Made by a program: the position numbers and the translations under genes
Source of the DNA: Sphingomonadales bacterium
GTDB taxonomy: Bacteria; Pseudomonadota; Alphaproteobacteria; SMXS01
DNA length: 64,000 bases
Assembly (NCBI GenBank): GCA_022844405.1
Contig: JALHLV010000002.1
Span: 62,001-126,000 of the forward strand
Direction: 5' to 3'
In this document: piece after piece, positions 1 through 64,000 of the stretch
Position numbering within the stretch: the stretch's first letter is position 1
Layout of the letters: each line of letters opens with the position of its first letter
The notes under the pieces: generated by a model
The model's database searches: none
The model's input: the letters and a program-made list of their open reading frames with translations, nothing else
Told to the model about the DNA's origin: nothing

Positions 1-333
1 GCCGACGATCCGGGCGCCGTGCGCCGGCATCTCGAGGCCGAGTCGCAGCTCACCGCCGGCCTCGGGCGCCTGTTAGCCGTCGCCGAGAGCTATCCGGAGC
101 TGCGGTCGTCCGACACCATCGTCACCGCCCAGCAGACCCTGAACGAGGTGGAGGGCCACATCTCGGCGGCCCGGCGCTTCTACAATTCGGCGGTCACCGA
201 GCTGAACAATTCGGTGGAGATCTTCCCGTCCAGCCTGGTCGCCGGCATGGTCGGCGTGCAGAAGATGCCGTTCTACGAGGTCGAGGACACGGCTGCCCGC
301 GCGCCGGTCAACGTCGCCGACTACATGAAGTAG
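1..333 (+). CDS. lemA: LemA family protein, C-terminal part (5' end outside window)
   Basis: The frame is open from base 1, so the gene begins upstream of the window; 110 residues are visible. It shows the LemA C-terminal signature: a helical stretch, then ARRFYN, the segment FNxxV-like ELNNSVEIFPSSLVAG, and the ending QKMPFYEVED. LemA proteins are membrane-anchored helical proteins with a periplasmic domain; their role is poorly known. The N-terminal membrane anchor is not in view. It is followed after 10 bases by a DUF3137 gene, a pairing common in Proteobacteria, which supports the call. Confidence 0.88.
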   Translation, partial: ADDPGAVRRHLEAESQLTAGLGRLLAVAESYPELRSSDTIVTAQQTLNEVEGHISAARRFYNSAVTELNNSVEIFPSSLVAGMVGVQKMPFYEVEDTAARAPVNVADYMK

Positions 334-343
334 GCGGCGCGCC

Positions 344-1285
344 GTGGCCGAGGATGCAGCGCCCTGGCTGACCGGGTTCGACGAGTTCCGCGACCGCGAG
401 ATCGAGCCCATGATCGGTGCGCTGGAGCGGGCCCGCCACGAGGCGCGGGGCGCGGCGCTGAAACGGGCATCGTGGCTGATCCCGCTGGCGCTGCTGGCTG
501 TGGGCCTGGTCTACCTCTACCTGCCCGGCGACTTCCTCATCTTCGCCGTCTTCCTCGCGGTGGGCGGTAGCTGGGCCTGGATCCAGTACCCGATCATCCA
601 GCACCAGAAGAACGTGAAGCAGACGCTGGTCACCCGGCTGTGCGGCTTCTTCGGCCTGGAATACTTCATGGAGCCGAAACGCGACCCGATTCCCGAGTTG
701 CGCCGGGTCGGCCTGCTGCCCAGCCACAACAAGGAGTCCCGCGAGGACCAGGTCTCGGGCAGCTATGCCGGCGTGCGGCTGGCGCTGACCGACCTGCGCC
801 TGCGCCAGGAAAGCGGCTCGGGCAAGGACAGGCGCGAGGTGACCGTGTTCGAGGGGCCGGTGTTCTGCTTCTCGTTCCCCAAGCGGTTCAACGGCACCAC
901 CATCATCAAGGCCGACGGTTCGCTGATCGGCAACTTCTTCGGCGGCATCGGCACGGGCGACCGCGAGCGCGTGACGCTGGAGGACCCGGCGTTCGAGAAG
1001 TGCTTCGAGGTCTATGGCACCGACCAGGTGGAAGCCCGCTACCTGCTCACGCCCGGCTTCATGCAGCGGCTCATGGACCTGCGCGAAAGCCTGGGCGACA
1101 GGATGCAGGCCGCGTTCAACGGCGACAGCCTCTACATCGTCGCCAACAACGGCCAGAACAAGTTCGAGGTGCAGGGCTATTCCGGCCAGGCGGTCAACGT
1201 GCAGCTCGACAAGTTCATCGCCGACATCGGCATCCTGTTCCGCGTCATCGAGACGCTGAACCTGGATTCGAAGACGCGGCTCTAG
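344..1285 (+). CDS. DUF3137 domain membrane protein
   Basis: A 313-residue protein starting at GTG just after the lemA stop. Two hydrophobic helices lie at about residues 43-60 and 63-81, joined by a very short turn, so both termini should face the cytoplasm. The remaining 230 residues are soluble and include the family-type segment FxGPVFCFSFPKRFNGTT and the C-terminal VQLDKFIADIGILFRVIETL. DUF3137 proteins have no established biochemical function. Tight coupling to lemA suggests the two proteins work together at the membrane. The GTG start is chosen because it is the first after the lemA stop and leaves a short cytoplasmic N-terminus. Confidence 0.8.
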   Translation: MAEDAAPWLTGFDEFRDREIEPMIGALERARHEARGAALKRASWLIPLALLAVGLVYLYLPGDFLIFAVFLAVGGSWAWIQYPIIQHQKNVKQTLVTRLCGFFGLEYFMEPKRDPIPELRRVGLLPSHNKESREDQVSGSYAGVRLALTDLRLRQESGSGKDRREVTVFEGPVFCFSFPKRFNGTTIIKADGSLIGNFFGGIGTGDRERVTLEDPAFEKCFEVYGTDQVEARYLLTPGFMQRLMDLRESLGDRMQAAFNGDSLYIVANNGQNKFEVQGYSGQAVNVQLDKFIADIGILFRVIETLNLDSKTRL

Positions 1286-1405
1286 CGGGCCGGGCGATCG
1301 ATCTGCAGAGCGCTGATTTCCCTGACGCGAAGGTTGCGCCGCCGACCGCCGAATCGTCGGTCGGCGCTCGCGCTCGAGCGCCTTGTCGGATAGGGTGGAA
1401 CCATC

Positions 1406-1747
1406 ATGAGCCTCATCTTCCCCAGCCCCACCGCCGGACTTTGCTTCCTGCTCGCATTCGCCGCGTGCAGCCCTGCCGTCTCCGCCGGGCCGTCGCACAT
1501 CACGTCCGGCCAGGACCTGGCAATAAGCCGCTGCGGCGGCTGCCACGCGGTGGAGACGACCGGCGAAAGCCCGCTGGCCGGCGCGCCGCCGTTCCGCGCG
1601 CTGGCGCGCAACTATCCGGTGGAAAACCTCGAGGAAGCCCTCGCGGAGGGCATCTTCGCCGGCCATCCGGACATGCCGGACGATCCTTGGGAGCCCGCTG
1701 ACATCCAGCGGTTGATCGCCTATCTGAAAACCATCCAGACACCCTAG
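1406..1747 (+). CDS. Small periplasmic c-type cytochrome
   Basis: A 113-residue protein with a cleavable signal peptide (hydrophobic core about 10-22, likely cut after VSA near residue 27). The haem-binding motif CGGCH is at residues 43-47, and a methionine in GHPDMPDD near residue 93 can be the sixth haem ligand. The fold and length match class I cytochrome c. It would carry electrons in the periplasm; the partner is not evident, since the neighbours are a DUF3137 gene and an aldo/keto reductase. There are 120 bases of intergenic DNA upstream. Confidence 0.85.
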   Translation: MSLIFPSPTAGLCFLLAFAACSPAVSAGPSHITSGQDLAISRCGGCHAVETTGESPLAGAPPFRALARNYPVENLEEALAEGIFAGHPDMPDDPWEPADIQRLIAYLKTIQTP

Positions 1748-1814
1748 ACGTGCCGGGTTGCGCCGGCCCGACACACGGTGCAAATTTCAGCCAGAACGCG
1801 AAACAGGTGCCACC

Positions 1815-2807
1815 ATGAACCGCCGCAAACTGCCATTTTCCAATGTCGAGATTTCCAGTCTGGGCCTGGGCTGCATGAGCATGTCTGCCGCCTATGGCAC
1901 GCCGGACGAAGGCCAGGCCGAGCTCACCCTGCGGCGCGCCGTCGAGATGGGCGTCACCTTTCTCGATACCGCCAACGTCTACGGCATGGGCCACAACGAG
2001 GAATTGATCGGCCGCGTCCTCGGTCCGGTGCGCGGCCAGGTGCAGATCGGCACCAAGTTCGGCTTCGTGCCCGGCGACAAGGGCGCGCTGTCGGTCGACT
2101 GCCGGCCGGAGGTGGTTCGGGCCCGCTGCGAGGAAAGCCTCATGCGCCTCGGCACGGACTACATCGACCTGTATTACGCCCACCGCGTCGACCCCAACGT
2201 GCCCGTCGAGCACACCGTGGACGTCATGGGCGCGCTGGTGACCAGCGGCCTGGTGCGCGCCATCGGCCTGTGCGAGGTGAACTCGCAGACCCTGCGCCGC
2301 GCCCACCGCATCCATCCGATCTCGGCGGTGCAGTCCGAATACTCGCTGTGGAACCGCGAGCCCGAGGGCGGGATCATCGACACCTGCCGCGAGCTGGGCG
2401 TCGCCTTCATTCCGTTCAGCCCGCTGGGCCGCGGCATGCTGACCGGCACGCTGACCGAGGCGACCCGGTTCGCCAAGGGCGACGTGCGCTCGCTCCTGCC
2501 GCGCTTCAGCCAGGGCAATTTCGAGAAGAACCTGACGCTGGTTACCCGGCTGCGGCAGATCGCGCTGTCGAAGCACTGCACCCCGGCGCAGCTCGCCCTC
2601 GCCTGGGTGATGGCCAAGGGCGACGACATCACCCCGATCCCCGGCACCAAGCGGGTCGATATCCTGGAGGAGAACGTCAGCGCCCTCGACATCGTCATGG
2701 ACAAGGACACCATGGCCCAGCTCGAGACGCTGTTCCCGGTCGGCGTCGCCGTCGGCGAGCGCTACCCGGACCAGATGAGCCGGCTGGCGCAGTCCGAGCG
2801 CCGATGA
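1815..2807 (+). CDS. Aldo/keto reductase
   Basis: A 330-residue NADPH-dependent carbonyl reductase of the AKR TIM-barrel family. The catalytic tetrad is readable: Asp51 and Tyr56 (FLDTANVYGMG), Lys81 (IGTKFGF) and His123 (YYAHRVDP). The nucleotide-binding C-terminal loop has IPGTKRVD. The start is the ATG at MNRRKLPFSN, which begins where the family begins; the reading frame is open further upstream but that part is not AKR-like. Its stop overlaps the ATG of the next gene by 4 bases, so the two are probably cotranslated. Substrate unknown; the sequence resembles the YajO/GSP69-like general reductases. Confidence 0.9.
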   Translation: MNRRKLPFSNVEISSLGLGCMSMSAAYGTPDEGQAELTLRRAVEMGVTFLDTANVYGMGHNEELIGRVLGPVRGQVQIGTKFGFVPGDKGALSVDCRPEVVRARCEESLMRLGTDYIDLYYAHRVDPNVPVEHTVDVMGALVTSGLVRAIGLCEVNSQTLRRAHRIHPISAVQSEYSLWNREPEGGIIDTCRELGVAFIPFSPLGRGMLTGTLTEATRFAKGDVRSLLPRFSQGNFEKNLTLVTRLRQIALSKHCTPAQLALAWVMAKGDDITPIPGTKRVDILEENVSALDIVMDKDTMAQLETLFPVGVAVGERYPDQMSRLAQSERR

Positions 2808-3517
2808 GGATCGAACAGCTTCACGACGCCATGAGGCTCGCGCTGGAGAAGGCGGGCGGCAAGACGCCGTTCGCCATCACCGGCAACAAGCCCACCGGCA
2901 GGCAGGCCGACGTCATCTTCCGCGCCGACGGCATCATCGCCGAGGTGCGGATGCTCTACGACGACCAGGCTGGCCAGGAGCAGTTCGTCTCCAGCCTCTA
3001 CGACATGTACAACCGCTGGCTGTTCACCTACGAGACGCCGCTGGTGACCGGGCGCGGCAAGATCGACACCGCCGCGCTCCCCGCCGATTGCATCGAGCAG
3101 CTCAGGCGCGTCGCGACGCGGAACCTTCCGGCGGGGTTGATCACCGCCAACAAGCAGATCAAGCAGGCCAGGATCGACTTCAACATGCGGACGGCCCCCG
3201 GCCTGCTCGCCTACGTGCTGCCGCTCGGCGTGCCGATCGATCCGGCCATCGTGCTCTATTTCGTCTCGCGCGTGTTCGCGTCGTCGGACGAGTGGCCCGC
3301 CATCGACCACATCCTGCTGGCCACCTGCCGGGTCGACGAGATCGACCCCGATCACCGGCCGCCCTACTGGTCGATCATCACCCGCCAAGGCGTGGAGCCG
3401 TTGCCGGCGGCGTTAGAGGAGAGAATCCGGAACTCGTGGTTCGGCATCCTCAGCGCGCATTTCGACAAGGATATCAAGTACCAGGAAGTGCCGGCCTTCG
3501 AGGGTTTTGGCGTCTAA
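2804..3517 (+). CDS. Uncharacterised protein, 237 residues
   Basis: I do not recognise this family. The ATG overlaps the stop of the aldo/keto reductase (ATGA), and the frame runs without interruption for 237 residues with normal high-GC codon use, so it is a real gene. It is soluble, with no signal peptide and no strong membrane helix. The segment ADVIFRADGIIAEVRML, followed later by NKQIKQARIDF, has a D...ExR spacing faintly like a nuclease-type core, but this is only a visual impression. An alternative is a small ligand-binding protein that works with the reductase. Confidence 0.7.
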   Translation: MRIEQLHDAMRLALEKAGGKTPFAITGNKPTGRQADVIFRADGIIAEVRMLYDDQAGQEQFVSSLYDMYNRWLFTYETPLVTGRGKIDTAALPADCIEQLRRVATRNLPAGLITANKQIKQARIDFNMRTAPGLLAYVLPLGVPIDPAIVLYFVSRVFASSDEWPAIDHILLATCRVDEIDPDHRPPYWSIITRQGVEPLPAALEERIRNSWFGILSAHFDKDIKYQEVPAFEGFGV

Positions 3518-3578
3518 AGACCATCGTCATTCCCGTGCAAGAACGTGTAAAAGAATCAATCTGTCAAAATAAATCTTT

Positions 3579-3726
3579 GTCATCCCCGCGCACGCGGGGA
3601 CCCAGATGGGGCAAGGGCAAGAACCATTGAACCGCTCCATCGAACGAAAAACTTTTTTCGTGGACGGAGCTCATGGCAATCAACTCGCTTTACGACCACC
3701 TGGGTTCCCGCGTGCGCGGGAATGAC
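3579..3726. repeat. Inverted-repeat intergenic element, copy A
   Basis: The left arm (3579-3611) has a hairpin CCCCGCGCACGCGGGG followed by ACCCAGATGGGG. The right arm (3699-3726) is its imperfect reverse complement, CCTGGGTTCCCGCGTGCGCGGG plus AATGAC. The roughly 87 bases between the arms include an AT-rich palindrome near 3649-3661 (AAAACTTTTTT-like). It fills the gap between two convergent genes. Copies B and C in this window share the arms, so this is a dispersed family. It may act as a transcription end or as a non-autonomous mobile element. Confidence 0.8.
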
Positions 3727-3793
3727 AGTATTTTATTGGATCTATTCACAGGCTGGCGCGCCGGAATAACGGCGACGGGAACCAACAAGCCCT

Positions 3794-4219
<426 letters not shown>

Positions 4220-4221
4220 GC

Positions 4222-4650
4222 CTATCCGGCGGCTTCGGCCAGCATCTGCGACATGCCGGTGTAGGAGCCTTCCAGCATTTTCGCTACCGCGGTCGCGTCG
4301 GCGCCGGGCACGGCTTCGAACTCGCCCGTCCAGTTCAGCCGGCAGCCGCCCGGCCGTTCGCTGACCACCACCGTCGCCCGGTACTTGCCCATGCCGATGG
4401 GTTGGCCGGCCACCAGCGTGTAGACCTGCGTGCGCGTGGCATGGTCCAGCGTGTCGAGCCGCTCGGCCATTGTGCCGATGCCGGGCAGGTTCAGGTGACG
4501 GGTCATGCCGACGCCCGGGCCGCCGGTGGTCTCGATGGTGCGCGCGGGATCCGAGCCGGTCCATTTCAGGAAGCCGGCGAAATCTGCCAGCACGGTCCAG
4601 ACCTTGTCCGCCGGCACCGGCAGATCCTGTTCGACGTTCACGGTTCCCAT
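4222..4650 (-). CDS. SRPBCC family protein (START-like hydrophobic-pocket fold)
   Basis: A 142-residue soluble protein matching the polyketide cyclase/dehydrase-like SRPBCC family: an N-terminal strand, then VPADKVWTVLADFAGFLKW, a glycine-rich GGPGVGMTR loop, and the C-terminal long helix with AVAKMLEGSYTGM. Such proteins bind hydrophobic ligands or catalyse cyclisation or dehydration; the substrate cannot be read here. It lies 82 bases downstream of two VOC-protein genes and just before arfB, so it may belong functionally with the VOC and MaoC genes rather than with arfB. Confidence 0.82.
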   Translation of the reverse strand: MGTVNVEQDLPVPADKVWTVLADFAGFLKWTGSDPARTIETTGGPGVGMTRHLNLPGIGTMAERLDTLDHATRTQVYTLVAGQPIGMGKYRATVVVSERPGGCRLNWTGEFEAVPGADATAVAKMLEGSYTGMSQMLAEAAG

Positions 4651-4732
4651 CGGTCTCTCCCCAAAATGGCTGCGCCGCGGACGACCGTCCGCGGCGCGAA
4701 AACCATAACACTCGCCAGTGAGGTGGCGAAAG

Positions 4733-5266
4733 CTAGCGGATGTCGACGAGCCAGTGGTCGCCGGGCTTCCACAGCTCGTGCGCCCGCTTCAGCGACGTCC
4801 AGCGCTCGCGCATCTTGGGCGGCGGATCGCCATGGAGCTCGGTGAAGCAGCCATTGACCGAGCGCGTGTCGAAATAGGCCGCGTCCACATGATCGGCATG
4901 CAGCCGGCACGCGCATTCGAAGCCCATGTCCTGGAGGCGCTTGAACTCGCCCTCGAAGTCGCGAGCCAGGAAGGCGACGTGATGGAAACCTTCCTCGCCG
5001 CGCTTGTACATGTCGCGGTAGATCGACGGCTGCTCGTCATGCTGCTCGATGAACTGGATCATGATGTCGCCCAGGTAACCGAACGCATAGGACACGTCGG
5101 CTTCGATGGGCTTGCCGCGATATTCGAAGCTGTCGGTCTTGTGGTACGCCGCGATGCGGAACGGGCCGGCGCCGTAGAGCTCGCTCCACTTCTTGGCGTG
5201 CGCCTCAACGTCGTTGACGAAATAGGCCTGCTGGAACATCGGGTAACCGTTGCGTGGGTCAGCCAT
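4733..5266 (-). CDS. VOC (glyoxalase/dioxygenase-fold) protein, first of tandem pair
   Basis: A 177-residue protein with two beta-alpha-beta-beta-beta modules. Candidate metal ligands are Gln near residue 13 (QQAYFV), the Glu in QFIEQHDE, the His in EEGFHHVAFL, and the Glu in CFTELHGDP. This is the usual four-ligand pattern with Gln replacing the first His. VOC proteins include glyoxalases, epimerases and extradiol dioxygenases; the substrate is unknown. It is a close paralogue of the next gene, from which it is separated by 9 bases, so it arose by tandem duplication. Likely part of an operon with the split MaoC hydratase upstream. Confidence 0.82.
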   Translation of the reverse strand: MADPRNGYPMFQQAYFVNDVEAHAKKWSELYGAGPFRIAAYHKTDSFEYRGKPIEADVSYAFGYLGDIMIQFIEQHDEQPSIYRDMYKRGEEGFHHVAFLARDFEGEFKRLQDMGFECACRLHADHVDAAYFDTRSVNGCFTELHGDPPPKMRERWTSLKRAHELWKPGDHWLVDIR

Positions 5267-5275
5267 GATCGCCTC

Positions 5276-5803
5276 CTACAGGACCAGGAACGGGCTGTCG
5301 CCCGGACGCCACAGTTCGTGAGCGCGGTGCATGGCCATCCAGCGGCCCATCAGATGGGGCGGATCGCCGTGCAGTTCGGTGAAGCCGCCATTGACCGAGC
5401 GGGTGTCGAAATAGCAGGCGTCGACCTCGTCGGCGTAGAGCCGGCAGGCGCTTTCGAAGCCCATGTCCTGCCACCGCTTGAACTCGCCCTCGAAGTCATG
5501 GACCAGCGTGGCGACGTGGTGAAAGCCCTCCTCGCCCTTCTTGTACATGTCGCGGTAGATCGACGGCTTGTCGTCGTGCTGCTCGATGAACTGGATCATC
5601 ATGTTGCCCAGGTATCCGAACGCATAGGAAACGTCGGCCTCGGTGTCGGTGCCGCGGTACTCGAACTTCACGGTCTTGTGGTGCGGCACCATTCGGAACG
5701 GACCGGCGCCGAACAGCCGGCTCCACTTCACGATCGACTCTTCCAGATCGTTGACCAGGTAGGCCTCCTGGAACAGCGGATAGGACTTGCGGAAATCGAC
5801 CAT
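5276..5803 (-). CDS. VOC (glyoxalase/dioxygenase-fold) protein, second of tandem pair
   Basis: A 175-residue paralogue of the neighbouring VOC protein, sharing the blocks ADVSYAFGYLG, MIQFIEQHD, PSIYRDMYK and EEGFHHVA. The same ligand positions are kept: Gln near residue 13, Glu in FIEQHD, His in FHHVATL and Glu in FTELHGDP. Differences gather near the N-terminus and around the pocket, so the two may act on different substrates or form a heterodimer. It is first of the pair in transcription order and follows the MaoC-like genes after a 92-base gap. Confidence 0.82.
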   Translation of the reverse strand: MVDFRKSYPLFQEAYLVNDLEESIVKWSRLFGAGPFRMVPHHKTVKFEYRGTDTEADVSYAFGYLGNMMIQFIEQHDDKPSIYRDMYKKGEEGFHHVATLVHDFEGEFKRWQDMGFESACRLYADEVDACYFDTRSVNGGFTELHGDPPHLMGRWMAMHRAHELWRPGDSPFLVL

Positions 5804-5895
5804 GAATTCTCCCTCGTTGTGCCGGTGCCGGAGTCATGCGGCAAAACGGCGTCGAAGGGAAGAGGGAGAACCTTCAAGGGTGATTTTTTACCCGG

Positions 5896-6300
5896 CTACG
5901 GCAGTTCCACGGTCGCCGTTCCCTTGAGCGGCGGCTCGGTGCCGGGACGCTCCAGCCAGATGTCGCAGTCGGCGAGCCGCTTTCCCGCCTCCTCGCGCAC
6001 GCCGGTCACCACGCCCTTGGCGGTGATATGGTCGCCGTCCAGCACCGCCATCGGGAAGGTCATGACCAGACGCCGGATCGCGCCGGGACCGGCCCAGTCG
6101 TGCAGCATGTTGATCATGTAGCTCAGGCCCAGCGGACCCTGGTTGATGGTGTGCTGGCCGAAACCGAGCGCCGCCACCGAATTCCGGTCCCAGTGCACGG
6201 GATTGGGATCGCGCAGGATGGCGGCCATGGTCCGCATCCGCTCGGGCCGCACGCTTTCCATCACCCAGTCGGGAATCCTGTCGCCTGCCTTGACGTTCAC
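5896..6300 (-). CDS. MaoC-like hydratase, catalytic C-terminal subunit
   Basis: A 134-residue hot-dog protein carrying the hydratase-2 motif: Asp31 and His36 in RDPNPVHWD, followed by ALGFGQHTINQGPLG. These are the usual catalytic pair that adds water to trans-2-enoyl-CoA. It overlaps the preceding gene by 4 bases. Together the two equal the N- and C-terminal halves of a double hot-dog enoyl-CoA hydratase, as known for the split pairs used in sterol side-chain and other acyl-CoA degradation. The substrate here is unknown. Confidence 0.85.
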   Translation of the reverse strand: MNVKAGDRIPDWVMESVRPERMRTMAAILRDPNPVHWDRNSVAALGFGQHTINQGPLGLSYMINMLHDWAGPGAIRRLVMTFPMAVLDGDHITAKGVVTGVREEAGKRLADCDIWLERPGTEPPLKGTATVELP

Positions 6301-6755
6301 AGCACGCCCCTCCGGTAATGCCAGGTGATGGTGGTCCGCGCCGCCAGCGCGCCGTCGGGCTGGGCGACCTCGAACTGGAACTGGATGCGATCATAGGGCC
6401 GGTCGTTGCGCGACATGCGGCGATCGGCCGAGACGATCTTGCCCGAGATGCGGTAGGGCACGTCCTCCTTCAGCGGCGCGAACATTTCCCAGTCATAGCT
6501 CTCGATGCCGATGGAAAAGTCGGACTCGGCCTGTCCCAGGGCGAACATCTCGCCGATGGTGGTCTTGCTGCCCAGGATCGGCATGTGGAACAGCACGACG
6601 GGATGCACCATCCCATCGGGCAGCAGTTCGGCGCCGGTGCATTCGGTGAGCAGGAAGTTTTCCCAATGCTCGACCGTGTAGACGCCGCCAGGAAAGGCGT
6701 GGCCGACGATGGCACGGATTTCCTCTTCGGGCGGAATTGGCCTGGATGCGGTCAT
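6297..6755 (-). CDS. MaoC-like N-terminal subunit (FAS1-like dehydratase half)
   Basis: A 152-residue protein of the FAS1-like dehydratase / MaoC N-terminal type, lacking the Asp-His catalytic motif, which is in its partner gene. Recognisable blocks are a start with IPPEEEIRAIVGH, a central FHMPILGSKTTIGEMFALG and a C-terminal FQFEVAQPDGALAARTTITWHYRR, where the last helix and strand match the hot-dog fold. It is translationally coupled to the catalytic half by a 4-base overlap. It probably supplies the acyl-CoA binding pocket of a heterodimeric hydratase. It is the first gene of a minus-strand unit and faces a cupin gene across a 139-base divergent promoter region. Confidence 0.8.
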   Translation of the reverse strand: MTASRPIPPEEEIRAIVGHAFPGGVYTVEHWENFLLTECTGAELLPDGMVHPVVLFHMPILGSKTTIGEMFALGQAESDFSIGIESYDWEMFAPLKEDVPYRISGKIVSADRRMSRNDRPYDRIQFQFEVAQPDGALAARTTITWHYRRGVL

Positions 6756-6894
6756 GATCTCCCCTTCGTGACGTGCTCCGACGTTAGACGCGCTCGCCCC
6801 GCCCGGTCAAACACGAAGAAAAAAATGCAGCCCTGATGATTTCCTTGGGGCGCGAACCACGCTAGGGTGTGCGGACTGAACGGGGAGGTTGGCA

Positions 6895-7245
6895 ATGCCG
6901 ATGACGGTGGAACGGAACTGCTTTTCGGGACTCGACGGGGTCTACGACCAGCTCAAGGCGCGCAAGCTGTGGCCGCTGACCTCGGTGCACGAAAAGGCGC
7001 TGCACCGCGAGGCGCCGCACTGGCACCCCTACAACAACCATGTGTTCCTGCTGGAGGGCACGGCCAGCTTCTTCGACGAGGATGCCGGCATCCGCTATGA
7101 CCTGAACGGCGGCGACCTCTGCATCGTCCCCGCGAAGACCCTTCACGCGGCCGCCTCGGACGGCCCGATGGTGCTGATGGTCTGTTTCGACGAGCCGACG
7201 CCCATGTCGAAGATCAAGGCCAACCCGGCCGACGAGCCACGCTGA
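6895..7245 (+). CDS. Cupin domain protein
   Basis: A 116-residue single-domain cupin. The metal-binding motif 1 is visible as HWHPYNNHVFLLEG (His42, His44, then a Glu near 54), and motif 2 as GDLCIVPAKTLHAA with a His. The strong ribosome site GGGGAGG sits 7 bases before the ATG, which decides this start over a TTG two codons upstream. Small cupins bind a divalent metal and can be dioxygenases, isomerases or sensors. It is divergent from the MaoC/VOC unit and may share its function. Confidence 0.85.
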   Translation: MPMTVERNCFSGLDGVYDQLKARKLWPLTSVHEKALHREAPHWHPYNNHVFLLEGTASFFDEDAGIRYDLNGGDLCIVPAKTLHAAASDGPMVLMVCFDEPTPMSKIKANPADEPR

Positions 7246-7254
7246 GACAACGAA

Positions 7255-7280
7255 AAAGGGCGCGCCGCGGCGCGCCCTTT
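7255..7280. terminator. Bidirectional rho-independent terminator
   Basis: A perfect 12-bp stem, AAAGGGCGCGCC paired with GGCGCGCCCTTT, and a 2-base loop. It lies between the convergent cupin gene and the DUF1344 gene and has A/T at both ends, so it can stop both transcripts. Confidence 0.85.
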
Positions 7281-7302
7281 CCAGTCCCGGCAAAGGCCGG
7301 GA

Positions 7303-7569
7303 TCAATCCTGCTTCGACGTGACCTTCAGCGAGGTGACCTCGAACCGGCCCTTCTTCGACTCGTACTTGGCGCGGATCGAGGTACCCGGCGTCAGGTCGG
7401 CCTCGTTGACGTCATCGCCATAGTACAGTTCGATACCGTTCTTCAGGCGGATGACGTTGTTCTCGGCGTCGACCTTCTCGATGCGGCCGCGGATGTCGGC
7501 GGCTTGGGCGGCGCCAATGGTGGCGACGGCGAGGATGCCGGCGACGGCAAGAGACATAATCTTCTTCAT
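7303..7569 (-). CDS. Small exported protein, DUF1344-like
   Basis: An 88-residue protein with a clear signal peptide (MKKIMSLAVAGILAVATIGAAQA, cut near residue 23), leaving a mature beta-rich domain of about 65 residues: DIRGRIEKVDAENNVIRLKNGIEL then SIRAKY. This matches the small periplasmic DUF1344 pattern. No function is established. The start is the ATG with a GGAAGG ribosome site, rather than codons further upstream, because it gives the signal peptide its proper N-terminus. Confidence 0.75.
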   Translation of the reverse strand: MKKIMSLAVAGILAVATIGAAQAADIRGRIEKVDAENNVIRLKNGIELYYGDDVNEADLTPGTSIRAKYESKKGRFEVTSLKVTSKQD

Positions 7570-7779
7570 TGTACTACCTTCCATGGGTACGTTGCTGGCG
7601 CGGTTTATAGCGAAGTGTAATGGCCATTCCACCCAGCATCGCTGCAACGCAGGTGTGCGTTTATGCGCCCGTGCATGTTTTCACACGGCCCGTGCGCGAA
7701 CGCGCCGCCGCGACCGAAGACACGAAAAGTAACCGCGCGGCGTCACGGAACTGAAACAATCGGCTGCTAGACCGGCCAC

Positions 7780-8751
7780 ATGCTGGATCGCGTCGGCCTG
7801 ATCTCCGCCCATCACTTCGACGGCCGCGGCAATGTGCGCCCGGTCGGCTGGGACGACCTGCCGGCGCTGCGGAATCAGGACGGATTCGTCTGGATCCACC
7901 TGCAGCAGAACGCGACCTACAGCAAGGAATGGCTGACCCGCGAAAGCGGGCTCGATCCCGTCGTCGTCGAGGGCCTGCTGGCGCGTCAGTCGCGACCGCG
8001 CTGCACCGAGTTCGTCGACGGCCTGTTGCTCGACCTGCGCGGCGTCAACCTGGATCCGACCTGTGAGGAGGAGATGGCGCCGCTCCATGTCTGGATCGAG
8101 GAACGGCGGCTGATCACCGCGCGGCTCCACCGCATCAAGGCGACCCGCGACATCCGCGACCAGCTCGCCGCCGGCCATGCGCCGTCGTCCATCGGCGAGC
8201 TGCTGGCGCGGCTGACCCACCGGTTGATCGAGCGGGTCGAGCCGGCGATCACCGCCATCGACGACGACATGGACATGCTCGAGCACGATATGGTCGAGGG
8301 CCGCGGCGCCGCCACCCGCGCCCGGCTGAACGGCCTGCGCCGGCGCGCCGTGGCGCTGCACCGCTATGTGGGACCGCAGCAGATGGCGCTTGCCCGCCTC
8401 GCCAACCAGCGGGTGCTCGACATGGACGACCATACCCGTGGACGGCTGCGCGACGTGGCCGACGACGCCAGCCGTTCGGTCGCCGACCTGGACGCCATCC
8501 GCGAGCGCGGCAAGCTGATCCACGAGGAGATGGAGGCCCGAGTCAGCGACCGGATGCAAGCCAACATGTACCTGCTGTCCATGGTCTCGGTGGTGTTTCT
8601 GCCGCTCACCCTGCTGACCGGCCTGTTAGGCATCAACGTCGCCGGCATTCCGGCGGCGGAAAGCCCGCACACCTTCTGGAGCGTCTGCCTGATCCTGCTG
8701 GTGCTGGGGATCGTCGAGGTCTGGTATCTGCGCCGGCGCTACCTGTCCTGA
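7780..8751 (+). CDS. zntB: CorA-family zinc/magnesium transporter, ZntB type
   Basis: A 323-residue protein with a large N-terminal cytoplasmic domain, long helices (about 140-260), and two C-terminal membrane helices at about 264-282 and 300-317. The family signature after the first helix is GIN (residues 284-286) within GLLGINVAGIP rather than GMN, which fits ZntB rather than CorA. It forms pentameric channels that move divalent cations; ZntB-type proteins transport zinc. It stands alone, with about 210 bases of regulatory DNA shared with the divergent DUF1344 gene. Confidence 0.88.
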   Translation: MLDRVGLISAHHFDGRGNVRPVGWDDLPALRNQDGFVWIHLQQNATYSKEWLTRESGLDPVVVEGLLARQSRPRCTEFVDGLLLDLRGVNLDPTCEEEMAPLHVWIEERRLITARLHRIKATRDIRDQLAAGHAPSSIGELLARLTHRLIERVEPAITAIDDDMDMLEHDMVEGRGAATRARLNGLRRRAVALHRYVGPQQMALARLANQRVLDMDDHTRGRLRDVADDASRSVADLDAIRERGKLIHEEMEARVSDRMQANMYLLSMVSVVFLPLTLLTGLLGINVAGIPAAESPHTFWSVCLILLVLGIVEVWYLRRRYLS

Positions 8752-8843
8752 CCGGCAGCGCTGGCGGCGTTCAGCACGCGCGACTGGAATCCCGCAGCGG
8801 AATTTGCCACTCTCGCGTTCGGGGACCTCAACGGGGACGCACG

Positions 8844-10220
8844 ATGAACAAGATGGACTTTCCGGCCGCCCGCAGCTTCGCGCTCAATCCCGAGGCCAAG
8901 CCCGGCTCGCCCGAAGCGCTGGCGCCCTACCAGGACTACGGCGACCGCACCTATTCCACCGACCGCTACGTGTCGCGCGAATGGGCGCGCCGCGAGTGGG
9001 AGAACATGTGGACTCGCGTCTGGACCCTGGCGGGCGTCGCCAAGGACATTCCGGACGTGGGCGACTATTTCCGCTACGACCTGGGTCCCGAGAGCTTCAT
9101 CGTCACCCGGCACGGCGCCGGCCCGAACGACATCTCGGCCTACTACAATGTCTGCCATCACCGCGGCAACCGGCTGGTGATGAGCGAATTCGGCCATGCC
9201 CGCTCGTTCAAGTGCGCCTTCCACTCATGGGAATGGAACCTGGACGGCACCCTGAAGAACATTCAGGACCGCGAGACCTTCCGCAACGCGGTGGTCGACG
9301 ACAACCCGCCGCTGAGCCCGGTGCGCTGCGAGGTCTGGTCCGGCCTGGTGTTCATCAACATGGACATGGACGCCGCACCGCTGGTCGACTTCCTGGGCGA
9401 GGTCGCCGATCATCTGCAGCCGTTCCATTTCGAGAACATGCATGTGGTGAAGGACCTCGAGACCCAGTGGCCGTGCAACTGGAAGATCGGCCATGACGCC
9501 TTCATCGAGGTCTATCACGTCCACGCGGTGCACCCGGAGATCCTAACCTTCTTCAACGACCGCGAAGTGCAGTGGGACACCTATGCCAATGGCATGAGCC
9601 GCCAGCTGCTGAAGTTCGGCGAGGTCAGCCCCAAGCTGGACGACCACGAGACGCTGAACGACGGCCTCGCCTATCTGCTCTCCGAGGTCGAGGTCACGCC
9701 GGAGGACTTCGGCAAGCGGTCGCCCAACGACGCGCGCCGGGTGATCCAGCAAGCCAAGCGCAAATGGGCCGAGAAGCGGAGCATCGACTACAGCGAATTC
9801 ACCGACAACCAGCTCACCGACGACTGGAACTACTCGTTCTTCCCCAACATCACCCTGAACGCCCATCCCGAGGGTCTGTTGATCCAGCGGTTCCGGCCGC
9901 ACCGGTCCGACCCGGAGAAGATGACCTACGACCTGCTGGTGCTGATCCGACCGGTGGCCGACCCCAACTACAAGGTGCCCGCCTATATGGGCGTGGAGGA
10001 CGGTACCGACCTGTCGGGCGAGACCCGGCCCGAGCGCATGCACATCGAGTACGGCGCCGAGGGTCTGGGCTACGTCATCAACCAGGATGCCAGCATGATG
10101 GGCTTTGTCCATCAGGGCGTGCAGTCACGCGGCTACCGGGGCGCCCGCTACTCCGACCAGGAGCAGCAGCTGCGCCACTGGCACAACGAACTGGAGCGCT
10201 ATGTCAGGGGCGAGAAATAG
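8844..10220 (+). CDS. Rieske aromatic ring-hydroxylating-type oxygenase, alpha subunit (first)
   Basis: A 458-residue oxygenase component. The Rieske 2Fe-2S ligands are Cys104 and His106 (CHHRGN) and Cys124 and His127 (CAFHSW). The mononuclear iron site has His225 and His230 in EVYHVHAVHP. No small beta subunit, ferredoxin or reductase gene lies nearby, so electrons must come from elsewhere, as in many orphan Rieske monooxygenases that act on alicyclic or quaternary-amine substrates. Note the first cluster uses HH rather than the commoner LHR. It ends 6 bases before a convergent PDZ gene. Confidence 0.9.
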   Translation: MNKMDFPAARSFALNPEAKPGSPEALAPYQDYGDRTYSTDRYVSREWARREWENMWTRVWTLAGVAKDIPDVGDYFRYDLGPESFIVTRHGAGPNDISAYYNVCHHRGNRLVMSEFGHARSFKCAFHSWEWNLDGTLKNIQDRETFRNAVVDDNPPLSPVRCEVWSGLVFINMDMDAAPLVDFLGEVADHLQPFHFENMHVVKDLETQWPCNWKIGHDAFIEVYHVHAVHPEILTFFNDREVQWDTYANGMSRQLLKFGEVSPKLDDHETLNDGLAYLLSEVEVTPEDFGKRSPNDARRVIQQAKRKWAEKRSIDYSEFTDNQLTDDWNYSFFPNITLNAHPEGLLIQRFRPHRSDPEKMTYDLLVLIRPVADPNYKVPAYMGVEDGTDLSGETRPERMHIEYGAEGLGYVINQDASMMGFVHQGVQSRGYRGARYSDQEQQLRHWHNELERYVRGEK

Positions 10221-10226
10221 GCCCGC

Positions 10227-11183
10227 CTAAGGCCGCGGCGTGATCTGCACGTCCAGCGTCTGCTGCTGGCCGCCGCGCAGGATGTCCAGCCGCACCGTCT
10301 GACCGGCCTGCAGTCGTTCCGCCTGATACTGCAGGTCCCTGGGCTGCGAGATCGCCTCGCCGTCGAACGCGATGATGATGTCGCCGCGCCGCAGGCCCGC
10401 CCGCTGCGCCGGACTGCCGAGGACGGCGTTCAGCACATAGGCGCCCTGGGTGCCCTCGGCGCCGAGCCGGTAGGCGGACTGCGGCGACACCGGCGCGATC
10501 TGCACGCCTAGCCAACCCGGTGCGCCGGACCGTGCATAGGGGCCGGCCATCTGCGGCGCGGTGCCGCCATAGCCGTCGCGCGCCGCGTCCTCGGTCAGGC
10601 TGCGCTGCTCGAGGCGCTGGTCGCCCTTGCCGGCGTCCTGCTCCATGCACTGGCGGTGCTCCTCGCGCTTGCGCTCGTATTCACGGAAGAAGTCGTCTGA
10701 GCACTGGCGGAACGCGGGGTTCGGCCGGCCGGGCTCGGCGCTTGCCCGCGCCGGGGCACAGGCCTCGTCGCGCGGCAGCATGGGATTGCCGGGTGGGCCG
10801 CGGAAGCGCTGCAACTCGGCCGCGACGCCGTCGCACGAACTGCTCACGCCCGCCTGGACATTAGCCGGGGCCGGTGCATGGGACCGCTGCGGCGCGGCGG
10901 GGCCGGCCGGCGGCGGATTGTAGGACGGCGCGCCGCGCGGCCCGGGCAGCGGCGTCGGCGCGGTGGTCGACCGCGTCGATGGATCATAGGCGCCGCCGGC
11001 GGCCGGGTCCGCATACGGATTCTCTTCCGGGTCGGCTCCCTCGTCCACAGGCGCGCCATAGCCGCCGTCGTCGCCCGGCGGCGCGAGACGTTCGCTGGAC
11101 AAAGGCTGGGCATAGGCCGCTCCGGCGGCGAACAGGACCAGGGCGGCGATCACGATGGCGCGGCGAACCACGGGCAACCTCAC
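10227..11183 (-). CDS. Exported proline-rich PDZ domain protein
   Basis: A 318-residue protein with an N-terminal signal peptide (RRAIVIAALVLFAAGAAYA, cut after residue 25), a disordered region rich in Pro, Ala and Gly, a middle part with two Cys-containing segments (CDGVAAELQ, FRQCSDDFF), and a C-terminal PDZ domain (about 220-318: GWLGVQIAPV, GAYVLNAVLGSPAQRAGLRRGDIIIAFDGEAI). PDZ domains bind C-terminal peptides, as in DegP-type proteases, but no protease domain is present. It is probably a periplasmic or envelope adaptor. Confidence 0.85.
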   Translation of the reverse strand: MRLPVVRRAIVIAALVLFAAGAAYAQPLSSERLAPPGDDGGYGAPVDEGADPEENPYADPAAGGAYDPSTRSTTAPTPLPGPRGAPSYNPPPAGPAAPQRSHAPAPANVQAGVSSSCDGVAAELQRFRGPPGNPMLPRDEACAPARASAEPGRPNPAFRQCSDDFFREYERKREEHRQCMEQDAGKGDQRLEQRSLTEDAARDGYGGTAPQMAGPYARSGAPGWLGVQIAPVSPQSAYRLGAEGTQGAYVLNAVLGSPAQRAGLRRGDIIIAFDGEAISQPRDLQYQAERLQAGQTVRLDILRGGQQQTLDVQITPRP

Positions 11184-11344
11184 TTAATCTGCAATTGGCG
11201 TCGTCGACTCGGGCGGTATCATTCCGCAGCCGTGCGGCCAATACCATCCGCCTGAAGAAGTGGGTATTCCCAACACGATCCGCACGCCGGTTGTGTTCCA
11301 TACCGGCGCTCCCTACTGTTTCCACGGGGAACACGGGGACGGGC

Positions 11345-12982
11345 ATGAACCGATATCGCATCGAGGCGACCACTTTCGGCGATCTGCTGCTCAAGGCCGC
11401 GGACCACTGGCCGGACAACGACGCCATCGTGTTCCCGGAAAGCCGCCGCACCTACAGGGAAACCGTCGCCAAGGCTTATGAGATCGCCCGGTCGCTGATC
11501 GCCCTGGGCGTGGCGCCCGGCCAGCATGTCGGCATCCTGATGCCCAACTGCATGCCCTATGTTGATCTGATCCTGGGTTGCGCGATGGCCGGCGTCGTCT
11601 CGGTGCCGATCAACGCCCGCTTCAAGGCCCACGAGATGGGCTATGTGATCGAGAACGCCGACCTGGTCGCGCTGTTCACCAGCGACCTGATCTCCGAATA
11701 CGCCGATTTCGCCGCCGTGCTGGGCGACGCGTTCCCCGACCTGAAGCGCCAGCGCGACGCGCGTCGCCTCGACCTAGAAGGCGCGCCGCTGCTGAACACC
11801 GTCGTGATGTATGGCGGCGCCGCGCCGCAGGGTTTCATGGACTGGCGGGACTTCGAGGCGCTGAAGGACGGTGCGACCGAGGACGAGGTCGAGCGCCGGC
11901 GCATCGCCGTGGCGCTGAAGGACCCGTGCATCATGATGTACACATCCGGCACCACCGCGAACCCCAAGGGCTGCCCGATCTCCCACGAGCAGCTGGTGCG
12001 CAACGGCATCAACATGAACCGGGAAAAGTACCTGATGGGCCCGGATGACCGTATGTGGGACCCGCTGCCGCTGTTCCACATGTCGACTATCCTGCCCTTG
12101 GCCGCCCTGTTCGACGCCGGCGGCGCCTTCATCACCTCGACCCATTTCGAGGCGGGCAAGGCGCTGCGCCTCATCGAGGAAGAGAGGGCAACCGTCCTGT
12201 TCGCCGCCTTCCCGACCATCACCGCCGCGCTGGTCAACCATCCGGATTTCACGACCCGCGACCTGAGCCGGGTGAAGCGCATCAACAACGTGGCGCCGCC
12301 TGACCTGATGCGCCAGTTCCAGGCCGCCTTCCCGCAGGCCAGCCAGACCGCGGCCTACGGCCTGACCGAGGTGTGCGGCGTCGTCGCCTTCGGCCATCCC
12401 GACGACAGCGAGGATCACCGCACCCGTGCCTGCGGCACGCCGTTCCCGGGCATCGAGGTCCGCATCACCGATCCGGACACCGGCGCGGACATGCCGGACG
12501 GCGAGCGCGGCGAGATCGTCATCCGGGGCTACGCGGTGTTCGACGGCTACTACAAGGACCCGGTCAAGACCGCCGAGAGCTTCCGCGACGGCTGGTTCCG
12601 CACCGGCGACCTGGGAATGATGGACGACGCCGGCCAGATCTTCTTCCTCGGCCGCCTGAAGGACATGCTGAAGGTGGGCGGCGAGAACGTGGCCGCCGTG
12701 GAGATCGAATCCTTCATCTCCAACCATCCGGCGGTGAAGCTGGTGCAGGTGGTCGGCGTACCCGACCCGCGGCTCGTCGAAGTGGCCGCCGCCTTCATCG
12801 AGCTGCGCCCCGGCGCCCAGGCCACCGAGCAGGAGATCATCGAGTTCTGCAAGGGCAGGATCGCCAGCTTCAAGGTGCCGCGCCATGTGCGCTTCGTCAC
12901 CGAGTGGCCCATGTCCTCGACCAAGATCCAGAAATACAAGCTGCGGGACGACTTCGTCGCCGACCAGGCGGCCGCGGAGTGA
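11345..12982 (+). CDS. Acyl-CoA ligase (AMP-forming)
   Basis: A 545-residue ANL-superfamily enzyme that joins a carboxylic acid to CoA via an acyl-adenylate. The AMP-binding motif MYTSGTTANPKG is at residues 198-209; AYGLTE follows in the middle, and the late motifs are GWFRTGDLG and GRLKDMLKVGGENVAAVEIE, with the catalytic Lys in SSTKIQKYK near the end. The start is the ATG at MNRYRIEA, where the family begins. The stop overlaps a GTG start of an MFS transporter by 4 bases, so uptake and activation of the same acid are likely coupled. Length fits medium/long-chain or cyclohexane carboxylate-type ligases. Confidence 0.9.
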   Translation: MNRYRIEATTFGDLLLKAADHWPDNDAIVFPESRRTYRETVAKAYEIARSLIALGVAPGQHVGILMPNCMPYVDLILGCAMAGVVSVPINARFKAHEMGYVIENADLVALFTSDLISEYADFAAVLGDAFPDLKRQRDARRLDLEGAPLLNTVVMYGGAAPQGFMDWRDFEALKDGATEDEVERRRIAVALKDPCIMMYTSGTTANPKGCPISHEQLVRNGINMNREKYLMGPDDRMWDPLPLFHMSTILPLAALFDAGGAFITSTHFEAGKALRLIEEERATVLFAAFPTITAALVNHPDFTTRDLSRVKRINNVAPPDLMRQFQAAFPQASQTAAYGLTEVCGVVAFGHPDDSEDHRTRACGTPFPGIEVRITDPDTGADMPDGERGEIVIRGYAVFDGYYKDPVKTAESFRDGWFRTGDLGMMDDAGQIFFLGRLKDMLKVGGENVAAVEIESFISNHPAVKLVQVVGVPDPRLVEVAAAFIELRPGAQATEQEIIEFCKGRIASFKVPRHVRFVTEWPMSSTKIQKYKLRDDFVADQAAAE

Positions 12983-14319
12983 GCGCGCCCACGTCCGTCG
13001 CCGCCGACGCACCGTTTCCGCCGCTGTCGAGAGCCTGGCAGGCCGTCGGCGTGCTGGCGATCGCGACCGTGTTCGCGTTCGTCGACCGGCACCTGCTCTA
13101 CATCCTGAGCGAGCCGGTCAAGCAGACCCTGGCCATCACCGACACTCAGATCAGCCTGCTCCAGGGCATGGCGTTCGTGGTGTTCTACGCCCTGTTCGGC
13201 CTGCCCATCGGCCGGCTGGTGGACCGCAGGAACCGGCGCAATATCGTCATCTACGGGGTGATCGCCTGGAGCGTGATGACGCTCGCGTGCGGTCTGGCGA
13301 CCGATTTCTGGACGCTGTTCGCCGCCCGCGCCGGCGTCGGCATTGGCGAGGCGTGCCTGGCGCCCGCGGCGTTCTCCATGATCGCCGACTATTTCCGGCC
13401 GCGGCTGCGCGGGCGTGCCATGGCCTGCATCGTCATGTCGGTCACCCTGGGTTCCGGCTGCTCGTATCTGATCGGCGCCGGCATGGCCAAGCTCGTTCCG
13501 GGCGCCGAGCAGGTGGACCTGCCGCTGCTGGGCGCGACCTATGGCTGGCAGCTTACCTTCTACGTTTCGGCGCTTCCCGGCTTCCTGATCGCCATCCTGC
13601 TGCTGTTCATCGCCGAACCGGCGCGGCGCGAGACGGTGCTGCAGCCCGTCACCGAGGACACGCCAGTAGGCGGCGTCACGCTGTGGTCCTATGCGCGGCG
13701 CCACCGGGTCATCCTGTTCTGCCTGATGCTGGGCGCCGGGTTCGTCGCGATCGTGTCCTATGCCGTCGTCGCCTGGATGACCGCGCTTTATGTCCGGTAC
13801 TTCGGCTTCACCGTCGCCACCATCGGCACGACCCTGGGCCTGATCAACATCATTGCCGGGCTTCCCGGCGGCATGGTCGGCGGCTATCTGAGCGACTACT
13901 TCGCCAATCGGGGCTCTCGCGGCGGCCGGTTCAACGTCATGGTCATCGGCATCGTGCTCGGCATTCCGGTGCTGGTCCTCTGGCCGACGGTGGACTCGGC
14001 GTTCGCCAGCCTTGCCTGCCTCGCCGGGCTGATGTTCATCATGCCGCTGATCGTCGCCAGCATCCCGAGTACGCTGCAGGCCATCGTGCCCAACCAGTTC
14101 CGCGGGCAACTGACCGCGTTCCTCTACCTGATCAACGGCATCTTCGGCGTGGCGCTGGGGCCGTTGCTGATCGCGCTGGGCACGGACTATCTGTTCGTCG
14201 AAGGCGGGCTGCGGCAGTCGCTTCTGGTGATCCTGCCCGGCATGATGACCATCGCGTGGCTGCTCGTGCTCATCGGCCGGCCGTTCTACGAGCGCGCCCG
14301 CCTCGAGCTGCCTGAATAG
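12979..14319 (+). CDS. MFS transporter, Spinster-like
   Basis: A 446-residue protein with about 12 membrane helices. The loop between helices 2 and 3 has the MFS motif GRLVDRRNRRN, and helix 1 begins with VFAFVDRHLLYILSEPVKQTL, as in Spinster-type carriers that often flank degradation genes. The GTG start overlaps the ligase stop (GTGA), pointing to cotranslation. It probably imports the acid that the ligase activates. The frame is open far upstream, inside the ligase gene, but that part is not membrane-like. It ends 3 bases before the stop of a convergent reductase. Confidence 0.88.
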   Translation: MSAPTSVAADAPFPPLSRAWQAVGVLAIATVFAFVDRHLLYILSEPVKQTLAITDTQISLLQGMAFVVFYALFGLPIGRLVDRRNRRNIVIYGVIAWSVMTLACGLATDFWTLFAARAGVGIGEACLAPAAFSMIADYFRPRLRGRAMACIVMSVTLGSGCSYLIGAGMAKLVPGAEQVDLPLLGATYGWQLTFYVSALPGFLIAILLLFIAEPARRETVLQPVTEDTPVGGVTLWSYARRHRVILFCLMLGAGFVAIVSYAVVAWMTALYVRYFGFTVATIGTTLGLINIIAGLPGGMVGGYLSDYFANRGSRGGRFNVMVIGIVLGIPVLVLWPTVDSAFASLACLAGLMFIMPLIVASIPSTLQAIVPNQFRGQLTAFLYLINGIFGVALGPLLIALGTDYLFVEGGLRQSLLVILPGMMTIAWLLVLIGRPFYERARLELPE

Positions 14320-14322
14320 CGG

Positions 14323-16284
14323 TCAGATAGCGCGTGCCGCCAGGTTGGCGGTAAGGAACGCGCGCGGCAGGAAGGCCTGCTCGACGGCGTCGCCCACCAC
14401 ATGGACCGGAATGCCCAGCGCCTCGATTTCCGCGGCCAGCGCGTTGTTGGGCCGGTTCGGCGTCACCAGCACGACGGTCTCGGCGGAAACCGCCATGTCC
14501 GGCCAGCCCTCCAGCGATCCGACAACGGCATCGTCAGCGCCTATATCCTTGAGGTAGGCCTTGGTCATCAGCTTGAAGCGACCGTCCTTGTTCAGCCGCT
14601 CGAGGGCCGGGACGGCGACGCCGGACACCATCATGCCGGGCGCGAACATCTCCTTGGTGGTGACAAAGGTGACCTGCGCGCCCTTCTCGACCAGGAACTC
14701 GGCGGCGCCGATGGCCTCGTAGCCGCCGGTGTCGTCGAGCACCAGTGCGGTGCCGCCGACCTGATTATGGCGGCCGGTAAGCAGTTGCGCCGTGGAAACG
14801 ACATGATTCTGACGCACTCCAGACACATTTAGGCCAGGTTTCGGGGCCTGTTTGCCGTCCATTCGCGGCGATGCGCCGGTGGCGAGGATCACCGCGTCCG
14901 GCCGGTGTTCATCGAGGTACTCCCGGTCGACCCAGGTGTTGAGCAGCACCCTCACCCCGCGCCGGTCCATCTCGTCCTCGAGCCAGTCGACCACGTCGCC
15001 GATGCCGGCATGCCGGGGCGCCAGCCGCGCCACCTGCACCGTGCCGCCCAGCCGGGATGCGGCCTCGGCGATGGTCACCCGGTGGCCGCGCAAGGCCGCC
15101 ACCCGCGCCGCCTCCATGCCGGCCGGCCCGCCACCCACCACCAGCACATCCTTCGGCGGCGATGCGGGCGACAGGTCCTCGCCGAGAGTCAGCTCGCGGC
15201 CCGCGACCACGTTGACCGTGCACGCGATCCGCCCCTGCATCAGACCGCCGAGGCAGCCCTGGTTGCAGCCGATGCACGGCCTGATCTCGTGGCCGCGTCC
15301 CTCCAGCGTCTTGCGGACGATGTCCGGGTCGGCGATGTGGGCGCGGGTCATGCCGACCATGTCGGCGTCGCCGCGGGCGATGGCGTCGTCGACGTCCTGC
15401 AGGGTGCGGAACCGGCCGGTGACGAAGCGCGGAATGCGGTCCCTGGCCAGCCGCGTGACGGGCACGCTCATGTGCAGCTCGTAGCCGGTGTCCTCGTGCA
15501 TGGCGCCGATGATCTTGTGGCCGCTGGACCCCGAGGCGCCGTGCGAGACGTCGAGGAAATCGATCAGGTCCTCCTGCAGCACCCGCGCGACGATCTGCTG
15601 GTGCTCCTCGACATTGAGCCAGCCCGGCGCGTTGTTGGGCCCGACGCGCAGGCCCATGGGGTATTTCGGCCCGACCATGGCGCGCACCGCCCGCAGGGTC
15701 TCCATCAACAGCCGCATGCGGTTCTCGAAGCTGCCGCCATACTCGTCGGTGCGGTGGTTGAACTTCTCGGAAATGAATTGCTGGAACAGGAAGTTGTGGG
15801 CGGCATGCACCTCGACGCCGTCCAGCCCGCCCTCGACCGCGCGCCGCGCCGCCTGGGCGAAGGCATCGACCACCTCGGCGATCTCCTCCCTGGTCATGGA
15901 ATGGGAGGTCATGCCGGTCAGCGGGTTGACCAGGATCTCCGACGCCGACCAGGGCTGTGCCCATGGCGGCCCCTGCAGATAGCCCATGTGGTTGATCTGC
16001 GAGAACATCCGCATGCCATGCGGCTTGACCGCCTGCATGAGTTTCCGGTAGCGCGGGATGATGTCGTCGCTCCAGGCGTGCATGGTCATGGGACCGGTCT
16101 TGTGCACGCTGGAGGCCTCGGTGAGCGACAGGCCGACTCCGCCCCGCGCCCGTGCCTCGTGATAGGCGATCAGGTCGTCCGAAAGGTCGGCGCCCAGATT
16201 GGTGCCGTGAGCGGTGCGCAGCACCCGGTTCTTGATTTCCAGCCCGTTGATCACGAGAGGACTGAACACGTGTTCCAGCGCCAT
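14323..16284 (-). CDS. Old Yellow Enzyme-type NADH:flavin oxidoreductase with iron-sulfur and FAD domains
   Basis: A 653-residue enzyme like 2,4-dienoyl-CoA reductase and bile-acid or trimethylamine dehydrogenases. Residues 1-330 are an FMN TIM barrel with the EVHAAHNFLFQQF and HRTDEYGGSFENR blocks. Four cysteines at 337, 340, 344 and 355 (CIGCNQGC...C) bind a 4Fe-4S cluster. An FAD/NAD(H) fold follows from VLVVGGGPAG at about 380. It reduces activated C=C bonds or demethylates amines. The ATG has an AGGGGA ribosome site seven bases upstream; the open frame upstream is not needed. It lies near acyl-CoA ligase genes, so an unsaturated acyl-CoA is a reasonable substrate. Confidence 0.9.
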   Translation of the reverse strand: MALEHVFSPLVINGLEIKNRVLRTAHGTNLGADLSDDLIAYHEARARGGVGLSLTEASSVHKTGPMTMHAWSDDIIPRYRKLMQAVKPHGMRMFSQINHMGYLQGPPWAQPWSASEILVNPLTGMTSHSMTREEIAEVVDAFAQAARRAVEGGLDGVEVHAAHNFLFQQFISEKFNHRTDEYGGSFENRMRLLMETLRAVRAMVGPKYPMGLRVGPNNAPGWLNVEEHQQIVARVLQEDLIDFLDVSHGASGSSGHKIIGAMHEDTGYELHMSVPVTRLARDRIPRFVTGRFRTLQDVDDAIARGDADMVGMTRAHIADPDIVRKTLEGRGHEIRPCIGCNQGCLGGLMQGRIACTVNVVAGRELTLGEDLSPASPPKDVLVVGGGPAGMEAARVAALRGHRVTIAEAASRLGGTVQVARLAPRHAGIGDVVDWLEDEMDRRGVRVLLNTWVDREYLDEHRPDAVILATGASPRMDGKQAPKPGLNVSGVRQNHVVSTAQLLTGRHNQVGGTALVLDDTGGYEAIGAAEFLVEKGAQVTFVTTKEMFAPGMMVSGVAVPALERLNKDGRFKLMTKAYLKDIGADDAVVGSLEGWPDMAVSAETVVLVTPNRPNNALAAEIEALGIPVHVVGDAVEQAFLPRAFLTANLAARAI

Positions 16285-16405
16285 GGACGTTCCCCTGCAA
16301 GTCTCCCCGCGCATCATGGTGGTCGGCGCCAGTCCCGTCAAACGTGACTTTTCCGCCGCGACCCGGATGAGCAAAAGCAAAGTCCTTTCATTAAATCCTG
16401 ATATG

Positions 16406-16419
16406 CCCCATATCTGGGG
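16406..16419. promoter_or_regulatory. Small palindrome between divergent genes
   Basis: A perfect 5-bp inverted repeat, CCCCA-TATC-TGGGG, in the 177-base gap between the divergent reductase and hydrolase genes. It is near AT-rich DNA that may hold promoters. Its regulatory role is guessed from position only. Confidence 0.3.
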
Positions 16420-16461
16420 GAGCGCGGGGGCGATCGGCCGATCACCGGGCCTGAAGCCCTT

Positions 16462-17433
16462 GTGAGAGTTGGAGTATTCTTTCCCGCCAGACCGGCGGGC
16501 TGGCCGGCGTCCCTGCATATTCGTGGCGTCCGCCGATGGGGCTGGCACGGATTGCAAAAGGGCACGCAATCATCGATCTCGATCAAGGATAGCCTGCGCT
16601 ATCTGCGCCGGCAGTTGCTCGTCTGCACGCCGCTCAACGTGCTCAACGCCTCGGTTCCGACCAACCGCATCGCCATCACCCGCAACATCGTCTACGGCCA
16701 GCACAAGCGGAAGCGGCTGGACGTCTACCGGCCGTCGGACATCCCCGGCCCGCTGCCGGTGGTGGTGTTCTTCTATGGCGGCAAATGGACGCAGGGGCAC
16801 CGCGAGGACTATCTGTTCGCCGGCCAGGGGCTAGCGTCCATGGGCTACGTGGTCGTCGTGCCCGACTACCGGCTGTATCCGGAGGTGCGCTTTCCCGGCT
16901 TCATGCACGACGCCGCCGCCGCCGTGGTCTGGGCATCGAGATATGTTCACGACTACCGCGGCGACCCCGACCGCATCTTCCTCGTCGGGCACTCGGCGGG
17001 CGCCTTCATGGCCGCCAAGCTGGCGTTCAACCTGGAATATCTCGACCAGCGCGGCTATGACGCCCGCAAGCTGCGCGGCTTCGTCGGCCTGTCCGGTCCT
17101 TACGACTTCCTGCCCATGCTGAAAAAAGACCACGAGCTGAGCCAGGTGTTTCGCAACCACATCGATTCCGAACTGAGCCAGCCGATCACCTTTGCCCATT
17201 CGGAAGCGCCGCCGACGCTGCTGCTGAGCGGCGAGAACGATCCCATCGTCTGGCCGGTGAATTCCGAGAACCTGCAGGCCCGCCTCACCGAGCTGGGCGT
17301 GCACGCGGAATACAAGAGCTATCCCAACATCAGCCATGCCGGCACCGTGCTGGCGCTGGCGCACATGTTCCGCTGGCGCGCCGGCGTGGCCGAGGACGTC
17401 AACCGTTTCATCGACCAGTTCTCGCGCCACTGA
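16462..17433 (+). CDS. Alpha/beta hydrolase (carboxylesterase-like)
   Basis: A 323-residue hydrolase of the BD-FAE/carboxylesterase group. The nucleophile elbow is GHSAG; the oxyanion segment is FFYGGKW, where the more common HGG is changed to YGG; the acid is in GENDPIV and the catalytic His in ISHAGT. It cleaves esters in the cytoplasm unless the N-terminus is a signal. The GTG start at 16462 gives a basic, poorly conserved N-terminus of about 40 residues, so a later TTG (near 16552) is also possible. It is followed 56 bases later by an ABC-transporter gene. Confidence 0.82.
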   Translation: MRVGVFFPARPAGWPASLHIRGVRRWGWHGLQKGTQSSISIKDSLRYLRRQLLVCTPLNVLNASVPTNRIAITRNIVYGQHKRKRLDVYRPSDIPGPLPVVVFFYGGKWTQGHREDYLFAGQGLASMGYVVVVPDYRLYPEVRFPGFMHDAAAAVVWASRYVHDYRGDPDRIFLVGHSAGAFMAAKLAFNLEYLDQRGYDARKLRGFVGLSGPYDFLPMLKKDHELSQVFRNHIDSELSQPITFAHSEAPPTLLLSGENDPIVWPVNSENLQARLTELGVHAEYKSYPNISHAGTVLALAHMFRWRAGVAEDVNRFIDQFSRH

Positions 17434-17489
17434 GGCGGCACCCCGACAACCCGGTGTTCCCGGCGCCGCCGTCGTCCTACACTCCGCCC

Positions 17490-18221
17490 ATGCTGGAATT
17501 GCGGGGCGTGGCGAAACGGTTCGGCGAGGCGCAGGCGGTCAAGCCGCTGTCGCTGACGATTCCCGAAGGCAAGACCACCGTGCTGATCGGCCCCAGCGGC
17601 TGCGGCAAGTCGACCCTGCTGCGGATGCTGATCGGCCTCGCGCCACCCGACGCAGGCGACGTGATGTTCGACGGCGCGCCGCTCTGGGGCCAACTCAGCG
17701 AAGCCCGGCGGCGCACCGGCTACGTCATTCAGGACGGCGGCCTGTTTCCGCACCTGACGGCGCGCGAAAACATCTGCCTGATGCCCGCCCATCTGGGTTG
17801 GACCGCCACAGCGCAGGCAGATCGGGTCGAGACGCTGGCCGCGCTCACCCGGTTTCCCGCCGGGCGCCTCGACGCCTGGCCGGCGGAACTGTCCGGCGGC
17901 CAGCGGCAGCGGGTGGCGATCATGCGGGCGCTGGCGCTCGATCCGGACGTGCTGCTGCTCGACGAGCCGCTGGCCGCGCTCGACCCGCTGATCCGGCGCG
18001 GATTGCAGGACGACCTGAGGGAAGTTTTCCGCGGCCTGGCCAAGACCATCGTGCTGGTGACCCACGACATGCATGAGGCGGCGTTCTTCGGCGACCGGAT
18101 CGTGCTGATGCGCGACGGCTCGGTCATCCAGCAGGGCGTCCTTGCCGACCTGCTGGAGCATCCCGCCGATCCGTTCGTGACCGAGTTCATCCGCGCCCAG
18201 CGCAGCGAGCTGCCGTTATGA
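17490..18221 (+). CDS. ABC transporter ATPase, glycine-betaine/choline type
   Basis: A 243-residue ATPase: Walker A GPSGCGKS at residues 34-41, ABC signature LSGGQ at 134-138, Walker B VLLLDEP at 154-160. It resembles OpuCA/ProV-like ATPases of quaternary-amine importers but lacks the C-terminal CBS domains that sense ionic strength. Its last codons overlap the next gene's ATG by 4 bases. Its partner is the permease fused to a binding protein, so this is a two-gene importer. Without CBS domains it may serve uptake for catabolism rather than osmoprotection. Confidence 0.88.
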   Translation: MLELRGVAKRFGEAQAVKPLSLTIPEGKTTVLIGPSGCGKSTLLRMLIGLAPPDAGDVMFDGAPLWGQLSEARRRTGYVIQDGGLFPHLTARENICLMPAHLGWTATAQADRVETLAALTRFPAGRLDAWPAELSGGQRQRVAIMRALALDPDVLLLDEPLAALDPLIRRGLQDDLREVFRGLAKTIVLVTHDMHEAAFFGDRIVLMRDGSVIQQGVLADLLEHPADPFVTEFIRAQRSELPL

Positions 18222-19693
18222 GGCGCCTGATGCTCGCGCTGATGCTGCTCGCCTGGCCGGCCCAGTCATGGGCCGCGACCGTCGGCTCCAAGGCATTCAC
18301 CGAGGGTATCGTCCTGGGCGAGATCCTGACCGGCACGCTGAACGCAGCCGGCGTCGATGCCACGCACCGCGCCGGGCTGGGCGGCACGCGCATCGTCTAC
18401 GAGGCGCTGAAGGGCGGCGATATCGACGCCTATGTGGATTATACCGGCACGATCTCGGGTGAAATCCTCGCGGGACGGCGGGCGTCGACCGACGAGACCA
18501 TGCGCGCCGCACTGCGCGAGGACGGCATCGGCGTGACCGGGTCGCTGGGCTTCGAGAACACCTATGCCATCGCCATGCGGCGCGACCGGGCCGAGGCGCT
18601 GGGCATCGCGACGCTTTCCGACCTTCGCGCCCATCCCGGCCTGACGCTGGTGTTCAGCAACGAGTTCCTCTCCCGCGAGGACGGCTGGCCGCTGCTGCGT
18701 GGTCGCTACAGCCTGCCGCAGACCAACGCGCGCGGCATGGAGCACGAGCTGGCTTACCGGGCGATCGGCTCGGGCGCCATCGACGCCACCGACGTCTACA
18801 CCACCGACGCCAACATTCCGGCCTACGGGCTGACCGTGCTGCGCGACGACCTGAAGGTGTTCCCGGAGTACCAGGCCGTGATCCTCTACCGGCTCGATCT
18901 GCCCGCCGGCGCCGTCGGCGCGCTGAAGCGCCTGGAAGGCCGCATCGATGTGGCGCGCATGCAGGCGATGAACGCCGGCGTCACCCTGCACGGCAAGACC
19001 GAGCAGGCGGTCGCCGCCGCATTCCTGCAGGATGGCTCCGGCACGGCGCCTCCCGCTGACGGCCTATGGCGCCGTCTCGCCCGCACCACCGCCGAGCATC
19101 TGACGCTGGTCGCGATCTCGCTGGGCGCGGCGATCATCGTCGCCGTGCCGCTGGGGATCCTCGCTTTCCGCCGTCCGCGCCTGGGCCAGGCGGTGCTGGC
19201 GGCGGCGGGCGTCGCCCAGACCATCCCGTCGCTGGCGCTGTTCGTGTTCATGATCCCGCTGGTCGGCATCGGCGGCCCGCCGGCGCTGATCGCGCTGTTC
19301 CTCTACAGCCTGCTGCCGATCATCCGGAACACCCATGCGGGCCTGAGCGGCATCCCGGCGTCGCTGCGGGAATCGGCCGAGGTGCTGGGCCTGCCGCGCG
19401 GTGTCGTCCTGCGGCGCATCGAGCTGCCGCTGGCCGCGCGGTCGATCATGGCGGGCATCAAGACCGCCGCCGTCATCAATGTCGGCACGGCGACGCTGGG
19501 CGCGCTGATCGGCGCCGGCGGCTACGGCCAGCCGATCCTGACCGGCATCCGCCTCGCCGACACCGGCCTGATCCTGGAGGGAGCGGTGCCCGCCGCCCTG
19601 CTGGCGCTCGTCACCCAAGGCCTTTTCGAGCTCGCCGAGCGCAGGCTTGTCCCCCGGGGATTGCGCTTGCCGCGTCAGGCACCGGATGCATAA
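18218..19693 (+). CDS. Fused substrate-binding protein and permease of an osmoprotectant-type ABC importer
   Basis: A 491-residue fusion. After a signal/anchor sequence (residues 1-19) comes an OpuAC-type binding domain (about 20-275) with VGSKAFTEG, GGDIDAYVDYTGT and AIDATDVYTTDANI. It is joined to a BPD-type permease domain (about 290-480) with several membrane helices and the EAA-like loop SAEVLGLPRGVVLRRIELPLA. Binding-domain-first order is the reverse of the permease-first fusions of Gram-positive OpuF-like systems. The first helix must put the binding domain in the periplasm. Substrate probably a quaternary amine such as glycine betaine or choline. Confidence 0.87.
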   Translation: MRRLMLALMLLAWPAQSWAATVGSKAFTEGIVLGEILTGTLNAAGVDATHRAGLGGTRIVYEALKGGDIDAYVDYTGTISGEILAGRRASTDETMRAALREDGIGVTGSLGFENTYAIAMRRDRAEALGIATLSDLRAHPGLTLVFSNEFLSREDGWPLLRGRYSLPQTNARGMEHELAYRAIGSGAIDATDVYTTDANIPAYGLTVLRDDLKVFPEYQAVILYRLDLPAGAVGALKRLEGRIDVARMQAMNAGVTLHGKTEQAVAAAFLQDGSGTAPPADGLWRRLARTTAEHLTLVAISLGAAIIVAVPLGILAFRRPRLGQAVLAAAGVAQTIPSLALFVFMIPLVGIGGPPALIALFLYSLLPIIRNTHAGLSGIPASLRESAEVLGLPRGVVLRRIELPLAARSIMAGIKTAAVINVGTATLGALIGAGGYGQPILTGIRLADTGLILEGAVPAALLALVTQGLFELAERRLVPRGLRLPRQAPDA

Positions 19694-19702
19694 TCCGCGC
19701 CC

Positions 19703-20164
19703 ATGACCGACGACGACAAATTCCAGCGCATGATCCGCAGCCAGAAATTCCTGGACCGCATCCCGCATATGAGCGCCATCGGCCTGCAACTGGTAGATTT
19801 CGCGCCCGGCGCGGTGACGGTCCGCCTGCCCTACAGCCTGGATCTGGTCGGCAACCCGGATACCGGCGTGCTGGCCGGCGGCGCCATCTCGGCGGTGCTC
19901 GACAATGTCTGCGGCTCGGCGGTGGTGGCCCGGGTCGAGAAGTCCGCCGCCTTCGCCACCCTCGACCTGCGCATCGACTACATGCGCCCGGCCGAGCCCG
20001 GCCGCGACGTGTTCGCCTTCGCCGAATGCTACAAGCTGACGCGGCTGATCGCCTTCGTGCGCGGCTTCGCCTATCACGACGACACGGCCAAGCCGATCGC
20101 CAACGCCACCGCCACCTTCATGTTCACCGGCCAGGGCAAGCTGGCGCAGGCCACGGACCCATGA
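19703..20164 (+). CDS. PaaI-family thioesterase (first of pair)
   Basis: A 153-residue hot-dog fold thioesterase. It shows the PaaI-type block GVLAGGAISAVLDNVCGSAV and the strand TLDLRIDYMRPAEPGRDVFAFAE. It hydrolyses acyl- or aryl-acyl-CoA in the cytoplasm. The starting ATG follows the ABC gene by 9 bases, and its stop overlaps the next gene's ATG (ATGA). The HGG of classic family members is replaced by LAGG at the active site loop, while Asp is kept near residue 69. Confidence 0.85.
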   Translation: MTDDDKFQRMIRSQKFLDRIPHMSAIGLQLVDFAPGAVTVRLPYSLDLVGNPDTGVLAGGAISAVLDNVCGSAVVARVEKSAAFATLDLRIDYMRPAEPGRDVFAFAECYKLTRLIAFVRGFAYHDDTAKPIANATATFMFTGQGKLAQATDP

Positions 20165-20595
20165 CCGGCTTCCGCGCCACCTTCGGGCACATGAAGCAGG
20201 CGGGCGACTTCTCCGGCCTGCCACTGGCGGTTCCCTATGCGAAATTCCTCGGCATCTCGCTTGCCGTGCAGGACGGCCGGGTCATCACCAGCATGGCTTA
20301 TGCCGACAAGCTGATCGGCAACACGGCGCTGCCGGCGCTGCACGGCGGCACCATCGCCGCGCTGCTGGAACTGGCCGCCCTGTTCCAGATCGCCTACGAG
20401 ATCGAGACCGAGGCGATGCCCAAGACCATCACCATCACCATCGACTACATGCGCTCCGGCGCCGCCCGCGACACCCATGCCCGCGCCTGGGCCACCCGCA
20501 TCGGCCGCCGCGTAGCCAACGTCCGCGCCGAAGCCTGGCAGGACGACCCGTCGAAGCCCATCGCGGCGGCCAACGCCAATTTCCTGCTGGCGTAG
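20161..20595 (+). CDS. PaaI-family thioesterase (second of pair)
   Basis: A 144-residue hot-dog thioesterase that keeps the canonical LHGGTIAALLELAAL with catalytic region His-Gly-Gly and Glu, and the strand TITIDYMRSGAARDTHARAW. It overlaps the preceding thioesterase by 4 bases. The two are divergent paralogues and probably form a heteromer or handle different acyl-CoAs. An open frame extends far upstream but only the ATG at the overlap gives a family-type start. Confidence 0.85.
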   Translation: MTGFRATFGHMKQAGDFSGLPLAVPYAKFLGISLAVQDGRVITSMAYADKLIGNTALPALHGGTIAALLELAALFQIAYEIETEAMPKTITITIDYMRSGAARDTHARAWATRIGRRVANVRAEAWQDDPSKPIAAANANFLLA

Positions 20596-20639
20596 CGCCA
20601 CACCGCTGGGCGGTGGACGGCGTCAATTAAATGCACTGT

Positions 20640-20662
20640 CACCGTATTTTGGCACCGTATTT
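20640..20662. promoter_or_regulatory. Direct repeat, candidate regulator site
   Basis: CACCGTATTT occurs at 20640-20649 and again at 20653-20662, a 13-base period, in an AT-rich patch of the gap before the medium-chain reductase. Such tandem decamers suit binding by a dimeric regulator on nearly one face of the helix. No regulator gene lies next to it. Confidence 0.4.
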
Positions 20663-20740
20663 ATGGCAAAATCACGGATGGTGAGAAATGTTCCCATGCG
20701 GTAAATAACAGCCACCTCAGTGAGTCGAACAGGAACACCC

Positions 20741-21754
20741 ATGCCAGAAAATACCGTCGTGCGTTTCGTGAAGCGGCCCATGGGCTTCGTTGACGAAACC
20801 AGCTTCGCCGTCGAATCAGCGCCCATGCCGAAGCCGGCCGACGGCCAGATCCTGCTGCGCAACTTCTACCACTCGCTCGATCCCTATATGCGCCCGCGCA
20901 TGACCGAGATGGACAGCTACACCCCGCCCTTCGAGGTCGGCCAGATCATGGACGGCGGCGGCATGGGCGTCGTCGTCGAGTCGCGCAACTCTGCCTATAA
21001 GCCCGGCGACGTGGTCATGGGCATGCTGCAGTGGGCGGAATACCAGGCCGCCGACACCGGTGGCTTCATGAGCAAGATCGAGCCCGGCGTCGCCCCGTGG
21101 AAGGACTATCTCGGCGTTCTCGGCGGCGCGTCGCTGACCGCCTATGTGGGCATGAAGCTGATCGGCGACCCCAAGCCGGGCGAGACGCTCTACGTCTCCG
21201 CCGCCTCGGGCGCCGTGGGCTCCATCGCCGCCCAGATGGGCAAGATCATGGGCTGCCGCGTGGTCGGTTCCGCCGGCACGGACGACAAGGTGGCCTGGCT
21301 GAAAGACGAGCTTGGCCTGGACGCCGCGTTCAACTACCGCACGGCCCAGAGCATGGACGCGGCCTTCAGCAAGCATTGCCCGGAAGGCATCGACATCGAT
21401 TTCGAGAATGTCGGCGGCGCGACGCTGCAGGGCGTGCTCGATCACATCCGGCCGCACGGCCGCATCATCATGTGCGGCGCGATTTCCGAATACAACGAGG
21501 CCGGCCCGGGCCTGAAGCACATCTTCCGCATCGTCAGCCACAAGGTGCGGATGCAGGGCTTCATCGTCTCCGACCACTTCGACATGATGCCCGCCTTCGC
21601 CGCCGACATGGCTGGCTGGCTGAAGGACGGCAAGATCAAGTACCGGGAGACGGTGGTCGAGGGCATCGAGAACATGCCCAGGGCGCTGGTCGGCCTGTTC
21701 CGCGGCGAGAACTTCGGCAAGCTGATCGCCAAGGTCGGTCACGAACCAAACTGA
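20741..21754 (+). CDS. NADP-dependent medium-chain oxidoreductase, zinc-free (CurA/leukotriene-reductase-like), first
   Basis: A 337-residue MDR-superfamily enzyme without zinc-ligand cysteines. The Rossmann fold is marked by SAASGAVGSIAAQMGKIMG, and the segment RNFYHSLDPYMRPRMTE is typical of the double-bond reductase group, as is the ending NFGKLIAKVG. It reduces alpha,beta-unsaturated carbonyls with NADPH. The ATG at MPENTVVRF is chosen because an AGGA lies shortly upstream and the product begins as the family does. A paralogue follows directly. Confidence 0.88.
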   Translation: MPENTVVRFVKRPMGFVDETSFAVESAPMPKPADGQILLRNFYHSLDPYMRPRMTEMDSYTPPFEVGQIMDGGGMGVVVESRNSAYKPGDVVMGMLQWAEYQAADTGGFMSKIEPGVAPWKDYLGVLGGASLTAYVGMKLIGDPKPGETLYVSAASGAVGSIAAQMGKIMGCRVVGSAGTDDKVAWLKDELGLDAAFNYRTAQSMDAAFSKHCPEGIDIDFENVGGATLQGVLDHIRPHGRIIMCGAISEYNEAGPGLKHIFRIVSHKVRMQGFIVSDHFDMMPAFAADMAGWLKDGKIKYRETVVEGIENMPRALVGLFRGENFGKLIAKVGHEPN

Positions 21755-21821
21755 CGCCGGCCGGCCTCGCGGAAGCGGTGGCCAATCCTGAAACATGCAG
21801 TCATCAGCAAGGAAGAACGAC

Positions 21822-22838
21822 ATGTCCACGGCAAACAACCTGCCCATCAACCAGAAGTGGCTGCTGAAGCGTCATCCCGACGGGCTGGTGAAACCGGAAG
21901 ACTTCGAGTTTGTCGAAGAACCGGCGCGGATACCGGGAAATGGCGAGGTGCTCGTCAGGACCGAGTACATCTCGGTCGACGCCTTCATCCGCACCTCGCT
22001 GAACAAGCAGGAGGGCTTCCACATGGCCGTGCCGCTGGGCGGCCTGGTCACGGCGCTCGCCGTGGGGCGCGTGATCGAGAGCAGCGCGCCGGGGCTCGCC
22101 GCGGGAGACGCCGTTTCGGGTCCGCTCGGCGCGCAGACCTATGGCACCTTCCCGGCCGCGATGCTGCAGAAGGTCGATGACCGCCTGCCGATCTCCACCT
22201 ATCTCGGCGCGCTGGGCCTCACCACCGGCCTGACCGCCTATTTCGGCATCCTCGATGTCGGCCAGGTGAAGGCCGGCGAGACCGTGCTCGTCTCCGGCGC
22301 GGCGGGAGCGGTGGGTTCCATCGCGGGCCAGATCGCCAAGATCAAGGGCGCCAGGGTCATCGGCATCGCCGGCGGTCCGGACAAGGCCAGATTTCTGACC
22401 GAGACCCTGGGCTTCGACGCGGCGATCGACTACCGCAACGAAGACGTGGCCGCCCGGATCAAGGAGCTCGCGCCCGAGGGACTGGACGTGTTCTTCGACA
22501 ATGTCGGCGGCGAAATCCTGGAGGCGGCGATCGCGAATATCCGCACCCGCGGCCGCGTCGCGATCTGCGGCGCGATTTCCCAGTACAACGACCAGCAGCA
22601 TGTCAAGGGACCCAGCACCTATCTGAAGCTCGCGGAAAACTACGCCCGCATGGAGGGCTTCACCGTGCTGCATTTCGCCGAACGCTTCGCCGAGGCGGGC
22701 GCCGAACTCGCCGGCTGGCTCGCCTCGGGCCAACTGAAGATGCCCGAGCACATCGAGCCGGGGATCGAGAGCTTCCCCATCGCGCTCCAGAAGCTGTTCA
22801 CCGGCGGAAACATGGGGAAAATGCTCGTCAAGCCGTGA
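21822..22838 (+). CDS. NADP-dependent medium-chain oxidoreductase, zinc-free, second
   Basis: A 338-residue relative of the gene before it, with the same layout: a start RHPDGLVKPEDFEFVEEP, the Rossmann motif SGAAGAVGSIAGQIAKIKG, and the CGAISQYN segment. It probably reduces another enone or quinone. An AAGGAAG ribosome site lies 8 bases before the ATG at 21822, so the ATG 27 bases upstream is rejected. Just after its stop is a short piece of a different paralogue's C-terminus, which suggests a recombination history. Confidence 0.87.
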   Translation: MSTANNLPINQKWLLKRHPDGLVKPEDFEFVEEPARIPGNGEVLVRTEYISVDAFIRTSLNKQEGFHMAVPLGGLVTALAVGRVIESSAPGLAAGDAVSGPLGAQTYGTFPAAMLQKVDDRLPISTYLGALGLTTGLTAYFGILDVGQVKAGETVLVSGAAGAVGSIAGQIAKIKGARVIGIAGGPDKARFLTETLGFDAAIDYRNEDVAARIKELAPEGLDVFFDNVGGEILEAAIANIRTRGRVAICGAISQYNDQQHVKGPSTYLKLAENYARMEGFTVLHFAERFAEAGAELAGWLASGQLKMPEHIEPGIESFPIALQKLFTGGNMGKMLVKP

Positions 22839-22841
22839 AGC

Positions 22842-22895
22842 TTCGGCGAGACCTTCGGCAGGCTCATCGCCAAGGTCGGCCATGAGCCGAGCTGA
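22842..22895 (+). pseudogene. Relic C-terminus of a third medium-chain oxidoreductase
   Basis: Immediately downstream of the second reductase, an open frame reads FGETFGRLIAKVGHEPS and stop. This matches the end of the first reductase (ENFGKLIAKVGHEPN and stop at 21754) and is not part of the adjacent gene. It has no start and only 17 codons. It is the remnant of a lost paralogue, most simply left by unequal recombination or by gene replacement. Confidence 0.7.
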
Positions 22896-22934
22896 CGGCC
22901 TCGCACCCGGGTTAAGTGCAAGCTAGCCAATATT

Positions 22935-22975
22935 ATCCTTGCAAATCTGGAATATAATTCCATAAATGCAAGGAT
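22935..22975. promoter_or_regulatory. Promoter/operator with inverted repeat before the AAA ATPase gene
   Basis: A perfect 9-bp inverted repeat, ATCCTTGCA at 22935-22943 and TGCAAGGAT at 22967-22975, brackets a TATAAT box at 22953-22958. The right arm overlaps the start codon of the next gene. This is a likely operator placed to block both transcription and ribosome access. The DNA is far more AT-rich than its surroundings. Confidence 0.5.
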
Positions 22976-24152
22976 GATTGATCGCCGCATTGCCCTTGTG
23001 CTGACCGAACGCCTTGCCAGCGCCCCTGCCGTCGCCCTGCTGGGTCCACGGCAGGTCGGCAAGACCACGCTCGCCCACTGGATCGGCGACCGGCAGCCTT
23101 CGCTGTATCTCGATCTGGAATCGGACGTGGACCGGGCGCGCCTTTCCGAGCCGGAGATGTACCTTGCCGGCCACGAGGACAGACTGGTGATCCTGGACGA
23201 GGTCCATCGCTTCCCGGGACTGTTCCAGACCTTGCGCGGCATCATCGACAAGGGAAAGCGCAAGGGGCTGCGTGCCGGCCGATTCCTGTTGCTGGGGTCC
23301 GCCTCGATGGACCTGCTTCGGCAATCGGGCGAAAGCCTCGCCGGCCGGATCAGCTATCTCGAACTGGGTCCGATCGACGGTCTGGAGGTCGCCGCCGACA
23401 GTTTGGAAAAGCTCTGGATTCGAGGCGGCTTTCCCGACAGCTTCCTTGCCGCGACGGACCGCCTTAGCCAGCGCTGGCGCCAGGACTTCATCCGCACCTA
23501 TCTGGAGCGTGACGTCCCGATGCTGGGGCCGCGCATTCCCGCGGAGACGCTCCGGCGGTTCTGGACGATGCTCGCGCACCACCAATCGGGTTTGCTCAAC
23601 GCGGCCGCGCTGGCGCGCGCGCTCGGCGTCGATGGCAAGACGATCGCCGCCTATCTCGACCTGCTGGTCGATCTGCTGCTGGTGCGCAGACTGCCACCGT
23701 GGCACGCCAATACGGGGAAGCGGCTGGTCAAGTCGCCGCGCGTCTATGTGCGCGACAGCGGCATCGTGCACACATTGCTGGGCCTCGCGAGCCACGAGGA
23801 CGTCCTCGGCCACCCCGTCGCGGGCGCCACCTGGGAAGGCTTCGTCGTGGAAACGTTGATCGCCGCGGCGCCGGAGGGCACCAGCGCCCACTTCTATCGG
23901 ACGGCGGCGGGCGCGGAAATCGACCTGTTGCTGACGCTTCCCCGAGGGGCGCTGTGGGCGATCGAGATCAAGCGAAGCCTTGTTCCGAAGCTGGAGCGGG
24001 GCTTTCACGAGGCTTGCGCGGACCTCGTTCCCAGCCGCCGCTTCGTCGTGTATCCCGGAAGGGAGAGCTATCCGCTCGACGGTGATGTCGAGGTCGCGCC
24101 CCTCCATGCCGTCGGCGGCGCGCTGCTGCGGGCCGCGCCGGCCGCGGACTGA
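22974..24152 (+). CDS. AAA_14/DUF4143 ATPase
   Basis: A 392-residue P-loop ATPase: Walker A GPRQVGKT at residues 24-31, Walker B LVILDEVH with Asp75, an AAA_14 domain to about 200, and a C-terminal DUF4143 region with RGGFPDSFL, the arginine-rich RTYLERDVPML and a nuclease-fold-like FYRTAAGAEIDLLLTLP...AIEIKRS segment that resembles the catalytic core of restriction-endonuclease-like folds. The family is widespread, mobile and of unknown role. It stands alone with its own AT-rich promoter and inverted repeat, as expected for an acquired gene. Confidence 0.87.
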   Translation: MIDRRIALVLTERLASAPAVALLGPRQVGKTTLAHWIGDRQPSLYLDLESDVDRARLSEPEMYLAGHEDRLVILDEVHRFPGLFQTLRGIIDKGKRKGLRAGRFLLLGSASMDLLRQSGESLAGRISYLELGPIDGLEVAADSLEKLWIRGGFPDSFLAATDRLSQRWRQDFIRTYLERDVPMLGPRIPAETLRRFWTMLAHHQSGLLNAAALARALGVDGKTIAAYLDLLVDLLLVRRLPPWHANTGKRLVKSPRVYVRDSGIVHTLLGLASHEDVLGHPVAGATWEGFVVETLIAAAPEGTSAHFYRTAAGAEIDLLLTLPRGALWAIEIKRSLVPKLERGFHEACADLVPSRRFVVYPGRESYPLDGDVEVAPLHAVGGALLRAAPAAD

Positions 24153-24155
24153 TCC

Positions 24156-24671
24156 TTATGCCTTGAGCAGCTCGTAGGCCGCGATCACGCTTTTGAAGCG
24201 CTCGGCGGCTTCCTCGTCGCCCGGGTTGGCATCGGGATGGTGCTTCTTGGCCAGGTCGCGGAAGGCGGCCTTGATCTCCGCCGCGTCGGCGGCGCCGTCG
24301 AGGCCAAGCACGTCGAGCGCGGCGTTGCGCTCGCGCTCTTCCTTGGTCACGCCGCTGGAGGTGTCGCGCCAGGTGCCGGCGTCGCGGAAGCCGCGTGCCT
24401 GCTTGATGTCCTCGTGCGCCATCCGCTCGGCTTCTTCCTGGGTCAGGCCCCTGAAGTAGTTCCAGTTGCGGTTGTAGGCACCGGCGTGCTCCTGGCAGAA
24501 CCAGAACTTCTCCTCGGAATCGCGGAACTTGGGCGCGGGGCAGTCGCCGGCCTCGTTGCAGCCGTCCCAGTCGCACATGCGGACGGACACGGCTTCCTGC
24601 CGTGTATTGCCGTATCCGCCCCAGCGCGGAAAACCCCAACTCTTAGTGCGTGCCATGTCCGTCCGACTCAT
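24156..24671 (-). CDS. J-domain protein with N-terminal zinc-finger-like module
   Basis: A 171-residue co-chaperone-type protein. Residues about 28-65 contain paired cysteines ([18 protein letters not shown] and WFCQEH) that can bind zinc. The C-terminal J domain (about 110-171) keeps the HPD motif in [28 protein letters not shown]. It should stimulate a DnaK-type ATPase on specific clients; this architecture is common in Alphaproteobacteria. The start at 24671 and one five codons later (MARTKSW) are both possible. It lies 3 bases from the ATPase gene stop, convergent. Confidence 0.85.
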
Positions 24672-24721
24672 AGACCAATGAATTTACCATGATGTCGTGA
24701 CAGCGGTGCAGCGCGGCAAGG

Positions 24722-26152
24722 TCATATCACCCCGCCCGACGACGGCACGTCCCGCCATTCCGGCCCGGTTCCCGGCTGCGACTCGGGCTCCGCTGGCGCC
24801 GGGTCGGCGGAGGGCGGCGATTCCAAGGAGGGCGCCGAGTCAGGCGCACTCGGCGTGTCGTCCTCGGCTTCGAGGGGTTCGGGCGCTTCCCATTCCTCCC
24901 TGGGCAGCAGGGCGTCGCGCGCATTCGATTCGACGATCAGCCCGAGCGCCTGGGCGCCCGACCGCGCACGGTCGGAAAGCTGGCCGGCGACCACCACGCC
25001 GCGCCACCTGATCTGCGGCGTCCGGTAGGCGGCGAGCGCGGCCGTCGTGCTGGCAAACCATTCGGTCCAGTGGATGCGGTCCGCCGGCATGGCCATGGCG
25101 AGACCGCCGTCGGCGGTGACCATGGCGAGGTTGGCGTCCATCTCCTCGAACCGGACGACGGGATGCACCGTCGCATGATAGGCACGCATCATCTCGACCG
25201 ACCGCTGCATCAGCAGCGCGGCCAGGTTGGAATCGACGAGGCTGGCGCGGCGGATCACCGCCTGCCGGTTCATCACGCCTTGCATGCTCTCGAGCGCCAT
25301 GACGATGATCGTCTCGTGGCGCGGCGTGAAATAGTCGTTGTCCATGAAGGCGTCGATTTCCCCGGTTTCCGCCCACATGGCCTCGAGCGCCTTGCGGTTG
25401 CGCATGCGCAGATCCTCGGGCGTCATGTCGCGCAGGATCTGGTTCGCCTGCCTTGTGTACTGGATGGCGCTCAACGCCCTGCCGGCGACGGCCGGCAGCG
25501 AGACCGGGATCATCGCGCCCTTGAACGCCAGACCGCCGGCGAAACTGGCATAGGCGACGTCGTTGATCTCTTTCTGCAGGGTGACGTTGGCGGAGTAGAC
25601 GTCGACGCCGAGCTTGAACGCCAGCTTGCGCTTGAGCGCCGAATAGCCGAGCAACTCGGCCGGGTAGCTGTCCTCCTTGTCGCCCCGGCTGCCCGAGGCC
25701 ATCTCGCCAAGCCGGCGGCCGAACTTCCACAGCGCAACGGGCACGCCCTTGACGGTCTCGACCGGCGCCTCGACCAGCGCCTTGACGCCCTTGTAGGGGC
25801 TCTTGGCGGCCGACGCGAAACCCGAGGCGAAGGCCCTGGTGCTCTTGATCCCGCGAAGCTGGGCGATGGCGCGGGTTTCGGCGACGTATTTTTCCAGCAG
25901 GTCCTGGGTCACCACGTCGTAGCCGCCATAGATGGTCGACAGCATGTAGCGGTTCGAGAAGCCCTGGGCGGTGACCTCGCCGATCACCTCGAACGCCTCG
26001 CCCCTTTGCAACTCCGGCGGCAGGAGCCGCGACGGCGGGAACGTCATCGGCGGCTCGAAATCCCCGGCGCGCGCCGATCGGGGCAGCATGCCGAGCAGCG
26101 GAGCGGCGGCCGCCGCCTTCAGCAACGTCCTGCGGTGCAGTTGTGGCCTCAT
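24722..26152 (-). CDS. Tat-exported protein of unknown function
   Basis: A 476-residue protein. The N-terminus has a twin-arginine signal (HRRTLLKAAAAAPLLGMLPRSARA), so the folded protein is sent across the inner membrane. The mature part begins DFEPPMTFPPS and includes repeated small-residue helices; the C-terminus, after about residue 425, is a Pro/Ala/Glu/Ser-rich disordered tail. I do not recognise a family. It is transcribed towards the J-domain gene and lies 90 bases downstream of pckA. Codon use is normal. The chosen ATG has an AAGAAGG ribosome site. Confidence 0.75.
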   Translation of the reverse strand: MRPQLHRRTLLKAAAAAPLLGMLPRSARAGDFEPPMTFPPSRLLPPELQRGEAFEVIGEVTAQGFSNRYMLSTIYGGYDVVTQDLLEKYVAETRAIAQLRGIKSTRAFASGFASAAKSPYKGVKALVEAPVETVKGVPVALWKFGRRLGEMASGSRGDKEDSYPAELLGYSALKRKLAFKLGVDVYSANVTLQKEINDVAYASFAGGLAFKGAMIPVSLPAVAGRALSAIQYTRQANQILRDMTPEDLRMRNRKALEAMWAETGEIDAFMDNDYFTPRHETIIVMALESMQGVMNRQAVIRRASLVDSNLAALLMQRSVEMMRAYHATVHPVVRFEEMDANLAMVTADGGLAMAMPADRIHWTEWFASTTAALAAYRTPQIRWRGVVVAGQLSDRARSGAQALGLIVESNARDALLPREEWEAPEPLEAEDDTPSAPDSAPSLESPPSADPAPAEPESQPGTGPEWRDVPSSGGVI

Positions 26153-26193
26153 GGCCCTTCTTATAGGGAGTGACCGGCGCCGTTGCCAAAAGA

Positions 26194-26217
26194 AACGGCG
26201 GGCCGAGGCCCGCCGTT
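26194..26217 (-). terminator. Rho-independent terminator after pckA
   Basis: A perfect 11-bp stem AACGGCGGGCC/GGCCCGCCGTT with a 2-base loop. On the minus strand it is followed by TCTTTTGG, so it stops the pckA transcript. Confidence 0.8.
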
Positions 26218-26242
26218 GCATCAACCGGATGTGACCGGCGGA

Positions 26243-27871
<1,629 letters not shown>

Positions 27872-27999
27872 GACGAGTGGTGGATGCGTCGAACGCCGTT
27901 TTCAAAGGTCCGCCCCATTTCGCGAATGGGTATTGGCACAGACGCGTTTGGCTGGCAACGACAGAATTTACCGGATTGTGACACTAGCGTTCAAAGCCC

Positions 28000-28722
28000 T
28001 TATGACATGGACGCAACACGCGCGCGCTTGACCAGATCGACCAGCGCCGCGCGCGCCTCCTGAGAAGACTTAACGAACGTGTCGAAAGTGAGACGCAGGC
28101 GCCTGGTTCCATCGGCGATATCAAAGCCTTCCGGATCGATTCCGGTCATCCGCCAGTCGCCGGGCGCCGCGCCTTTCAGCACCGTCGCATAAAGCTCGAC
28201 GGCATCGGCGTGGTCCTCGTTCATGTGCGAAACGATGCCGGATTCAGCGTCGGCGAGCGCCGTCCAGGCGGATTCGGGCAGCAGCAATTCCGCCGCGTCG
28301 ATCCAGGCGATTCGCCCGAACCCGGCGATCAGATGCGCGCGCGCGACCGCGAAGCGCCACAGCCCGAAATCGGCGAAGCCGGCATAGCGTCCGGCGCCGG
28401 AATGCTGCGCAACAAACCGCGCCTTGAGGGCACCGTCATCGGACGGCCGCAGCGCGCCGAGCAGCGTCACCCGCGGGCCGTCGAGGCCGCCACCGCCGTC
28501 GACGAGCAGGCTTGCGGCGGGTGTTCGCCGCAGGTTCATGGTATGCTGCGCGAGATCGGAGATGAACACGACCGGCGCGCCGCCACCATCGGCCGCGATC
28601 TCCACCAGCGACACGTAGGGTGACCCATCTTCCATCAGCGTGCCCAGCGACGCGTGACGCGCCGACCGGATCAGGAACCGTGCCGCCTTTGCCGCATGAG
28701 AGGTATCTGGTTCCGCCGGCAT
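28000..28722 (-). CDS. HugZ-like protein: FMN-binding split-barrel plus DUF2470
   Basis: A 240-residue protein. The N-terminal half is a pyridoxamine-5'-phosphate-oxidase-like split barrel ([27 protein letters not shown]); the C-terminal part is a DUF2470 domain ([15 protein letters not shown]). HugZ-family proteins bind or degrade haem, or act as flavin-dependent enzymes. The ATG at 28722 gives a family-type N-terminus. It is divergent from chvI, sharing 124 bases of upstream DNA, and sits between chvI and pckA. A haem role is from family knowledge; the haem-ligand residues are not resolved here. Confidence 0.82.
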
Positions 28723-28846
28723 GGTGAGGTCTCGCCCTGATGTGGTCACGATTGATTGCCAAGGTTGCAAAAACGCGCATAACGTCAAGATACAAGTCAC
28801 TCGGAAACTGGGCTGTCCGAGCCACGGTTCGGATTGGGGAATAGCA

Positions 28847-29542
28847 ATGGCGACAATCGCACTCGTTGATGACGACCGCAACATCCTGACCTCCGTGGGC
28901 ATGGCGCTGGAGGCCGAGGGGCTGTCGGTGCGCACCTATTCGGACGGCGTGTCGGCGCTGGCGGCGCTGACCGCGCAGCCCGCCGACCTGGCGGTGCTGG
29001 ACGTCAAGATGCCGCGGATGGACGGCATGGAGCTGCTGCAGAAGCTGCGCCGCGTCACCGACATGCCGGTGATCTTCCTCACCTCCAAGGACGAGGAGAT
29101 CGACGAGGTGCTGGGCCTGAAGCTGGGCGCCGACGACTACATCCGCAAGCCGTTCTCGCAACGGCTGCTGATCGAGCGCATCCGCGCCATCCTGCGCCGC
29201 GCCGAGGGCCGCGCCGCCGCGCCGAGCAGCGACAAGGTCATGGTACGCGGCAAGCTGGTGATGGATCCGGGCCGCCACAGCTGCACCTGGGACGACCAGC
29301 CGGTCACCCTCACGGTCACGGAGTTCCTGATCCTGCAGGCGCTGGCGACCCGTCCGGGGCACGTCAAGACGCGGGACCAGCTGATGGACGCCGCCTATGA
29401 CGACCAGGTCTATGTGGACGACCGCACCATCGACAGCCACATCAAGCGGCTGCGCAAGAAGTTCCGCGAGATCGACGACAGCTTCTCGGGCATCGAGACG
29501 CTGTACGGCATCGGCTATCGCTATGCCGAGGAGAAGGCCTGA
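28847..29542 (+). CDS. chvI: Two-component response regulator ChvI
   Basis: A 231-residue OmpR-type regulator. The receiver domain has phospho-acceptor Asp52 ([11 protein letters not shown]) and Lys101 in YIRKPF. The winged-helix output domain has [16 protein letters not shown] and [15 protein letters not shown]. ChvI regulates envelope, acid response and carbon genes in Alphaproteobacteria. Promoter-distal chvG follows after 24 bases. The ATG at MATIALVDD is the receiver start; an upstream open frame is not conserved. Confidence 0.93.
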
Positions 29543-29566
29543 GGCGAGCGGGCGCGGAGCCGGGCG

Positions 29567-31297
29567 GTGAACCTCCGCGAATCCTTCAGGCGACGCGCGA
29601 GCCGGCCCGCGGCGCCCGCGTCGACCTATTACCGGCTTCCCTTCTCCGGCCTGACCGGCCGCATCCTGGTCCTCAACGTCATCGGCCTTGCCGTCCTGGT
29701 CGGCGGCATCCTCTATGTCAACCAGTACCGCACCGGCCTGATCGAGACCCGGCTGACGGCGTTGCGCAGCCAGGCCGAGATGCTGGCCGGCGCCCTGGCG
29801 GAAACCGTCGACAGCGAGACCGAGACCGGCGCGCTGGAGCGCGAACGGGCCGCGTCGCTGCTGCGGCGCCTGTCCGCCGACCGGGCGGACCGGGTGCGGC
29901 TGTTCGAAATCGACGGCACGCTCGCCCTCGACACCCGCAAGCTCAACCCGTCGACCCAGGTGGTCACCATTCCGTTGCCGCCGCTCGGCCAGCGCGAGCA
30001 GATCAGCATGCCGCAGGCGTTGTGGGAGCAGTTCCGCGCCGTCTCGATCCGCGCCATGTCGTCGGACCCGAAATACCCGCTCTACGAGGAGCGCTACGAC
30101 CAGACCGCCGCCGACTATCCCGAGGTGCTGAAGGCGCTGACCGGCCAGCCGGACCAGATGGTGCGCGTCAAGCCGGATCGCTCGCTGGTGCTGTCCGTGG
30201 CGGTCCCGGTCGAGCACTTCCGCCATGTGCTGGGCGCGCTGCTGGTCTCGGTGGAAACCACCGAGATCGAGGAAGTGGTGCGCCAGGAGCGGCTGGCGAT
30301 CCTGGAGATATTCCTGGTCGCCCTGTCGGTCACCATGCTGCTGTCGTTCCTGCTGGCGGGCACCATCGCCCGGCCGGTGCAGCGGCTGGCCGCTTTCGCG
30401 CACACGGTCCGGCAGGGCCGCGGCAGGCAGGCCATCGTGCCGGATTTCTCCAGGCGCCGCGACGAGGTGGGCGACCTGTCCAGGGCGCTGCGCGACATGA
30501 CCCAGGCGCTTTACCGGCGCATCGATACCATCGAGGGGTTCGCCGCCGATGTGGCCCATGAGGTCAAGAACCCGCTGACCTCGCTGCGCAGCGCCGTCGA
30601 GACCATGGAGCGGACGCAGAATCCGGACCACAAGGCCAAGCTCATGCACATCATCAAGCATGATGTCGACCGCCTGACCCGGCTGATCAGCGACATCTCC
30701 AACGCCTCGCGCCTCGACGCCGAGCTGCTGCGCGCCGACATGCAGGAAATCGACGTGCCGTCGATGATGCGCGAGATCATCGGCATCTACGCCACGCACG
30801 ACGAGAAAGCCCTGACGGGCAAGGGCGGCCGGCGGCCGCGAATCGTGTTGGATGTGGAAGGCTATAACCTTGTGGTGTATGGAATCGAGAGCCACCTCGG
30901 ACAGGTCATGCGCAACCTCATCGACAACGCCATTTCGTTCAGCCCGCCCGGGGGCGTGATCACCATCGGTGTCCGCCGCAACCGCGACACGCTGTTCATC
31001 ACCGTCGACGACGAAGGCCCGGGCATTCCCGACGAGCGGCTCGACGAGATCTTCGAGCGCTTCTATTCCGAGCGGCCGGAGGAAGAGGGCTTCGGCAGCC
31101 ATTCGGGTCTCGGCCTGAACATCTCGCGCCAGATCGTCGCCGTGCATGACGGCTCGGTCCGGGCCGAGAACCGCTACAGCCCCGAAGGACCGGTCGGTCC
31201 GCCCATGGGCGCCCGGTTCACCATCACGCTGCCCGCCGTGGGCCTGCAGCAGAAAACACCCAGGCCGGCGGACCGGACCTCGACCGAGATCGCATGA
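29567..31297 (+). CDS. chvG: Sensor histidine kinase ChvG
   Basis: A 576-residue membrane kinase. Membrane helices at about 32-52 and 245-265 bracket a periplasmic sensor domain, where in relatives ExoR binds and represses. HAMP follows, then phospho-acceptor His331 in DVAHEVKNPLTSLR, and the ATPase domain with NLIDNAISFSPPGG and DEGPGIPDERL. It phosphorylates ChvI. The start is a GTG with a GGAG-type site. It overlaps hprK by 4 bases, so kinase, HprK and RapZ are made from one transcript. Confidence 0.93.
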   Translation: MNLRESFRRRASRPAAPASTYYRLPFSGLTGRILVLNVIGLAVLVGGILYVNQYRTGLIETRLTALRSQAEMLAGALAETVDSETETGALERERAASLLRRLSADRADRVRLFEIDGTLALDTRKLNPSTQVVTIPLPPLGQREQISMPQALWEQFRAVSIRAMSSDPKYPLYEERYDQTAADYPEVLKALTGQPDQMVRVKPDRSLVLSVAVPVEHFRHVLGALLVSVETTEIEEVVRQERLAILEIFLVALSVTMLLSFLLAGTIARPVQRLAAFAHTVRQGRGRQAIVPDFSRRRDEVGDLSRALRDMTQALYRRIDTIEGFAADVAHEVKNPLTSLRSAVETMERTQNPDHKAKLMHIIKHDVDRLTRLISDISNASRLDAELLRADMQEIDVPSMMREIIGIYATHDEKALTGKGGRRPRIVLDVEGYNLVVYGIESHLGQVMRNLIDNAISFSPPGGVITIGVRRNRDTLFITVDDEGPGIPDERLDEIFERFYSERPEEEGFGSHSGLGLNISRQIVAVHDGSVRAENRYSPEGPVGPPMGARFTITLPAVGLQQKTPRPADRTSTEIA

Positions 31298-31725
31298 GCA
31301 CCATCCACGCCACCTGCGTCGACATCGGCGGACTGGGCGTGCTGTTGCGCGGCCCGTCGGGTTCGGGCAAGTCGGACCTGGCGCTTCGGCTGATCGACGG
31401 CGGCGCGCAGCTCGTGGCCGACGACTACACCGTGCTCCAGATCCGCGGCGACCGGCTGATCGCCACCGCGCCCCAGAGCATCAAGGGAATGCTGGAGGTC
31501 CGCGGTATCGGTATCCTGCCCATGCCGGTGAAGCCCCGGACCGTCATCGGCCTGGTGGTCGATCTGGCGCCCGAGGCGGAGATCGAGCGCCTGCCCGACC
31601 CGGATGCGGCGGTCATCGACGGCGTCGTGATCGCGCGAATCCAGGTGGCGCCGTTCGAGGTGTCGGCGGCGGCCAAAGTCCGGCTCGCGGTGAAGGCGCA
31701 CGCGCGGCAGGACGACGAGCTATGA
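31294..31725 (+). CDS. hprK: HPr kinase/phosphorylase, short alphaproteobacterial form
   Basis: A 143-residue protein equal to the catalytic C-terminal domain of HprK: Walker A GPSGSGKS at residues 20-27, ADDYTV and the HprK signature GMLEVRGIGILPM. It phosphorylates HPr on serine and removes that phosphate. The N-terminal domain of Firmicutes HprK is missing, as usual in this class. It overlaps chvG upstream and rapZ downstream, each by 4 bases. Its substrate HPr, with a matching serine (Ser52), is encoded 1.3 kb downstream. Confidence 0.92.
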   Translation: MSTIHATCVDIGGLGVLLRGPSGSGKSDLALRLIDGGAQLVADDYTVLQIRGDRLIATAPQSIKGMLEVRGIGILPMPVKPRTVIGLVVDLAPEAEIERLPDPDAAVIDGVVIARIQVAPFEVSAAAKVRLAVKAHARQDDEL

Positions 31726-32648
31726 GCGCGACCCCCGCCCGGACCCGGATCGTCCTGGTCACCGGGCTGTCGGGCGCGGGCCACAGCTCGACGCTGAAGG
31801 CGCTGGAGGACCTGGGCTACGAGGCGGTCGACAACGTGCCGTTCTCGCTGGTGCCCAACCTGGTCCAGCCCGCGGGCGACGACCCCGCCGATGAGGCCAT
31901 CGGCGCGGTGGCCGTGGGCATCGACTGCCGTACCCGCGCGTTCAGCGCCGACCGGTTCGAGCGGCTGATGGCGACGCTGCGCGCCCGCGACGACCTCGAC
32001 GCCAGGCTGATCTTCCTCGACGCCAGCGACCAGGTGCTCAACCGACGCTTCACCGAGACCCGCCGGCGCCATCCCATGGCCATGGACCGGCCGGTGCAGG
32101 ACGGCATCGACCAGGAGCGCACATTGCTCGCGCCCATCCGCCAGTTCGCCGACGTGCTGGTCGACACCTCCGACCTTACCGGCCACGACCTGCGCCGGTT
32201 GATCCGCAAGCAGTTCGACCTGGCGACGCCGCACGGGATCGCCATCACCGTGACGTCGTTCTCGTTCCCGCGTGGATTGCCGCGCGATGCCGATACGGTG
32301 TTCGACGTGCGCTTCCTGCGCAATCCGCATTACGTGCCCGACCTGAAGCCGCTAACCGGGCGCGACGCCGGAGTCGCGGACTACATCCGACAGGACCCCG
32401 AGTTCGAGGGCTTCTTCCAGCGGGTGAGCGAGCTCATCCTCAGCCTGCTGCCGAGCTACGGCCGCGAGGGAAAAGCCTACCTGACCATTGCGTTTGGCTG
32501 CACCGGAGGAAGGCACAGATCGGTCTTCCTTGCCGAATGCCTCAGCAGCCTATTGCGCGACCGGGGCTTCGGCGTTACCACCGTGCACCGCGATGCCGAC
32601 GTGGAGTTCTCGGGATCGTCGCCGTCTCGTCGTCAGGATAGCGATTAA
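31722..32648 (+). CDS. rapZ: RNase adapter RapZ (YvcJ family nucleotide-binding protein)
   Basis: A 308-residue protein. The N-terminal P-loop is GLSGAGHSS at residues 15-23, in which His21 occupies the Walker A lysine position. Other landmarks are LGYEAVDNVP, the central LIFLDASDQVLNRRF and the C-terminal CTGGRHRSVFLAE. In enterobacteria it targets a small RNA for RNase E cleavage and controls glucosamine-6-phosphate; in Alphaproteobacteria it is usually part of this PTS cluster. Its stop overlaps nothing; the EIIA gene starts at the next base. Confidence 0.92.
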   Translation: MSATPARTRIVLVTGLSGAGHSSTLKALEDLGYEAVDNVPFSLVPNLVQPAGDDPADEAIGAVAVGIDCRTRAFSADRFERLMATLRARDDLDARLIFLDASDQVLNRRFTETRRRHPMAMDRPVQDGIDQERTLLAPIRQFADVLVDTSDLTGHDLRRLIRKQFDLATPHGIAITVTSFSFPRGLPRDADTVFDVRFLRNPHYVPDLKPLTGRDAGVADYIRQDPEFEGFFQRVSELILSLLPSYGREGKAYLTIAFGCTGGRHRSVFLAECLSSLLRDRGFGVTTVHRDADVEFSGSSPSRRQDSD

Positions 32649-33053
32649 ATGATCGGGTTGGTTCTGGTTACCCATGGCCGTCTGGCCGAGGAATTCGTCG
32701 CCGCCATGGAGCATGTGGTGGGACCGCAGCGACAGGTCCAGGCGATTTCCATCGGACCCGAGGACGACATGGAGCGCCGCCGCAAGGATATCCTGGACGC
32801 CGTCGCATCGGTGGATTCGGGCAAGGGCGTCGTCCTGCTCACCGACATGTTCGGCGGCACGCCGTCCAATCTCGCCATCTCGATCATGGACAAGGCCAAG
32901 GTCGAGGTCATCGCCGGCATCAATCTGCCCATGCTGATCAAGCTGGCCAGCGTGCGCATTTCCAGCTCGCTGGAGGACGCTGTTGCCTCGGCCCAGGAAT
33001 CCGGGCGAAAATACATCAATGTCGCCTCCAAGCTGTTGACGGGTAAGGACTGA
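32649..33053 (+). CDS. PTS EIIA component, mannose/fructose type
   Basis: A 134-residue EIIA(Man) protein with phospho-acceptor His9 in VLVTHGRLAEEF and the LTDMFGGTPSNLA block. It takes phosphate from HPr. There is no EIIB, EIIC or EIID gene in view, so it is most likely regulatory, as in Alphaproteobacteria where it relays nutrient status. It starts one base after the rapZ stop, and its stop lies one base before the HPr GTG start. Confidence 0.92.
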   Translation: MIGLVLVTHGRLAEEFVAAMEHVVGPQRQVQAISIGPEDDMERRRKDILDAVASVDSGKGVVLLTDMFGGTPSNLAISIMDKAKVEVIAGINLPMLIKLASVRISSSLEDAVASAQESGRKYINVASKLLTGKD

Positions 33054-33338
33054 GTGCCGGGGGAACCTCCTCACAAGAAGGTGACGATCACCAACCGCCG
33101 CGGGCTGCACGCCCGCGCGTCGGCCAAGTTCGTCAATCTGGCCGCCCAGTTCGAGGCCACCGTGCACGTCACCGGCCCCAATGACGGCGAGAAGGTCGTC
33201 GGCACCTCGATCATGGGGTTGATGATGCTGGCGGCCGGTCCGGGCTCCAGCATCTGCATCGAGGCCAGCGGCCCGCAGGCGGACGAAGCGGTCAACGCCC
33301 TGGCATCATTGGTGGAAGCCAAGTTCGACGAGGACTGA
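33054..33338 (+). CDS. ptsH: Phosphocarrier protein HPr
   Basis: A 94-residue protein starting at GTG. His19 in RRGLHARASAKF is the site phosphorylated by enzyme I; Ser52 in GTSIMGLMMLAAGPG is the regulatory site phosphorylated by HprK. It carries phosphate to EIIA in the preceding gene. Enzyme I is not in the window and must be encoded elsewhere. The N-terminus has about 7 extra residues compared with E. coli HPr. Confidence 0.94.
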   Translation: MPGEPPHKKVTITNRRGLHARASAKFVNLAAQFEATVHVTGPNDGEKVVGTSIMGLMMLAAGPGSSICIEASGPQADEAVNALASLVEAKFDED

Positions 33339-33345
33339 GACCGCC

Positions 33346-33437
33346 GGCGAAATATATATAGAAATATATAAGGATATCTTTATACTTGCCGCCGCACCGG
33401 ACCTTGGGGTCCGACCACATGCTATGGCAGGACACCG
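33346..33437 (+). promoter_or_regulatory. AT-rich promoter and hairpin in the ahcY leader
   Basis: A stretch of almost pure A/T (33350-33385: repeats of AATATAT) follows HPr, unlike the surrounding high-GC DNA, and can hold a promoter and activator site. It is followed by a perfect 6-bp hairpin CGGACC-TTGG-GGTCCG at 33398-33413, 24 bases before the ahcY ATG. This may be a leader control element. It does not show the known SAH-riboswitch core, so I assign no riboswitch. Confidence 0.5.
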
Positions 33438-34733
33438 ATGAACGCGTTTTCCGATTTCAAAGTCGCCGATATGTCGCTGGCTCCGTGGGGCCGCCGCGAG
33501 ATCACCATTGCCGAGACCGAGATGCCGGGCCTGATGGCGCTGCGCCAGGAATACGGCGCCAGCCAGCCGCTGGCGGGTGCGCGGATCGCCGGCTGCCTGC
33601 ACATGACCATCCAGACCGCCGTGCTGATCGAGACGCTGACGGCGTTGGGCGCCGAGATCCGCTGGAGCTCGTGCAACATCTTCTCGACCCAGGACCAGGC
33701 CGCCGCCGCCATCGCCGCCTCGGGCGTGCCGGTGTTCGCGTGGAAGGGCCTGACCGAGCCCGAATTCGACTGGTGCATCGAGCAGACCATCCTGGGTCCC
33801 GACGGCTGGCGCCCGAACATGATCCTCGATGACGGCGGCGACCTGACCGCCATGATGATGAACAGGTTCCCCGAACTGATGCTCGAAGTCCGCGGCATCT
33901 CGGAGGAGACCACCACGGGCGTGCTGCGCCTCTACCAGATCGAGAAGCAGGGCGGACTTCCCGTCCCCTGCATCAACGTCAACGATTCCGTCACCAAGTC
34001 CAAGTTCGACAACCTCTATGGTTGCCGCGAGAGCCTGATCGACGGCATCAAGCGCGCCACCGACGTCATGCTGGCCGGCAAGGTCGCCGTGGTCGCCGGC
34101 TATGGCGACGTGGGCAAGGGCTGCGCGGCCAGTCTGCGCGGCCAGGGCGCCCGCGTGATGATCACCGAGATCGATCCGATCTGCGCGCTGCAGGCGGCCA
34201 TGGAAGGCTACCAGGTCGTGACCATGGACGAGGCCGCCTCGATCGGCGACATCTTCGTCACCGCGACCGGCAACATCGACATCATCACCCTCGACCACAT
34301 GCACGAGATGAAGGACCGGGCGATCGTCTGCAACATCGGCCACTTCGACAGCGAGATCCAGGTGGCGCGCCTGCACAACTACTCGTGGCACGAGGTGAAG
34401 CCGCAGGTCGACGAGATCGAGTTCCCCAACGGCAAGCGCATCATCCTGCTGGCCAAGGGCCGCCTGGTGAATCTGGGCTGCGCCACGGGCCACCCCAGCT
34501 TCGTCATGAGCACCTCGTTCACCAACCAGGTGATCGCCCAGATCGAGCTGTGGCAGAACCACGAGAACTACGAGAAGAAGGTCTATGTGCTGCCCAAGCA
34601 CCTGGACGAGAAGGTCGCCCGCCTGCACCTGGCGCGGCTCAACGCCAAGCTGACCGTGCTGAAGCCCGACCAGGCTTCGTATATCGGCGTGACGCCGAAC
34701 GGCCCGTACAAGGCGGACCATTACCGCTACTGA
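33438..34733 (+). CDS. ahcY: Adenosylhomocysteinase
   Basis: A 431-residue enzyme that splits S-adenosylhomocysteine into homocysteine and adenosine, regenerating the methyl cycle. It begins [17 protein letters not shown], has the NAD-binding motif GYGDVGKG, and ends in KADHYRY as is typical. The start ATG gives the family N-terminus. In this class it commonly lies downstream of HPr, which it does here after 99 bases. The gene is well expressed in character (biased codons). Confidence 0.95.
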
Positions 34734-34809
34734 GTTTTTCAAGCATTGGATGAGGGCTACGTTTCTCGGGGACGATGTCTTGGCATTCGTTCCCGTGAGT
34801 CCTTTCCGC

Positions 34810-35265
34810 TTAGCGAGACCGTTTGAAAGCAATGAGGCGGAACACGATCGCGCCTACTAAGCCGGGCAAGCCATAAAGGGCGATGCCCGGGAGCGCCTCC
34901 GTCCACGGCGGACGTGACGGCAACTCGTTGAGCACGGCCAATAGGGCCATCGGCGCCGCACCGAGCACGAACCCTAGGATGCAGGCCGACCAACCGTTCA
35001 CCCAGCGCCAGCCATATCGCCTGAAGCCGCTCAGGATCGGCGCCACGATTACAAGCTCGACGACAATGCAGACCGGAATCCCGAGCATGAACAGCCAAGG
35101 GATCAGAAGGAGACTTCGGACCAGGTTGAACTCGCCGCGGGCAACTTGAGCAAGATTAAGGCAGAACCATAGCGCCGCGATAACCGCCACCGGGCTTACC
35201 AAATAGGCCCGTGCCACCGATCCCTCCCGAAGGACGAGGCGTCCGGTCTTTGGCGCTCCAAGCAT
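34810..35265 (-). CDS. Small polytopic membrane protein of unknown function
   Basis: A 151-residue protein with about four membrane helices (roughly 20-40, 50-75, 88-110 and 120-145, e.g. YLVSPVAVIAALWFCLNL and PCIVVELVIVAPIL-like segments). It starts at an ATG with AGGAG about 10 bases upstream. The family is not recognised. Base composition is lower in G+C and codon use more even than in neighbours, as expected for a gene gained by transfer. It points into the ahcY end and is flanked upstream by repeat copy B. Confidence 0.55.
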   Translation of the reverse strand: MLGAPKTGRLVLREGSVARAYLVSPVAVIAALWFCLNLAQVARGEFNLVRSLLLIPWLFMLGIPVCIVVELVIVAPILSGFRRYGWRWVNGWSACILGFVLGAAPMALLAVLNELPSRPPWTEALPGIALYGLPGLVGAIVFRLIAFKRSR

Positions 35266-35440
35266 CTTGGCCTCGCTCCTGGATATCCCGGATACGAATT
35301 TGCCCAGAGGGCCGCCGCGATTCAAGCAGCAAGCATGACGCCAAGCCATCCAACCGTTCCCGGCCTCAGCCTGCAAGCGTCTGTGGGGCACCCCATGTCG
35401 CGCGGGGGTTGTCATTTTGGGCTCCATCCTCAATAACCTC

Positions 35441-35542
35441 GTCATCCCCGCGCACGCGGGGACCCAGTTCTTCGTAGGGCCGAGTCCCTCATGACGGCTG
35501 GCGCCCCTTCCCCATCTGGGTTCCCGCGTGCGCGGGAATGAC
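35441..35542. repeat. Inverted-repeat intergenic element, copy B
   Basis: About 102 bases, with left arm GTCATCCCCGCGCACGCGGG and right arm CCCGCGTGCGCGGGAATGAC. The inner part (CAGTTCTTCGTAGGGCCGAG and CCCCATCTGGG) matches the reverse complement of copy C. It ends only 5 bases before the tsaE start, so its hairpin lies in the tsaE leader. Confidence 0.85.
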
Positions 35543-35547
35543 GACTT

Positions 35548-36039
35548 TTGGAAGTGCGTGCGTCGTTGGAAATCTTCACCCTCGACCTGCCCGACATCGA
35601 CACCACCGCCCGGATCGCGCGCATGCTCGCGCCGCTGCTCCGCGCCGGCGACGTCGTCGCGCTGGAAGGCGACCTGGGCGCCGGCAAGACCGCCTTCGCG
35701 CGGTTCCTGATCCAGGCGCTCGGCGTCGAGGATGAAGTGCCCAGCCCCACCTTCACGCTGGTGCAGACCTATCCGGTCGAAGGCCGGGATTTCGACGCCG
35801 TCTGGCACTTCGACCTCTACCGCATCGAGAACCCGGACGAGATCGACGAACTAGGCATGGACGAGGCGTTCGAGACCGGCGTGACCCTGATCGAGTGGCC
35901 GGGGCGCATGGGGGCGCGCCTGCCCGCCGACAGGCTTTCCATCGGGCTGGGTTTGGTGGAGGATCGGCGCAGCATGACCCTGTCCGGCGGCCCGTCATGG
36001 ACCAGCCGCCTCCAGCAAATCGGAGAGTCTCTGAGTTGA
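35548..36039 (+). CDS. tsaE: tRNA threonylcarbamoyladenosine biosynthesis ATPase TsaE
   Basis: A 163-residue protein; Walker A GDLGAGKT at residues 41-48; SPTFTLVQTY and HFDLYRIENPDEIDELG are conserved TsaE blocks. It powers the TsaB-TsaD-TsaE machinery that makes t6A37 in tRNAs that read ANN codons. The start codon is uncertain: TTG at 35548 or GTG two codons later (VRASLEI) are both near the repeat B end. It overlaps the next gene (TTGA), showing operon structure. Confidence 0.9.
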   Translation: MEVRASLEIFTLDLPDIDTTARIARMLAPLLRAGDVVALEGDLGAGKTAFARFLIQALGVEDEVPSPTFTLVQTYPVEGRDFDAVWHFDLYRIENPDEIDELGMDEAFETGVTLIEWPGRMGARLPADRLSIGLGLVEDRRSMTLSGGPSWTSRLQQIGESLS

Positions 36040-37064
36040 GCCGCGAAGCCGAGATCGACGCGTTCCTGGGACGAGTCTGGAAACCGGGCGCGCCGTGGCG
36101 GCCGCTGGCCGCCGACGCCTCGTTCCGCCGCTATTTCCGCGTCGACGGCGAGCCGCCGACGGTGCTGATGGACGCGCCGCCCGACAAGGAGGACGTGCGC
36201 CCCTTCATGGCGATCGGCGAATATCTGGTGGAGAACGGCTTCAGCGCGCCGCGGCTGATCGCCGCCGACATCGCCGAGGGTTTCCTGCTGCTGGAGGATC
36301 TGGGCGACGACACCTTCACAAGGCTGATCGCCCGCGATTCCGGGCTGGAGCGGGCGCTGTACGAAGGCGCCGTCGACGTGCTGGTCGAGCTGCACCGCAT
36401 CGCGCCGCCGAAATACTTGCCGGTGCGCGGCGCGGCGCCCTTCGAGCTGCCGCTGTACGACGACGACGCGCTGACCCGCGAGGTGCTGCTGTTCCCCGAC
36501 TGGTACATGCCGGCGCGCGCCGGCCATCCGACGCCGCCCGACGCCGGCGCCGAGTTCGAGGCGCTGTGGCGGTCGGTGTTTCCGCTGGTGCGCGCGGGCG
36601 CCGAGACGCTGGTGCTGCTTGACTACCACGCCGACAATCTCATGGCCCTGCCCGGTCGCCACGGCGCCGGCGCCATCGGCCTGCTCGACTTCCAGGACGG
36701 CAGGGTCGGCCCCGCCGCCTACGACATGGTCTCGCTGCTGCAGGACTGCCGGCGCGACGTGCCGCGCGGCCTGGAAGAGGCCATGCTGGAGCGCTACCTG
36801 TCGGCGCGGCCCGAGATGGACCGCGAGGCGTTCATGACCGCCTATTGGGTGCTGGGCGCCCAGCGCAACACCAAGATCATCGGCATCTTCACCCGGCTGT
36901 GGAAGCGCGACGGCAAGCCGCGCTACCCGAAAATGATCCCGAATGTCTGGAGCCTGCTGGAGCGCGGCCTGGAGCATCCGGAACTGGACGACCTGAAGCT
37001 GTGGTTCGACGCCTACTGCCCGAAGGACCAGCGCCGCCTGGCGCTGCCGGGAGAACCGCGGTGA
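36036..37064 (+). CDS. amgK: N-acetylmuramate/N-acetylglucosamine kinase AmgK
   Basis: A 342-residue aminoglycoside-phosphotransferase-fold kinase. The catalytic loop is LLDYHADNLM, and a DFQD magnesium motif follows. It phosphorylates the anomeric carbon of MurNAc for cell-wall recycling, with MurU as the next step. The TTG start has a GGAGAG ribosome site 8 bases upstream and overlaps the tsaE stop; an ATG 39 bases upstream is a less likely alternative. Its stop overlaps the murU GTG by 4 bases. Confidence 0.9.
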   Translation: MSREAEIDAFLGRVWKPGAPWRPLAADASFRRYFRVDGEPPTVLMDAPPDKEDVRPFMAIGEYLVENGFSAPRLIAADIAEGFLLLEDLGDDTFTRLIARDSGLERALYEGAVDVLVELHRIAPPKYLPVRGAAPFELPLYDDDALTREVLLFPDWYMPARAGHPTPPDAGAEFEALWRSVFPLVRAGAETLVLLDYHADNLMALPGRHGAGAIGLLDFQDGRVGPAAYDMVSLLQDCRRDVPRGLEEAMLERYLSARPEMDREAFMTAYWVLGAQRNTKIIGIFTRLWKRDGKPRYPKMIPNVWSLLERGLEHPELDDLKLWFDAYCPKDQRRLALPGEPR

Positions 37065-37795
37065 CCGCCGTGCCGCAACGGGCCATGGTAATGGCCGCCG
37101 GCCTCGGCCTGCGCATGCGCCCGCTGACCGAGAACAAGCCCAAGGCGCTGATCGACGTGGGCGGCAAGACGCTGGTCGACTGGGCGCTCGACGCCCTCGC
37201 CCAGGCCGAAGTGCTCGAGGCCGTCGTCAACCATCACTATCTGGGCGGCCAGGTGATCGACCATCTGGCCAGGCGGCCCGCCGCGCCGCGCATCACCCTG
37301 TCCGACGAGACCGACCTGCTGCTCGAAACCGGCGGCGGCGTGGTGAAGGCGCTGCCGCTGCTGGGCGACGCGCCGTTCTACGTCATCAACGCCGACGTGG
37401 TCTGGACCGACGGCCGCGGCGATACGCTCAGGCGCATGGCCGCCGCGTGGGACCCGGAGCGCATGGACGCGCTGCTGCTGGTGGCGCCCAAGACCCGCGC
37501 CATCGGCTTCGACGGGCCGGGCGACTTCTTCCTGGAGCCGGACGGCCAGCTCCGCCGCCGCGCGCCCGCGCCGGAATCGCCCTGGGTCTATTGCGGGGTC
37601 CAGATCGTGGCGCCGCGCCTGTTCCGCGACCCGCCGGCAGGCCCGTTCTCGACCAACGTCGTCTGGGACCGCGCCAAAGCCGAAGGCCGCCTGTTCGGCA
37701 TCGAGCACGACGGCTGGTGGCTGCACATCGGCAGCCCCGACGGCCGCGACAAGGCGGAAGCATTCCTGCGCGAGCTTTGCCATAGTGAGGCATGA
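37061..37795 (+). CDS. murU: N-acetylmuramate alpha-1-phosphate uridylyltransferase MurU
   Basis: A 244-residue nucleotidyltransferase: signature MVMAAGLGLRMRPLTENKPKAL near the N-terminus and VINADVVWT in the core. It turns MurNAc-1-phosphate and UTP into UDP-MurNAc, completing the recycling route with AmgK. This bypasses de novo MurA-MurB synthesis and is a known basis of intrinsic fosfomycin tolerance. A GTG start overlaps the amgK stop. Confidence 0.9.
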   Translation: MTAVPQRAMVMAAGLGLRMRPLTENKPKALIDVGGKTLVDWALDALAQAEVLEAVVNHHYLGGQVIDHLARRPAAPRITLSDETDLLLETGGGVVKALPLLGDAPFYVINADVVWTDGRGDTLRRMAAAWDPERMDALLLVAPKTRAIGFDGPGDFFLEPDGQLRRRAPAPESPWVYCGVQIVAPRLFRDPPAGPFSTNVVWDRAKAEGRLFGIEHDGWWLHIGSPDGRDKAEAFLRELCHSEA

Positions 37796-37823
37796 GCGGC
37801 TGCTGCTTCGCTTCTTTTGATGT

Positions 37824-37995
37824 GTCATCCCGGCGAAAGCCGGGACCCAGTCTTGATGCAGGCATAATCCCGTCCGTGTCCCTGAGCTTGTCGAAGGGCA
37901 CTTGCACGAGCCCCGGTGCAAGGCCCTTCGACAAGCTCAGGGACACGGTGAATGTGGTGCATTGCACCCTGGGTCCCGGCTTTCGCCGGGATGAC
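37824..37995. repeat. Nested inverted-repeat element, copy D
   Basis: Outer arms GTCATCCCGGCGAAAGCCGGGACCCAG (37824-37850) and its reverse complement ending at 37995 bracket a second perfect pair: CCGTGTCCCTGAGCTTGTCGAAGGGC at 37874-37899 and its complement at 37923-37948. The whole 172-base unit folds into a long nested hairpin. Its outer core, CGGCGAAAGCCG, is related to copies A-C but differs in sequence. It lies between murU and addB; the addB start is 26 bases beyond its end. Confidence 0.85.
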
Positions 37996-38021
37996 AGCGA
38001 AAATTGTGGGGTCGGCACCCC

Positions 38022-40958
38022 ATGACCCGGCCCGCCATCTTCACCATCCCGCCCGGCACCTCGTTCGTCGACGCGCTGGCGCGCGGGCTGATGGAGCGCT
38101 ACGGAGCCGACCCGCTGTCGCTGGCTCGGGTGCGCGTGGTGCTGCCGACGCGGCGCGCGGCGCGGACATTGCGCGAGGCGTTCCTGCGGCTGACGGACGG
38201 CAAGGCGCTGATCCTGCCGGTGATGCAGCCGCTGGGCGACGTCGACGAGGGCGAGCTGTCGATCGTCGGCGACGGCGCCGACGCGCTCGGCATCCCGCCC
38301 GCCATCCCGGCGCTGGAGCGCACCCTGCTGCTGTCGCGGCTGGTGCGGGACTGGGTTCGGCTGACGCGCGGCGAGGACGCCGATGACCCGGCGCAGCATT
38401 TCCGTCTCGCCGCCGAGCTGGGCCGGTTCATCGACCAGGTGCATACCGAAGGCTGCGACCTGGCAAATCTGCGCGCGCTGGTGCCGGACGAGTTCGCCGC
38501 CCATTGGCAGATCACCATCGAGTTCCTCGGCATCGTCATCGACCAGTGGCCCCGCGTGCTGGCCGAGCACGGCACCATGGACCCGGCCCAGCGCCGCGAC
38601 CGGCTGCTGCGGCTGCTGGCCGAGCGATGGACGGCGAACCCGCCGGGGACGCCGGTGATCGCGGCGGGCTCCACCGGCTCGATCCCGGCCAGCGCCGAGC
38701 TGATCGACGTCGTCGCACGGCTGCCGCGGGGCGCCGTGGTGCTGCCGGGCTTCCAGACCGGCATGGACGACGAGAGCTGGGCTGCGCTGGCGCCGAGCCA
38801 TCCGCAATTCGGCATGAAGCAGCTTCTCGGCCGCATGGCCGTGGACCGCGCCGAGGTCGAGCATTGGCCGGGAGCGGCGGACATGCCGTCGCCCCGCGCC
38901 CTGCTGCTCAACGAGGCCATGCGCCCGGCCGAAACCACGGCCGCCTGGCAGGACCTGAGCGTCGACCTGAGGGACGCGCTGTCCGGGCTCTACCGCATCG
39001 ACGCGCCGAGCCCGCAGGAGGAGGCGGGCGCCATCGCCGTCATCCTGCGCGAGGCGCTGGAGACGCCGGGACGGACCGCGGCGCTGGTCACGCCCGACCG
39101 CGACCTGGCCCGACGGGTCGCGGCGGCGCTGCGCCGCTGGGACATCGCCATCGACGATTCGGCGGGCACGCCGCTGCCGCAGACCCAGGCCGCCGCGTTT
39201 CTGCGCCTCACCGCCGACATGGCGCTGAACGACGCCGCGCCCGTACCGCTGCTCGCCGCGCTGAAACACCCGCTGGCGGCGGGCGGACTGGAGCCCGGAC
39301 CGTTCCGGAACCGGGTACGGCAGTTGGAACGCGCCGTGCTGCGCGGTCCCCGGCCCGCGCCGGGCCTCGACGGCCTGGGCCGGGCGCTCGCCACCGCCGA
39401 TCCGGCGGTGCAACCGGCGCTGATCGCGTGGTGGAACGATCTGGCCGCCGTCATCGAGCCGTTCATGTCTCTGTTCGAGCAGGGCGAGATTGCTTTACCC
39501 GACCTGATCCGCGCCCATGTCCGGATGGCCGAGGCGCTGGCCGCGACCGCCGACGAGACCGGCGCCGCGCGGCTGTGGGTCGAGGAAGCGGGCGAGGCCG
39601 CCGCCGAGTTTCTCGAGGAATTCATCCACACCGCCGAAGGCACGGCGGTCGGGGCACGCCACTATCCGGCCTTGCTCGACGCCGCGATGCAGGACCAGGT
39701 CGTGCGTCCCGCCTATGGACGGCATCCGCGCCTCGCCATCCTGGGGCCGCTGGAGGCGCGGCTGCACCATGCCGACGTGATGATCCTGGGCGGCCTGAAC
39801 GAAGGCACCTGGCCGCCGCAGGCGTCGGCTGATCCGTGGATGAGCCGGCCCATGAAGCAACGCTTCGGCCTGCCGCCGCCGGAGCGGCGCATCGGCCTGT
39901 CGGCCCACGATTTCGTGCAGGGCACCGCCGCGCCGCTGGTTTACCTGACGCGGGCGGAGAAGGTCGGCGGCGCACCGACTTTGCCGTCGCGCTGGCTGCT
40001 GCGGCTCGACGCGCTGGTCGGGCACGACAACTGGCCGCGCCCGCCGCATCTGGCGTGGCACCGGCAGCTCGACCATGTGGACCGGCCGACGCCGCTGGCG
40101 CCGCCCGCGCCGGCGCCGCCGCTGTCGGCCCGGCCGCGCAAGCTGTCGGTCACCCGGATCGAGAACTGGCTGCGCGACCCCTATGCGCTCTATGCAAGGG
40201 ACATCCTCGGCCTGCGGGTGATGGATCCGCTCGACGCCGACGCGGGCGCCGCCGACCGAGGCAATTTCATCCACCAGGCGCTGCACCACTATCTCGAAGC
40301 CCATCCGGGCGCGCCGCCGCCCGACGCGCTGGAGCGGCTGCGGGCGTTCGGGCAAGCCGCGTTCGGCGCGGTGCTCGAGAAGCCGCTGGTCCGCGCCTTC
40401 TGGTGGCCGCGCTTCGAGCAGATCGCCGCCTGGTTCCTCGACCGTCAGCGCGAGCGCGTCGGGCTCGCCGTACCCGCCAAGCTGGAGCATTCGGGCGCCC
40501 TCGTCGTGGGCGGGCTGCCCGGCGGCGACTTCACCCTGACCGCCAAGGCCGACCGCATCGACCTTCTCGCCGACGGGCGGCTGGAGATCATCGACTACAA
40601 GACCGGCCGCGAGCCCAGCCGCGACCGGATACTGGCGGGCTACGCGGCCCAGATGCCGCTGGAGGCGGTGATGGCGAAGGCGGGCGCGTTCCCCGGCCTC
40701 GCCGCCGCCGGTGTGGCCGAGCTGGCCTGGTGGATGCTGAAGGGCGACGCCCGCTTCAACGAGATCAAGCAGGCCACGGCGATCCTGAAGGGCGAGCCGA
40801 CGCTGGACGCGCTGGCCGCCGACGCCGAGGCGGGCTTGCGCCGCCTGATTACCGCGTTCGACGATCCCGCCGTGCCCTATGTGTCCCACCCCAACCCGCA
40901 GGAAGTCGGTTTCGGCGACTACGACCATTTGGCGCGCGTCAAGGAGTGGGGCGAATGA
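38022..40958 (+). CDS. addB: Double-strand break repair protein AddB
   Basis: A 978-residue subunit of the AddAB helicase-nuclease. No N-terminal Walker A is seen (VLPTRRAARTLREAFL), fitting the alphaproteobacterial AddB form; a middle block MILGGLNEGTWPPQ is conserved. The C-terminal nuclease domain has DRIDLLADGRLEIIDYKTGRE, a PD-(D/E)xK core. It degrades broken ends to a Chi-like site and loads RecA. Its stop overlaps the addA ATG, and the two are coupled. Confidence 0.93.
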   Translation: MTRPAIFTIPPGTSFVDALARGLMERYGADPLSLARVRVVLPTRRAARTLREAFLRLTDGKALILPVMQPLGDVDEGELSIVGDGADALGIPPAIPALERTLLLSRLVRDWVRLTRGEDADDPAQHFRLAAELGRFIDQVHTEGCDLANLRALVPDEFAAHWQITIEFLGIVIDQWPRVLAEHGTMDPAQRRDRLLRLLAERWTANPPGTPVIAAGSTGSIPASAELIDVVARLPRGAVVLPGFQTGMDDESWAALAPSHPQFGMKQLLGRMAVDRAEVEHWPGAADMPSPRALLLNEAMRPAETTAAWQDLSVDLRDALSGLYRIDAPSPQEEAGAIAVILREALETPGRTAALVTPDRDLARRVAAALRRWDIAIDDSAGTPLPQTQAAAFLRLTADMALNDAAPVPLLAALKHPLAAGGLEPGPFRNRVRQLERAVLRGPRPAPGLDGLGRALATADPAVQPALIAWWNDLAAVIEPFMSLFEQGEIALPDLIRAHVRMAEALAATADETGAARLWVEEAGEAAAEFLEEFIHTAEGTAVGARHYPALLDAAMQDQVVRPAYGRHPRLAILGPLEARLHHADVMILGGLNEGTWPPQASADPWMSRPMKQRFGLPPPERRIGLSAHDFVQGTAAPLVYLTRAEKVGGAPTLPSRWLLRLDALVGHDNWPRPPHLAWHRQLDHVDRPTPLAPPAPAPPLSARPRKLSVTRIENWLRDPYALYARDILGLRVMDPLDADAGAADRGNFIHQALHHYLEAHPGAPPPDALERLRAFGQAAFGAVLEKPLVRAFWWPRFEQIAAWFLDRQRERVGLAVPAKLEHSGALVVGGLPGGDFTLTAKADRIDLLADGRLEIIDYKTGREPSRDRILAGYAAQMPLEAVMAKAGAFPGLAAAGVAELAWWMLKGDARFNEIKQATAILKGEPTLDALAADAEAGLRRLITAFDDPAVPYVSHPNPQEVGFGDYDHLARVKEWGE

Positions 40959-43900
40959 CCGCCGAACAGGACCGCGCCGCCAATCCGGGTGTCTCGGCGT
41001 GGGTCGGCGCCTCGGCCGGCACCGGCAAGACCCACATGCTGACCAACCGGGTGCTGCGCCTCCTGCTGGCCGACGCGCGGCCACAGGGCATCCTGTGCCT
41101 CACCTTCACCCGGGCCGCCGCCGCCGAGATGGCCAACCGCGTCAACGCCAACCTGGCCGAATGGGCGACCGCGCCGGATGACAAGCTCTACGACGCGCTG
41201 ACCGAACTGGAAAGCGTGCCGCCCAATGCCGTGCGCATCGCCAAGGCGCGCCGCCTGTTCGCCGAGGTGCTGGACGTGCCGGGCGGCCTCAGGATCGAGA
41301 CCATCCACGCGTTCTGCCAGTCGCTGATGTCGCGCTTTCCGCTGGAGACCGGGGTCGCGCCGCATTTCCAGGTACTCGACGACCACTCCGCGGCAGAGCT
41401 GATGCAAGAGGCGATCAACGGCGTGCTGGTCGCGGCGCAGTCGGGCCGCGATCCGGCGCTGCGCGAGGCGCTCGATTTCGTCTCGGCGCATATCACCGAC
41501 ATGAAGTTCGAAGAGCTGCTCGGCAAGCTCAACGGCCGGCCGGACGCGCTCGACGCCGGCACCGATCATTCGGCCATCTTCCGGCTGCTGGGCGTCGACG
41601 CCGATGCTCCGGCAATCGCCATCGCCGAAGCGGCGTGCCAGGACGCGGTGATCGCCGTCGCGGATCTGCTCAGTGCCTGCGCGGCTCTGGCGCGAGGCAG
41701 CAGCACGGACCAGCAGCGAAGCGCCCAGATCAGTCTGTGGCTCGACATGGACGTGACCGCCAGGGCGGCGGGGATCGAGGACTATTTCAGGGCGTACCTG
41801 ACCGCTGGCTCCGGCTTCAGCCAGCCGCTCAAGACACTGGCCACCAAGGCCGTGGCCGCCGCCTCGCCCGCCGCCGTTGGCGCGCTCGCCGACGAGGCCG
41901 AGCGGCTGATCGAGGTGGCGTACCGGCTGAAGGCGGCGCGCGCCGCCCATGCCAGCCGGGCGCTGGCGACGCTCGGCCGGGTGCTGACCCGCACCTACCG
42001 GCGGCTGAAGCGCCAGCGGGCCGTGCTGGACTATGACGACCTGATCGCCAAGGCGCGCGCGCTGGTCACCGGCAACGCGCCCTGGGTGCTGTACAAGCTG
42101 GACGAGGGCCTCGACCACATCCTGGTCGACGAGGCGCAGGACACCAATCCGGACCAGTGGGCGGTGATCGCCGCCCTGGCGCATGAATTCTTCACCGGCG
42201 ACGGCGCCCGCGACGTCAACCGAACGCTGTTCGCCGTGGGCGACGCCAAGCAGTCGATCTACAGCTTCCAGCGCGCCGAGCCCGCCCAGTTCGAGGCGAT
42301 GCGGCAGGTGTTCCAGCGCCGCGTGACCCAGGCCGAGCAGGTGTTCCACCACGGCGCGCTGACCCTGTCGTTCCGCTCGACCGAGGCGGTGCTGAAGCTG
42401 GTCGACGCCGTGTTCGAGAAGGACGAGGCAAAAGTTGGCCTGGTCTTCCGCGAACAGGAAGCACGCATCGCCCACGAAGCCCATCGCAAGGATGTGTCCG
42501 GCCTGGTCGAATTGTGGCCCACCGAAGTGCCGCAGGAGGTCGAAACGCCCGGCAACTGGGAACCGCCGGTCGCCCGCCGGGACATAAAGCCGGCCGATAC
42601 GCGGCTTGCCGAGCGCATCGCCCGGCAGATCGCCCATTGGCTGAGTTCCGGTGAAAGGCTGGAGTCGAAGGACAGGCCGATCCGGCCCGACGACATCATG
42701 ATCCTGGTGCGAAGGCGCAACGACTTCTTCACCGCCGTGGTGCGGGCGCTGAAGCGCGCGGGCGTGCCGGTCGCGGGCGTCGATCGCATGGTGCTGACCG
42801 AGCAGCTCGCGGTGATGGACCTGCTAGCGCTGGGCCGGCTCGTGCTGATGCCCGAGGACGACCTGACGCTTGCCGTGGTGCTCAAGTCGCCGCTGGTCGG
42901 CCTGTCCGAGGACGACCTGTTCGTGCTGGCCCATGGCCGCGACGGACGGCTGTGGCACGCGCTTTCGGATCGCCGGGACGAGCCGGCCTTCGCGGCGGCG
43001 TGGGCGTTCCTCGACGGCTGCCTGGCGCGCGCCGACCGCATCCCGCCCTATGAATTCTTCTCGCTGGTGCTCGATACCGGCAGGCGGCGCGCCATGCTGG
43101 CGCGCCTCGGCCCAGACGCGCTCGATCCGCTCGACGAGTTCCTCGCCCTCGCGCTCGACTACGAGCGCAGCCATCCGCCGTCGCTGCAGGGCTTCATCCA
43201 CTGGGTCGAGGCCGCCCGGACCGAGGTGAAGCGCGAGCTGGAGCAGGGCAAGGGCGAGGTGCGGGTGATGACGGTGCACGGCGCCAAGGGGCTGCAGGCG
43301 CCCATCGTCTTCCTGCCCGACACCTGCGGCATTCCGGTCGAGGACCGCGACGTCTACTGGCTGGACGATCCGGGCGGGCCGGCGGTGCTCGCCTGGCCCA
43401 TGAACAAGGACAACGCCGTCGGCGCCATCGCCGACGCCAAGGAAGCGGTCAAGCGCAAGCGCGACGAGGAATACAACCGGCAGCTCTACGTGGCGCTGAC
43501 CCGCGCCGGCGATCGCCTCTATGTCTGCGGCTACGAGACCTTGAACAAGCCGCCCAAAAACTGCTGGTACAATCTGGTGGCCGACGCCTTCGACCGGCTG
43601 GGCGCCGAGGACGCCGAGGATTTCGCCGGCAACCCGGTGCGCCGATTCCGCCTGGGTGGCGGCAAGGTCGAAAAGGACAAGGCGGCTGCTTCCCGCTCGC
43701 TCGCGCTTGCCGCGCCGGCCTGGATCACATCCCCGCCGCCGCCCGAGCCGGCACCGGTCCGGCCGCTGGCGCCGTCGCGGCCGTCGCTGCCCGAAATGCC
43801 GGTGCGCAGCCCGATGGAGGCCGCCGACCGCGAGCGCTTCCTGCGCGGCACCCTGCTGCACCGGCTGCTGCAATGGCTGCCCGACATGGCGCCCAGCCAA

Positions 43901-44341
43901 CGCCGCGACGCCGCGCTGCGCTTCCTGCGCCAGCCCGGCCACGGCCTTGCCGAAACCGCGGTGCTGCGCTGGACCGACGAGGTCATGACCGTTCTCGACG
44001 ACCCGGACTGCGCCGCCCTGTTCGGCCCCGGCAGCGCCGCCGAAGTGCCGGTCACCGGCCTGCTGGGGACGATGGCGATCAGCGGCCAGATCGACCGGCT
44101 CGCGGTCACCGAGGACGAGGTGGTCACCGTCGACTACAAGACCAACCGGCCGCCGCCGGTGCGCGCCGAGGACGTGCCGCCGCTATATCTGAGGCAGATG
44201 GCCGCCTACCGCGGCCTGCTGCGCCGCATCTACCCGGACCGGCCGGTGCGCTGCGCCCTGCTGTGGACCGACGGGCCGTCGCTGATGACGTTGCCCGACG
44301 AGTTGCTTGATCCACACGGGGAAGTTTCGACGGCGGTCTGA
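40955..44341 (+). CDS. addA: Double-strand break repair helicase AddA
   Basis: A 1128-residue UvrD-like helicase plus nuclease. Walker A ASAGTGKT is at residues 19-26; helicase motifs include LCLTFTRAAAAEMANRV, HILVDEAQDTN and VHGAKGLQAPIVFLPD. The C-terminal nuclease has TVDYKTNRPPPV. It acts with AddB in recombinational repair. Codon 1 overlaps the addB stop. The frame is open far upstream, but only this ATG gives the family N-terminus, PGVSAWVGAS. Confidence 0.94.
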   Translation: MTAEQDRAANPGVSAWVGASAGTGKTHMLTNRVLRLLLADARPQGILCLTFTRAAAAEMANRVNANLAEWATAPDDKLYDALTELESVPPNAVRIAKARRLFAEVLDVPGGLRIETIHAFCQSLMSRFPLETGVAPHFQVLDDHSAAELMQEAINGVLVAAQSGRDPALREALDFVSAHITDMKFEELLGKLNGRPDALDAGTDHSAIFRLLGVDADAPAIAIAEAACQDAVIAVADLLSACAALARGSSTDQQRSAQISLWLDMDVTARAAGIEDYFRAYLTAGSGFSQPLKTLATKAVAAASPAAVGALADEAERLIEVAYRLKAARAAHASRALATLGRVLTRTYRRLKRQRAVLDYDDLIAKARALVTGNAPWVLYKLDEGLDHILVDEAQDTNPDQWAVIAALAHEFFTGDGARDVNRTLFAVGDAKQSIYSFQRAEPAQFEAMRQVFQRRVTQAEQVFHHGALTLSFRSTEAVLKLVDAVFEKDEAKVGLVFREQEARIAHEAHRKDVSGLVELWPTEVPQEVETPGNWEPPVARRDIKPADTRLAERIARQIAHWLSSGERLESKDRPIRPDDIMILVRRRNDFFTAVVRALKRAGVPVAGVDRMVLTEQLAVMDLLALGRLVLMPEDDLTLAVVLKSPLVGLSEDDLFVLAHGRDGRLWHALSDRRDEPAFAAAWAFLDGCLARADRIPPYEFFSLVLDTGRRRAMLARLGPDALDPLDEFLALALDYERSHPPSLQGFIHWVEAARTEVKRELEQGKGEVRVMTVHGAKGLQAPIVFLPDTCGIPVEDRDVYWLDDPGGPAVLAWPMNKDNAVGAIADAKEAVKRKRDEEYNRQLYVALTRAGDRLYVCGYETLNKPPKNCWYNLVADAFDRLGAEDAEDFAGNPVRRFRLGGGKVEKDKAAASRSLALAAPAWITSPPPPEPAPVRPLAPSRPSLPEMPVRSPMEAADRERFLRGTLLHRLLQWLPDMAPSQRRDAALRFLRQPGHGLAETAVLRWTDEVMTVLDDPDCAALFGPGSAAEVPVTGLLGTMAISGQIDRLAVTEDEVVTVDYKTNRPPPVRAEDVPPLYLRQMAAYRGLLRRIYPDRPVRCALLWTDGPSLMTLPDELLDPHGEVSTAV

Positions 44342-44415
44342 CCCGCCCTTGACCAACCGGGTGCCCGACCCTACGTTTGGTGTCCAAGCACATCCCGTGA
44401 TCAAGGAATACCCCC

Positions 44416-44733
44416 ATGGCCACCAAGAAAATTACCGACGACAGCTTCCAGGCCGACGTTCTCGACGCATCGGGCATCGTGGTCGTGGATTACTGGGCGG
44501 AGTGGTGCGGCCCGTGCAAGCAGATCGCCCCGGCGCTCGACGAGATTTCCGAGGAGATGAACGGCGTCACCATCGCCAAGCTCAACATCGACGAGAATCC
44601 CGTGTCGCCGACCAGCTACGGCGTGCGCGGCATTCCCACGCTGATGCTGTTCAAGGACGGCGAGCTGCGCGCCACCAAGGTCGGCGCCCAGCCCAAGAGC
44701 AAGATCGTGCAGTGGATCAACGAGTCGATCTGA
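44416..44733 (+). CDS. trxA: Thioredoxin
   Basis: A 105-residue cytoplasmic thioredoxin with active site WCGPC at Cys31 and Cys34, the cis-proline loop [11 protein letters not shown] and a typical length. It reduces disulfides in ribonucleotide reductase, peroxiredoxins and others. It lies 74 bases after addA and has its own terminator. Confidence 0.96.
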
Positions 44734-44756
44734 ACCGTGTCCGCATAGCGGTTCGG

Positions 44757-44783
44757 AAGGGCGCCCGCGGGCGCCCTTTTTCG
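44757..44783 (+). terminator. Rho-independent terminator after trxA
   Basis: The 22-base perfect palindrome AAGGGCGCCCGCGGGCGCCCTT, followed by TTTT. It ends the addAB-trxA transcript. Confidence 0.85.
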
Positions 44784-44804
44784 TGGACGAGGTTGAGATA
44801 CGTG

Positions 44805-45290
44805 ATGCATCCGCCATTGATTAGACCGGCGACGGCCGACGACGCGCCTACCGTGCGCGACATTTACGCGCCCATTGTGGAGAATACGGCAATATCGTTC
44901 GAGGAGGAGCCGCCAACGGTCGACGAAATGGTGCACAGGATCGGGGCAGCCCACGCATTCCTGGTGGCGGAGCGCGGCGGAAGGGTCGTCGGCTATGCCT
45001 ACGCCGGTGCCCACCGCGCGCGGGCAGCATATCGAACCTCGGTCGATGTCTCGGTTTACATCGATGAATGCGCGCGGCGATCGGGGGTCGGCGCGGCACT
45101 CTACGGTGCACTGCTGCCCCAGATCAAACAGCAAGGCTATCATGCGGCGTTCGCCGGTATCGCGCTCCCCAACCCCGCCAGCATCGCGCTTCACGAAAGC
45201 GTCGGGTTCTCGCCGGTAGGCGTCTATCGCGACGTTGGCTTCAAGTTTGGCAAGTTTCACGATGTAGGCTGGTGGCAGAGGATACTCTAG
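44805..45290 (+). CDS. GNAT-family N-acetyltransferase
   Basis: A 161-residue acetyltransferase resembling phosphinothricin/methionine-sulfone acetyltransferases: RPATADDAPTVRDIYAPIV, YRTSVDVSVYIDECARRSGVGAAL and the C-terminal HESVGFSPVGVYRDVGFKFGKFHDVGWWQR. It transfers acetyl from acetyl-CoA to an amine. It has a lower G+C content than neighbours. The start could be the ATG at MHPPLI or the GTG just before. Confidence 0.85.
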   Translation: MHPPLIRPATADDAPTVRDIYAPIVENTAISFEEEPPTVDEMVHRIGAAHAFLVAERGGRVVGYAYAGAHRARAAYRTSVDVSVYIDECARRSGVGAALYGALLPQIKQQGYHAAFAGIALPNPASIALHESVGFSPVGVYRDVGFKFGKFHDVGWWQRIL

Positions 45291-45346
45291 CCAGCCACCT
45301 CGACAGCGCCTTCTCAATCATTGGGAGTATTGGAGAGTTTGGGGCA

Positions 45347-45763
45347 ATGAGTGATTTCAGCGGCGCCAAGATCGCGCTTTTTCTCGACGACCATGTGCTG
45401 GTCTACCAGCGCGACGACTTCCCCGGCCTGCGCTATGCCGGCATGTGGGACCTCCCCGGCGGCGGCCGCGAAGGCGACGAGACGCCGGTCGAATGCGCCC
45501 TGCGGGAGTTGGAGGAAGAGTTCGGCATCCGCGTCGATCCCGGCGCGATCCTCTGGCACCGCATCTACCCCTCGGCGGACTTCACTGGCATGGTCGCGCA
45601 CTTCTTTGTCGGCAACCTCTCCCGAGAATTGGTCGATGCCATCATCTTCGGCGATGAAGGCCAGCAATGGGCCATGGTGCACATCGACGAACTGCTGACC
45701 CGCGAGGATTTCGTTCCCCGCTACAGCGAGCGGTTGAGGCATTACCTCGACGGCGACCGATAA
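45347..45763 (+). CDS. Nudix hydrolase
   Basis: A 138-residue protein. The Nudix box, G(x5)E(x7)REUxEExGU, is read in GGGREGDETPVECALRELEEEFGI-type sequence near residues 40-62. Such enzymes hydrolyse nucleoside diphosphates linked to another group, often removing oxidised nucleotides. The substrate is unknown. It is followed 9 bases later by repeat copy C. Confidence 0.88.
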   Translation: MSDFSGAKIALFLDDHVLVYQRDDFPGLRYAGMWDLPGGGREGDETPVECALRELEEEFGIRVDPGAILWHRIYPSADFTGMVAHFFVGNLSRELVDAIIFGDEGQQWAMVHIDELLTREDFVPRYSERLRHYLDGDR

Positions 45764-45772
45764 AGACAAGTC

Positions 45773-45875
45773 GTCATTCCCGCGCACGCGGGAACCCAGA
45801 TGGGGAAAGGACACAGTCCGCTCTGAAGCGCTTCGGCCCTACGAAGAGCTGGGTTCCCGCGTGCGCGGGAATGAC
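45773..45875. repeat. Inverted-repeat intergenic element, copy C
   Basis: About 103 bases with arms GTCATTCCCGCGCACGCGGG and CCCGCGTGCGCGGGAATGAC, plus inner ACCCAGATGGGGAAAGG and CGGCCCTACGAAGAGCTGGGT. The inner part matches copy B in the opposite orientation. It lies between the Nudix gene and the promoter of the second Rieske gene. Confidence 0.85.
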
Positions 45876-45896
45876 GGAATGGGGGTTGGGCGCGCG

Positions 45897-45926
45897 TTGC
45901 CCTCGACGCATAACAGGTGTTATGCT
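45897..45926 (+). promoter_or_regulatory. Promoter with operator palindrome for the second Rieske gene
   Basis: A TTGCCC (-35) and TATGCT (-10) pair spaced by 18 bases. A perfect palindrome ATAACA-GG-TGTTAT at 45910-45923 covers the spacer and the upstream edge of the -10. A repressor bound there would block RNA polymerase, giving substrate-inducible control. No regulator gene is adjacent. Confidence 0.6.
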
Positions 45927-45954
45927 TTCGCCCGCCGTTGCAGGGGAGTGCGCG

Positions 45955-47328
45955 ATGAACATTGAGTCCAGGCAGCCCAAGGCCGCCAAGGCGATGGGGC
46001 CGTTCTACCAGGAAATCATCGCGAAGGATGGCGACGCGCCGCCGGTGTTGAAGCTCGAGGCCGGGGTGCCGCAGACCAGCGAGGACATTCCGCTCGACCG
46101 CTTCACCTCGCAGGACTTTTTCGATCTCGAGATGAAGAAGATGTGGCGCAAGGTGTGGCAATACGCCTGCCGCGACGAGCACCTGCCCGAGACCGGCGAC
46201 TACTATGTCTATGATCTGGGCCGCCATTCCATCGTGCTGGTGCGCACCGAGTCGGGGAAGATCAAGGGCTATCACAATTCCTGCCTGCACCGCGGCACCA
46301 AGCTGAAGCCGTCCAACTCGTCGGGCTATTCCGCCCAGATCCAGTGCCCCTATCACGGCTGGACCTGGAACCTGGACGGCACGCTGAACGAGGTGCCGTG
46401 CGCCTGGGAATTTCCGCATCTGGACTATGAGAAGAACCGGCTGCCCGAAGTGAAGGTGGACGTGTGGAACAGCCTGGTGTTCATCAACATGGACCTCAGT
46501 GCGCCGCCGCTGCTCGACTATCTGGAGGTGCTGCCCGAGCATTGCGCGGCCTGGGACTTCACCGACTGGTATGTCAGCGTCCACGCCCGCAAGGAGCTGG
46601 CCTGCAACTGGAAGGCGGCGCAGGAGGCGTTCATCGAGGGCTATCACGGCCCCATGGTCCACCCGCAACTGTCCGGCAGCGCCGCCCAGCAGCAGCACGA
46701 CATCTTCGGCGACCATGTCAGCCGAGACCTCGTCGCGCTCGGCGTCAAGACCCGGCGCGGCGGCGTGGAGGTGACCGAGCAGGAAGTGCTCGACGGCATG
46801 CTGATGGGCGACCGCTCGCTGGTCGACGGCGAGAAGCCGAGAGTGCCGGAAGGCAGCACCGCCCGCGAGGTGATGGCCAGGCAGATGCGCGACGCCTACA
46901 GGACGCAGTTCGGCATCGACCTGTCGGGCATGTCGAACTCGGAAGTGCTCGATTCCATCAAGTACAGCCTGTTCCCCAACCTGTTCATCTTCACCGGCAT
47001 CTCGCTGCGCATTCTCTACCAGTACCGGCCGCTGGGGAACGACCCGGACCGCTGCCTGTTCGACATCCTGTTCATGCGCCCGGTGCCCAAGGATGGCGTC
47101 CGCCCCGACCCGGCGCCGGTGACCTATGTGCGCGAGCACGAATCCTACCGCGACGTGCCCGGCATGGACCCGGGCTTCGGCCTGCTGTTCGACCAGGACA
47201 CCCAGATCATGCGCTGGCAGAACGAGGGCAACCACGCCACGGTCAAGGGCGCGATCACCTATTCCAACTACATGGAATCCCGCCTGCGCCACCTGCACAA
47301 CACGCTGGACAAGTATTTGAAAGCGTAG
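45955..47328 (+). CDS. Rieske aromatic ring-hydroxylating-type oxygenase, alpha subunit (second)
   Basis: A 457-residue oxygenase. Rieske ligands are Cys110 and His112 (CLHRGTK) and Cys131 and His134 (CPYHGWTW). Mononuclear iron ligands are His231 and His236 in FIEGYHGPMVHP. It is only distantly similar to the first Rieske gene (8844) and has no adjacent reductase or ferredoxin. The AGGGGAG ribosome site is strong. The clear operator suggests inducible expression on a specific substrate. Confidence 0.9.
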   Translation: MNIESRQPKAAKAMGPFYQEIIAKDGDAPPVLKLEAGVPQTSEDIPLDRFTSQDFFDLEMKKMWRKVWQYACRDEHLPETGDYYVYDLGRHSIVLVRTESGKIKGYHNSCLHRGTKLKPSNSSGYSAQIQCPYHGWTWNLDGTLNEVPCAWEFPHLDYEKNRLPEVKVDVWNSLVFINMDLSAPPLLDYLEVLPEHCAAWDFTDWYVSVHARKELACNWKAAQEAFIEGYHGPMVHPQLSGSAAQQQHDIFGDHVSRDLVALGVKTRRGGVEVTEQEVLDGMLMGDRSLVDGEKPRVPEGSTAREVMARQMRDAYRTQFGIDLSGMSNSEVLDSIKYSLFPNLFIFTGISLRILYQYRPLGNDPDRCLFDILFMRPVPKDGVRPDPAPVTYVREHESYRDVPGMDPGFGLLFDQDTQIMRWQNEGNHATVKGAITYSNYMESRLRHLHNTLDKYLKA

Positions 47329-47337
47329 GGGGTTTTT

Positions 47338-47360
47338 ACCCTCTCCCAAAGGGAGAGGGT
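47338..47360 (+). terminator. Terminator after the second Rieske gene
   Basis: A perfect 10-bp stem ACCCTCTCCC/GGGAGAGGGT with an AAA loop, then TTC. It lies between convergent genes and also ends 1 base before the folC stop. Confidence 0.7.
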
Positions 47361-47361
47361 T

Positions 47362-48662
47362 TCAATCGGGGATCATTCCCGATGCCTCAAGAACCTGCCC
47401 GGCAAGGTAAAGCGAGCCGCAAATCAGCACTTCCGATGAGCGACAATCCCGCAGCGCCGATGGCACATCCGGGAACGCCGCCGCCTCCAGGCCGAAGCCG
47501 CGGGCGAAGTCCCGCAGATGCCCGGGGTCGTGGCAGGCCTCGCCCGCAATGGGCACGGCCTTCACCGACGCGGCGACGGGTGCCAGCAGCCGCAGGCATT
47601 CGGCGGCGTCCTTGCCCTCCAGCATACCGAGGACAAGGTCCAGCTTGCGGCCGGCCAGCGCGTGCGCGAGCGCCGCGGCCGCGTGCGGGTTGTGGCCGCC
47701 GTCGAGCCAAAGGCGCGTCCCGGGCCGCAGCAGGTCGAGCAGCGGCCCGCGTGTGATGGGCTGCATCCGCGCCGGCCATGTCACGGACCTCAAGCCAGCC
47801 TCGATCCTGTCCGGCGAGGGCGCGATCCCCAGAGAGCGCAGCGCCGCCAGCGCCAACGCCGCGTTGCCGATCTGATGCGCGCCGGCAAGCGCCGGCATGG
47901 GCAGGCGCAGCGTTCCAGCCGCATCGGCGAACGTCCAGCCATCGCCATCGGCCAAGGCCGTCCAGTCGCGGCCCCCCACCTTCAGCGGCGTAGCCGCTCC
48001 GGCGGCCTCGGCTTCGATGACCGCCAGCGCCGCCGGTTCCTGTGCGGCCGAGAATACCGGCGTGTCCCGGCGAATGATGCCCGCCTTTTCACCGGCGATC
48101 CGCGCGATGGTATCGCCAAGGAAGCTCTGGTGGTCGAGGCCAATGGGAGTGATCAGGGCCGCCAGCTTGCGCTCCAGCACGTTCGTCGAGTCGTAGCGCC
48201 CCCCCAGCCCGACCTCGACGATGCAGTAGTCCGCCTCGTCCTCGGCGAAGGCAAGGAAGCCGGCCACCGTGGTGATCTCGAAAAAGGTGATGGGCTGGCC
48301 GTCGTTCGCGGCCTCGCAGCGGTTGAGGATGTCCACCAGACGGTCCTCGGAGATCAGCCCGTCCGACAGCCTGATGCGCTCGTGAAAGCGCACGAGGTGC
48401 GGCGAGATGTAGGTCTGCACCCGCTTGCCGTCGGCCTCCAGCATGGCCCGCAGATGCGCGACCGTGGAGCCCTTGCCGTTGGTGCCGGCCACATGGAGCA
48501 CGGGCGGCAGCTTCAGATGCGGGTTGCCGAGCGCGGCCAGCAGCCGCTGCGTGCGCCCGAGCGACAGGTCGATGAGCATGGGGTGAAGGGTATGCAGCCG
48601 GGCGAGAAGCGCATCGCTGCTCGTTGAGCTGCTCAATGGGGGGCTGCTCAACTGGCCGCTGC

Positions 48663-48666
<4 letters not shown>
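47362..48666 (-). CDS. folC: Bifunctional folylpolyglutamate/dihydrofolate synthase
   Basis: A 434-residue Mur-ligase-like enzyme. The P-loop VAGTNGKGSTVAH lies at about residues 59-71, with family blocks SPHLVRFHERIR and GLGGRYDSTNV. It joins glutamate to dihydropteroate and lengthens folate polyglutamates. It is the last gene of the trpF-trpB-trpA-accD-folC unit, overlapping accD by 4 bases. The start ATG gives a serine-rich extra N-terminus; translation might also begin later. Confidence 0.92.
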
Positions 48667-49576
<910 letters not shown>

Positions 49577-49580
<4 letters not shown>

Positions 49581-50437
49581 CGGGCGCCTCCCGCGGCGAG
49601 CGGCTGTTCCGCCCGGCGCACGCCCGAGGCGAGATCGGCGACGAAGCCGAGCACGTCGCGCACGCCGCCATCAGTCAGGCCGCCGCTCGGACCCAGATTC
49701 TTCGCGATCCGGTCAACGATGGCCGATCCGACCACGGCGCCGTCCGCCACGGCGGCAATCTCGGCCACCGCGTCGGCGGTTCGGATGCCAAAGCCGACGA
49801 CCACGGGCAGGTCGCTTTTGGCCGCGAACCGCTTGCGCGCGGCGCCCACCGCGTCCTGCGCGCCCTGGGCGGCGCCAGTGATGCCGGTGACCGACACGTA
49901 GTAGAGGAAGCCGCTGCAATTGGCGATGACCCGCTCCAGCCGCTTGTCGTCGGTGGTCGGCGTCAGCAGCCGGATGAAGCGGATGCCGGCCGCCACCGCC
50001 GGCTCGCACAGCTCGGCATCTTCCTCGGCCGGCAGGTCAACGACGATCAGGCCGTCGACGCCGGCCTGCACAGCGTCGGAAAGGAAGGCATCGACGCCGT
50101 ATTTGTAGATCGGGTTGTAATAGCCCATGAGCACGATGGGCGTGTCGTTGTCGGTCCCGCGGAAGCGCTCCACCATGCCCAGCGTCTTGCGCAGGGTCTG
50201 GCCCGAAGCCAGCGCACGCAGGCCCGCCGCCTGGATCGCCGGGCCGTCGGCCATGGGATCGGTGAACGGCATGCCGAGTTCGATGATGTCGACGCCAGCG
50301 CCCGGCAGGCCGGCGAGGATCGCCTCGGATTGTTCCAGATTCGGATCACCCGCGGTGATGAACGACACGAAGGCGGCGCGGCCCTCGGCCCGCAATTCGG
50401 CGAAGCGGCGTTCGATGCGGCCAGGCGTCGTGGTCAA
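49577..50437 (-). CDS. trpA: Tryptophan synthase, alpha subunit
   Basis: A 286-residue TIM barrel that splits indole-3-glycerol phosphate. Catalytic Glu53 and Asp64 are in [17 protein letters not shown]; the phosphate site is [10 protein letters not shown]. The start is a TTG that overlaps the trpB stop (TTGA), the normal family length; no ATG start gives that. Indole is channelled to TrpB. Confidence 0.94.
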
Positions 50438-51654
50438 ATCTTCGCTCCCAGGGCGTCGGCGACGGTGAAGATATCCTTGTCGCCGCGTCCGCTGAGATTG
50501 ACAACGATCAAGTGATCCCTCGGCAGCGCCGGCGCGACCTTCGCCACATGGGCGAGCGCATGGGACGATTCGAGCGCCGGGATGATGCCCTCCAACTGGC
50601 AGCAGAGCTGGAACGCATCGAGCGCCTCCCTGTCGGTGGCCGACACGTATTGGACCCGGCCAACATCGTTCAGATAGCCGTGCTCGGGACCGACGCCCGG
50701 ATAGTCGAGGCCGGCCGAGATGGAGTGCGCCTCGGTGATCTGGCCGTCGTCGTCCTGCAGCAGGTAGGTGCGGTTGCCGTGCAGCACGCCCAGGCTGCCC
50801 GCGCTGATCGACGCCGCGTGCTGGCCGGTCTCGATGCCGCGGCCCGCCGCTTCCACCGCCGTCATGGCGACGCTCTCGTCGTCGAGGAACGGGTGGAACA
50901 GGCCGATGGCGTTGGAGCCGCCGCCGACGCAGGCGACCAGCGTGTCCGGCAGGCGGCCTTCCGCCGCCAGCATCTGCTCGCGGGTCTCGATGCCGATCAC
51001 CGACTGGAAGTCGCGCACCAGCTCCGGATAGGGATGCGGGCCGGCGACCGTGCCGATCAGATAGTAGGTGCTGTCCACATTGGTCACCCAGTCGCGCAGC
51101 GCCTCGTTCATGGCGTCCTTGAGCGTCCTGGCGCCCGACTGGACCGGGACCACCCGCGCGCCCAGCAGGTTCATGCGGAACACGTTGGGCTTCTGGCGCT
51201 CGATGTCGGTCTCGCCCATGAAGATCACGCATTCCAGGCCGAAGCGGGCCGCCACCGTCGCCGTCGCCACGCCATGCTGGCCAGCGCCGGTCTCGGCGAT
51301 GATGCGCTTCTTGCCCATGCGCTGGGCGAGCAGGATCTGGCCGATGCAGTTGTTGATCTTGTGCGCGCCGGTGTGGTTCAGCTCCTCGCGCTTCAGGTAG
51401 ATCTTGGCGCCGCCGAAATGCCCGGTCAGCCGTTCGGCGAAATAGAGCGGGCTGGGACGGCCGACGAAGTTCTTCATCAGGTCGTCCATCTGTGCCTTGA
51501 ACGCCGGATCGGCCTTGGCCTCGCGGTACGCCTTTTCCAGGTCCAGGATCAGCGGCATCAGCGTCTCGGCCACGTAGCGGCCGCCGAACAGGCCGAAATG
51601 GCCGTCGGCGTCGGGCAGGCTGCGATAGGAATTGGGCCGTTCGGGTTTGTTCAT
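50434..51654 (-). CDS. trpB: Tryptophan synthase, beta subunit
   Basis: A 406-residue PLP enzyme that condenses indole and serine. The PLP lysine is Lys99 in [12 protein letters not shown]; the phosphate loop GGGSNAIG is present. It overlaps trpF upstream by 4 bases and trpA downstream, so all three are coupled. It pairs with TrpA. Confidence 0.96.
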
Positions 51655-52304
51655 GGTGTCGCGTTCCGTGCCGCCTTGATAAACGCTTCGATCTTCGCCG
51701 GGCTTTTCACACCCGGCCGGTCCTCGACGCCCGACGAGACATCGACGAAGGTGGCGCCGCTCTGTTCCATGGCGTCGGCCACATTGTCGGCGGTCAGTCC
51801 GCCGGCGAGGATCCAGCCCCGCCTCCAGGTTTCCCCGGCGATCAGCTTCCAGTCGAAGGCGAGCCCGTTGCCGCCCGGCAGCGCGAGGATCATATCTTTA
51901 GGTGGTTTCGCATCGAACAGCAAGAAATCCGCCGAGTCTTCATAGGTATGGGCCAGGGCCACATCGTCAGGTCCCTCTATACGGATCGCCTTGAACACCG
52001 GTTTGCCGGTCCGTGCCCTTACTTCCGCAACCCTGGCCGGCGTTTCGTCCCCGGCAAGCTGAATGACATCGAGAGGCACGGCGCGCAGCACCTCGGCGAG
52101 TTCCGGATCGGACGGGTCGACGAACAGGCCGACCTTGCGCACCCCGGCCGGAACCGTCAGCGCCAGCGCCGCCGCCTGCCGCACCGAGACATTGCGCGGC
52201 GACCGGGCATAGAACACGAAGCCCACATAGCGGGCGCCGGCGCGCACGGCGGCGGCCAGGCCGTCGGCGGTGGTGAGGCCGCATATCTTGACGTCGATGG
52301 TCAT
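51651..52304 (-). CDS. trpF: Phosphoribosylanthranilate isomerase
   Basis: A 217-residue TIM barrel that isomerises phosphoribosylanthranilate, the third step of tryptophan synthesis. It opens KICGLT with catalytic Cys8; FLLFDAKPP carries the acid residue. The ATG at MTIDVKICG is chosen over one 51 bases upstream because family proteins start there. It follows pyrF by 47 bases and overlaps trpB. Confidence 0.93.
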
Positions 52305-52351
52305 GTCCGGGTCCGGCAGTTGCAGGGCAGATAGGACGGCTTGCGGCCGGG

Positions 52352-53077
52352 TCAACCGGCGACGGCGGCGTCGAGCGACTCCGCGATGGCCAGCGCCGCC
52401 GCGCGCGGGTCGGGCGCGTCGGTGATCGGGCGGCCGATCACCAGATAGGTGGCGCCCGCGTCGGCGGCCTCGCGCGGCGTCATCACCCGTTTCTGGTCGC
52501 CCGGCGCCGCGCCCGCCGGGCGGATGCCCGGCACCAGCAGGATCAGGCCGGGGCCGCAGGCGCGGCGGATCGGGACGATCTCCTTGGGCGAGCAGACGAC
52601 GCCGTCAAGGCCGCTGTCCTGTGCCAGCCGGGCAAGGCGCACCACCTGGCTCTCGACGCTTCCCGCGACACCGGCGGCATGCAGGTCGTTGTCGTCCAGG
52701 CTGGTAAGCACGGTGACGCCCAGCAGCTTGGGCCGCGCAACGCCGGCCCTGGCCGCCGTCTCGCGCGCCGCGCCGACGGCGGCGCGCATCATGGCCTGGC
52801 CGCCGCCCGCATGGATGGTCATCATGAATGGCGCCAGCGGCGTCACCGACGCGACCGCGCCGGCCACCGTGTTGGGAATGTCGTGGAACTTCAGGTCGAG
52901 GAAGATCGGCATGCCCGTCGCGGCCACCTTGCGCAGGCCCTCGGGCCCCTGCGCGCCGAAGAACTCCAGCCCCAGCTTCAGGCCGCCGACGGTTCCCTTC
53001 AGGCGGCCAGCCCAGTCCAGGGCGACGTCGAGCGAGGGCGTATCCAGCGGGACGAAGACCTTGTTCGCATGCGTCAT
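52352..53077 (-). CDS. pyrF: Orotidine-5'-phosphate decarboxylase
   Basis: A 241-residue enzyme making UMP from OMP. The catalytic block LDLKFHDIPNT supplies Lys-Asp-Asp residues, and VPGIRPAG is the phosphate segment. The ATG at MTHANKVFVPLD has GAGG about 7 bases upstream; an open upstream frame overlaps the lapA gene and is not used. Its start overlaps the lapA stop (ATGA). Confidence 0.94.
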   Translation of the reverse strand: MTHANKVFVPLDTPSLDVALDWAGRLKGTVGGLKLGLEFFGAQGPEGLRKVAATGMPIFLDLKFHDIPNTVAGAVASVTPLAPFMMTIHAGGGQAMMRAAVGAARETAARAGVARPKLLGVTVLTSLDDNDLHAAGVAGSVESQVVRLARLAQDSGLDGVVCSPKEIVPIRRACGPGLILLVPGIRPAGAAPGDQKRVMTPREAADAGATYLVIGRPITDAPDPRAAALAIAESLDAAVAG

Positions 53078-53355
53078 CAGAACCTCGGCGGTGTCTCGAC
53101 GCTCTCGGCGGTCGTGGCCACCGCGGCCACCCGCTGGCGTTCGCGGCGGCGTTTTCGCACGCCGCCCAGCCACACCGCAAGCCCGCCGCTCAACGCGCCG
53201 AGAAAAAACCCGCCGAACGCCACCGCCGACAGCGGCAGGTCGACGGCATAGGGGAATGGCCAGAAATTGACCGGCACGGGTTTGCGGTTCACCACCGCGA
53301 ACAGCACGACGATGAGGAGCAGCGGCAGGGTGACGAACAGGCGCAACCGACTCAT
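53077..53355 (-). CDS. LapA-like membrane protein (DUF1049)
   Basis: A 92-residue protein with two membrane helices (about 5-22 and 40-62) and a basic C-terminus (RKRRRERQRV). LapA family proteins act with LapB in regulating lipopolysaccharide synthesis; in Alphaproteobacteria they lie near ihfB and pyrF, as here. No LapB gene follows. Confidence 0.82.
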   Translation of the reverse strand: MSRLRLFVTLPLLLIVVLFAVVNRKPVPVNFWPFPYAVDLPLSAVAFGGFFLGALSGGLAVWLGGVRKRRRERQRVAAVATTAESVETPPRF

Positions 53356-53418
53356 GGCATTAGCCTAGAGCGGATAGGATCAGGAAGACACTGATAGGGT
53401 AGCGCATCGGCACGAAGG

Positions 53419-53552
53419 CCCCTCACCCGCCGCTTCGCGGCACCCTCTCCCCGGAGGGGCGAGGGGATCAGAACGCAAGTCCTCCAGAAGAGATCACACT
53501 TCCCTTCTCCCCGCCCGGAGAGAAGGTGGCCGCGCAGCGGCCGGATGAGGGA
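53419..53552. repeat. Imperfect inverted-repeat element between lapA and ihfB
   Basis: A left part with CCCCTCACCCGCCGC and a short hairpin CCCGG-like CTCCCCGGAGGGGCGAGGGG, and a right part CTTCTCCCCGCCCGGAGAGAAGG plus a GCCGCGCAGCGGC palindrome and GATGAGGG. The two arms are imperfect reverse complements. It is of the CCCTCACCC type seen between alphaproteobacterial genes and probably dispersed on the chromosome. Confidence 0.65.
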
Positions 53553-53556
53553 TTTG

Positions 53557-53838
53557 CTACTTGTCGTTCAGCCGCTCGCGCAGTTCCTTGCCGGTCTTGA
53601 AGAACGGCACGGCCTTGGCGTTCACATCGACGGCGTCGCCGGTACGCGGGTTGCGCCCCAGCCGCGATGGGCGGTATTTCACGGAAAACGCGCCAAAGCC
53701 CCGGAGTTCGACCCGGTCGCCGCGCGCCAGGGCGCTGGTGATCTCGTCGAACACGGTCGAGACGATTCGCTCCACGGCGCGCTGGTACAGATGCGGGTTG
53801 TCTTCAGCTAGCCGCTGGATGAGCTCAGACTTGATCAC
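53557..53838 (-). CDS. ihfB: Integration host factor, beta subunit
   Basis: A 93-residue DNA-bending protein of the HU/IHF family. It begins [19 protein letters not shown] and has the beta-arm motif [12 protein letters not shown] with the intercalating proline. It forms a heterodimer with IhfA, not in view. The IHF-beta length and [11 protein letters not shown] fit. It lies 72 bases from sppA. Confidence 0.94.
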
Positions 53839-53910
53839 GTAAATTTACCCCCGTCGGCAAGAGACGACCGACCCCCAGCACGTCTCGCTCTACCTCTTGT
53901 CTCGGAAACG

Positions 53911-54810
53911 TCAAGGCTGCCAGAGTGCTAGCACGCCGTCAAGCGAAAGCCGGTCGGCCAGGTGGCTGTCGCCGAACACCATGGCCATGGCGTTTTCCAT
54001 GAACGGAAACTCCTTGTCCTTGTCGGCATCGACCACCGGCAGGTCCTTGGCGATCTTCTTTTCCTTCTCCAGCCAGGCGATGGCGTCCCGCTCGCCGCCC
54101 AGCGCGTCGATCAGCTTGAGCGGGATGGCCTGCCGGCCGGAATAGACCCGGCCGTCGCTGACCGCCGCCAGCTCCTCGGGCGTCAGCTTGCGGCGCTCCT
54201 GGACGAGGCCCTTGAACCAGTCGAAGGCGTCGTCGATCATCACCTTGATGCTCTGGCGCATGTCGTCGGACATGGGCTCGAACGGCGATGGGCCGCCCTT
54301 CAGCGGCGCCGACTTCACCTCGTTCATGCCGACGCCGATATTGCCCATCAGCTTGGAGAACTCGGGCGACTGGAAGATCACGCCGATCGAGCCGGTCAGC
54401 GAGTTGTCGCGGGCGTAGATGCGGTCGGCGCCCAGCGCCGCGATGTAGCCGCCCGAGGCACCCATGCCGCTGATGACGGCGACCACCGGCTTGTCCTTGG
54501 CGATCCTGCGCAGGCCCTGGTAGATGATTTCCGAGCCGACCACGGTGCCGCCCGGGCTGTCGATGCTCACGATCACCGCCTTGACCGTATGGTCGCCGGC
54601 GATGTCGTCGAGCATCACCTCGCGCTTCTTCTCGTCCATGATGACGCCGTCGATGTTGACGCGCGCGATGTGCGGCAGCACGCCCTTGCCCTTGTTGCCG
54701 AACACCGCGAGCGCCAGGCCCACCACCAGCAGCAACGCCGCCACCCGCCAGAACGCCAGCCGGCGTTTCAGTTTCCTGCGGGCAAGCAGTTCGTCGATAT
54801 CGATGGCCAT
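53911..54810 (-). CDS. sppA: Signal peptide peptidase SppA
   Basis: A 299-residue membrane protease, with one membrane helix at about residues 22-37 and a periplasmic catalytic domain. The nucleophile is Ser119 in MGASGGYIAAL and the general base Lys171 in SAPLKGGPSPF. It degrades signal peptides left in the membrane after preprotein cleavage. This is the short, single-domain form. Confidence 0.93.
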   Translation of the reverse strand: MAIDIDELLARRKLKRRLAFWRVAALLLVVGLALAVFGNKGKGVLPHIARVNIDGVIMDEKKREVMLDDIAGDHTVKAVIVSIDSPGGTVVGSEIIYQGLRRIAKDKPVVAVISGMGASGGYIAALGADRIYARDNSLTGSIGVIFQSPEFSKLMGNIGVGMNEVKSAPLKGGPSPFEPMSDDMRQSIKVMIDDAFDWFKGLVQERRKLTPEELAAVSDGRVYSGRQAIPLKLIDALGGERDAIAWLEKEKKIAKDLPVVDADKDKEFPFMENAMAMVFGDSHLADRLSLDGVLALWQP

Positions 54811-54845
54811 GCGTCACTCCCTGAAATGCGAGCCCATCATAGACA

Positions 54846-54879
54846 AAGCCCTCACGCCTAGGAACAGGCGAGAGGGCTT
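54846..54879 (-). terminator. Rho-independent terminator after rpsA
   Basis: A 14-bp stem with one mismatch (AAGCCCTCNCGCCT paired with AGGCGAGAGGGCTT) and a 6-base loop. On the minus strand it ends in TTTG, so it stops the rpsA transcript. Confidence 0.75.
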
Positions 54880-54962
54880 CCGACGTCGTCTCTCCCGAAG
54901 GAGCGGTATCTTTCGTCGCGGCTTTCGGATGGCAAGGCGATTCCGCCTTGCCTGAAAGCGCT

Positions 54963-56678
54963 TTAGTCGTTGGCTTCGCGGCGGGCCTTGTCCATGGCCG
55001 CGCCCAGGATGTCGCCGAGGCTGGCGCCGGCGTCGGCCGAGCCGTACTGGGCGACCGCTTTCTTCTCTTCCTCGATCTCCAGCGCCTTGATCGACAGGGT
55101 GATGCGGCGCGACGACTTGTCGACGTTGGTCACCAGCGCATCGACCTTGTCGCCGACGGCGAAGCGGTCGGGACGCTGGTCGCCGCGGTCGCGGGCCAGG
55201 TCGGCGCGGCGGATGTAGCCCGGGAAGTCGCTGTCGCCGAACTTCACCTCGAGACCGTTCTCGGTCACGGCGGTGATGATGCAGGTGACGATCGAGCCCT
55301 TCTTGGTGCTGGTGGACACGCCGGCGAAGGGATCGCCGCCGAGCTGCTTCACACCGAGGCCGATGCGCTCCTTCTCCATGTCGATGTCGAGAACGATCGC
55401 CTTCACGGTGTCGCCCTTCTTGTAGTCCTTGATCGCCTCGTCGCCCGACCGGTTCCAGTCCAGGTCCGACAGGTGGATCATGCCGTCGAGATCGTTGTCG
55501 AGGCCGATGAACAGGCCGAATTCGGTGATGTTCTTGATCTGGCCTTCGACGGTCGAGCCGACCGGGTGCTGTTCGGAGAACGATTCCCACGGATTGTCCT
55601 GGACCTGCTTGAGGCCGAGGCTGATGCGGCGCTTCGACGGATCGACGTCGAGGACCATGACCTCGACTTCCTGGCTCTGCGACACGATCTTGCCGGGGTG
55701 GACGTTCTTCTTGGTCCACGACATCTCGGAGACGTGCACCAGGCCTTCGACACCGGGCTCCAGCTCGACGAAGGCGCCGTACTCGGTGATGTTGGTGACG
55801 CGGCCGGTGAAGGTGGCGCGGACCGGGTACTTGACGTCGATGCCGTCCCACGGATCGGTCTCGAGCTGCTTCATGCCCAGGCTGATCCGCTGGCTCTCCG
55901 GGTTGACCTTGATCACCTGGACCTTGACGGTCTGGCCGATGTTCAGCACCTCGGAGGGATGGTTGATGCGGCGCCACGACATGTCGGTGACGTGCAGCAG
56001 GCCATCGATGCCGCCGAGGTCGACGAACGCGCCGTAATCGGTGATGTTCTTGACGACGCCGTCGAGCACCTGGCCTTCATGCAGGTTCGACAGCAGCTCG
56101 CTGCGCTGCTCGGCGCGGGTCTCTTCGAGAACGGCGCGGCGCGAGACGACGATGTTGCCGCGGCGGCGGTCCATCTTCAGGATCTGGAACGGCTGCGAGA
56201 TGCCCATCAGCGGCGTCACGTCGCGCACCGGACGGATGTCGACCTGGCTGCCCGGCAGGAACGCCACGGCGCCGTCGAGATCCACGGTGAAGCCGCCCTT
56301 GACGCGGCCGAAGATGATGCCCTCGACGCGCGAACTGTCGCCGGCGGCGTCTTCCAGGCGGTCCCAGGCCTCTTCGCGGCGGGCGCGTTCACGGCTGATC
56401 ACCGCCTCGCCCATGGCGTTTTCCATGCGCTCGAGGAACACCTCGACGGTGTCGCCGATGTTCAGGCTCTGGCGCGCCCCGACGGGGCCGAATTCGGAAA
56501 CCGGGACGCGGCCCTCGGCCTTCAGTCCCACATCGATCACCACGACGTCGTTCTCGACGCCGACGATGGTGCCCTTGACGACGGTGCCCTCGATGGCGTC
56601 GCCGCCGCCGAAGCTTTCGTCCAGAAGGGCCGCGAACTCATCGCGAAGCGCGGTGGCCGCGCCGGTGTTGGTAGACAT
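54963..56678 (-). CDS. rpsA: 30S ribosomal protein S1
   Basis: A 571-residue protein with six S1 RNA-binding motifs (e.g. GTIVGVENDVVVIDVGLKAEG, VVKNITDYGAFVDLGGIDGLLHVTDMSW, and repeats ending in GLGVKQL). It binds mRNA to the small ribosomal subunit. It is the first gene after cmk in the usual cmk-rpsA-ihfB neighbourhood. Confidence 0.96.
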   Translation of the reverse strand: MSTNTGAATALRDEFAALLDESFGGGDAIEGTVVKGTIVGVENDVVVIDVGLKAEGRVPVSEFGPVGARQSLNIGDTVEVFLERMENAMGEAVISRERARREEAWDRLEDAAGDSSRVEGIIFGRVKGGFTVDLDGAVAFLPGSQVDIRPVRDVTPLMGISQPFQILKMDRRRGNIVVSRRAVLEETRAEQRSELLSNLHEGQVLDGVVKNITDYGAFVDLGGIDGLLHVTDMSWRRINHPSEVLNIGQTVKVQVIKVNPESQRISLGMKQLETDPWDGIDVKYPVRATFTGRVTNITEYGAFVELEPGVEGLVHVSEMSWTKKNVHPGKIVSQSQEVEVMVLDVDPSKRRISLGLKQVQDNPWESFSEQHPVGSTVEGQIKNITEFGLFIGLDNDLDGMIHLSDLDWNRSGDEAIKDYKKGDTVKAIVLDIDMEKERIGLGVKQLGGDPFAGVSTSTKKGSIVTCIITAVTENGLEVKFGDSDFPGYIRRADLARDRGDQRPDRFAVGDKVDALVTNVDKSSRRITLSIKALEIEEEKKAVAQYGSADAGASLGDILGAAMDKARREAND

Positions 56679-56706
56679 ACTGTTTAAGCTCCTGCTTCTT
56701 CAGATG

Positions 56707-57372
56707 TTACGGGCCAGCCGGTTTTTCCGGCGGTCTTTCTGCCGCTGATTGATGAACGGCAGACTCGATGACGGCTATCGCCGCTGCAAAGGCGGCTTCT
56801 ATAGACAGATTCGAGGTATCGAGCAAGTGCGCGTCCGCCGCGGGCCTGAGCGGGGCCACCGGCCGTTCCGCGTCGCGCCGGTCGCGCGCCTCGATATCCT
56901 CCAGGATGCGGCCCTCGTCGGCCGGCTCGCCGCGCGCCTTCAGTTCGTCGGCGCGGCGCCTCGCCCGGACCGGAGCCGCCGCGGTCACGAACAGCTTGGC
57001 GTCGGCTTCCGGACAGATCACCGTGCCCACGTCGCGCCCGTCGAGCACCGCGCCGCCCGGCTGGCGCGCGAAAGTCCGCTGGTAGTCCAGCAGGGCCGCC
57101 CGCACGCCCGGCATGGCGGACACGACAGACGCGGCCTCGCCGGTCTTCTCGTCGCGCAGGGCGGGATCGCTCAGGTCGGCTGGCGTCAGGGAACGCGCCG
57201 CGCTCTCCGCCGCCCCGACGTCATGCAGGTCGGCACCTTCGCGAAGCAATCGACGCGCGACCGACCGGTAGAGCGAGCCCGTATCCAGGTGCGGCAGGCC
57301 GTAATGCAGGGCCAGCTTCCGGGCAAGGGTGCCCTTGCCCGACGATGCCGGCCCGTCGATGGCGATGATCAC
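56707..57372 (-). CDS. cmk: Cytidylate kinase
   Basis: A 221-residue enzyme that phosphorylates CMP and dCMP. The P-loop GPASSGKGT is at residues 7-15; YRSVARRLL and [20 protein letters not shown] are conserved. Its first codons overlap the aroA stop (4 bases), so both are cotranslated; aroA-cmk order is typical. Confidence 0.94.
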
Positions 57373-58691
57373 GCCGCCTCCAGCCTGGCCCCGGCGCTGG
57401 CCATCAGGCCGGCGAAGCCGGGGAAGGAGGTGGCGATCATTTCGTCCTCGTCGACCGTCACCGGCCGGCGCGAGGCGCAGCCCAGCACCAGGAACGACAT
57501 GGCGATGCGGTGGTCCATGTGGGTCTCGACCGTGCCGCCGCCGGGCACGTCGCCGGGCCGGCCGTCGACGATCAGGCCGTCCTCGAGCTCCTCGACGGCG
57601 ATGCCGTTGGCGGCGAGGCCCCTGGCCATGGCGGCGATGCGGTCCGATTCCTTGACCCGCAGCTCGCCCAGCCCGCGCATGGTGGTGCGGCCCTCGGCGA
57701 AGGCGGCGGCGATGGCGAGGATCGGGTATTCGTCGATCATGCTGGGCGCCCGCCCGGCCGGCACGTCGACGCCGCGCAGCGCGCTGGAGCGCACGGTGAT
57801 GTCGGCGACCGGCTCGCCGCCCTCGACCCGGCGGTTGGCGATCTCGAGCGACGCGCCCATTTCGACCAGCGTCTCGAACAGGCCGGCGCGCAGCGGATTG
57901 ACCGAGATGCCGGTGATGGTGATCTCCGAGCCCTCGGTGATCAGCGCCGCCACCAGCGGGAACGCCGCCGATGACGGGTCGCCCGGCACCGCCATGGGGC
58001 GGCCACGCAGCTCGGGCTGGCCGTCCAGCACGATCACGTCGCCGCCGTCCGTGCGCTCGACGCTCACGGTCGCGCCGAAATGGCGCATCATGTTCTCGGT
58101 GTGGTCGCGGGTCGCCAGCTTCTCGACCACGATGGTCTGGCCCGGCGCGTTGAGGCCGGCCAGCATCACCGCCGACTTCACCTGCGCCGACGGCACCGGC
58201 ACCGCGTAGCGGATCGGCATGGCCATGACCGCGCCTTCGACGGTGAGCGGCAGCCGGCCGCCCTCGGCGGCGGCAAAGCGGGCGCCCATCTGGCGCAGCG
58301 GCGCCATCACCCGCTCCATGGGCCGCTTGCGCAGCGACGCGTCGCCGGTGAACACGGTGGTGAAGGGATGGGTGGCGACCACGCCCATCAGCAGCCGCAC
58401 GCCGGTGCCCGCATTGGCCAGGTCGAGGATATCCGTTGGCGGGCGCAGGCCGCCCACGCCGGTGCCGTGAACCGTCCAGGCGCCGTCGGCGCCGCGCGCC
58501 ACCTCGGCGCCCAGCGCGCGCATGGCGCGCGCCGTCGCCAGCACGTCCTCACCCTCCAGCAGGCCGGTGATGCGCGTCGCGCCCACCGCCAGCCCGCCCA
58601 GCATCAGCGCGCGGTGCGAAATGGACTTATCGCCCGGCGCGGCGTAGGTTCCGGTCAGGCCGGTGATCCGATGTGACGTGCGGACGCCCAT
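57369..58691 (-). CDS. aroA: 3-phosphoshikimate 1-carboxyvinyltransferase (EPSP synthase)
   Basis: A 440-residue enzyme that joins PEP to shikimate-3-phosphate. It has [27 protein letters not shown] and [15 protein letters not shown]. The glycine-alanine loop NAGT and the ALGA segment near residue 95 (RALGAEVA) resemble class II, glyphosate-tolerant forms rather than class I; this is a visual judgement. The ATG at MGVRTSHRI has GAGGA upstream, so a start 33 bases earlier is rejected. Confidence 0.94.
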
Positions 58692-58849
58692 AATTGTCTT
58701 GTCCTCGAGGTTGCGGCGCTCCATCTAGCACAGCCTGTGCGGCGGGCCAATTCCGAGCTCGCGGCCAAATAGTGCTTTGACACCCGGTGCCGCGCGTGGC
58801 AATGGGTTTCGCCGAATTCCGAAGACCGATCAGAAAAGTGAGGACAAAG

Positions 58850-59176
58850 GTGGCCAAGCCTGAGCTGGGAACCAAGCGCCAGTGCCCGAAGTGCGGCACC
58901 CGATTCTACGATCTCGGCAAGTCCGATCCGATCACCTGCATCAACTGCGGTCAGAACTTCCTGCCTGAGACCATCCTGAAGCCGCGCCGGCCGACCGCCG
59001 AACCGGTCGAGGAAAAGATCGTCAAGAAGCCGGATCCGGAGGTCGATGTGGACGACATCCTGGAGGACGACGTCGACGCCGACATGGACCAGATCCTCGA
59101 GATCGAGGACGAGGAAGACGAGATCGACGTCGACGTGGACGTGGATGTGGAAAGCGACGCGGACGAGGACAAATAG
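58850..59176 (+). CDS. TIGR02300-type zinc-ribbon protein with acidic tail
   Basis: A 108-residue protein starting at GTG. The N-terminus, with Cys12, Cys15, Cys30 and Cys33 (CPKCGTRFY, CINCGQ), is a zinc ribbon. From about residue 62 it is almost wholly Asp/Glu, with alternating DVDV. The family is found mainly in Alphaproteobacteria and has no established function. A GAGGA ribosome site lies upstream; it is divergent from aroA and precedes a tRNA gene. Confidence 0.9.
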   Translation: MAKPELGTKRQCPKCGTRFYDLGKSDPITCINCGQNFLPETILKPRRPTAEPVEEKIVKKPDPEVDVDDILEDDVDADMDQILEIEDEEDEIDVDVDVDVESDADEDK

Positions 59177-59248
59177 GCGCTTGACCTTCAAGCGCACCCC
59201 GCGCATATAGACGCGGCTCTGGCGGCCCGGCGGCCGTCGAAGCCACTC

Positions 59249-59326
<78 letters not shown>

Positions 59327-59344
59327 GAATTCCCCAGAGTTTTC

Positions 59345-59379
59345 AACGCCCTGACGAGGTTATCCTCGATCAGGGCGTT
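59345..59379 (+). terminator. Terminator downstream of the tRNA gene
   Basis: Two-part hairpin: AACGCCCTGA pairs TCAGGGCGTT, and the inner CGAGG-TTAT-CCTCG also pairs. It follows the tRNA and precedes the convergent hipA gene, whose coding region starts at 59439. Confidence 0.7.
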
Positions 59380-59438
59380 GCTCGTTTCAGGGGGTGTCCA
59401 AGCCATGCCCAACTTGCAAGGGTTATCGAACGCTTCCC

Positions 59439-60668
59439 CTACACCCGGCAGTTCGCCAAGACCTTGTGCGTGCGGTCACGGATGGCGTCGGCGCACATCT
59501 TAACGGCGCTCATTATCGCCGGAACCCCACCGTCGAGGCTTTCGGCGATCTCCGTCAGCCGTTGGAGGAGCTCGTCAGCCAGGCTCTCCACCCGCCGTGC
59601 CGTGGCGGCGGGCGCCAGGCCAACAGACCTGGCGAACTGCTCCCAATGCCGCCGCTCGAGGTATTCGGCGCGAGGCTTGTCGGCGATCTTCATCGCCATG
59701 TTGCGGGTGATGTTGTCGTAGATCAGCGACGTCATGGCGTCATAGAGCGGCGCCAGCCGGCAACCGGATCGATCCAGCAGCAGGCTGTAGTTCTTGGCAT
59801 GACGGTCGGTATCGCCGATGCAGTTGGAGAAGATCACCATGTCGAGCAGCGTCAGTCGGTCACGCGCCGCCGCGGTGGAGTGACGGACTATCGTGTCGAA
59901 CAGCTGCTTCAGGGTCGGCCCGCCGGAGGCCTGGTACTTCTCGGTCGGATAGCGGCCAAGCGCCTGGCAGAAATCCTCCTGGTGCGACCGCCTCACCGTT
60001 CTGTCTTCGGTCATGCTTCGATCGTAGCGGCGCACCAGAAGGTACGGGCGGCCCTCCGCATCGCCATAGGAAACCTCCGCCGCAGGAATGCCGAGCGCCC
60101 CAGCCAGCCTCATGCACAGCAGCTCGTTCTCCACCGATGCGTGCAGGCGCTCGCTCGCCGGCTTGATGATGTGTGTCGAGGCTGCGCCACCGACAGGGAG
60201 CATGATACGGCCGTCGATGATGGCGACGACCATCTTGCTCTGTGCGCCGGCGAGCGAGAGCGTCACGCCCTCATCACCTATCAGGAGCGGCCGCTGCGGC
60301 AGCCGTCGCATGTGCTCCGCGAGTGCGTGCTCATCCAGCGCCTCGTAGCGCCCCGTCTCGGGCGCCTCCGGCCCACCGATCGACAGAGCTCCCGCGGTAT
60401 CACGCCCGATCTCCTCGAGCATGCCATAGACGTCGCCCGTACTACGGCCAAGGATCCGCCCGACCATCTCAAGCTGACGTTCTTCGGGCAGCAGATTTGC
60501 GAACCAGGGCGTCGCCACGTCGATGGGGTAGACGCCTTCCACAGGAGGCATTGACACCGAGATAGCGAACCCTTCTCGGATCCAGTCGCGGTCATACGTG
60601 AACGCCAGGCCCCCGCTGGCGCGCTCCAGGATGCCGACACGCTGTTGTTCGAACCAGACACCCAGCAT
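59439..60668 (-). CDS. hipA: HipA-family serine/threonine kinase toxin
   Basis: A 409-residue kinase of the HipA type. Landmarks are LSLAGAQSKMVV (glycine-rich loop region), HQEDFCQALGRYPTEKYQ, catalytic loop DTDRHAKN with Asp288 and Asn293, and a magnesium-type YDAMTS. E. coli HipA inactivates glutamyl-tRNA synthetase by phosphorylation and causes persistence. The antitoxin hipB lies 2 bases upstream. The N-terminal first domain is somewhat short compared with E. coli. The target in this host is unknown. Confidence 0.9.
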   Translation of the reverse strand: MLGVWFEQQRVGILERASGGLAFTYDRDWIREGFAISVSMPPVEGVYPIDVATPWFANLLPEERQLEMVGRILGRSTGDVYGMLEEIGRDTAGALSIGGPEAPETGRYEALDEHALAEHMRRLPQRPLLIGDEGVTLSLAGAQSKMVVAIIDGRIMLPVGGAASTHIIKPASERLHASVENELLCMRLAGALGIPAAEVSYGDAEGRPYLLVRRYDRSMTEDRTVRRSHQEDFCQALGRYPTEKYQASGGPTLKQLFDTIVRHSTAAARDRLTLLDMVIFSNCIGDTDRHAKNYSLLLDRSGCRLAPLYDAMTSLIYDNITRNMAMKIADKPRAEYLERRHWEQFARSVGLAPAATARRVESLADELLQRLTEIAESLDGGVPAIMSAVKMCADAIRDRTHKVLANCRV

Positions 60669-60670
60669 TG

Positions 60671-60895
60671 TCAGGCCGGCAACGAAGCGCTTAGTCGGAT
60701 ATTCAGCAGCCCGGCGATGCGTAGGGCCGGCTCAAGACTGGCGCTCTGTTTGCCGCGCTCCAGCTCGCTGACAAACCGCAGACTGACACCCGCGGCAAGA
60801 GCGAGCTCGCCCTGGGTCAGACCCTGGGCCTTGCGAGCATGCCGAATGGCCGCGCCAAATTCGGCCGCATTGGTTATGGGCGTGATATCGATCAT
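60671..60895 (-). CDS. hipB: HipB-type antitoxin (Xre-family HTH)
   Basis: A 74-residue Cro/C1-type helix-turn-helix protein (AAIRHARKAQGLTQGELALAAGVSLRFVSELERGKQ). It binds DNA as a dimer and neutralises HipA. Upstream of its start lie three identical-type palindromes spaced exactly 49 bases apart, the first overlapping the ribosome-binding region, so it probably represses its own operon. The start is the ATG with AGGA upstream. Confidence 0.92.
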   Translation of the reverse strand: MIDITPITNAAEFGAAIRHARKAQGLTQGELALAAGVSLRFVSELERGKQSASLEPALRIAGLLNIRLSASLPA

Positions 60896-60898
60896 TTT

Positions 60899-61006
60899 CC
60901 TGATCGGGTAAATACAACGATCTTAGCACGGTTACAATTCAATTCACCCCGATCGGGATCAATATTGTCAGACGCCAGACATCCACCATCAATTCTCCCG
61001 ATCGGG
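60899..61006 (-). promoter_or_regulatory. Three equally spaced HipB operator palindromes
   Basis: CCTGATCGGG at 60899-60908, CCCGATCGGG at 60948-60957 and CCCGATCGGG at 60997-61006. Start-to-start distances are exactly 49 and 49 bases. Sites 2 and 3 also share flanking AATTC to the left and GGAT to the right. The proximal site lies 4 bases before the hipB ATG and covers its ribosome site. The symmetry and position fit autorepression by HipB dimers. Confidence 0.75.
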
Positions 61007-61173
61007 ATTTCCGCAGGGGGAAGTCGATCAGATAGACAGCCCGATGTCGGTTAGTTTGAAATGTCTAGTCGCGATGCAGGCAATCGTCACAAAGGCCATG
61101 CTCACCAGCCGAGGCCAGTGCTTGGTTGAAAGGTAGTCCGCAGTGCATGCAGCGGGGCAAATCGTGGTTTGCA

Positions 61174-62595
61174 TCAGGCTCGTTCAGGGGTTGCGGATCG
61201 GTAATCTTGCCGCTCCCGCCAGGCCTTCAATTCGAGCGGGCGAAGGCCGAACCGAACGACATTGCCTTCGTGAAGCGACGCCACTTCAGCCAGAACCAGG
61301 CTTACGAAGCGTTCATGGTCATCCGCGGCAACCGATCCCGGCGCGACATCGGCGACGGTCGCCGCGTCGGGCGCCAGCCCTGCTCTCACAATCTCCTGCA
61401 GAGCGTGGGCAAGCTCCTTGCGGTAGCGCAAACGGAACGTGTCAGGCGGCACCAGCTGCTGCTGAACGGCGACGTATTGCTGGCAGGAGCGTTCGTATGC
61501 CCAGACGAACACGTCACGAAGCAAGTCGACGCGGTTGAGCTCATAGACGCCCAGCATGCCGTCGACATAGGCCTGCCGAGGCACATCGACGAAGGAGAGC
61601 GGCGACAGATTGTGCCGGATCAACGGGATGTTTGCCGCCACGCGCGAAACCCGCTGGTTCACATCCTCGAAGGGCTGCAGGTAGGGCAGATGCACCATGA
61701 GGAAGAACGCCTGCTCGAACGGATCGGCGATCTCCGCGGCCATCTCGACGACGATACCGAACAGCTCTTCCAGACGCTGCGGCAAGGCGACCGGCCGGTA
61801 CAAACTGCCCCCGATCACGACCGGGCCTTGCCGGATACGCCCGCACGCCATGGGGTCGCGCATCAGTCCGTCCGAGAGCAGCGCATGGAGGGCGATGACC
61901 GTCTCCGGCGTTACCACGGCATGCGCGGGGTCGTCGACGAGATATTCGATCGCGGCCTTATGGTTCAGGATCATCTGGGTTTCGAACGCATCCTTGCCCT
62001 CGGCCGCCTCGCCGAACTCGATCAGCCGCTCGGTGTCGAGCAGGCTGTACGTGTTGCCCTCGAGCCGTGAGGAAGCCCACGACAGGTCGATCAGCAGGCG
62101 GGTCAGGATGTCCCGTGCGAAGGTGCCCGCCGGGGCCTGCACGGCCGGGGAGCGCCCCATCGTGCGCAGCTGGGCTCGCAAGGCATCAGGCAGATAATGG
62201 GTCCGGTTGGGGCGGTATTGCTCGAGGAACTCGATCCGGTAGCTGACCGGCCGACGCTGCTGGATCGGTTGTGACACGTAGGCCCTGACCTCTTCGCCCT
62301 CGGGCGAGGTTGGCACATAGACAGAGGCAGTCGCCGAGAGGGTGGCGTCTTCAAGGGTGACGTTCGCACCCGCTGTTATCGGCTTGATATGGTACTTGAG
62401 CGCTCTGCCCCCGCCTTTAGTTGCAATCCGATGCTGTGTGAGAAGCTGGGCAAGGCGGCGCTGGAGAGTGCGCCGCGAGTAGCCGGCGCCAAGCTCATTG
62501 AGAAGCTGTTCCACGCCCACACCCTGCGGATGCCGGGCGATGAGGCCAGCCATCTCATCGAGCTCCTCGGATGGAATAACCTTCGGCACTGGCAC
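61174..62595 (-). CDS. Fic-fold protein with N-terminal winged helix; degenerate Fic motif
   Basis: A 473-residue protein. Residues about 1-75 form a winged helix-turn-helix (LLNELGAGYSRRTLQRRLAQL). The Fic domain has an inhibitory helix motif S-x-x-x-E-G (Ser175 to Glu179, Gly180, ASSRLEGNTYS) and a core QPFEDVNQRVSR at residues 307-318. The canonical core is HPFxDGNGRxxR, so the catalytic His is Gln307 and two glycines are Val312 and Gln314, while Asp311, Asn313, Arg315 and Arg318 remain. It may be a non-AMPylating or non-catalytic variant, or act as a transcriptional regulator. The GTG start follows a palindromic promoter. Confidence 0.85.
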   Translation of the reverse strand: MPVPKVIPSEELDEMAGLIARHPQGVGVEQLLNELGAGYSRRTLQRRLAQLLTQHRIATKGGGRALKYHIKPITAGANVTLEDATLSATASVYVPTSPEGEEVRAYVSQPIQQRRPVSYRIEFLEQYRPNRTHYLPDALRAQLRTMGRSPAVQAPAGTFARDILTRLLIDLSWASSRLEGNTYSLLDTERLIEFGEAAEGKDAFETQMILNHKAAIEYLVDDPAHAVVTPETVIALHALLSDGLMRDPMACGRIRQGPVVIGGSLYRPVALPQRLEELFGIVVEMAAEIADPFEQAFFLMVHLPYLQPFEDVNQRVSRVAANIPLIRHNLSPLSFVDVPRQAYVDGMLGVYELNRVDLLRDVFVWAYERSCQQYVAVQQQLVPPDTFRLRYRKELAHALQEIVRAGLAPDAATVADVAPGSVAADDHERFVSLVLAEVASLHEGNVVRFGLRPLELKAWRERQDYRSATPERA

Positions 62596-62619
62596 CTATC
62601 TGTCGCGATTATCTCTTTT

Positions 62620-62658
62620 GTGCCGTATAATATGGCACGATTAACTGTTAACGTGCCA
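62620..62658 (-). promoter_or_regulatory. Palindromic promoter/operator of the fic gene
   Basis: GTGCC at 62620-62624 pairs GGCAC at 62634-62638, and TGGCACG at 62633-62639 pairs CGTGCCA at 62652-62658, with AT-rich ATTAACTGTTAA between, which is itself nearly palindromic. The -10-like TATTAT on the minus strand (about 62627-62632) lies in the middle. A dimeric regulator, perhaps the winged helix of the Fic protein itself, could bind. Confidence 0.55.
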
Positions 62659-62741
62659 CAAAAAATGCATCACTCACCAAGACCGCGACATAACGCGCCG
62701 CCACACAACAGGCGAATGGCCACGCGGTTGCGACCAACCAA

Positions 62742-62757
62742 CCACGGCACCCCGTGG
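62742..62757 (-). terminator. Possible terminator after the APC permease gene
   Basis: A perfect 6-bp hairpin CCACGG-CACC-CCGTGG lies 37 bases after the permease stop on the minus strand. There is no T-run, only TTGGTTGG, so the call is weak. Confidence 0.35.
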
Positions 62758-62794
62758 AGACAGCAGGTGATTATGATATCCAGCCTGGTCCGGG

Positions 62795-64000
62795 TCAGAG
62801 CGTCACAAGGCCGAGAGACACAGCCACGTCGGAGGCCAGAAGCAGCACGCTCGACGCCAGGCCGGCGACCGGCACCCAGCCCGGACAGACGAAAACCCCG
62901 GGCGGCGGCGGCCCTCCCCGTCGCTTGATGGCGATCAGCGCGAGATTGACGATCGCGAAGATGACGAGCGTGAAGCGGGCGGTGAAGTCGGCGAGGCCGG
63001 CGATCGGCGCCAGCAGCGCGAGCGCCAGGATGGCGCCGATCCCGATCAGCGTCGCGCGCACCGGCGTGCCGGTCGCGGGATGCAGGCGCACCAGCCCGCC
63101 CGGCAGATTGCCCTGCGTGGCGAGGCCGTAGAGCACGCGGGCGATCATGATCATGTGGACGATGATGCCGTTGAGCGTCGCGACGATGGCAATCAGGCTC
63201 ATCAGCAGCGGCGGCATCCCCGTCAGGCGCTCGAACACCATGGCAAGCGGGGCCTGCGAGCGCGCCAGCTCGGCGGGCGGCACAGTCACGACCGCGATCC
63301 ACATGACGGCCGCGTAGATGGTGGTGGAGACGCCCACCGTGATGAAGAGCGCCCGCGGGAGCGTCTTGCTCGGCTCCTTCAACTCCTCGGCCACGTTCAC
63401 GAGATGCTCGAAGCCCGTATAGGCGAAGACGGCGATCAGCATGGTGCCCGACAGCCCGGCCCAGACCGCCAGGTCGCCTACGGCGGGAACCATCTCCGGG
63501 AGCCGATTGACCGCCTCGGGACCCGCGAAGAATCCCGCCGCGACGATCAGCAGCAGACCGCCGACCTCGATCACCGTCATGACGGCGGCGAACGTCACCG
63601 ACTGAACCGTCGCCAGGCACGCCAAAGCGCCCATCGAGACGACGACGCCGGCGATGATCGCCTTGTCCGGGACATCAAGGAACACGCCGATGTACCCGGC
63701 GCTGCCGACGCTGATGGTCGCGGCCGAGATCATCGCCGTGGCAACGACCAGCAGCCCGACGGCGAGGCTGAGGCGCCTGCGATGGAATGCCGCCTGGACA
63801 TAGGCGGCTTCGCTCGCGCTCACCGGCATGCGCGTGCCGAGTTCCGCGAAGGACGCCGCGCTGAGCGCCATGACGAGCGCCGCGCCGATGAAGGCAAGCG
63901 GCGCGTGCATGCCGCTGCGGCCGGCCGCGACACCCACGAGAACATAGATGCCGGCGCCGATGGTGACACCGAGCCCGTACAGGGTCGCGTGCGTCAGACT
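62795..64000 (-). CDS. APC-family amino acid permease (5' end outside window)
   Basis: A permease with 401 visible residues; the frame runs off the right edge, so the N-terminus is missing. The visible start reads GVTIGAGIYVLVGVAAG, the APC signature of helix 1, and the rest has about 11 further hydrophobic helices, e.g. LAFIGAALVMALSAASF and GLSGTMLIAVFAYTGFEHLVNVAEE. It imports amino acids in symport or exchange. It is transcribed in the same direction as fic but with a promoter between them. Confidence 0.88.
   Translation of the reverse strand, partial: SLTHATLYGLGVTIGAGIYVLVGVAAGRSGMHAPLAFIGAALVMALSAASFAELGTRMPVSASEAAYVQAAFHRRRLSLAVGLLVVATAMISAATISVGSAGYIGVFLDVPDKAIIAGVVVSMGALACLATVQSVTFAAVMTVIEVGGLLLIVAAGFFAGPEAVNRLPEMVPAVGDLAVWAGLSGTMLIAVFAYTGFEHLVNVAEELKEPSKTLPRALFITVGVSTTIYAAVMWIAVVTVPPAELARSQAPLAMVFERLTGMPPLLMSLIAIVATLNGIIVHMIMIARVLYGLATQGNLPGGLVRLHPATGTPVRATLIGIGAILALALLAPIAGLADFTARFTLVIFAIVNLALIAIKRRGGPPPPGVFVCPGWVPVAGLASSVLLLASDVAVSLGLVTL

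What the first reader, a model, noticed from the sequence alone, without database searches (positions are those of the whole stretch)
61174..62595. Fic-fold protein lacking the catalytic histidine, with a DNA-binding domain
The core reads QPFEDVNQRVSR where active Fic enzymes have HPFxDGNGRxxR. The nucleotide-binding Asn and Args remain, and an S-x-x-x-E-G inhibitory motif is present. A winged helix precedes it. It may be a nucleotide-sensing repressor or use another chemistry. I recall a conserved subfamily with the PYLQPFxDVN pattern, but cannot verify it.
Basis: partly seen in the sequence, partly recalled or inferred. Interest (0 to 1): 0.6.

Follow-up and report, generated by a model that had tools for sequence, protein, structure and literature searches.

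The report
Self-repressing Fic protein lacking catalytic histidine
This gene encodes a DNA-binding protein built on an enzyme fold (Fic) whose key catalytic histidine was replaced long ago by glutamine in a large, widespread bacterial family; it most likely switches off its own gene while its remodelled pocket senses or handles an unknown small molecule.

Summary
The 473-aa protein (61174-62595, minus strand) is a winged helix, a class II Fic fold (AlphaFold2 pLDDT 93; best solved match FICD, Z 24.5) and a C-terminal helical domain without a known fold. Gln307 sits where Fic enzymes have the catalytic His. The substitution is not decay. All relatives in one well-supported clade (99/93) lack the His. 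About 140 sampled members have Gln and one Neisseria member has Arg; the next homologues out all have HPFxDGNGR. The clade also fixes Tyr183, Met208, Tyr351 and Glu352, has Lys at 314 (Gln in this protein), and keeps the inhibitory Glu and nucleotide-pocket Asp, Asn and Arg. The Gln motif was published in 2015 as clade D2 of the 'Doc' subfamily, function unknown; wHTH-bearing members like this one do not fit that paper's 'usually single-domain' description. New here: upstream of the gene lie arrays of half-sites whose sequence covaries with the winged helix's recognition helix. In this genome the palindrome occurs once, at this promoter. The gene is patchy, mobile and has no conserved partner. 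Best reading: a self-repressing, stand-alone module with a non-AMPylating, nucleotide-type pocket. Sensor versus new chemistry is undecided.

The parts
61174..62595 (-). wHTH-Fic-helical protein, 473 aa, Gln-type Fic
   Evidence: intact frame, homologues at 40-70% identity over 96-97% of length
62380..62574 (-). N-terminal winged helix-turn-helix (residues 8-72)
   Evidence: AlphaFold2 helices 9-20, 28-35, 41-53 and strands 57-60, 67-70; some relatives match Pfam HTH/winged-helix models
62437..62475 (-). predicted recognition helix, residues 41-53 (RRTLQRRLAQLLT)
   Evidence: residue 46 and the helix N-cap residue 40 covary with half-site class
61453..62190 (-). class II Fic fold, residues 136-381
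   Evidence: VIA-align Z 24.5, rmsd 2.5 over 234 residues to FICD 4u0u
62056..62073 (-). inhibitory-helix motif S175-SRL-E179-G180
   Evidence: S175, E179, G180 are 122/122 conserved in the Gln group
61642..61677 (-). degenerate Fic motif Q307-PFEDVNQRVS-R318
   Evidence: His replaced by Gln, second Gly replaced by Lys in the family (Gln in this copy)
61540..61545 (-). clade-specific invariant pair Tyr351-Glu352
   Evidence: 122/122 in the Gln group, not conserved in His-type relatives
61177..61455 (-). C-terminal all-helical domain, residues 381-473, no known fold
   Evidence: modelled alone at pLDDT 92.1; no PDB match with E <= 0.001
62633..62658 (.). operator palindrome TGGCACGATTAACTGTTAACGTGCCA
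   Evidence: single exact TGGCACG-N(4-20)-CGTGCCA site in the 3.78-Mb genome
62601..62624 (.). two further half-site-like elements (TGTCGCGAT 62601-62609; GTGCC 62620-62624) between operator and start codon
   Evidence: sequence; resemble half-site classes of relatives; inferred

Best explanation
It is a stand-alone, horizontally moving, self-repressing protein. Its N-terminal winged helix binds an array of half-sites that covers its own promoter and keeps its own expression low (supported by sequence, not shown biochemically). Its Fic fold has been rebuilt as a non-AMPylating pocket. The catalytic base is gone (His to Gln) and the second motif Gly is Lys (Gln here), while the inhibitory Glu, the Asp, the Asn and both Arg of the nucleotide pocket are kept and new Tyr/Met/Tyr-Glu residues are fixed. 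I infer that this pocket binds a nucleotide or other phosphate-bearing ligand, that occupancy changes the protein's DNA binding or its action on a target, and that the pocket is not merely an accessory to the winged helix, because members without that domain keep the same residues. Steps supported by sequence or model: fold, conservation, single origin, operator arrays and covariation, no second operator in this genome. Steps inferred: ligand binding, repression, and the output.
For: Single-origin Gln clade, support 99/93. Gln in all 122 motif-bearing close relatives (a few entries are redundant) and in 18 more from an unbiased phylum search, with a clean step to HPFxDGNGR beyond. Conserved pocket residues E179, D311, N313, R315, R318 and clade-specific Y183, M208, Y351, E352. 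Class II FICD-like fold at pLDDT 92.7. Upstream arrays: 68 of 120 upstream regions hold an 8-mer three or more times, against 3 of 120 shuffled and 2 of 120 gene-body controls. Half-sites are 7 to 16 per kb upstream against 0.09 to 0.52 per kb in the rest of the loci, setting aside one class with a single locus. Half-site class follows HTH residues: Asn40 with GTCGC 22/22, Tyr46 with TTGCGC 9/9. Operator unique in own genome. Half-sites lie inside half of the promoter-like matches found (21 of 42). No conserved neighbour in 99 contexts. Patchy: absent from the 9 other sampled genomes of its genus and family.
Against: No binding, repression or ligand data exist. A repressor whose only visible target is its own gene needs some other output, so an effector or enzymatic role is probable but unidentified. 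A conserved Gln, Lys, Tyr and Glu could equally form a different active site. Covariation p-values ignore shared ancestry; the Tyr46 members may be a single lineage.
Confidence: 0.55

Rival explanations
1. It is an active enzyme with a different Fic-fold chemistry (phosphate, nucleotide or sugar transfer, or hydrolysis using Glu179 and Gln307/Glu352). Self-repression only limits the dose of a solitary toxin or phage-defence effector, as in CccR or Sofic.
For: The Gln/Lys/Tyr-Glu set is fixed even in members without the winged helix. The gene stands alone on mobile DNA. CccR and Sofic are Fic toxins; CccR represses its own gene (PMC9755527; PMC12249575). AvrB, whose catalytic motif is divergent, is a rhamnosyltransferase (PMC10866546). 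PADLOC Sofic and PDC-S04 models match the Fic domain.
Against: Known AMP and deAMP chemistry needs the His (FICD, PMC8373988; CccR H192A). One family member has Arg there, which suits phosphate binding better than general-base catalysis. No defence-island enrichment was demonstrated.
Confidence: 0.3
2. It is a trans-acting transcription factor: besides itself it controls phage, plasmid or a few host genes, and the Fic pocket is the effector site.
For: Winged helix with evolving specificity; occurs in prophage regions and on plasmids.
Against: In the own genome the palindrome occurs only at its own promoter. In 15 other genomes and records, matches to the palindrome away from the fic promoter mostly lack the AT-rich flanks and are little more frequent than the reversed control. 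Pattern searches miss diverged sites.
Confidence: 0.12
3. It still AMPylates, with reduced or alternative base chemistry, as suggested for the Gln clade in 2015.
For: Khater and Mohanty argue that such proteins need not be dead, citing residual activity of His mutants (PMC4454073).
Against: Loss of the base, loss of the second motif Gly and gain of Lys occur together with the inhibitory Glu kept; an Arg variant exists.
Confidence: 0.05
4. It is a decaying Fic pseudogene.
For: This copy alone has Gln314 instead of Lys.
Against: Intact 473-codon frame and conserved upstream operator; the motif is fixed across a clade down to about 27% identity and several phyla.
Confidence: 0.03

Closest known systems
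Gln clade 'D2' of Fic/Doc proteins (Khater and Mohanty 2015, PMC4454073)
   Same: Motif Qx[F/Y]x[D/E][G/V]NKR in place of the His motif; widespread in bacteria; selected, function unknown.
   Different: That clade was called usually single-domain and grouped with Doc. This protein and most relatives sampled here have a winged helix and a C-terminal domain, keep the class II inhibitory motif and final Arg, and resemble FICD by profile and fold; no chain labelled Doc came up in the profile search. This copy has NQR.
CccR of Yersinia pseudotuberculosis (PMC9755527)
   Same: Single-protein Fic plus DNA-binding domain, class II; represses its own promoter.
   Different: CccR has H192PFGNGNGR, AMPylates FtsZ, has a C-terminal HTH and is secreted by T6SS; here no His and an N-terminal winged helix.
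CbFic2 of Coxiella burnetii (PMC10628234)
   Same: Fic fold coupled to a DNA-binding HTH; DNA binding changes the state of the Fic domain.
   Different: CbFic2 has AMPylase and deAMPylase activity; HTH is C-terminal.
FICD / C. elegans FIC-1
   Same: Closest solved fold and sequence profile (Z 24.5; profile E 1e-24); N-terminal inhibitory Glu, Asp, Asn, Arg pocket.
   Different: FICD keeps the His needed for AMPylation and deAMPylation; no winged helix.
Sofic anti-phage protein (PMC12249575)
   Same: Class II Fic protein; PADLOC model matches this Fic domain (4e-10).
   Different: Sofic AMPylates; the AS1 study found a small downstream antitoxin; no such partner is conserved here.

Membership tests
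Fic/Fido fold superfamily (PF02661) | Profile score above curated cut-off and Fic fold | tested here: met
   35.3 bits vs 24, 51/51 family members match at E <= 0.01; FICD Z 24.5, rmsd 2.5, 234 aligned
AMPylating class II Fic enzymes | Catalytic His in HxFx[D/E]GN[G/K]R | tested here: not met
   Gln307; clade-wide
AMPylating class II Fic enzymes | N-terminal inhibitory motif (S/T)xxxE(G/N) | tested here: met
   S175xxxE179G180, invariant in the clade
AMPylating class II Fic enzymes | AMP transfer activity | not testable with these tools
   needs biochemistry
Gln clade D2 (Khater and Mohanty 2015) | Motif Qx[F/Y]x[D/E][G/V]NKR | tested here: inconclusive
   Family: met in most (Q and NKR; the residue before N varies more than G/V). 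This copy: QPFEDVNQR, Lys replaced by Gln
Gln clade D2 (Khater and Mohanty 2015) | Usually single-domain, placed with Doc | tested here: not met
   Three domains in the model; closest to FICD by profile and fold. Doc proteins were not in the tree, so the placement itself stays open
HTH-Fic autorepressors (CccR type) | DNA-binding domain recognising own promoter | tested here: inconclusive
   Operator arrays and covariation support it; binding not assayed
HTH-Fic autorepressors (CccR type) | Active Fic His motif and AMPylation of a target | tested here: not met
   No His; activity not assayed
FicTA-type toxin-antitoxin | Conserved adjacent antitoxin gene supplying the inhibitory helix | tested here: not met
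   No conserved neighbour among 99 loci with context; inhibitory motif is internal
Sofic-type phage defence | Protection against phage | not testable with these tools
   Only Fic-domain similarity

The most novel reading that the evidence does not exclude
A whole, ancient Fic lineage has given up AMP transfer for a Gln/Lys/Tyr-Glu pocket that senses a nucleotide-type signal. Fused to a winged helix, it forms a family of Fic-derived, ligand-gated self-repressors carried on mobile DNA, probably one-gene stress or phage-response modules.
Probability: 0.3. Interest if true: 0.75.

Novelty: new variant of a known kind. Interest (0 to 1): 0.52.

Why it matters
Fic proteins are treated as AMP-transferases defined by one histidine. 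This clade shows that the histidine can be lost in a single event while the nucleotide pocket and the 'inhibitory' Glu stay under strict selection, so the pocket must have another job. The operator arrays give a direct handle: they predict which DNA each protein binds, and let ligand effects be read out as release from DNA. That makes the open question about the Gln clade, raised in 2015 and still unanswered in the literature I could search, directly testable.

Tried and rejected
Pseudogene or decay: rejected by clade-wide conservation. Another His replacing the lost one: none found. Conserved partner or antitoxin: none; HipA-type genes lie near only 5 of 99 loci including this one. Defence-island neighbourhood: a few RM and candidate genes among 130 neighbours, no control set, so no claim. 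Known fold for the C-terminal domain: no PDB match of significance. The first operator pattern I tried had a wrong spacer and found nothing; the corrected one found the single site. The consensus promoter scan found no sigma-70 match inside the operator region. The genome-contig scan used a Gln-containing search pattern, so its 80 loci cannot test Gln fixation; that rests.

Full report
Observation. The ORF at 61174-62595 (minus strand, GTG start) encodes 473 residues. Pfam Fic covers residues 228-323 with 35.3 bits against a cut-off of 24. The motif is Q307-PFEDVNQRVS-R318 where active Fic proteins have HPFxDGNGRxxR, and S175-SRL-E179-G180 fits the inhibitory consensus (S/T)xxxE(G/N).

Architecture. 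AlphaFold2 with 51 family members gives mean pLDDT 92.7: a winged helix (residues 8-72), a low-confidence linker (74-89), a full class II Fic fold (136-381) and a C-terminal helical domain. The Fic part matches FICD best (Foldseek 2e-8; VIA-align Z 24.5, rmsd 2.5 over 234 residues). A profile of the family finds FICD and C. elegans FIC-1 first among solved structures (E 1e-24) and no chain labelled Doc below E 0.01. The C-terminal domain modelled alone (pLDDT 92.1) has no significant PDB match.

Is the Gln fixed? Homologues were collected in ways that do not select for Gln: protein searches of plasmids, of relatives, of 398 genomes of the same phylum and of 387 genomes of the phylum of a Verrucomicrobia locus. 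The genome-contig scan used a Gln-containing pattern and is not counted as a test. Every relative above the gap in similarity that still holds the motif carries Y[LI]Q (one has HLQ); the next homologues (about 24-30% identity) all carry HPF-type motifs. The only exception inside the group is an HTH-less Neisseria gonorrhoeae relative with YLRYFKDCNKR, so the position is Gln, rarely Arg, and His was never seen. A maximum-likelihood tree of the Fic core places 43 Gln sequences on one side of one branch with 99/93 support, present in all 200 bootstrap trees. The tree has long branches and no Doc proteins.

What else changed. Comparing 122 Gln sequences with 21 His sequences: Ser175, Glu179, Gly180, His237, Asp311, Asn313, Arg315 and Arg318 are kept. 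Tyr183, Met208, Tyr305, Gln307, Lys314, Tyr351 and Glu352 are (nearly) fixed in the Gln group and absent or variable in the His group. This copy alone has Gln314. Strict retention of the inhibitory Glu without the catalytic His suggests the Glu is not there to restrain AMPylation. In FICD, Glu234 aligns the hydrolytic water and the His protonates the leaving group (PMC8373988), so simple deAMPylation is also unlikely. The same residues persist in members without a winged helix (Campylobacter plasmid L023, Helicobacter prophage L025, Moraxella plasmid L189), so the pocket has a role beyond controlling an attached DNA-binding domain.

DNA binding. Reading the upstream regions of relatives revealed arrays of short inverted and direct half-sites such as TGGCGCGATA, TGTCGCGATA, TTGCGCGTA and TGGCACGATTA. 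In 68 of 120 upstream regions some 8-mer occurs at least three times, against 3 of 120 shuffled and 2 of 120 gene-body controls. For loci with an assigned class, sites occur at 7-16 per kb upstream and 0.09-0.52 per kb elsewhere in the locus, setting aside one class with a single locus. The class tracks the recognition helix: Asn40 occurs only with GTCGC sites (22/22) and Tyr46 only with TTGCGC sites (9/9). The Fisher p-values (about 1e-13 to 1e-12) ignore shared ancestry. The four shortest relatives (L021, L022, L023, L025), in which no complete winged helix was evident, have no such arrays, a small negative control. In the window the sites form TGGCACGATTAACTGTTAACGTGCCA at 62633-62658, 37 bases before the start codon, and a search of the whole genome for the palindrome finds this one place only. 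In relatives, half-sites lie inside 21 of 42 promoter-like matches. I take self-repression as well supported by sequence but unproved.

Context. The gene lies between a tRNA-Ala (59251-59326) with a HipBA pair and a permease gene, in a stretch of 60-65% G+C between flanks of about 68-74%. None of the 9 other sampled genomes of the same genus and family has it, while the nearest plasmid homologue (69.6%) is on a betaproteobacterial plasmid. Elsewhere it sits on plasmids, next to integrases, and as a single opposite-strand gene among phage structural genes. No neighbour is conserved. The genome has seven other Fic proteins, all with His.

Mechanism. Favoured: a stand-alone self-repressor whose Fic pocket, no longer an AMP-transferase, binds a nucleotide-type ligand that alters DNA binding or another output. 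Shown by sequence or model: fold, conservation, single origin, operator arrays, covariation, unique operator. Inferred: ligand, repression, output. The main rival is a different chemistry in a self-limited toxin or defence protein; AvrB, with a divergent Fido motif, transfers rhamnose (PMC10866546), so this cannot be dismissed.

Known or new. The Gln motif was reported in 2015 as clade D2, 45 sequences, 'usually single-domain', under Doc, function unknown (PMC4454073). Self-repressing HTH-Fic proteins are known with an active His (CccR, PMC9755527), and DNA-controlled Fic activity is known from CbFic2 (PMC10628234). The combination of Gln pocket, N-terminal winged helix, new C-terminal domain and covarying operator arrays was not found in the literature searched (open-licence papers only). 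I file it as a new variant of a known kind.

Noticed in passing
window 59439-60911: A HipA-type kinase gene (59439-60668, minus) preceded by a small HTH (HipB-like) ORF, with repeated CGATCGGG boxes upstream (about 60900-61010) that look like its own operator. It forms a low-GC island with the Fic gene beside tRNA-Ala 59251-59326.
   Followed up: partly
window 61065-61160 (-): A 31-codon ORF (MPRCMHCGLPFNQALASAGEHGLCDDCLHRD) with two CxxC pairs, just downstream of the Fic gene; possibly a tiny zinc-ribbon protein.
   Followed up: no
L190 (Neisseria gonorrhoeae NZ_CP119142.1, record 1417485-1418105): An HTH-less member of the clade has Arg at the Gln position (YLRYFKDCNKRTAR), with the Tyr-Glu pair and Lys kept.
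   Followed up: partly
L023:3031-4810 (Campylobacter fetus plasmid pCfviMP1): A HipA-domain gene ends one base before an HTH-less Gln-Fic gene begins on the same strand, suggesting an operon.
   Followed up: partly
L056, L109, L110, L111, L116: The Gln-Fic gene sits as a single opposite-strand insertion inside the same phage structural-gene cluster in several prophage or virus contigs, like a moron.
   Followed up: partly
L117, L118, L120 upstream regions: Very divergent Gln-Fic genes on virus contigs carry four or more AAGCTCAAA-type half-sites upstream, a different operator class.
   Followed up: no
L191 (Bacteroides finegoldii plasmid 24): An operon of a small HTH regulator, a class II His-type Fic protein and a second His-type Fic protein.
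   Followed up: no
own genome: The genome carries eight Fic-domain genes; seven have the His motif and only the window's copy has Gln.
   Followed up: partly
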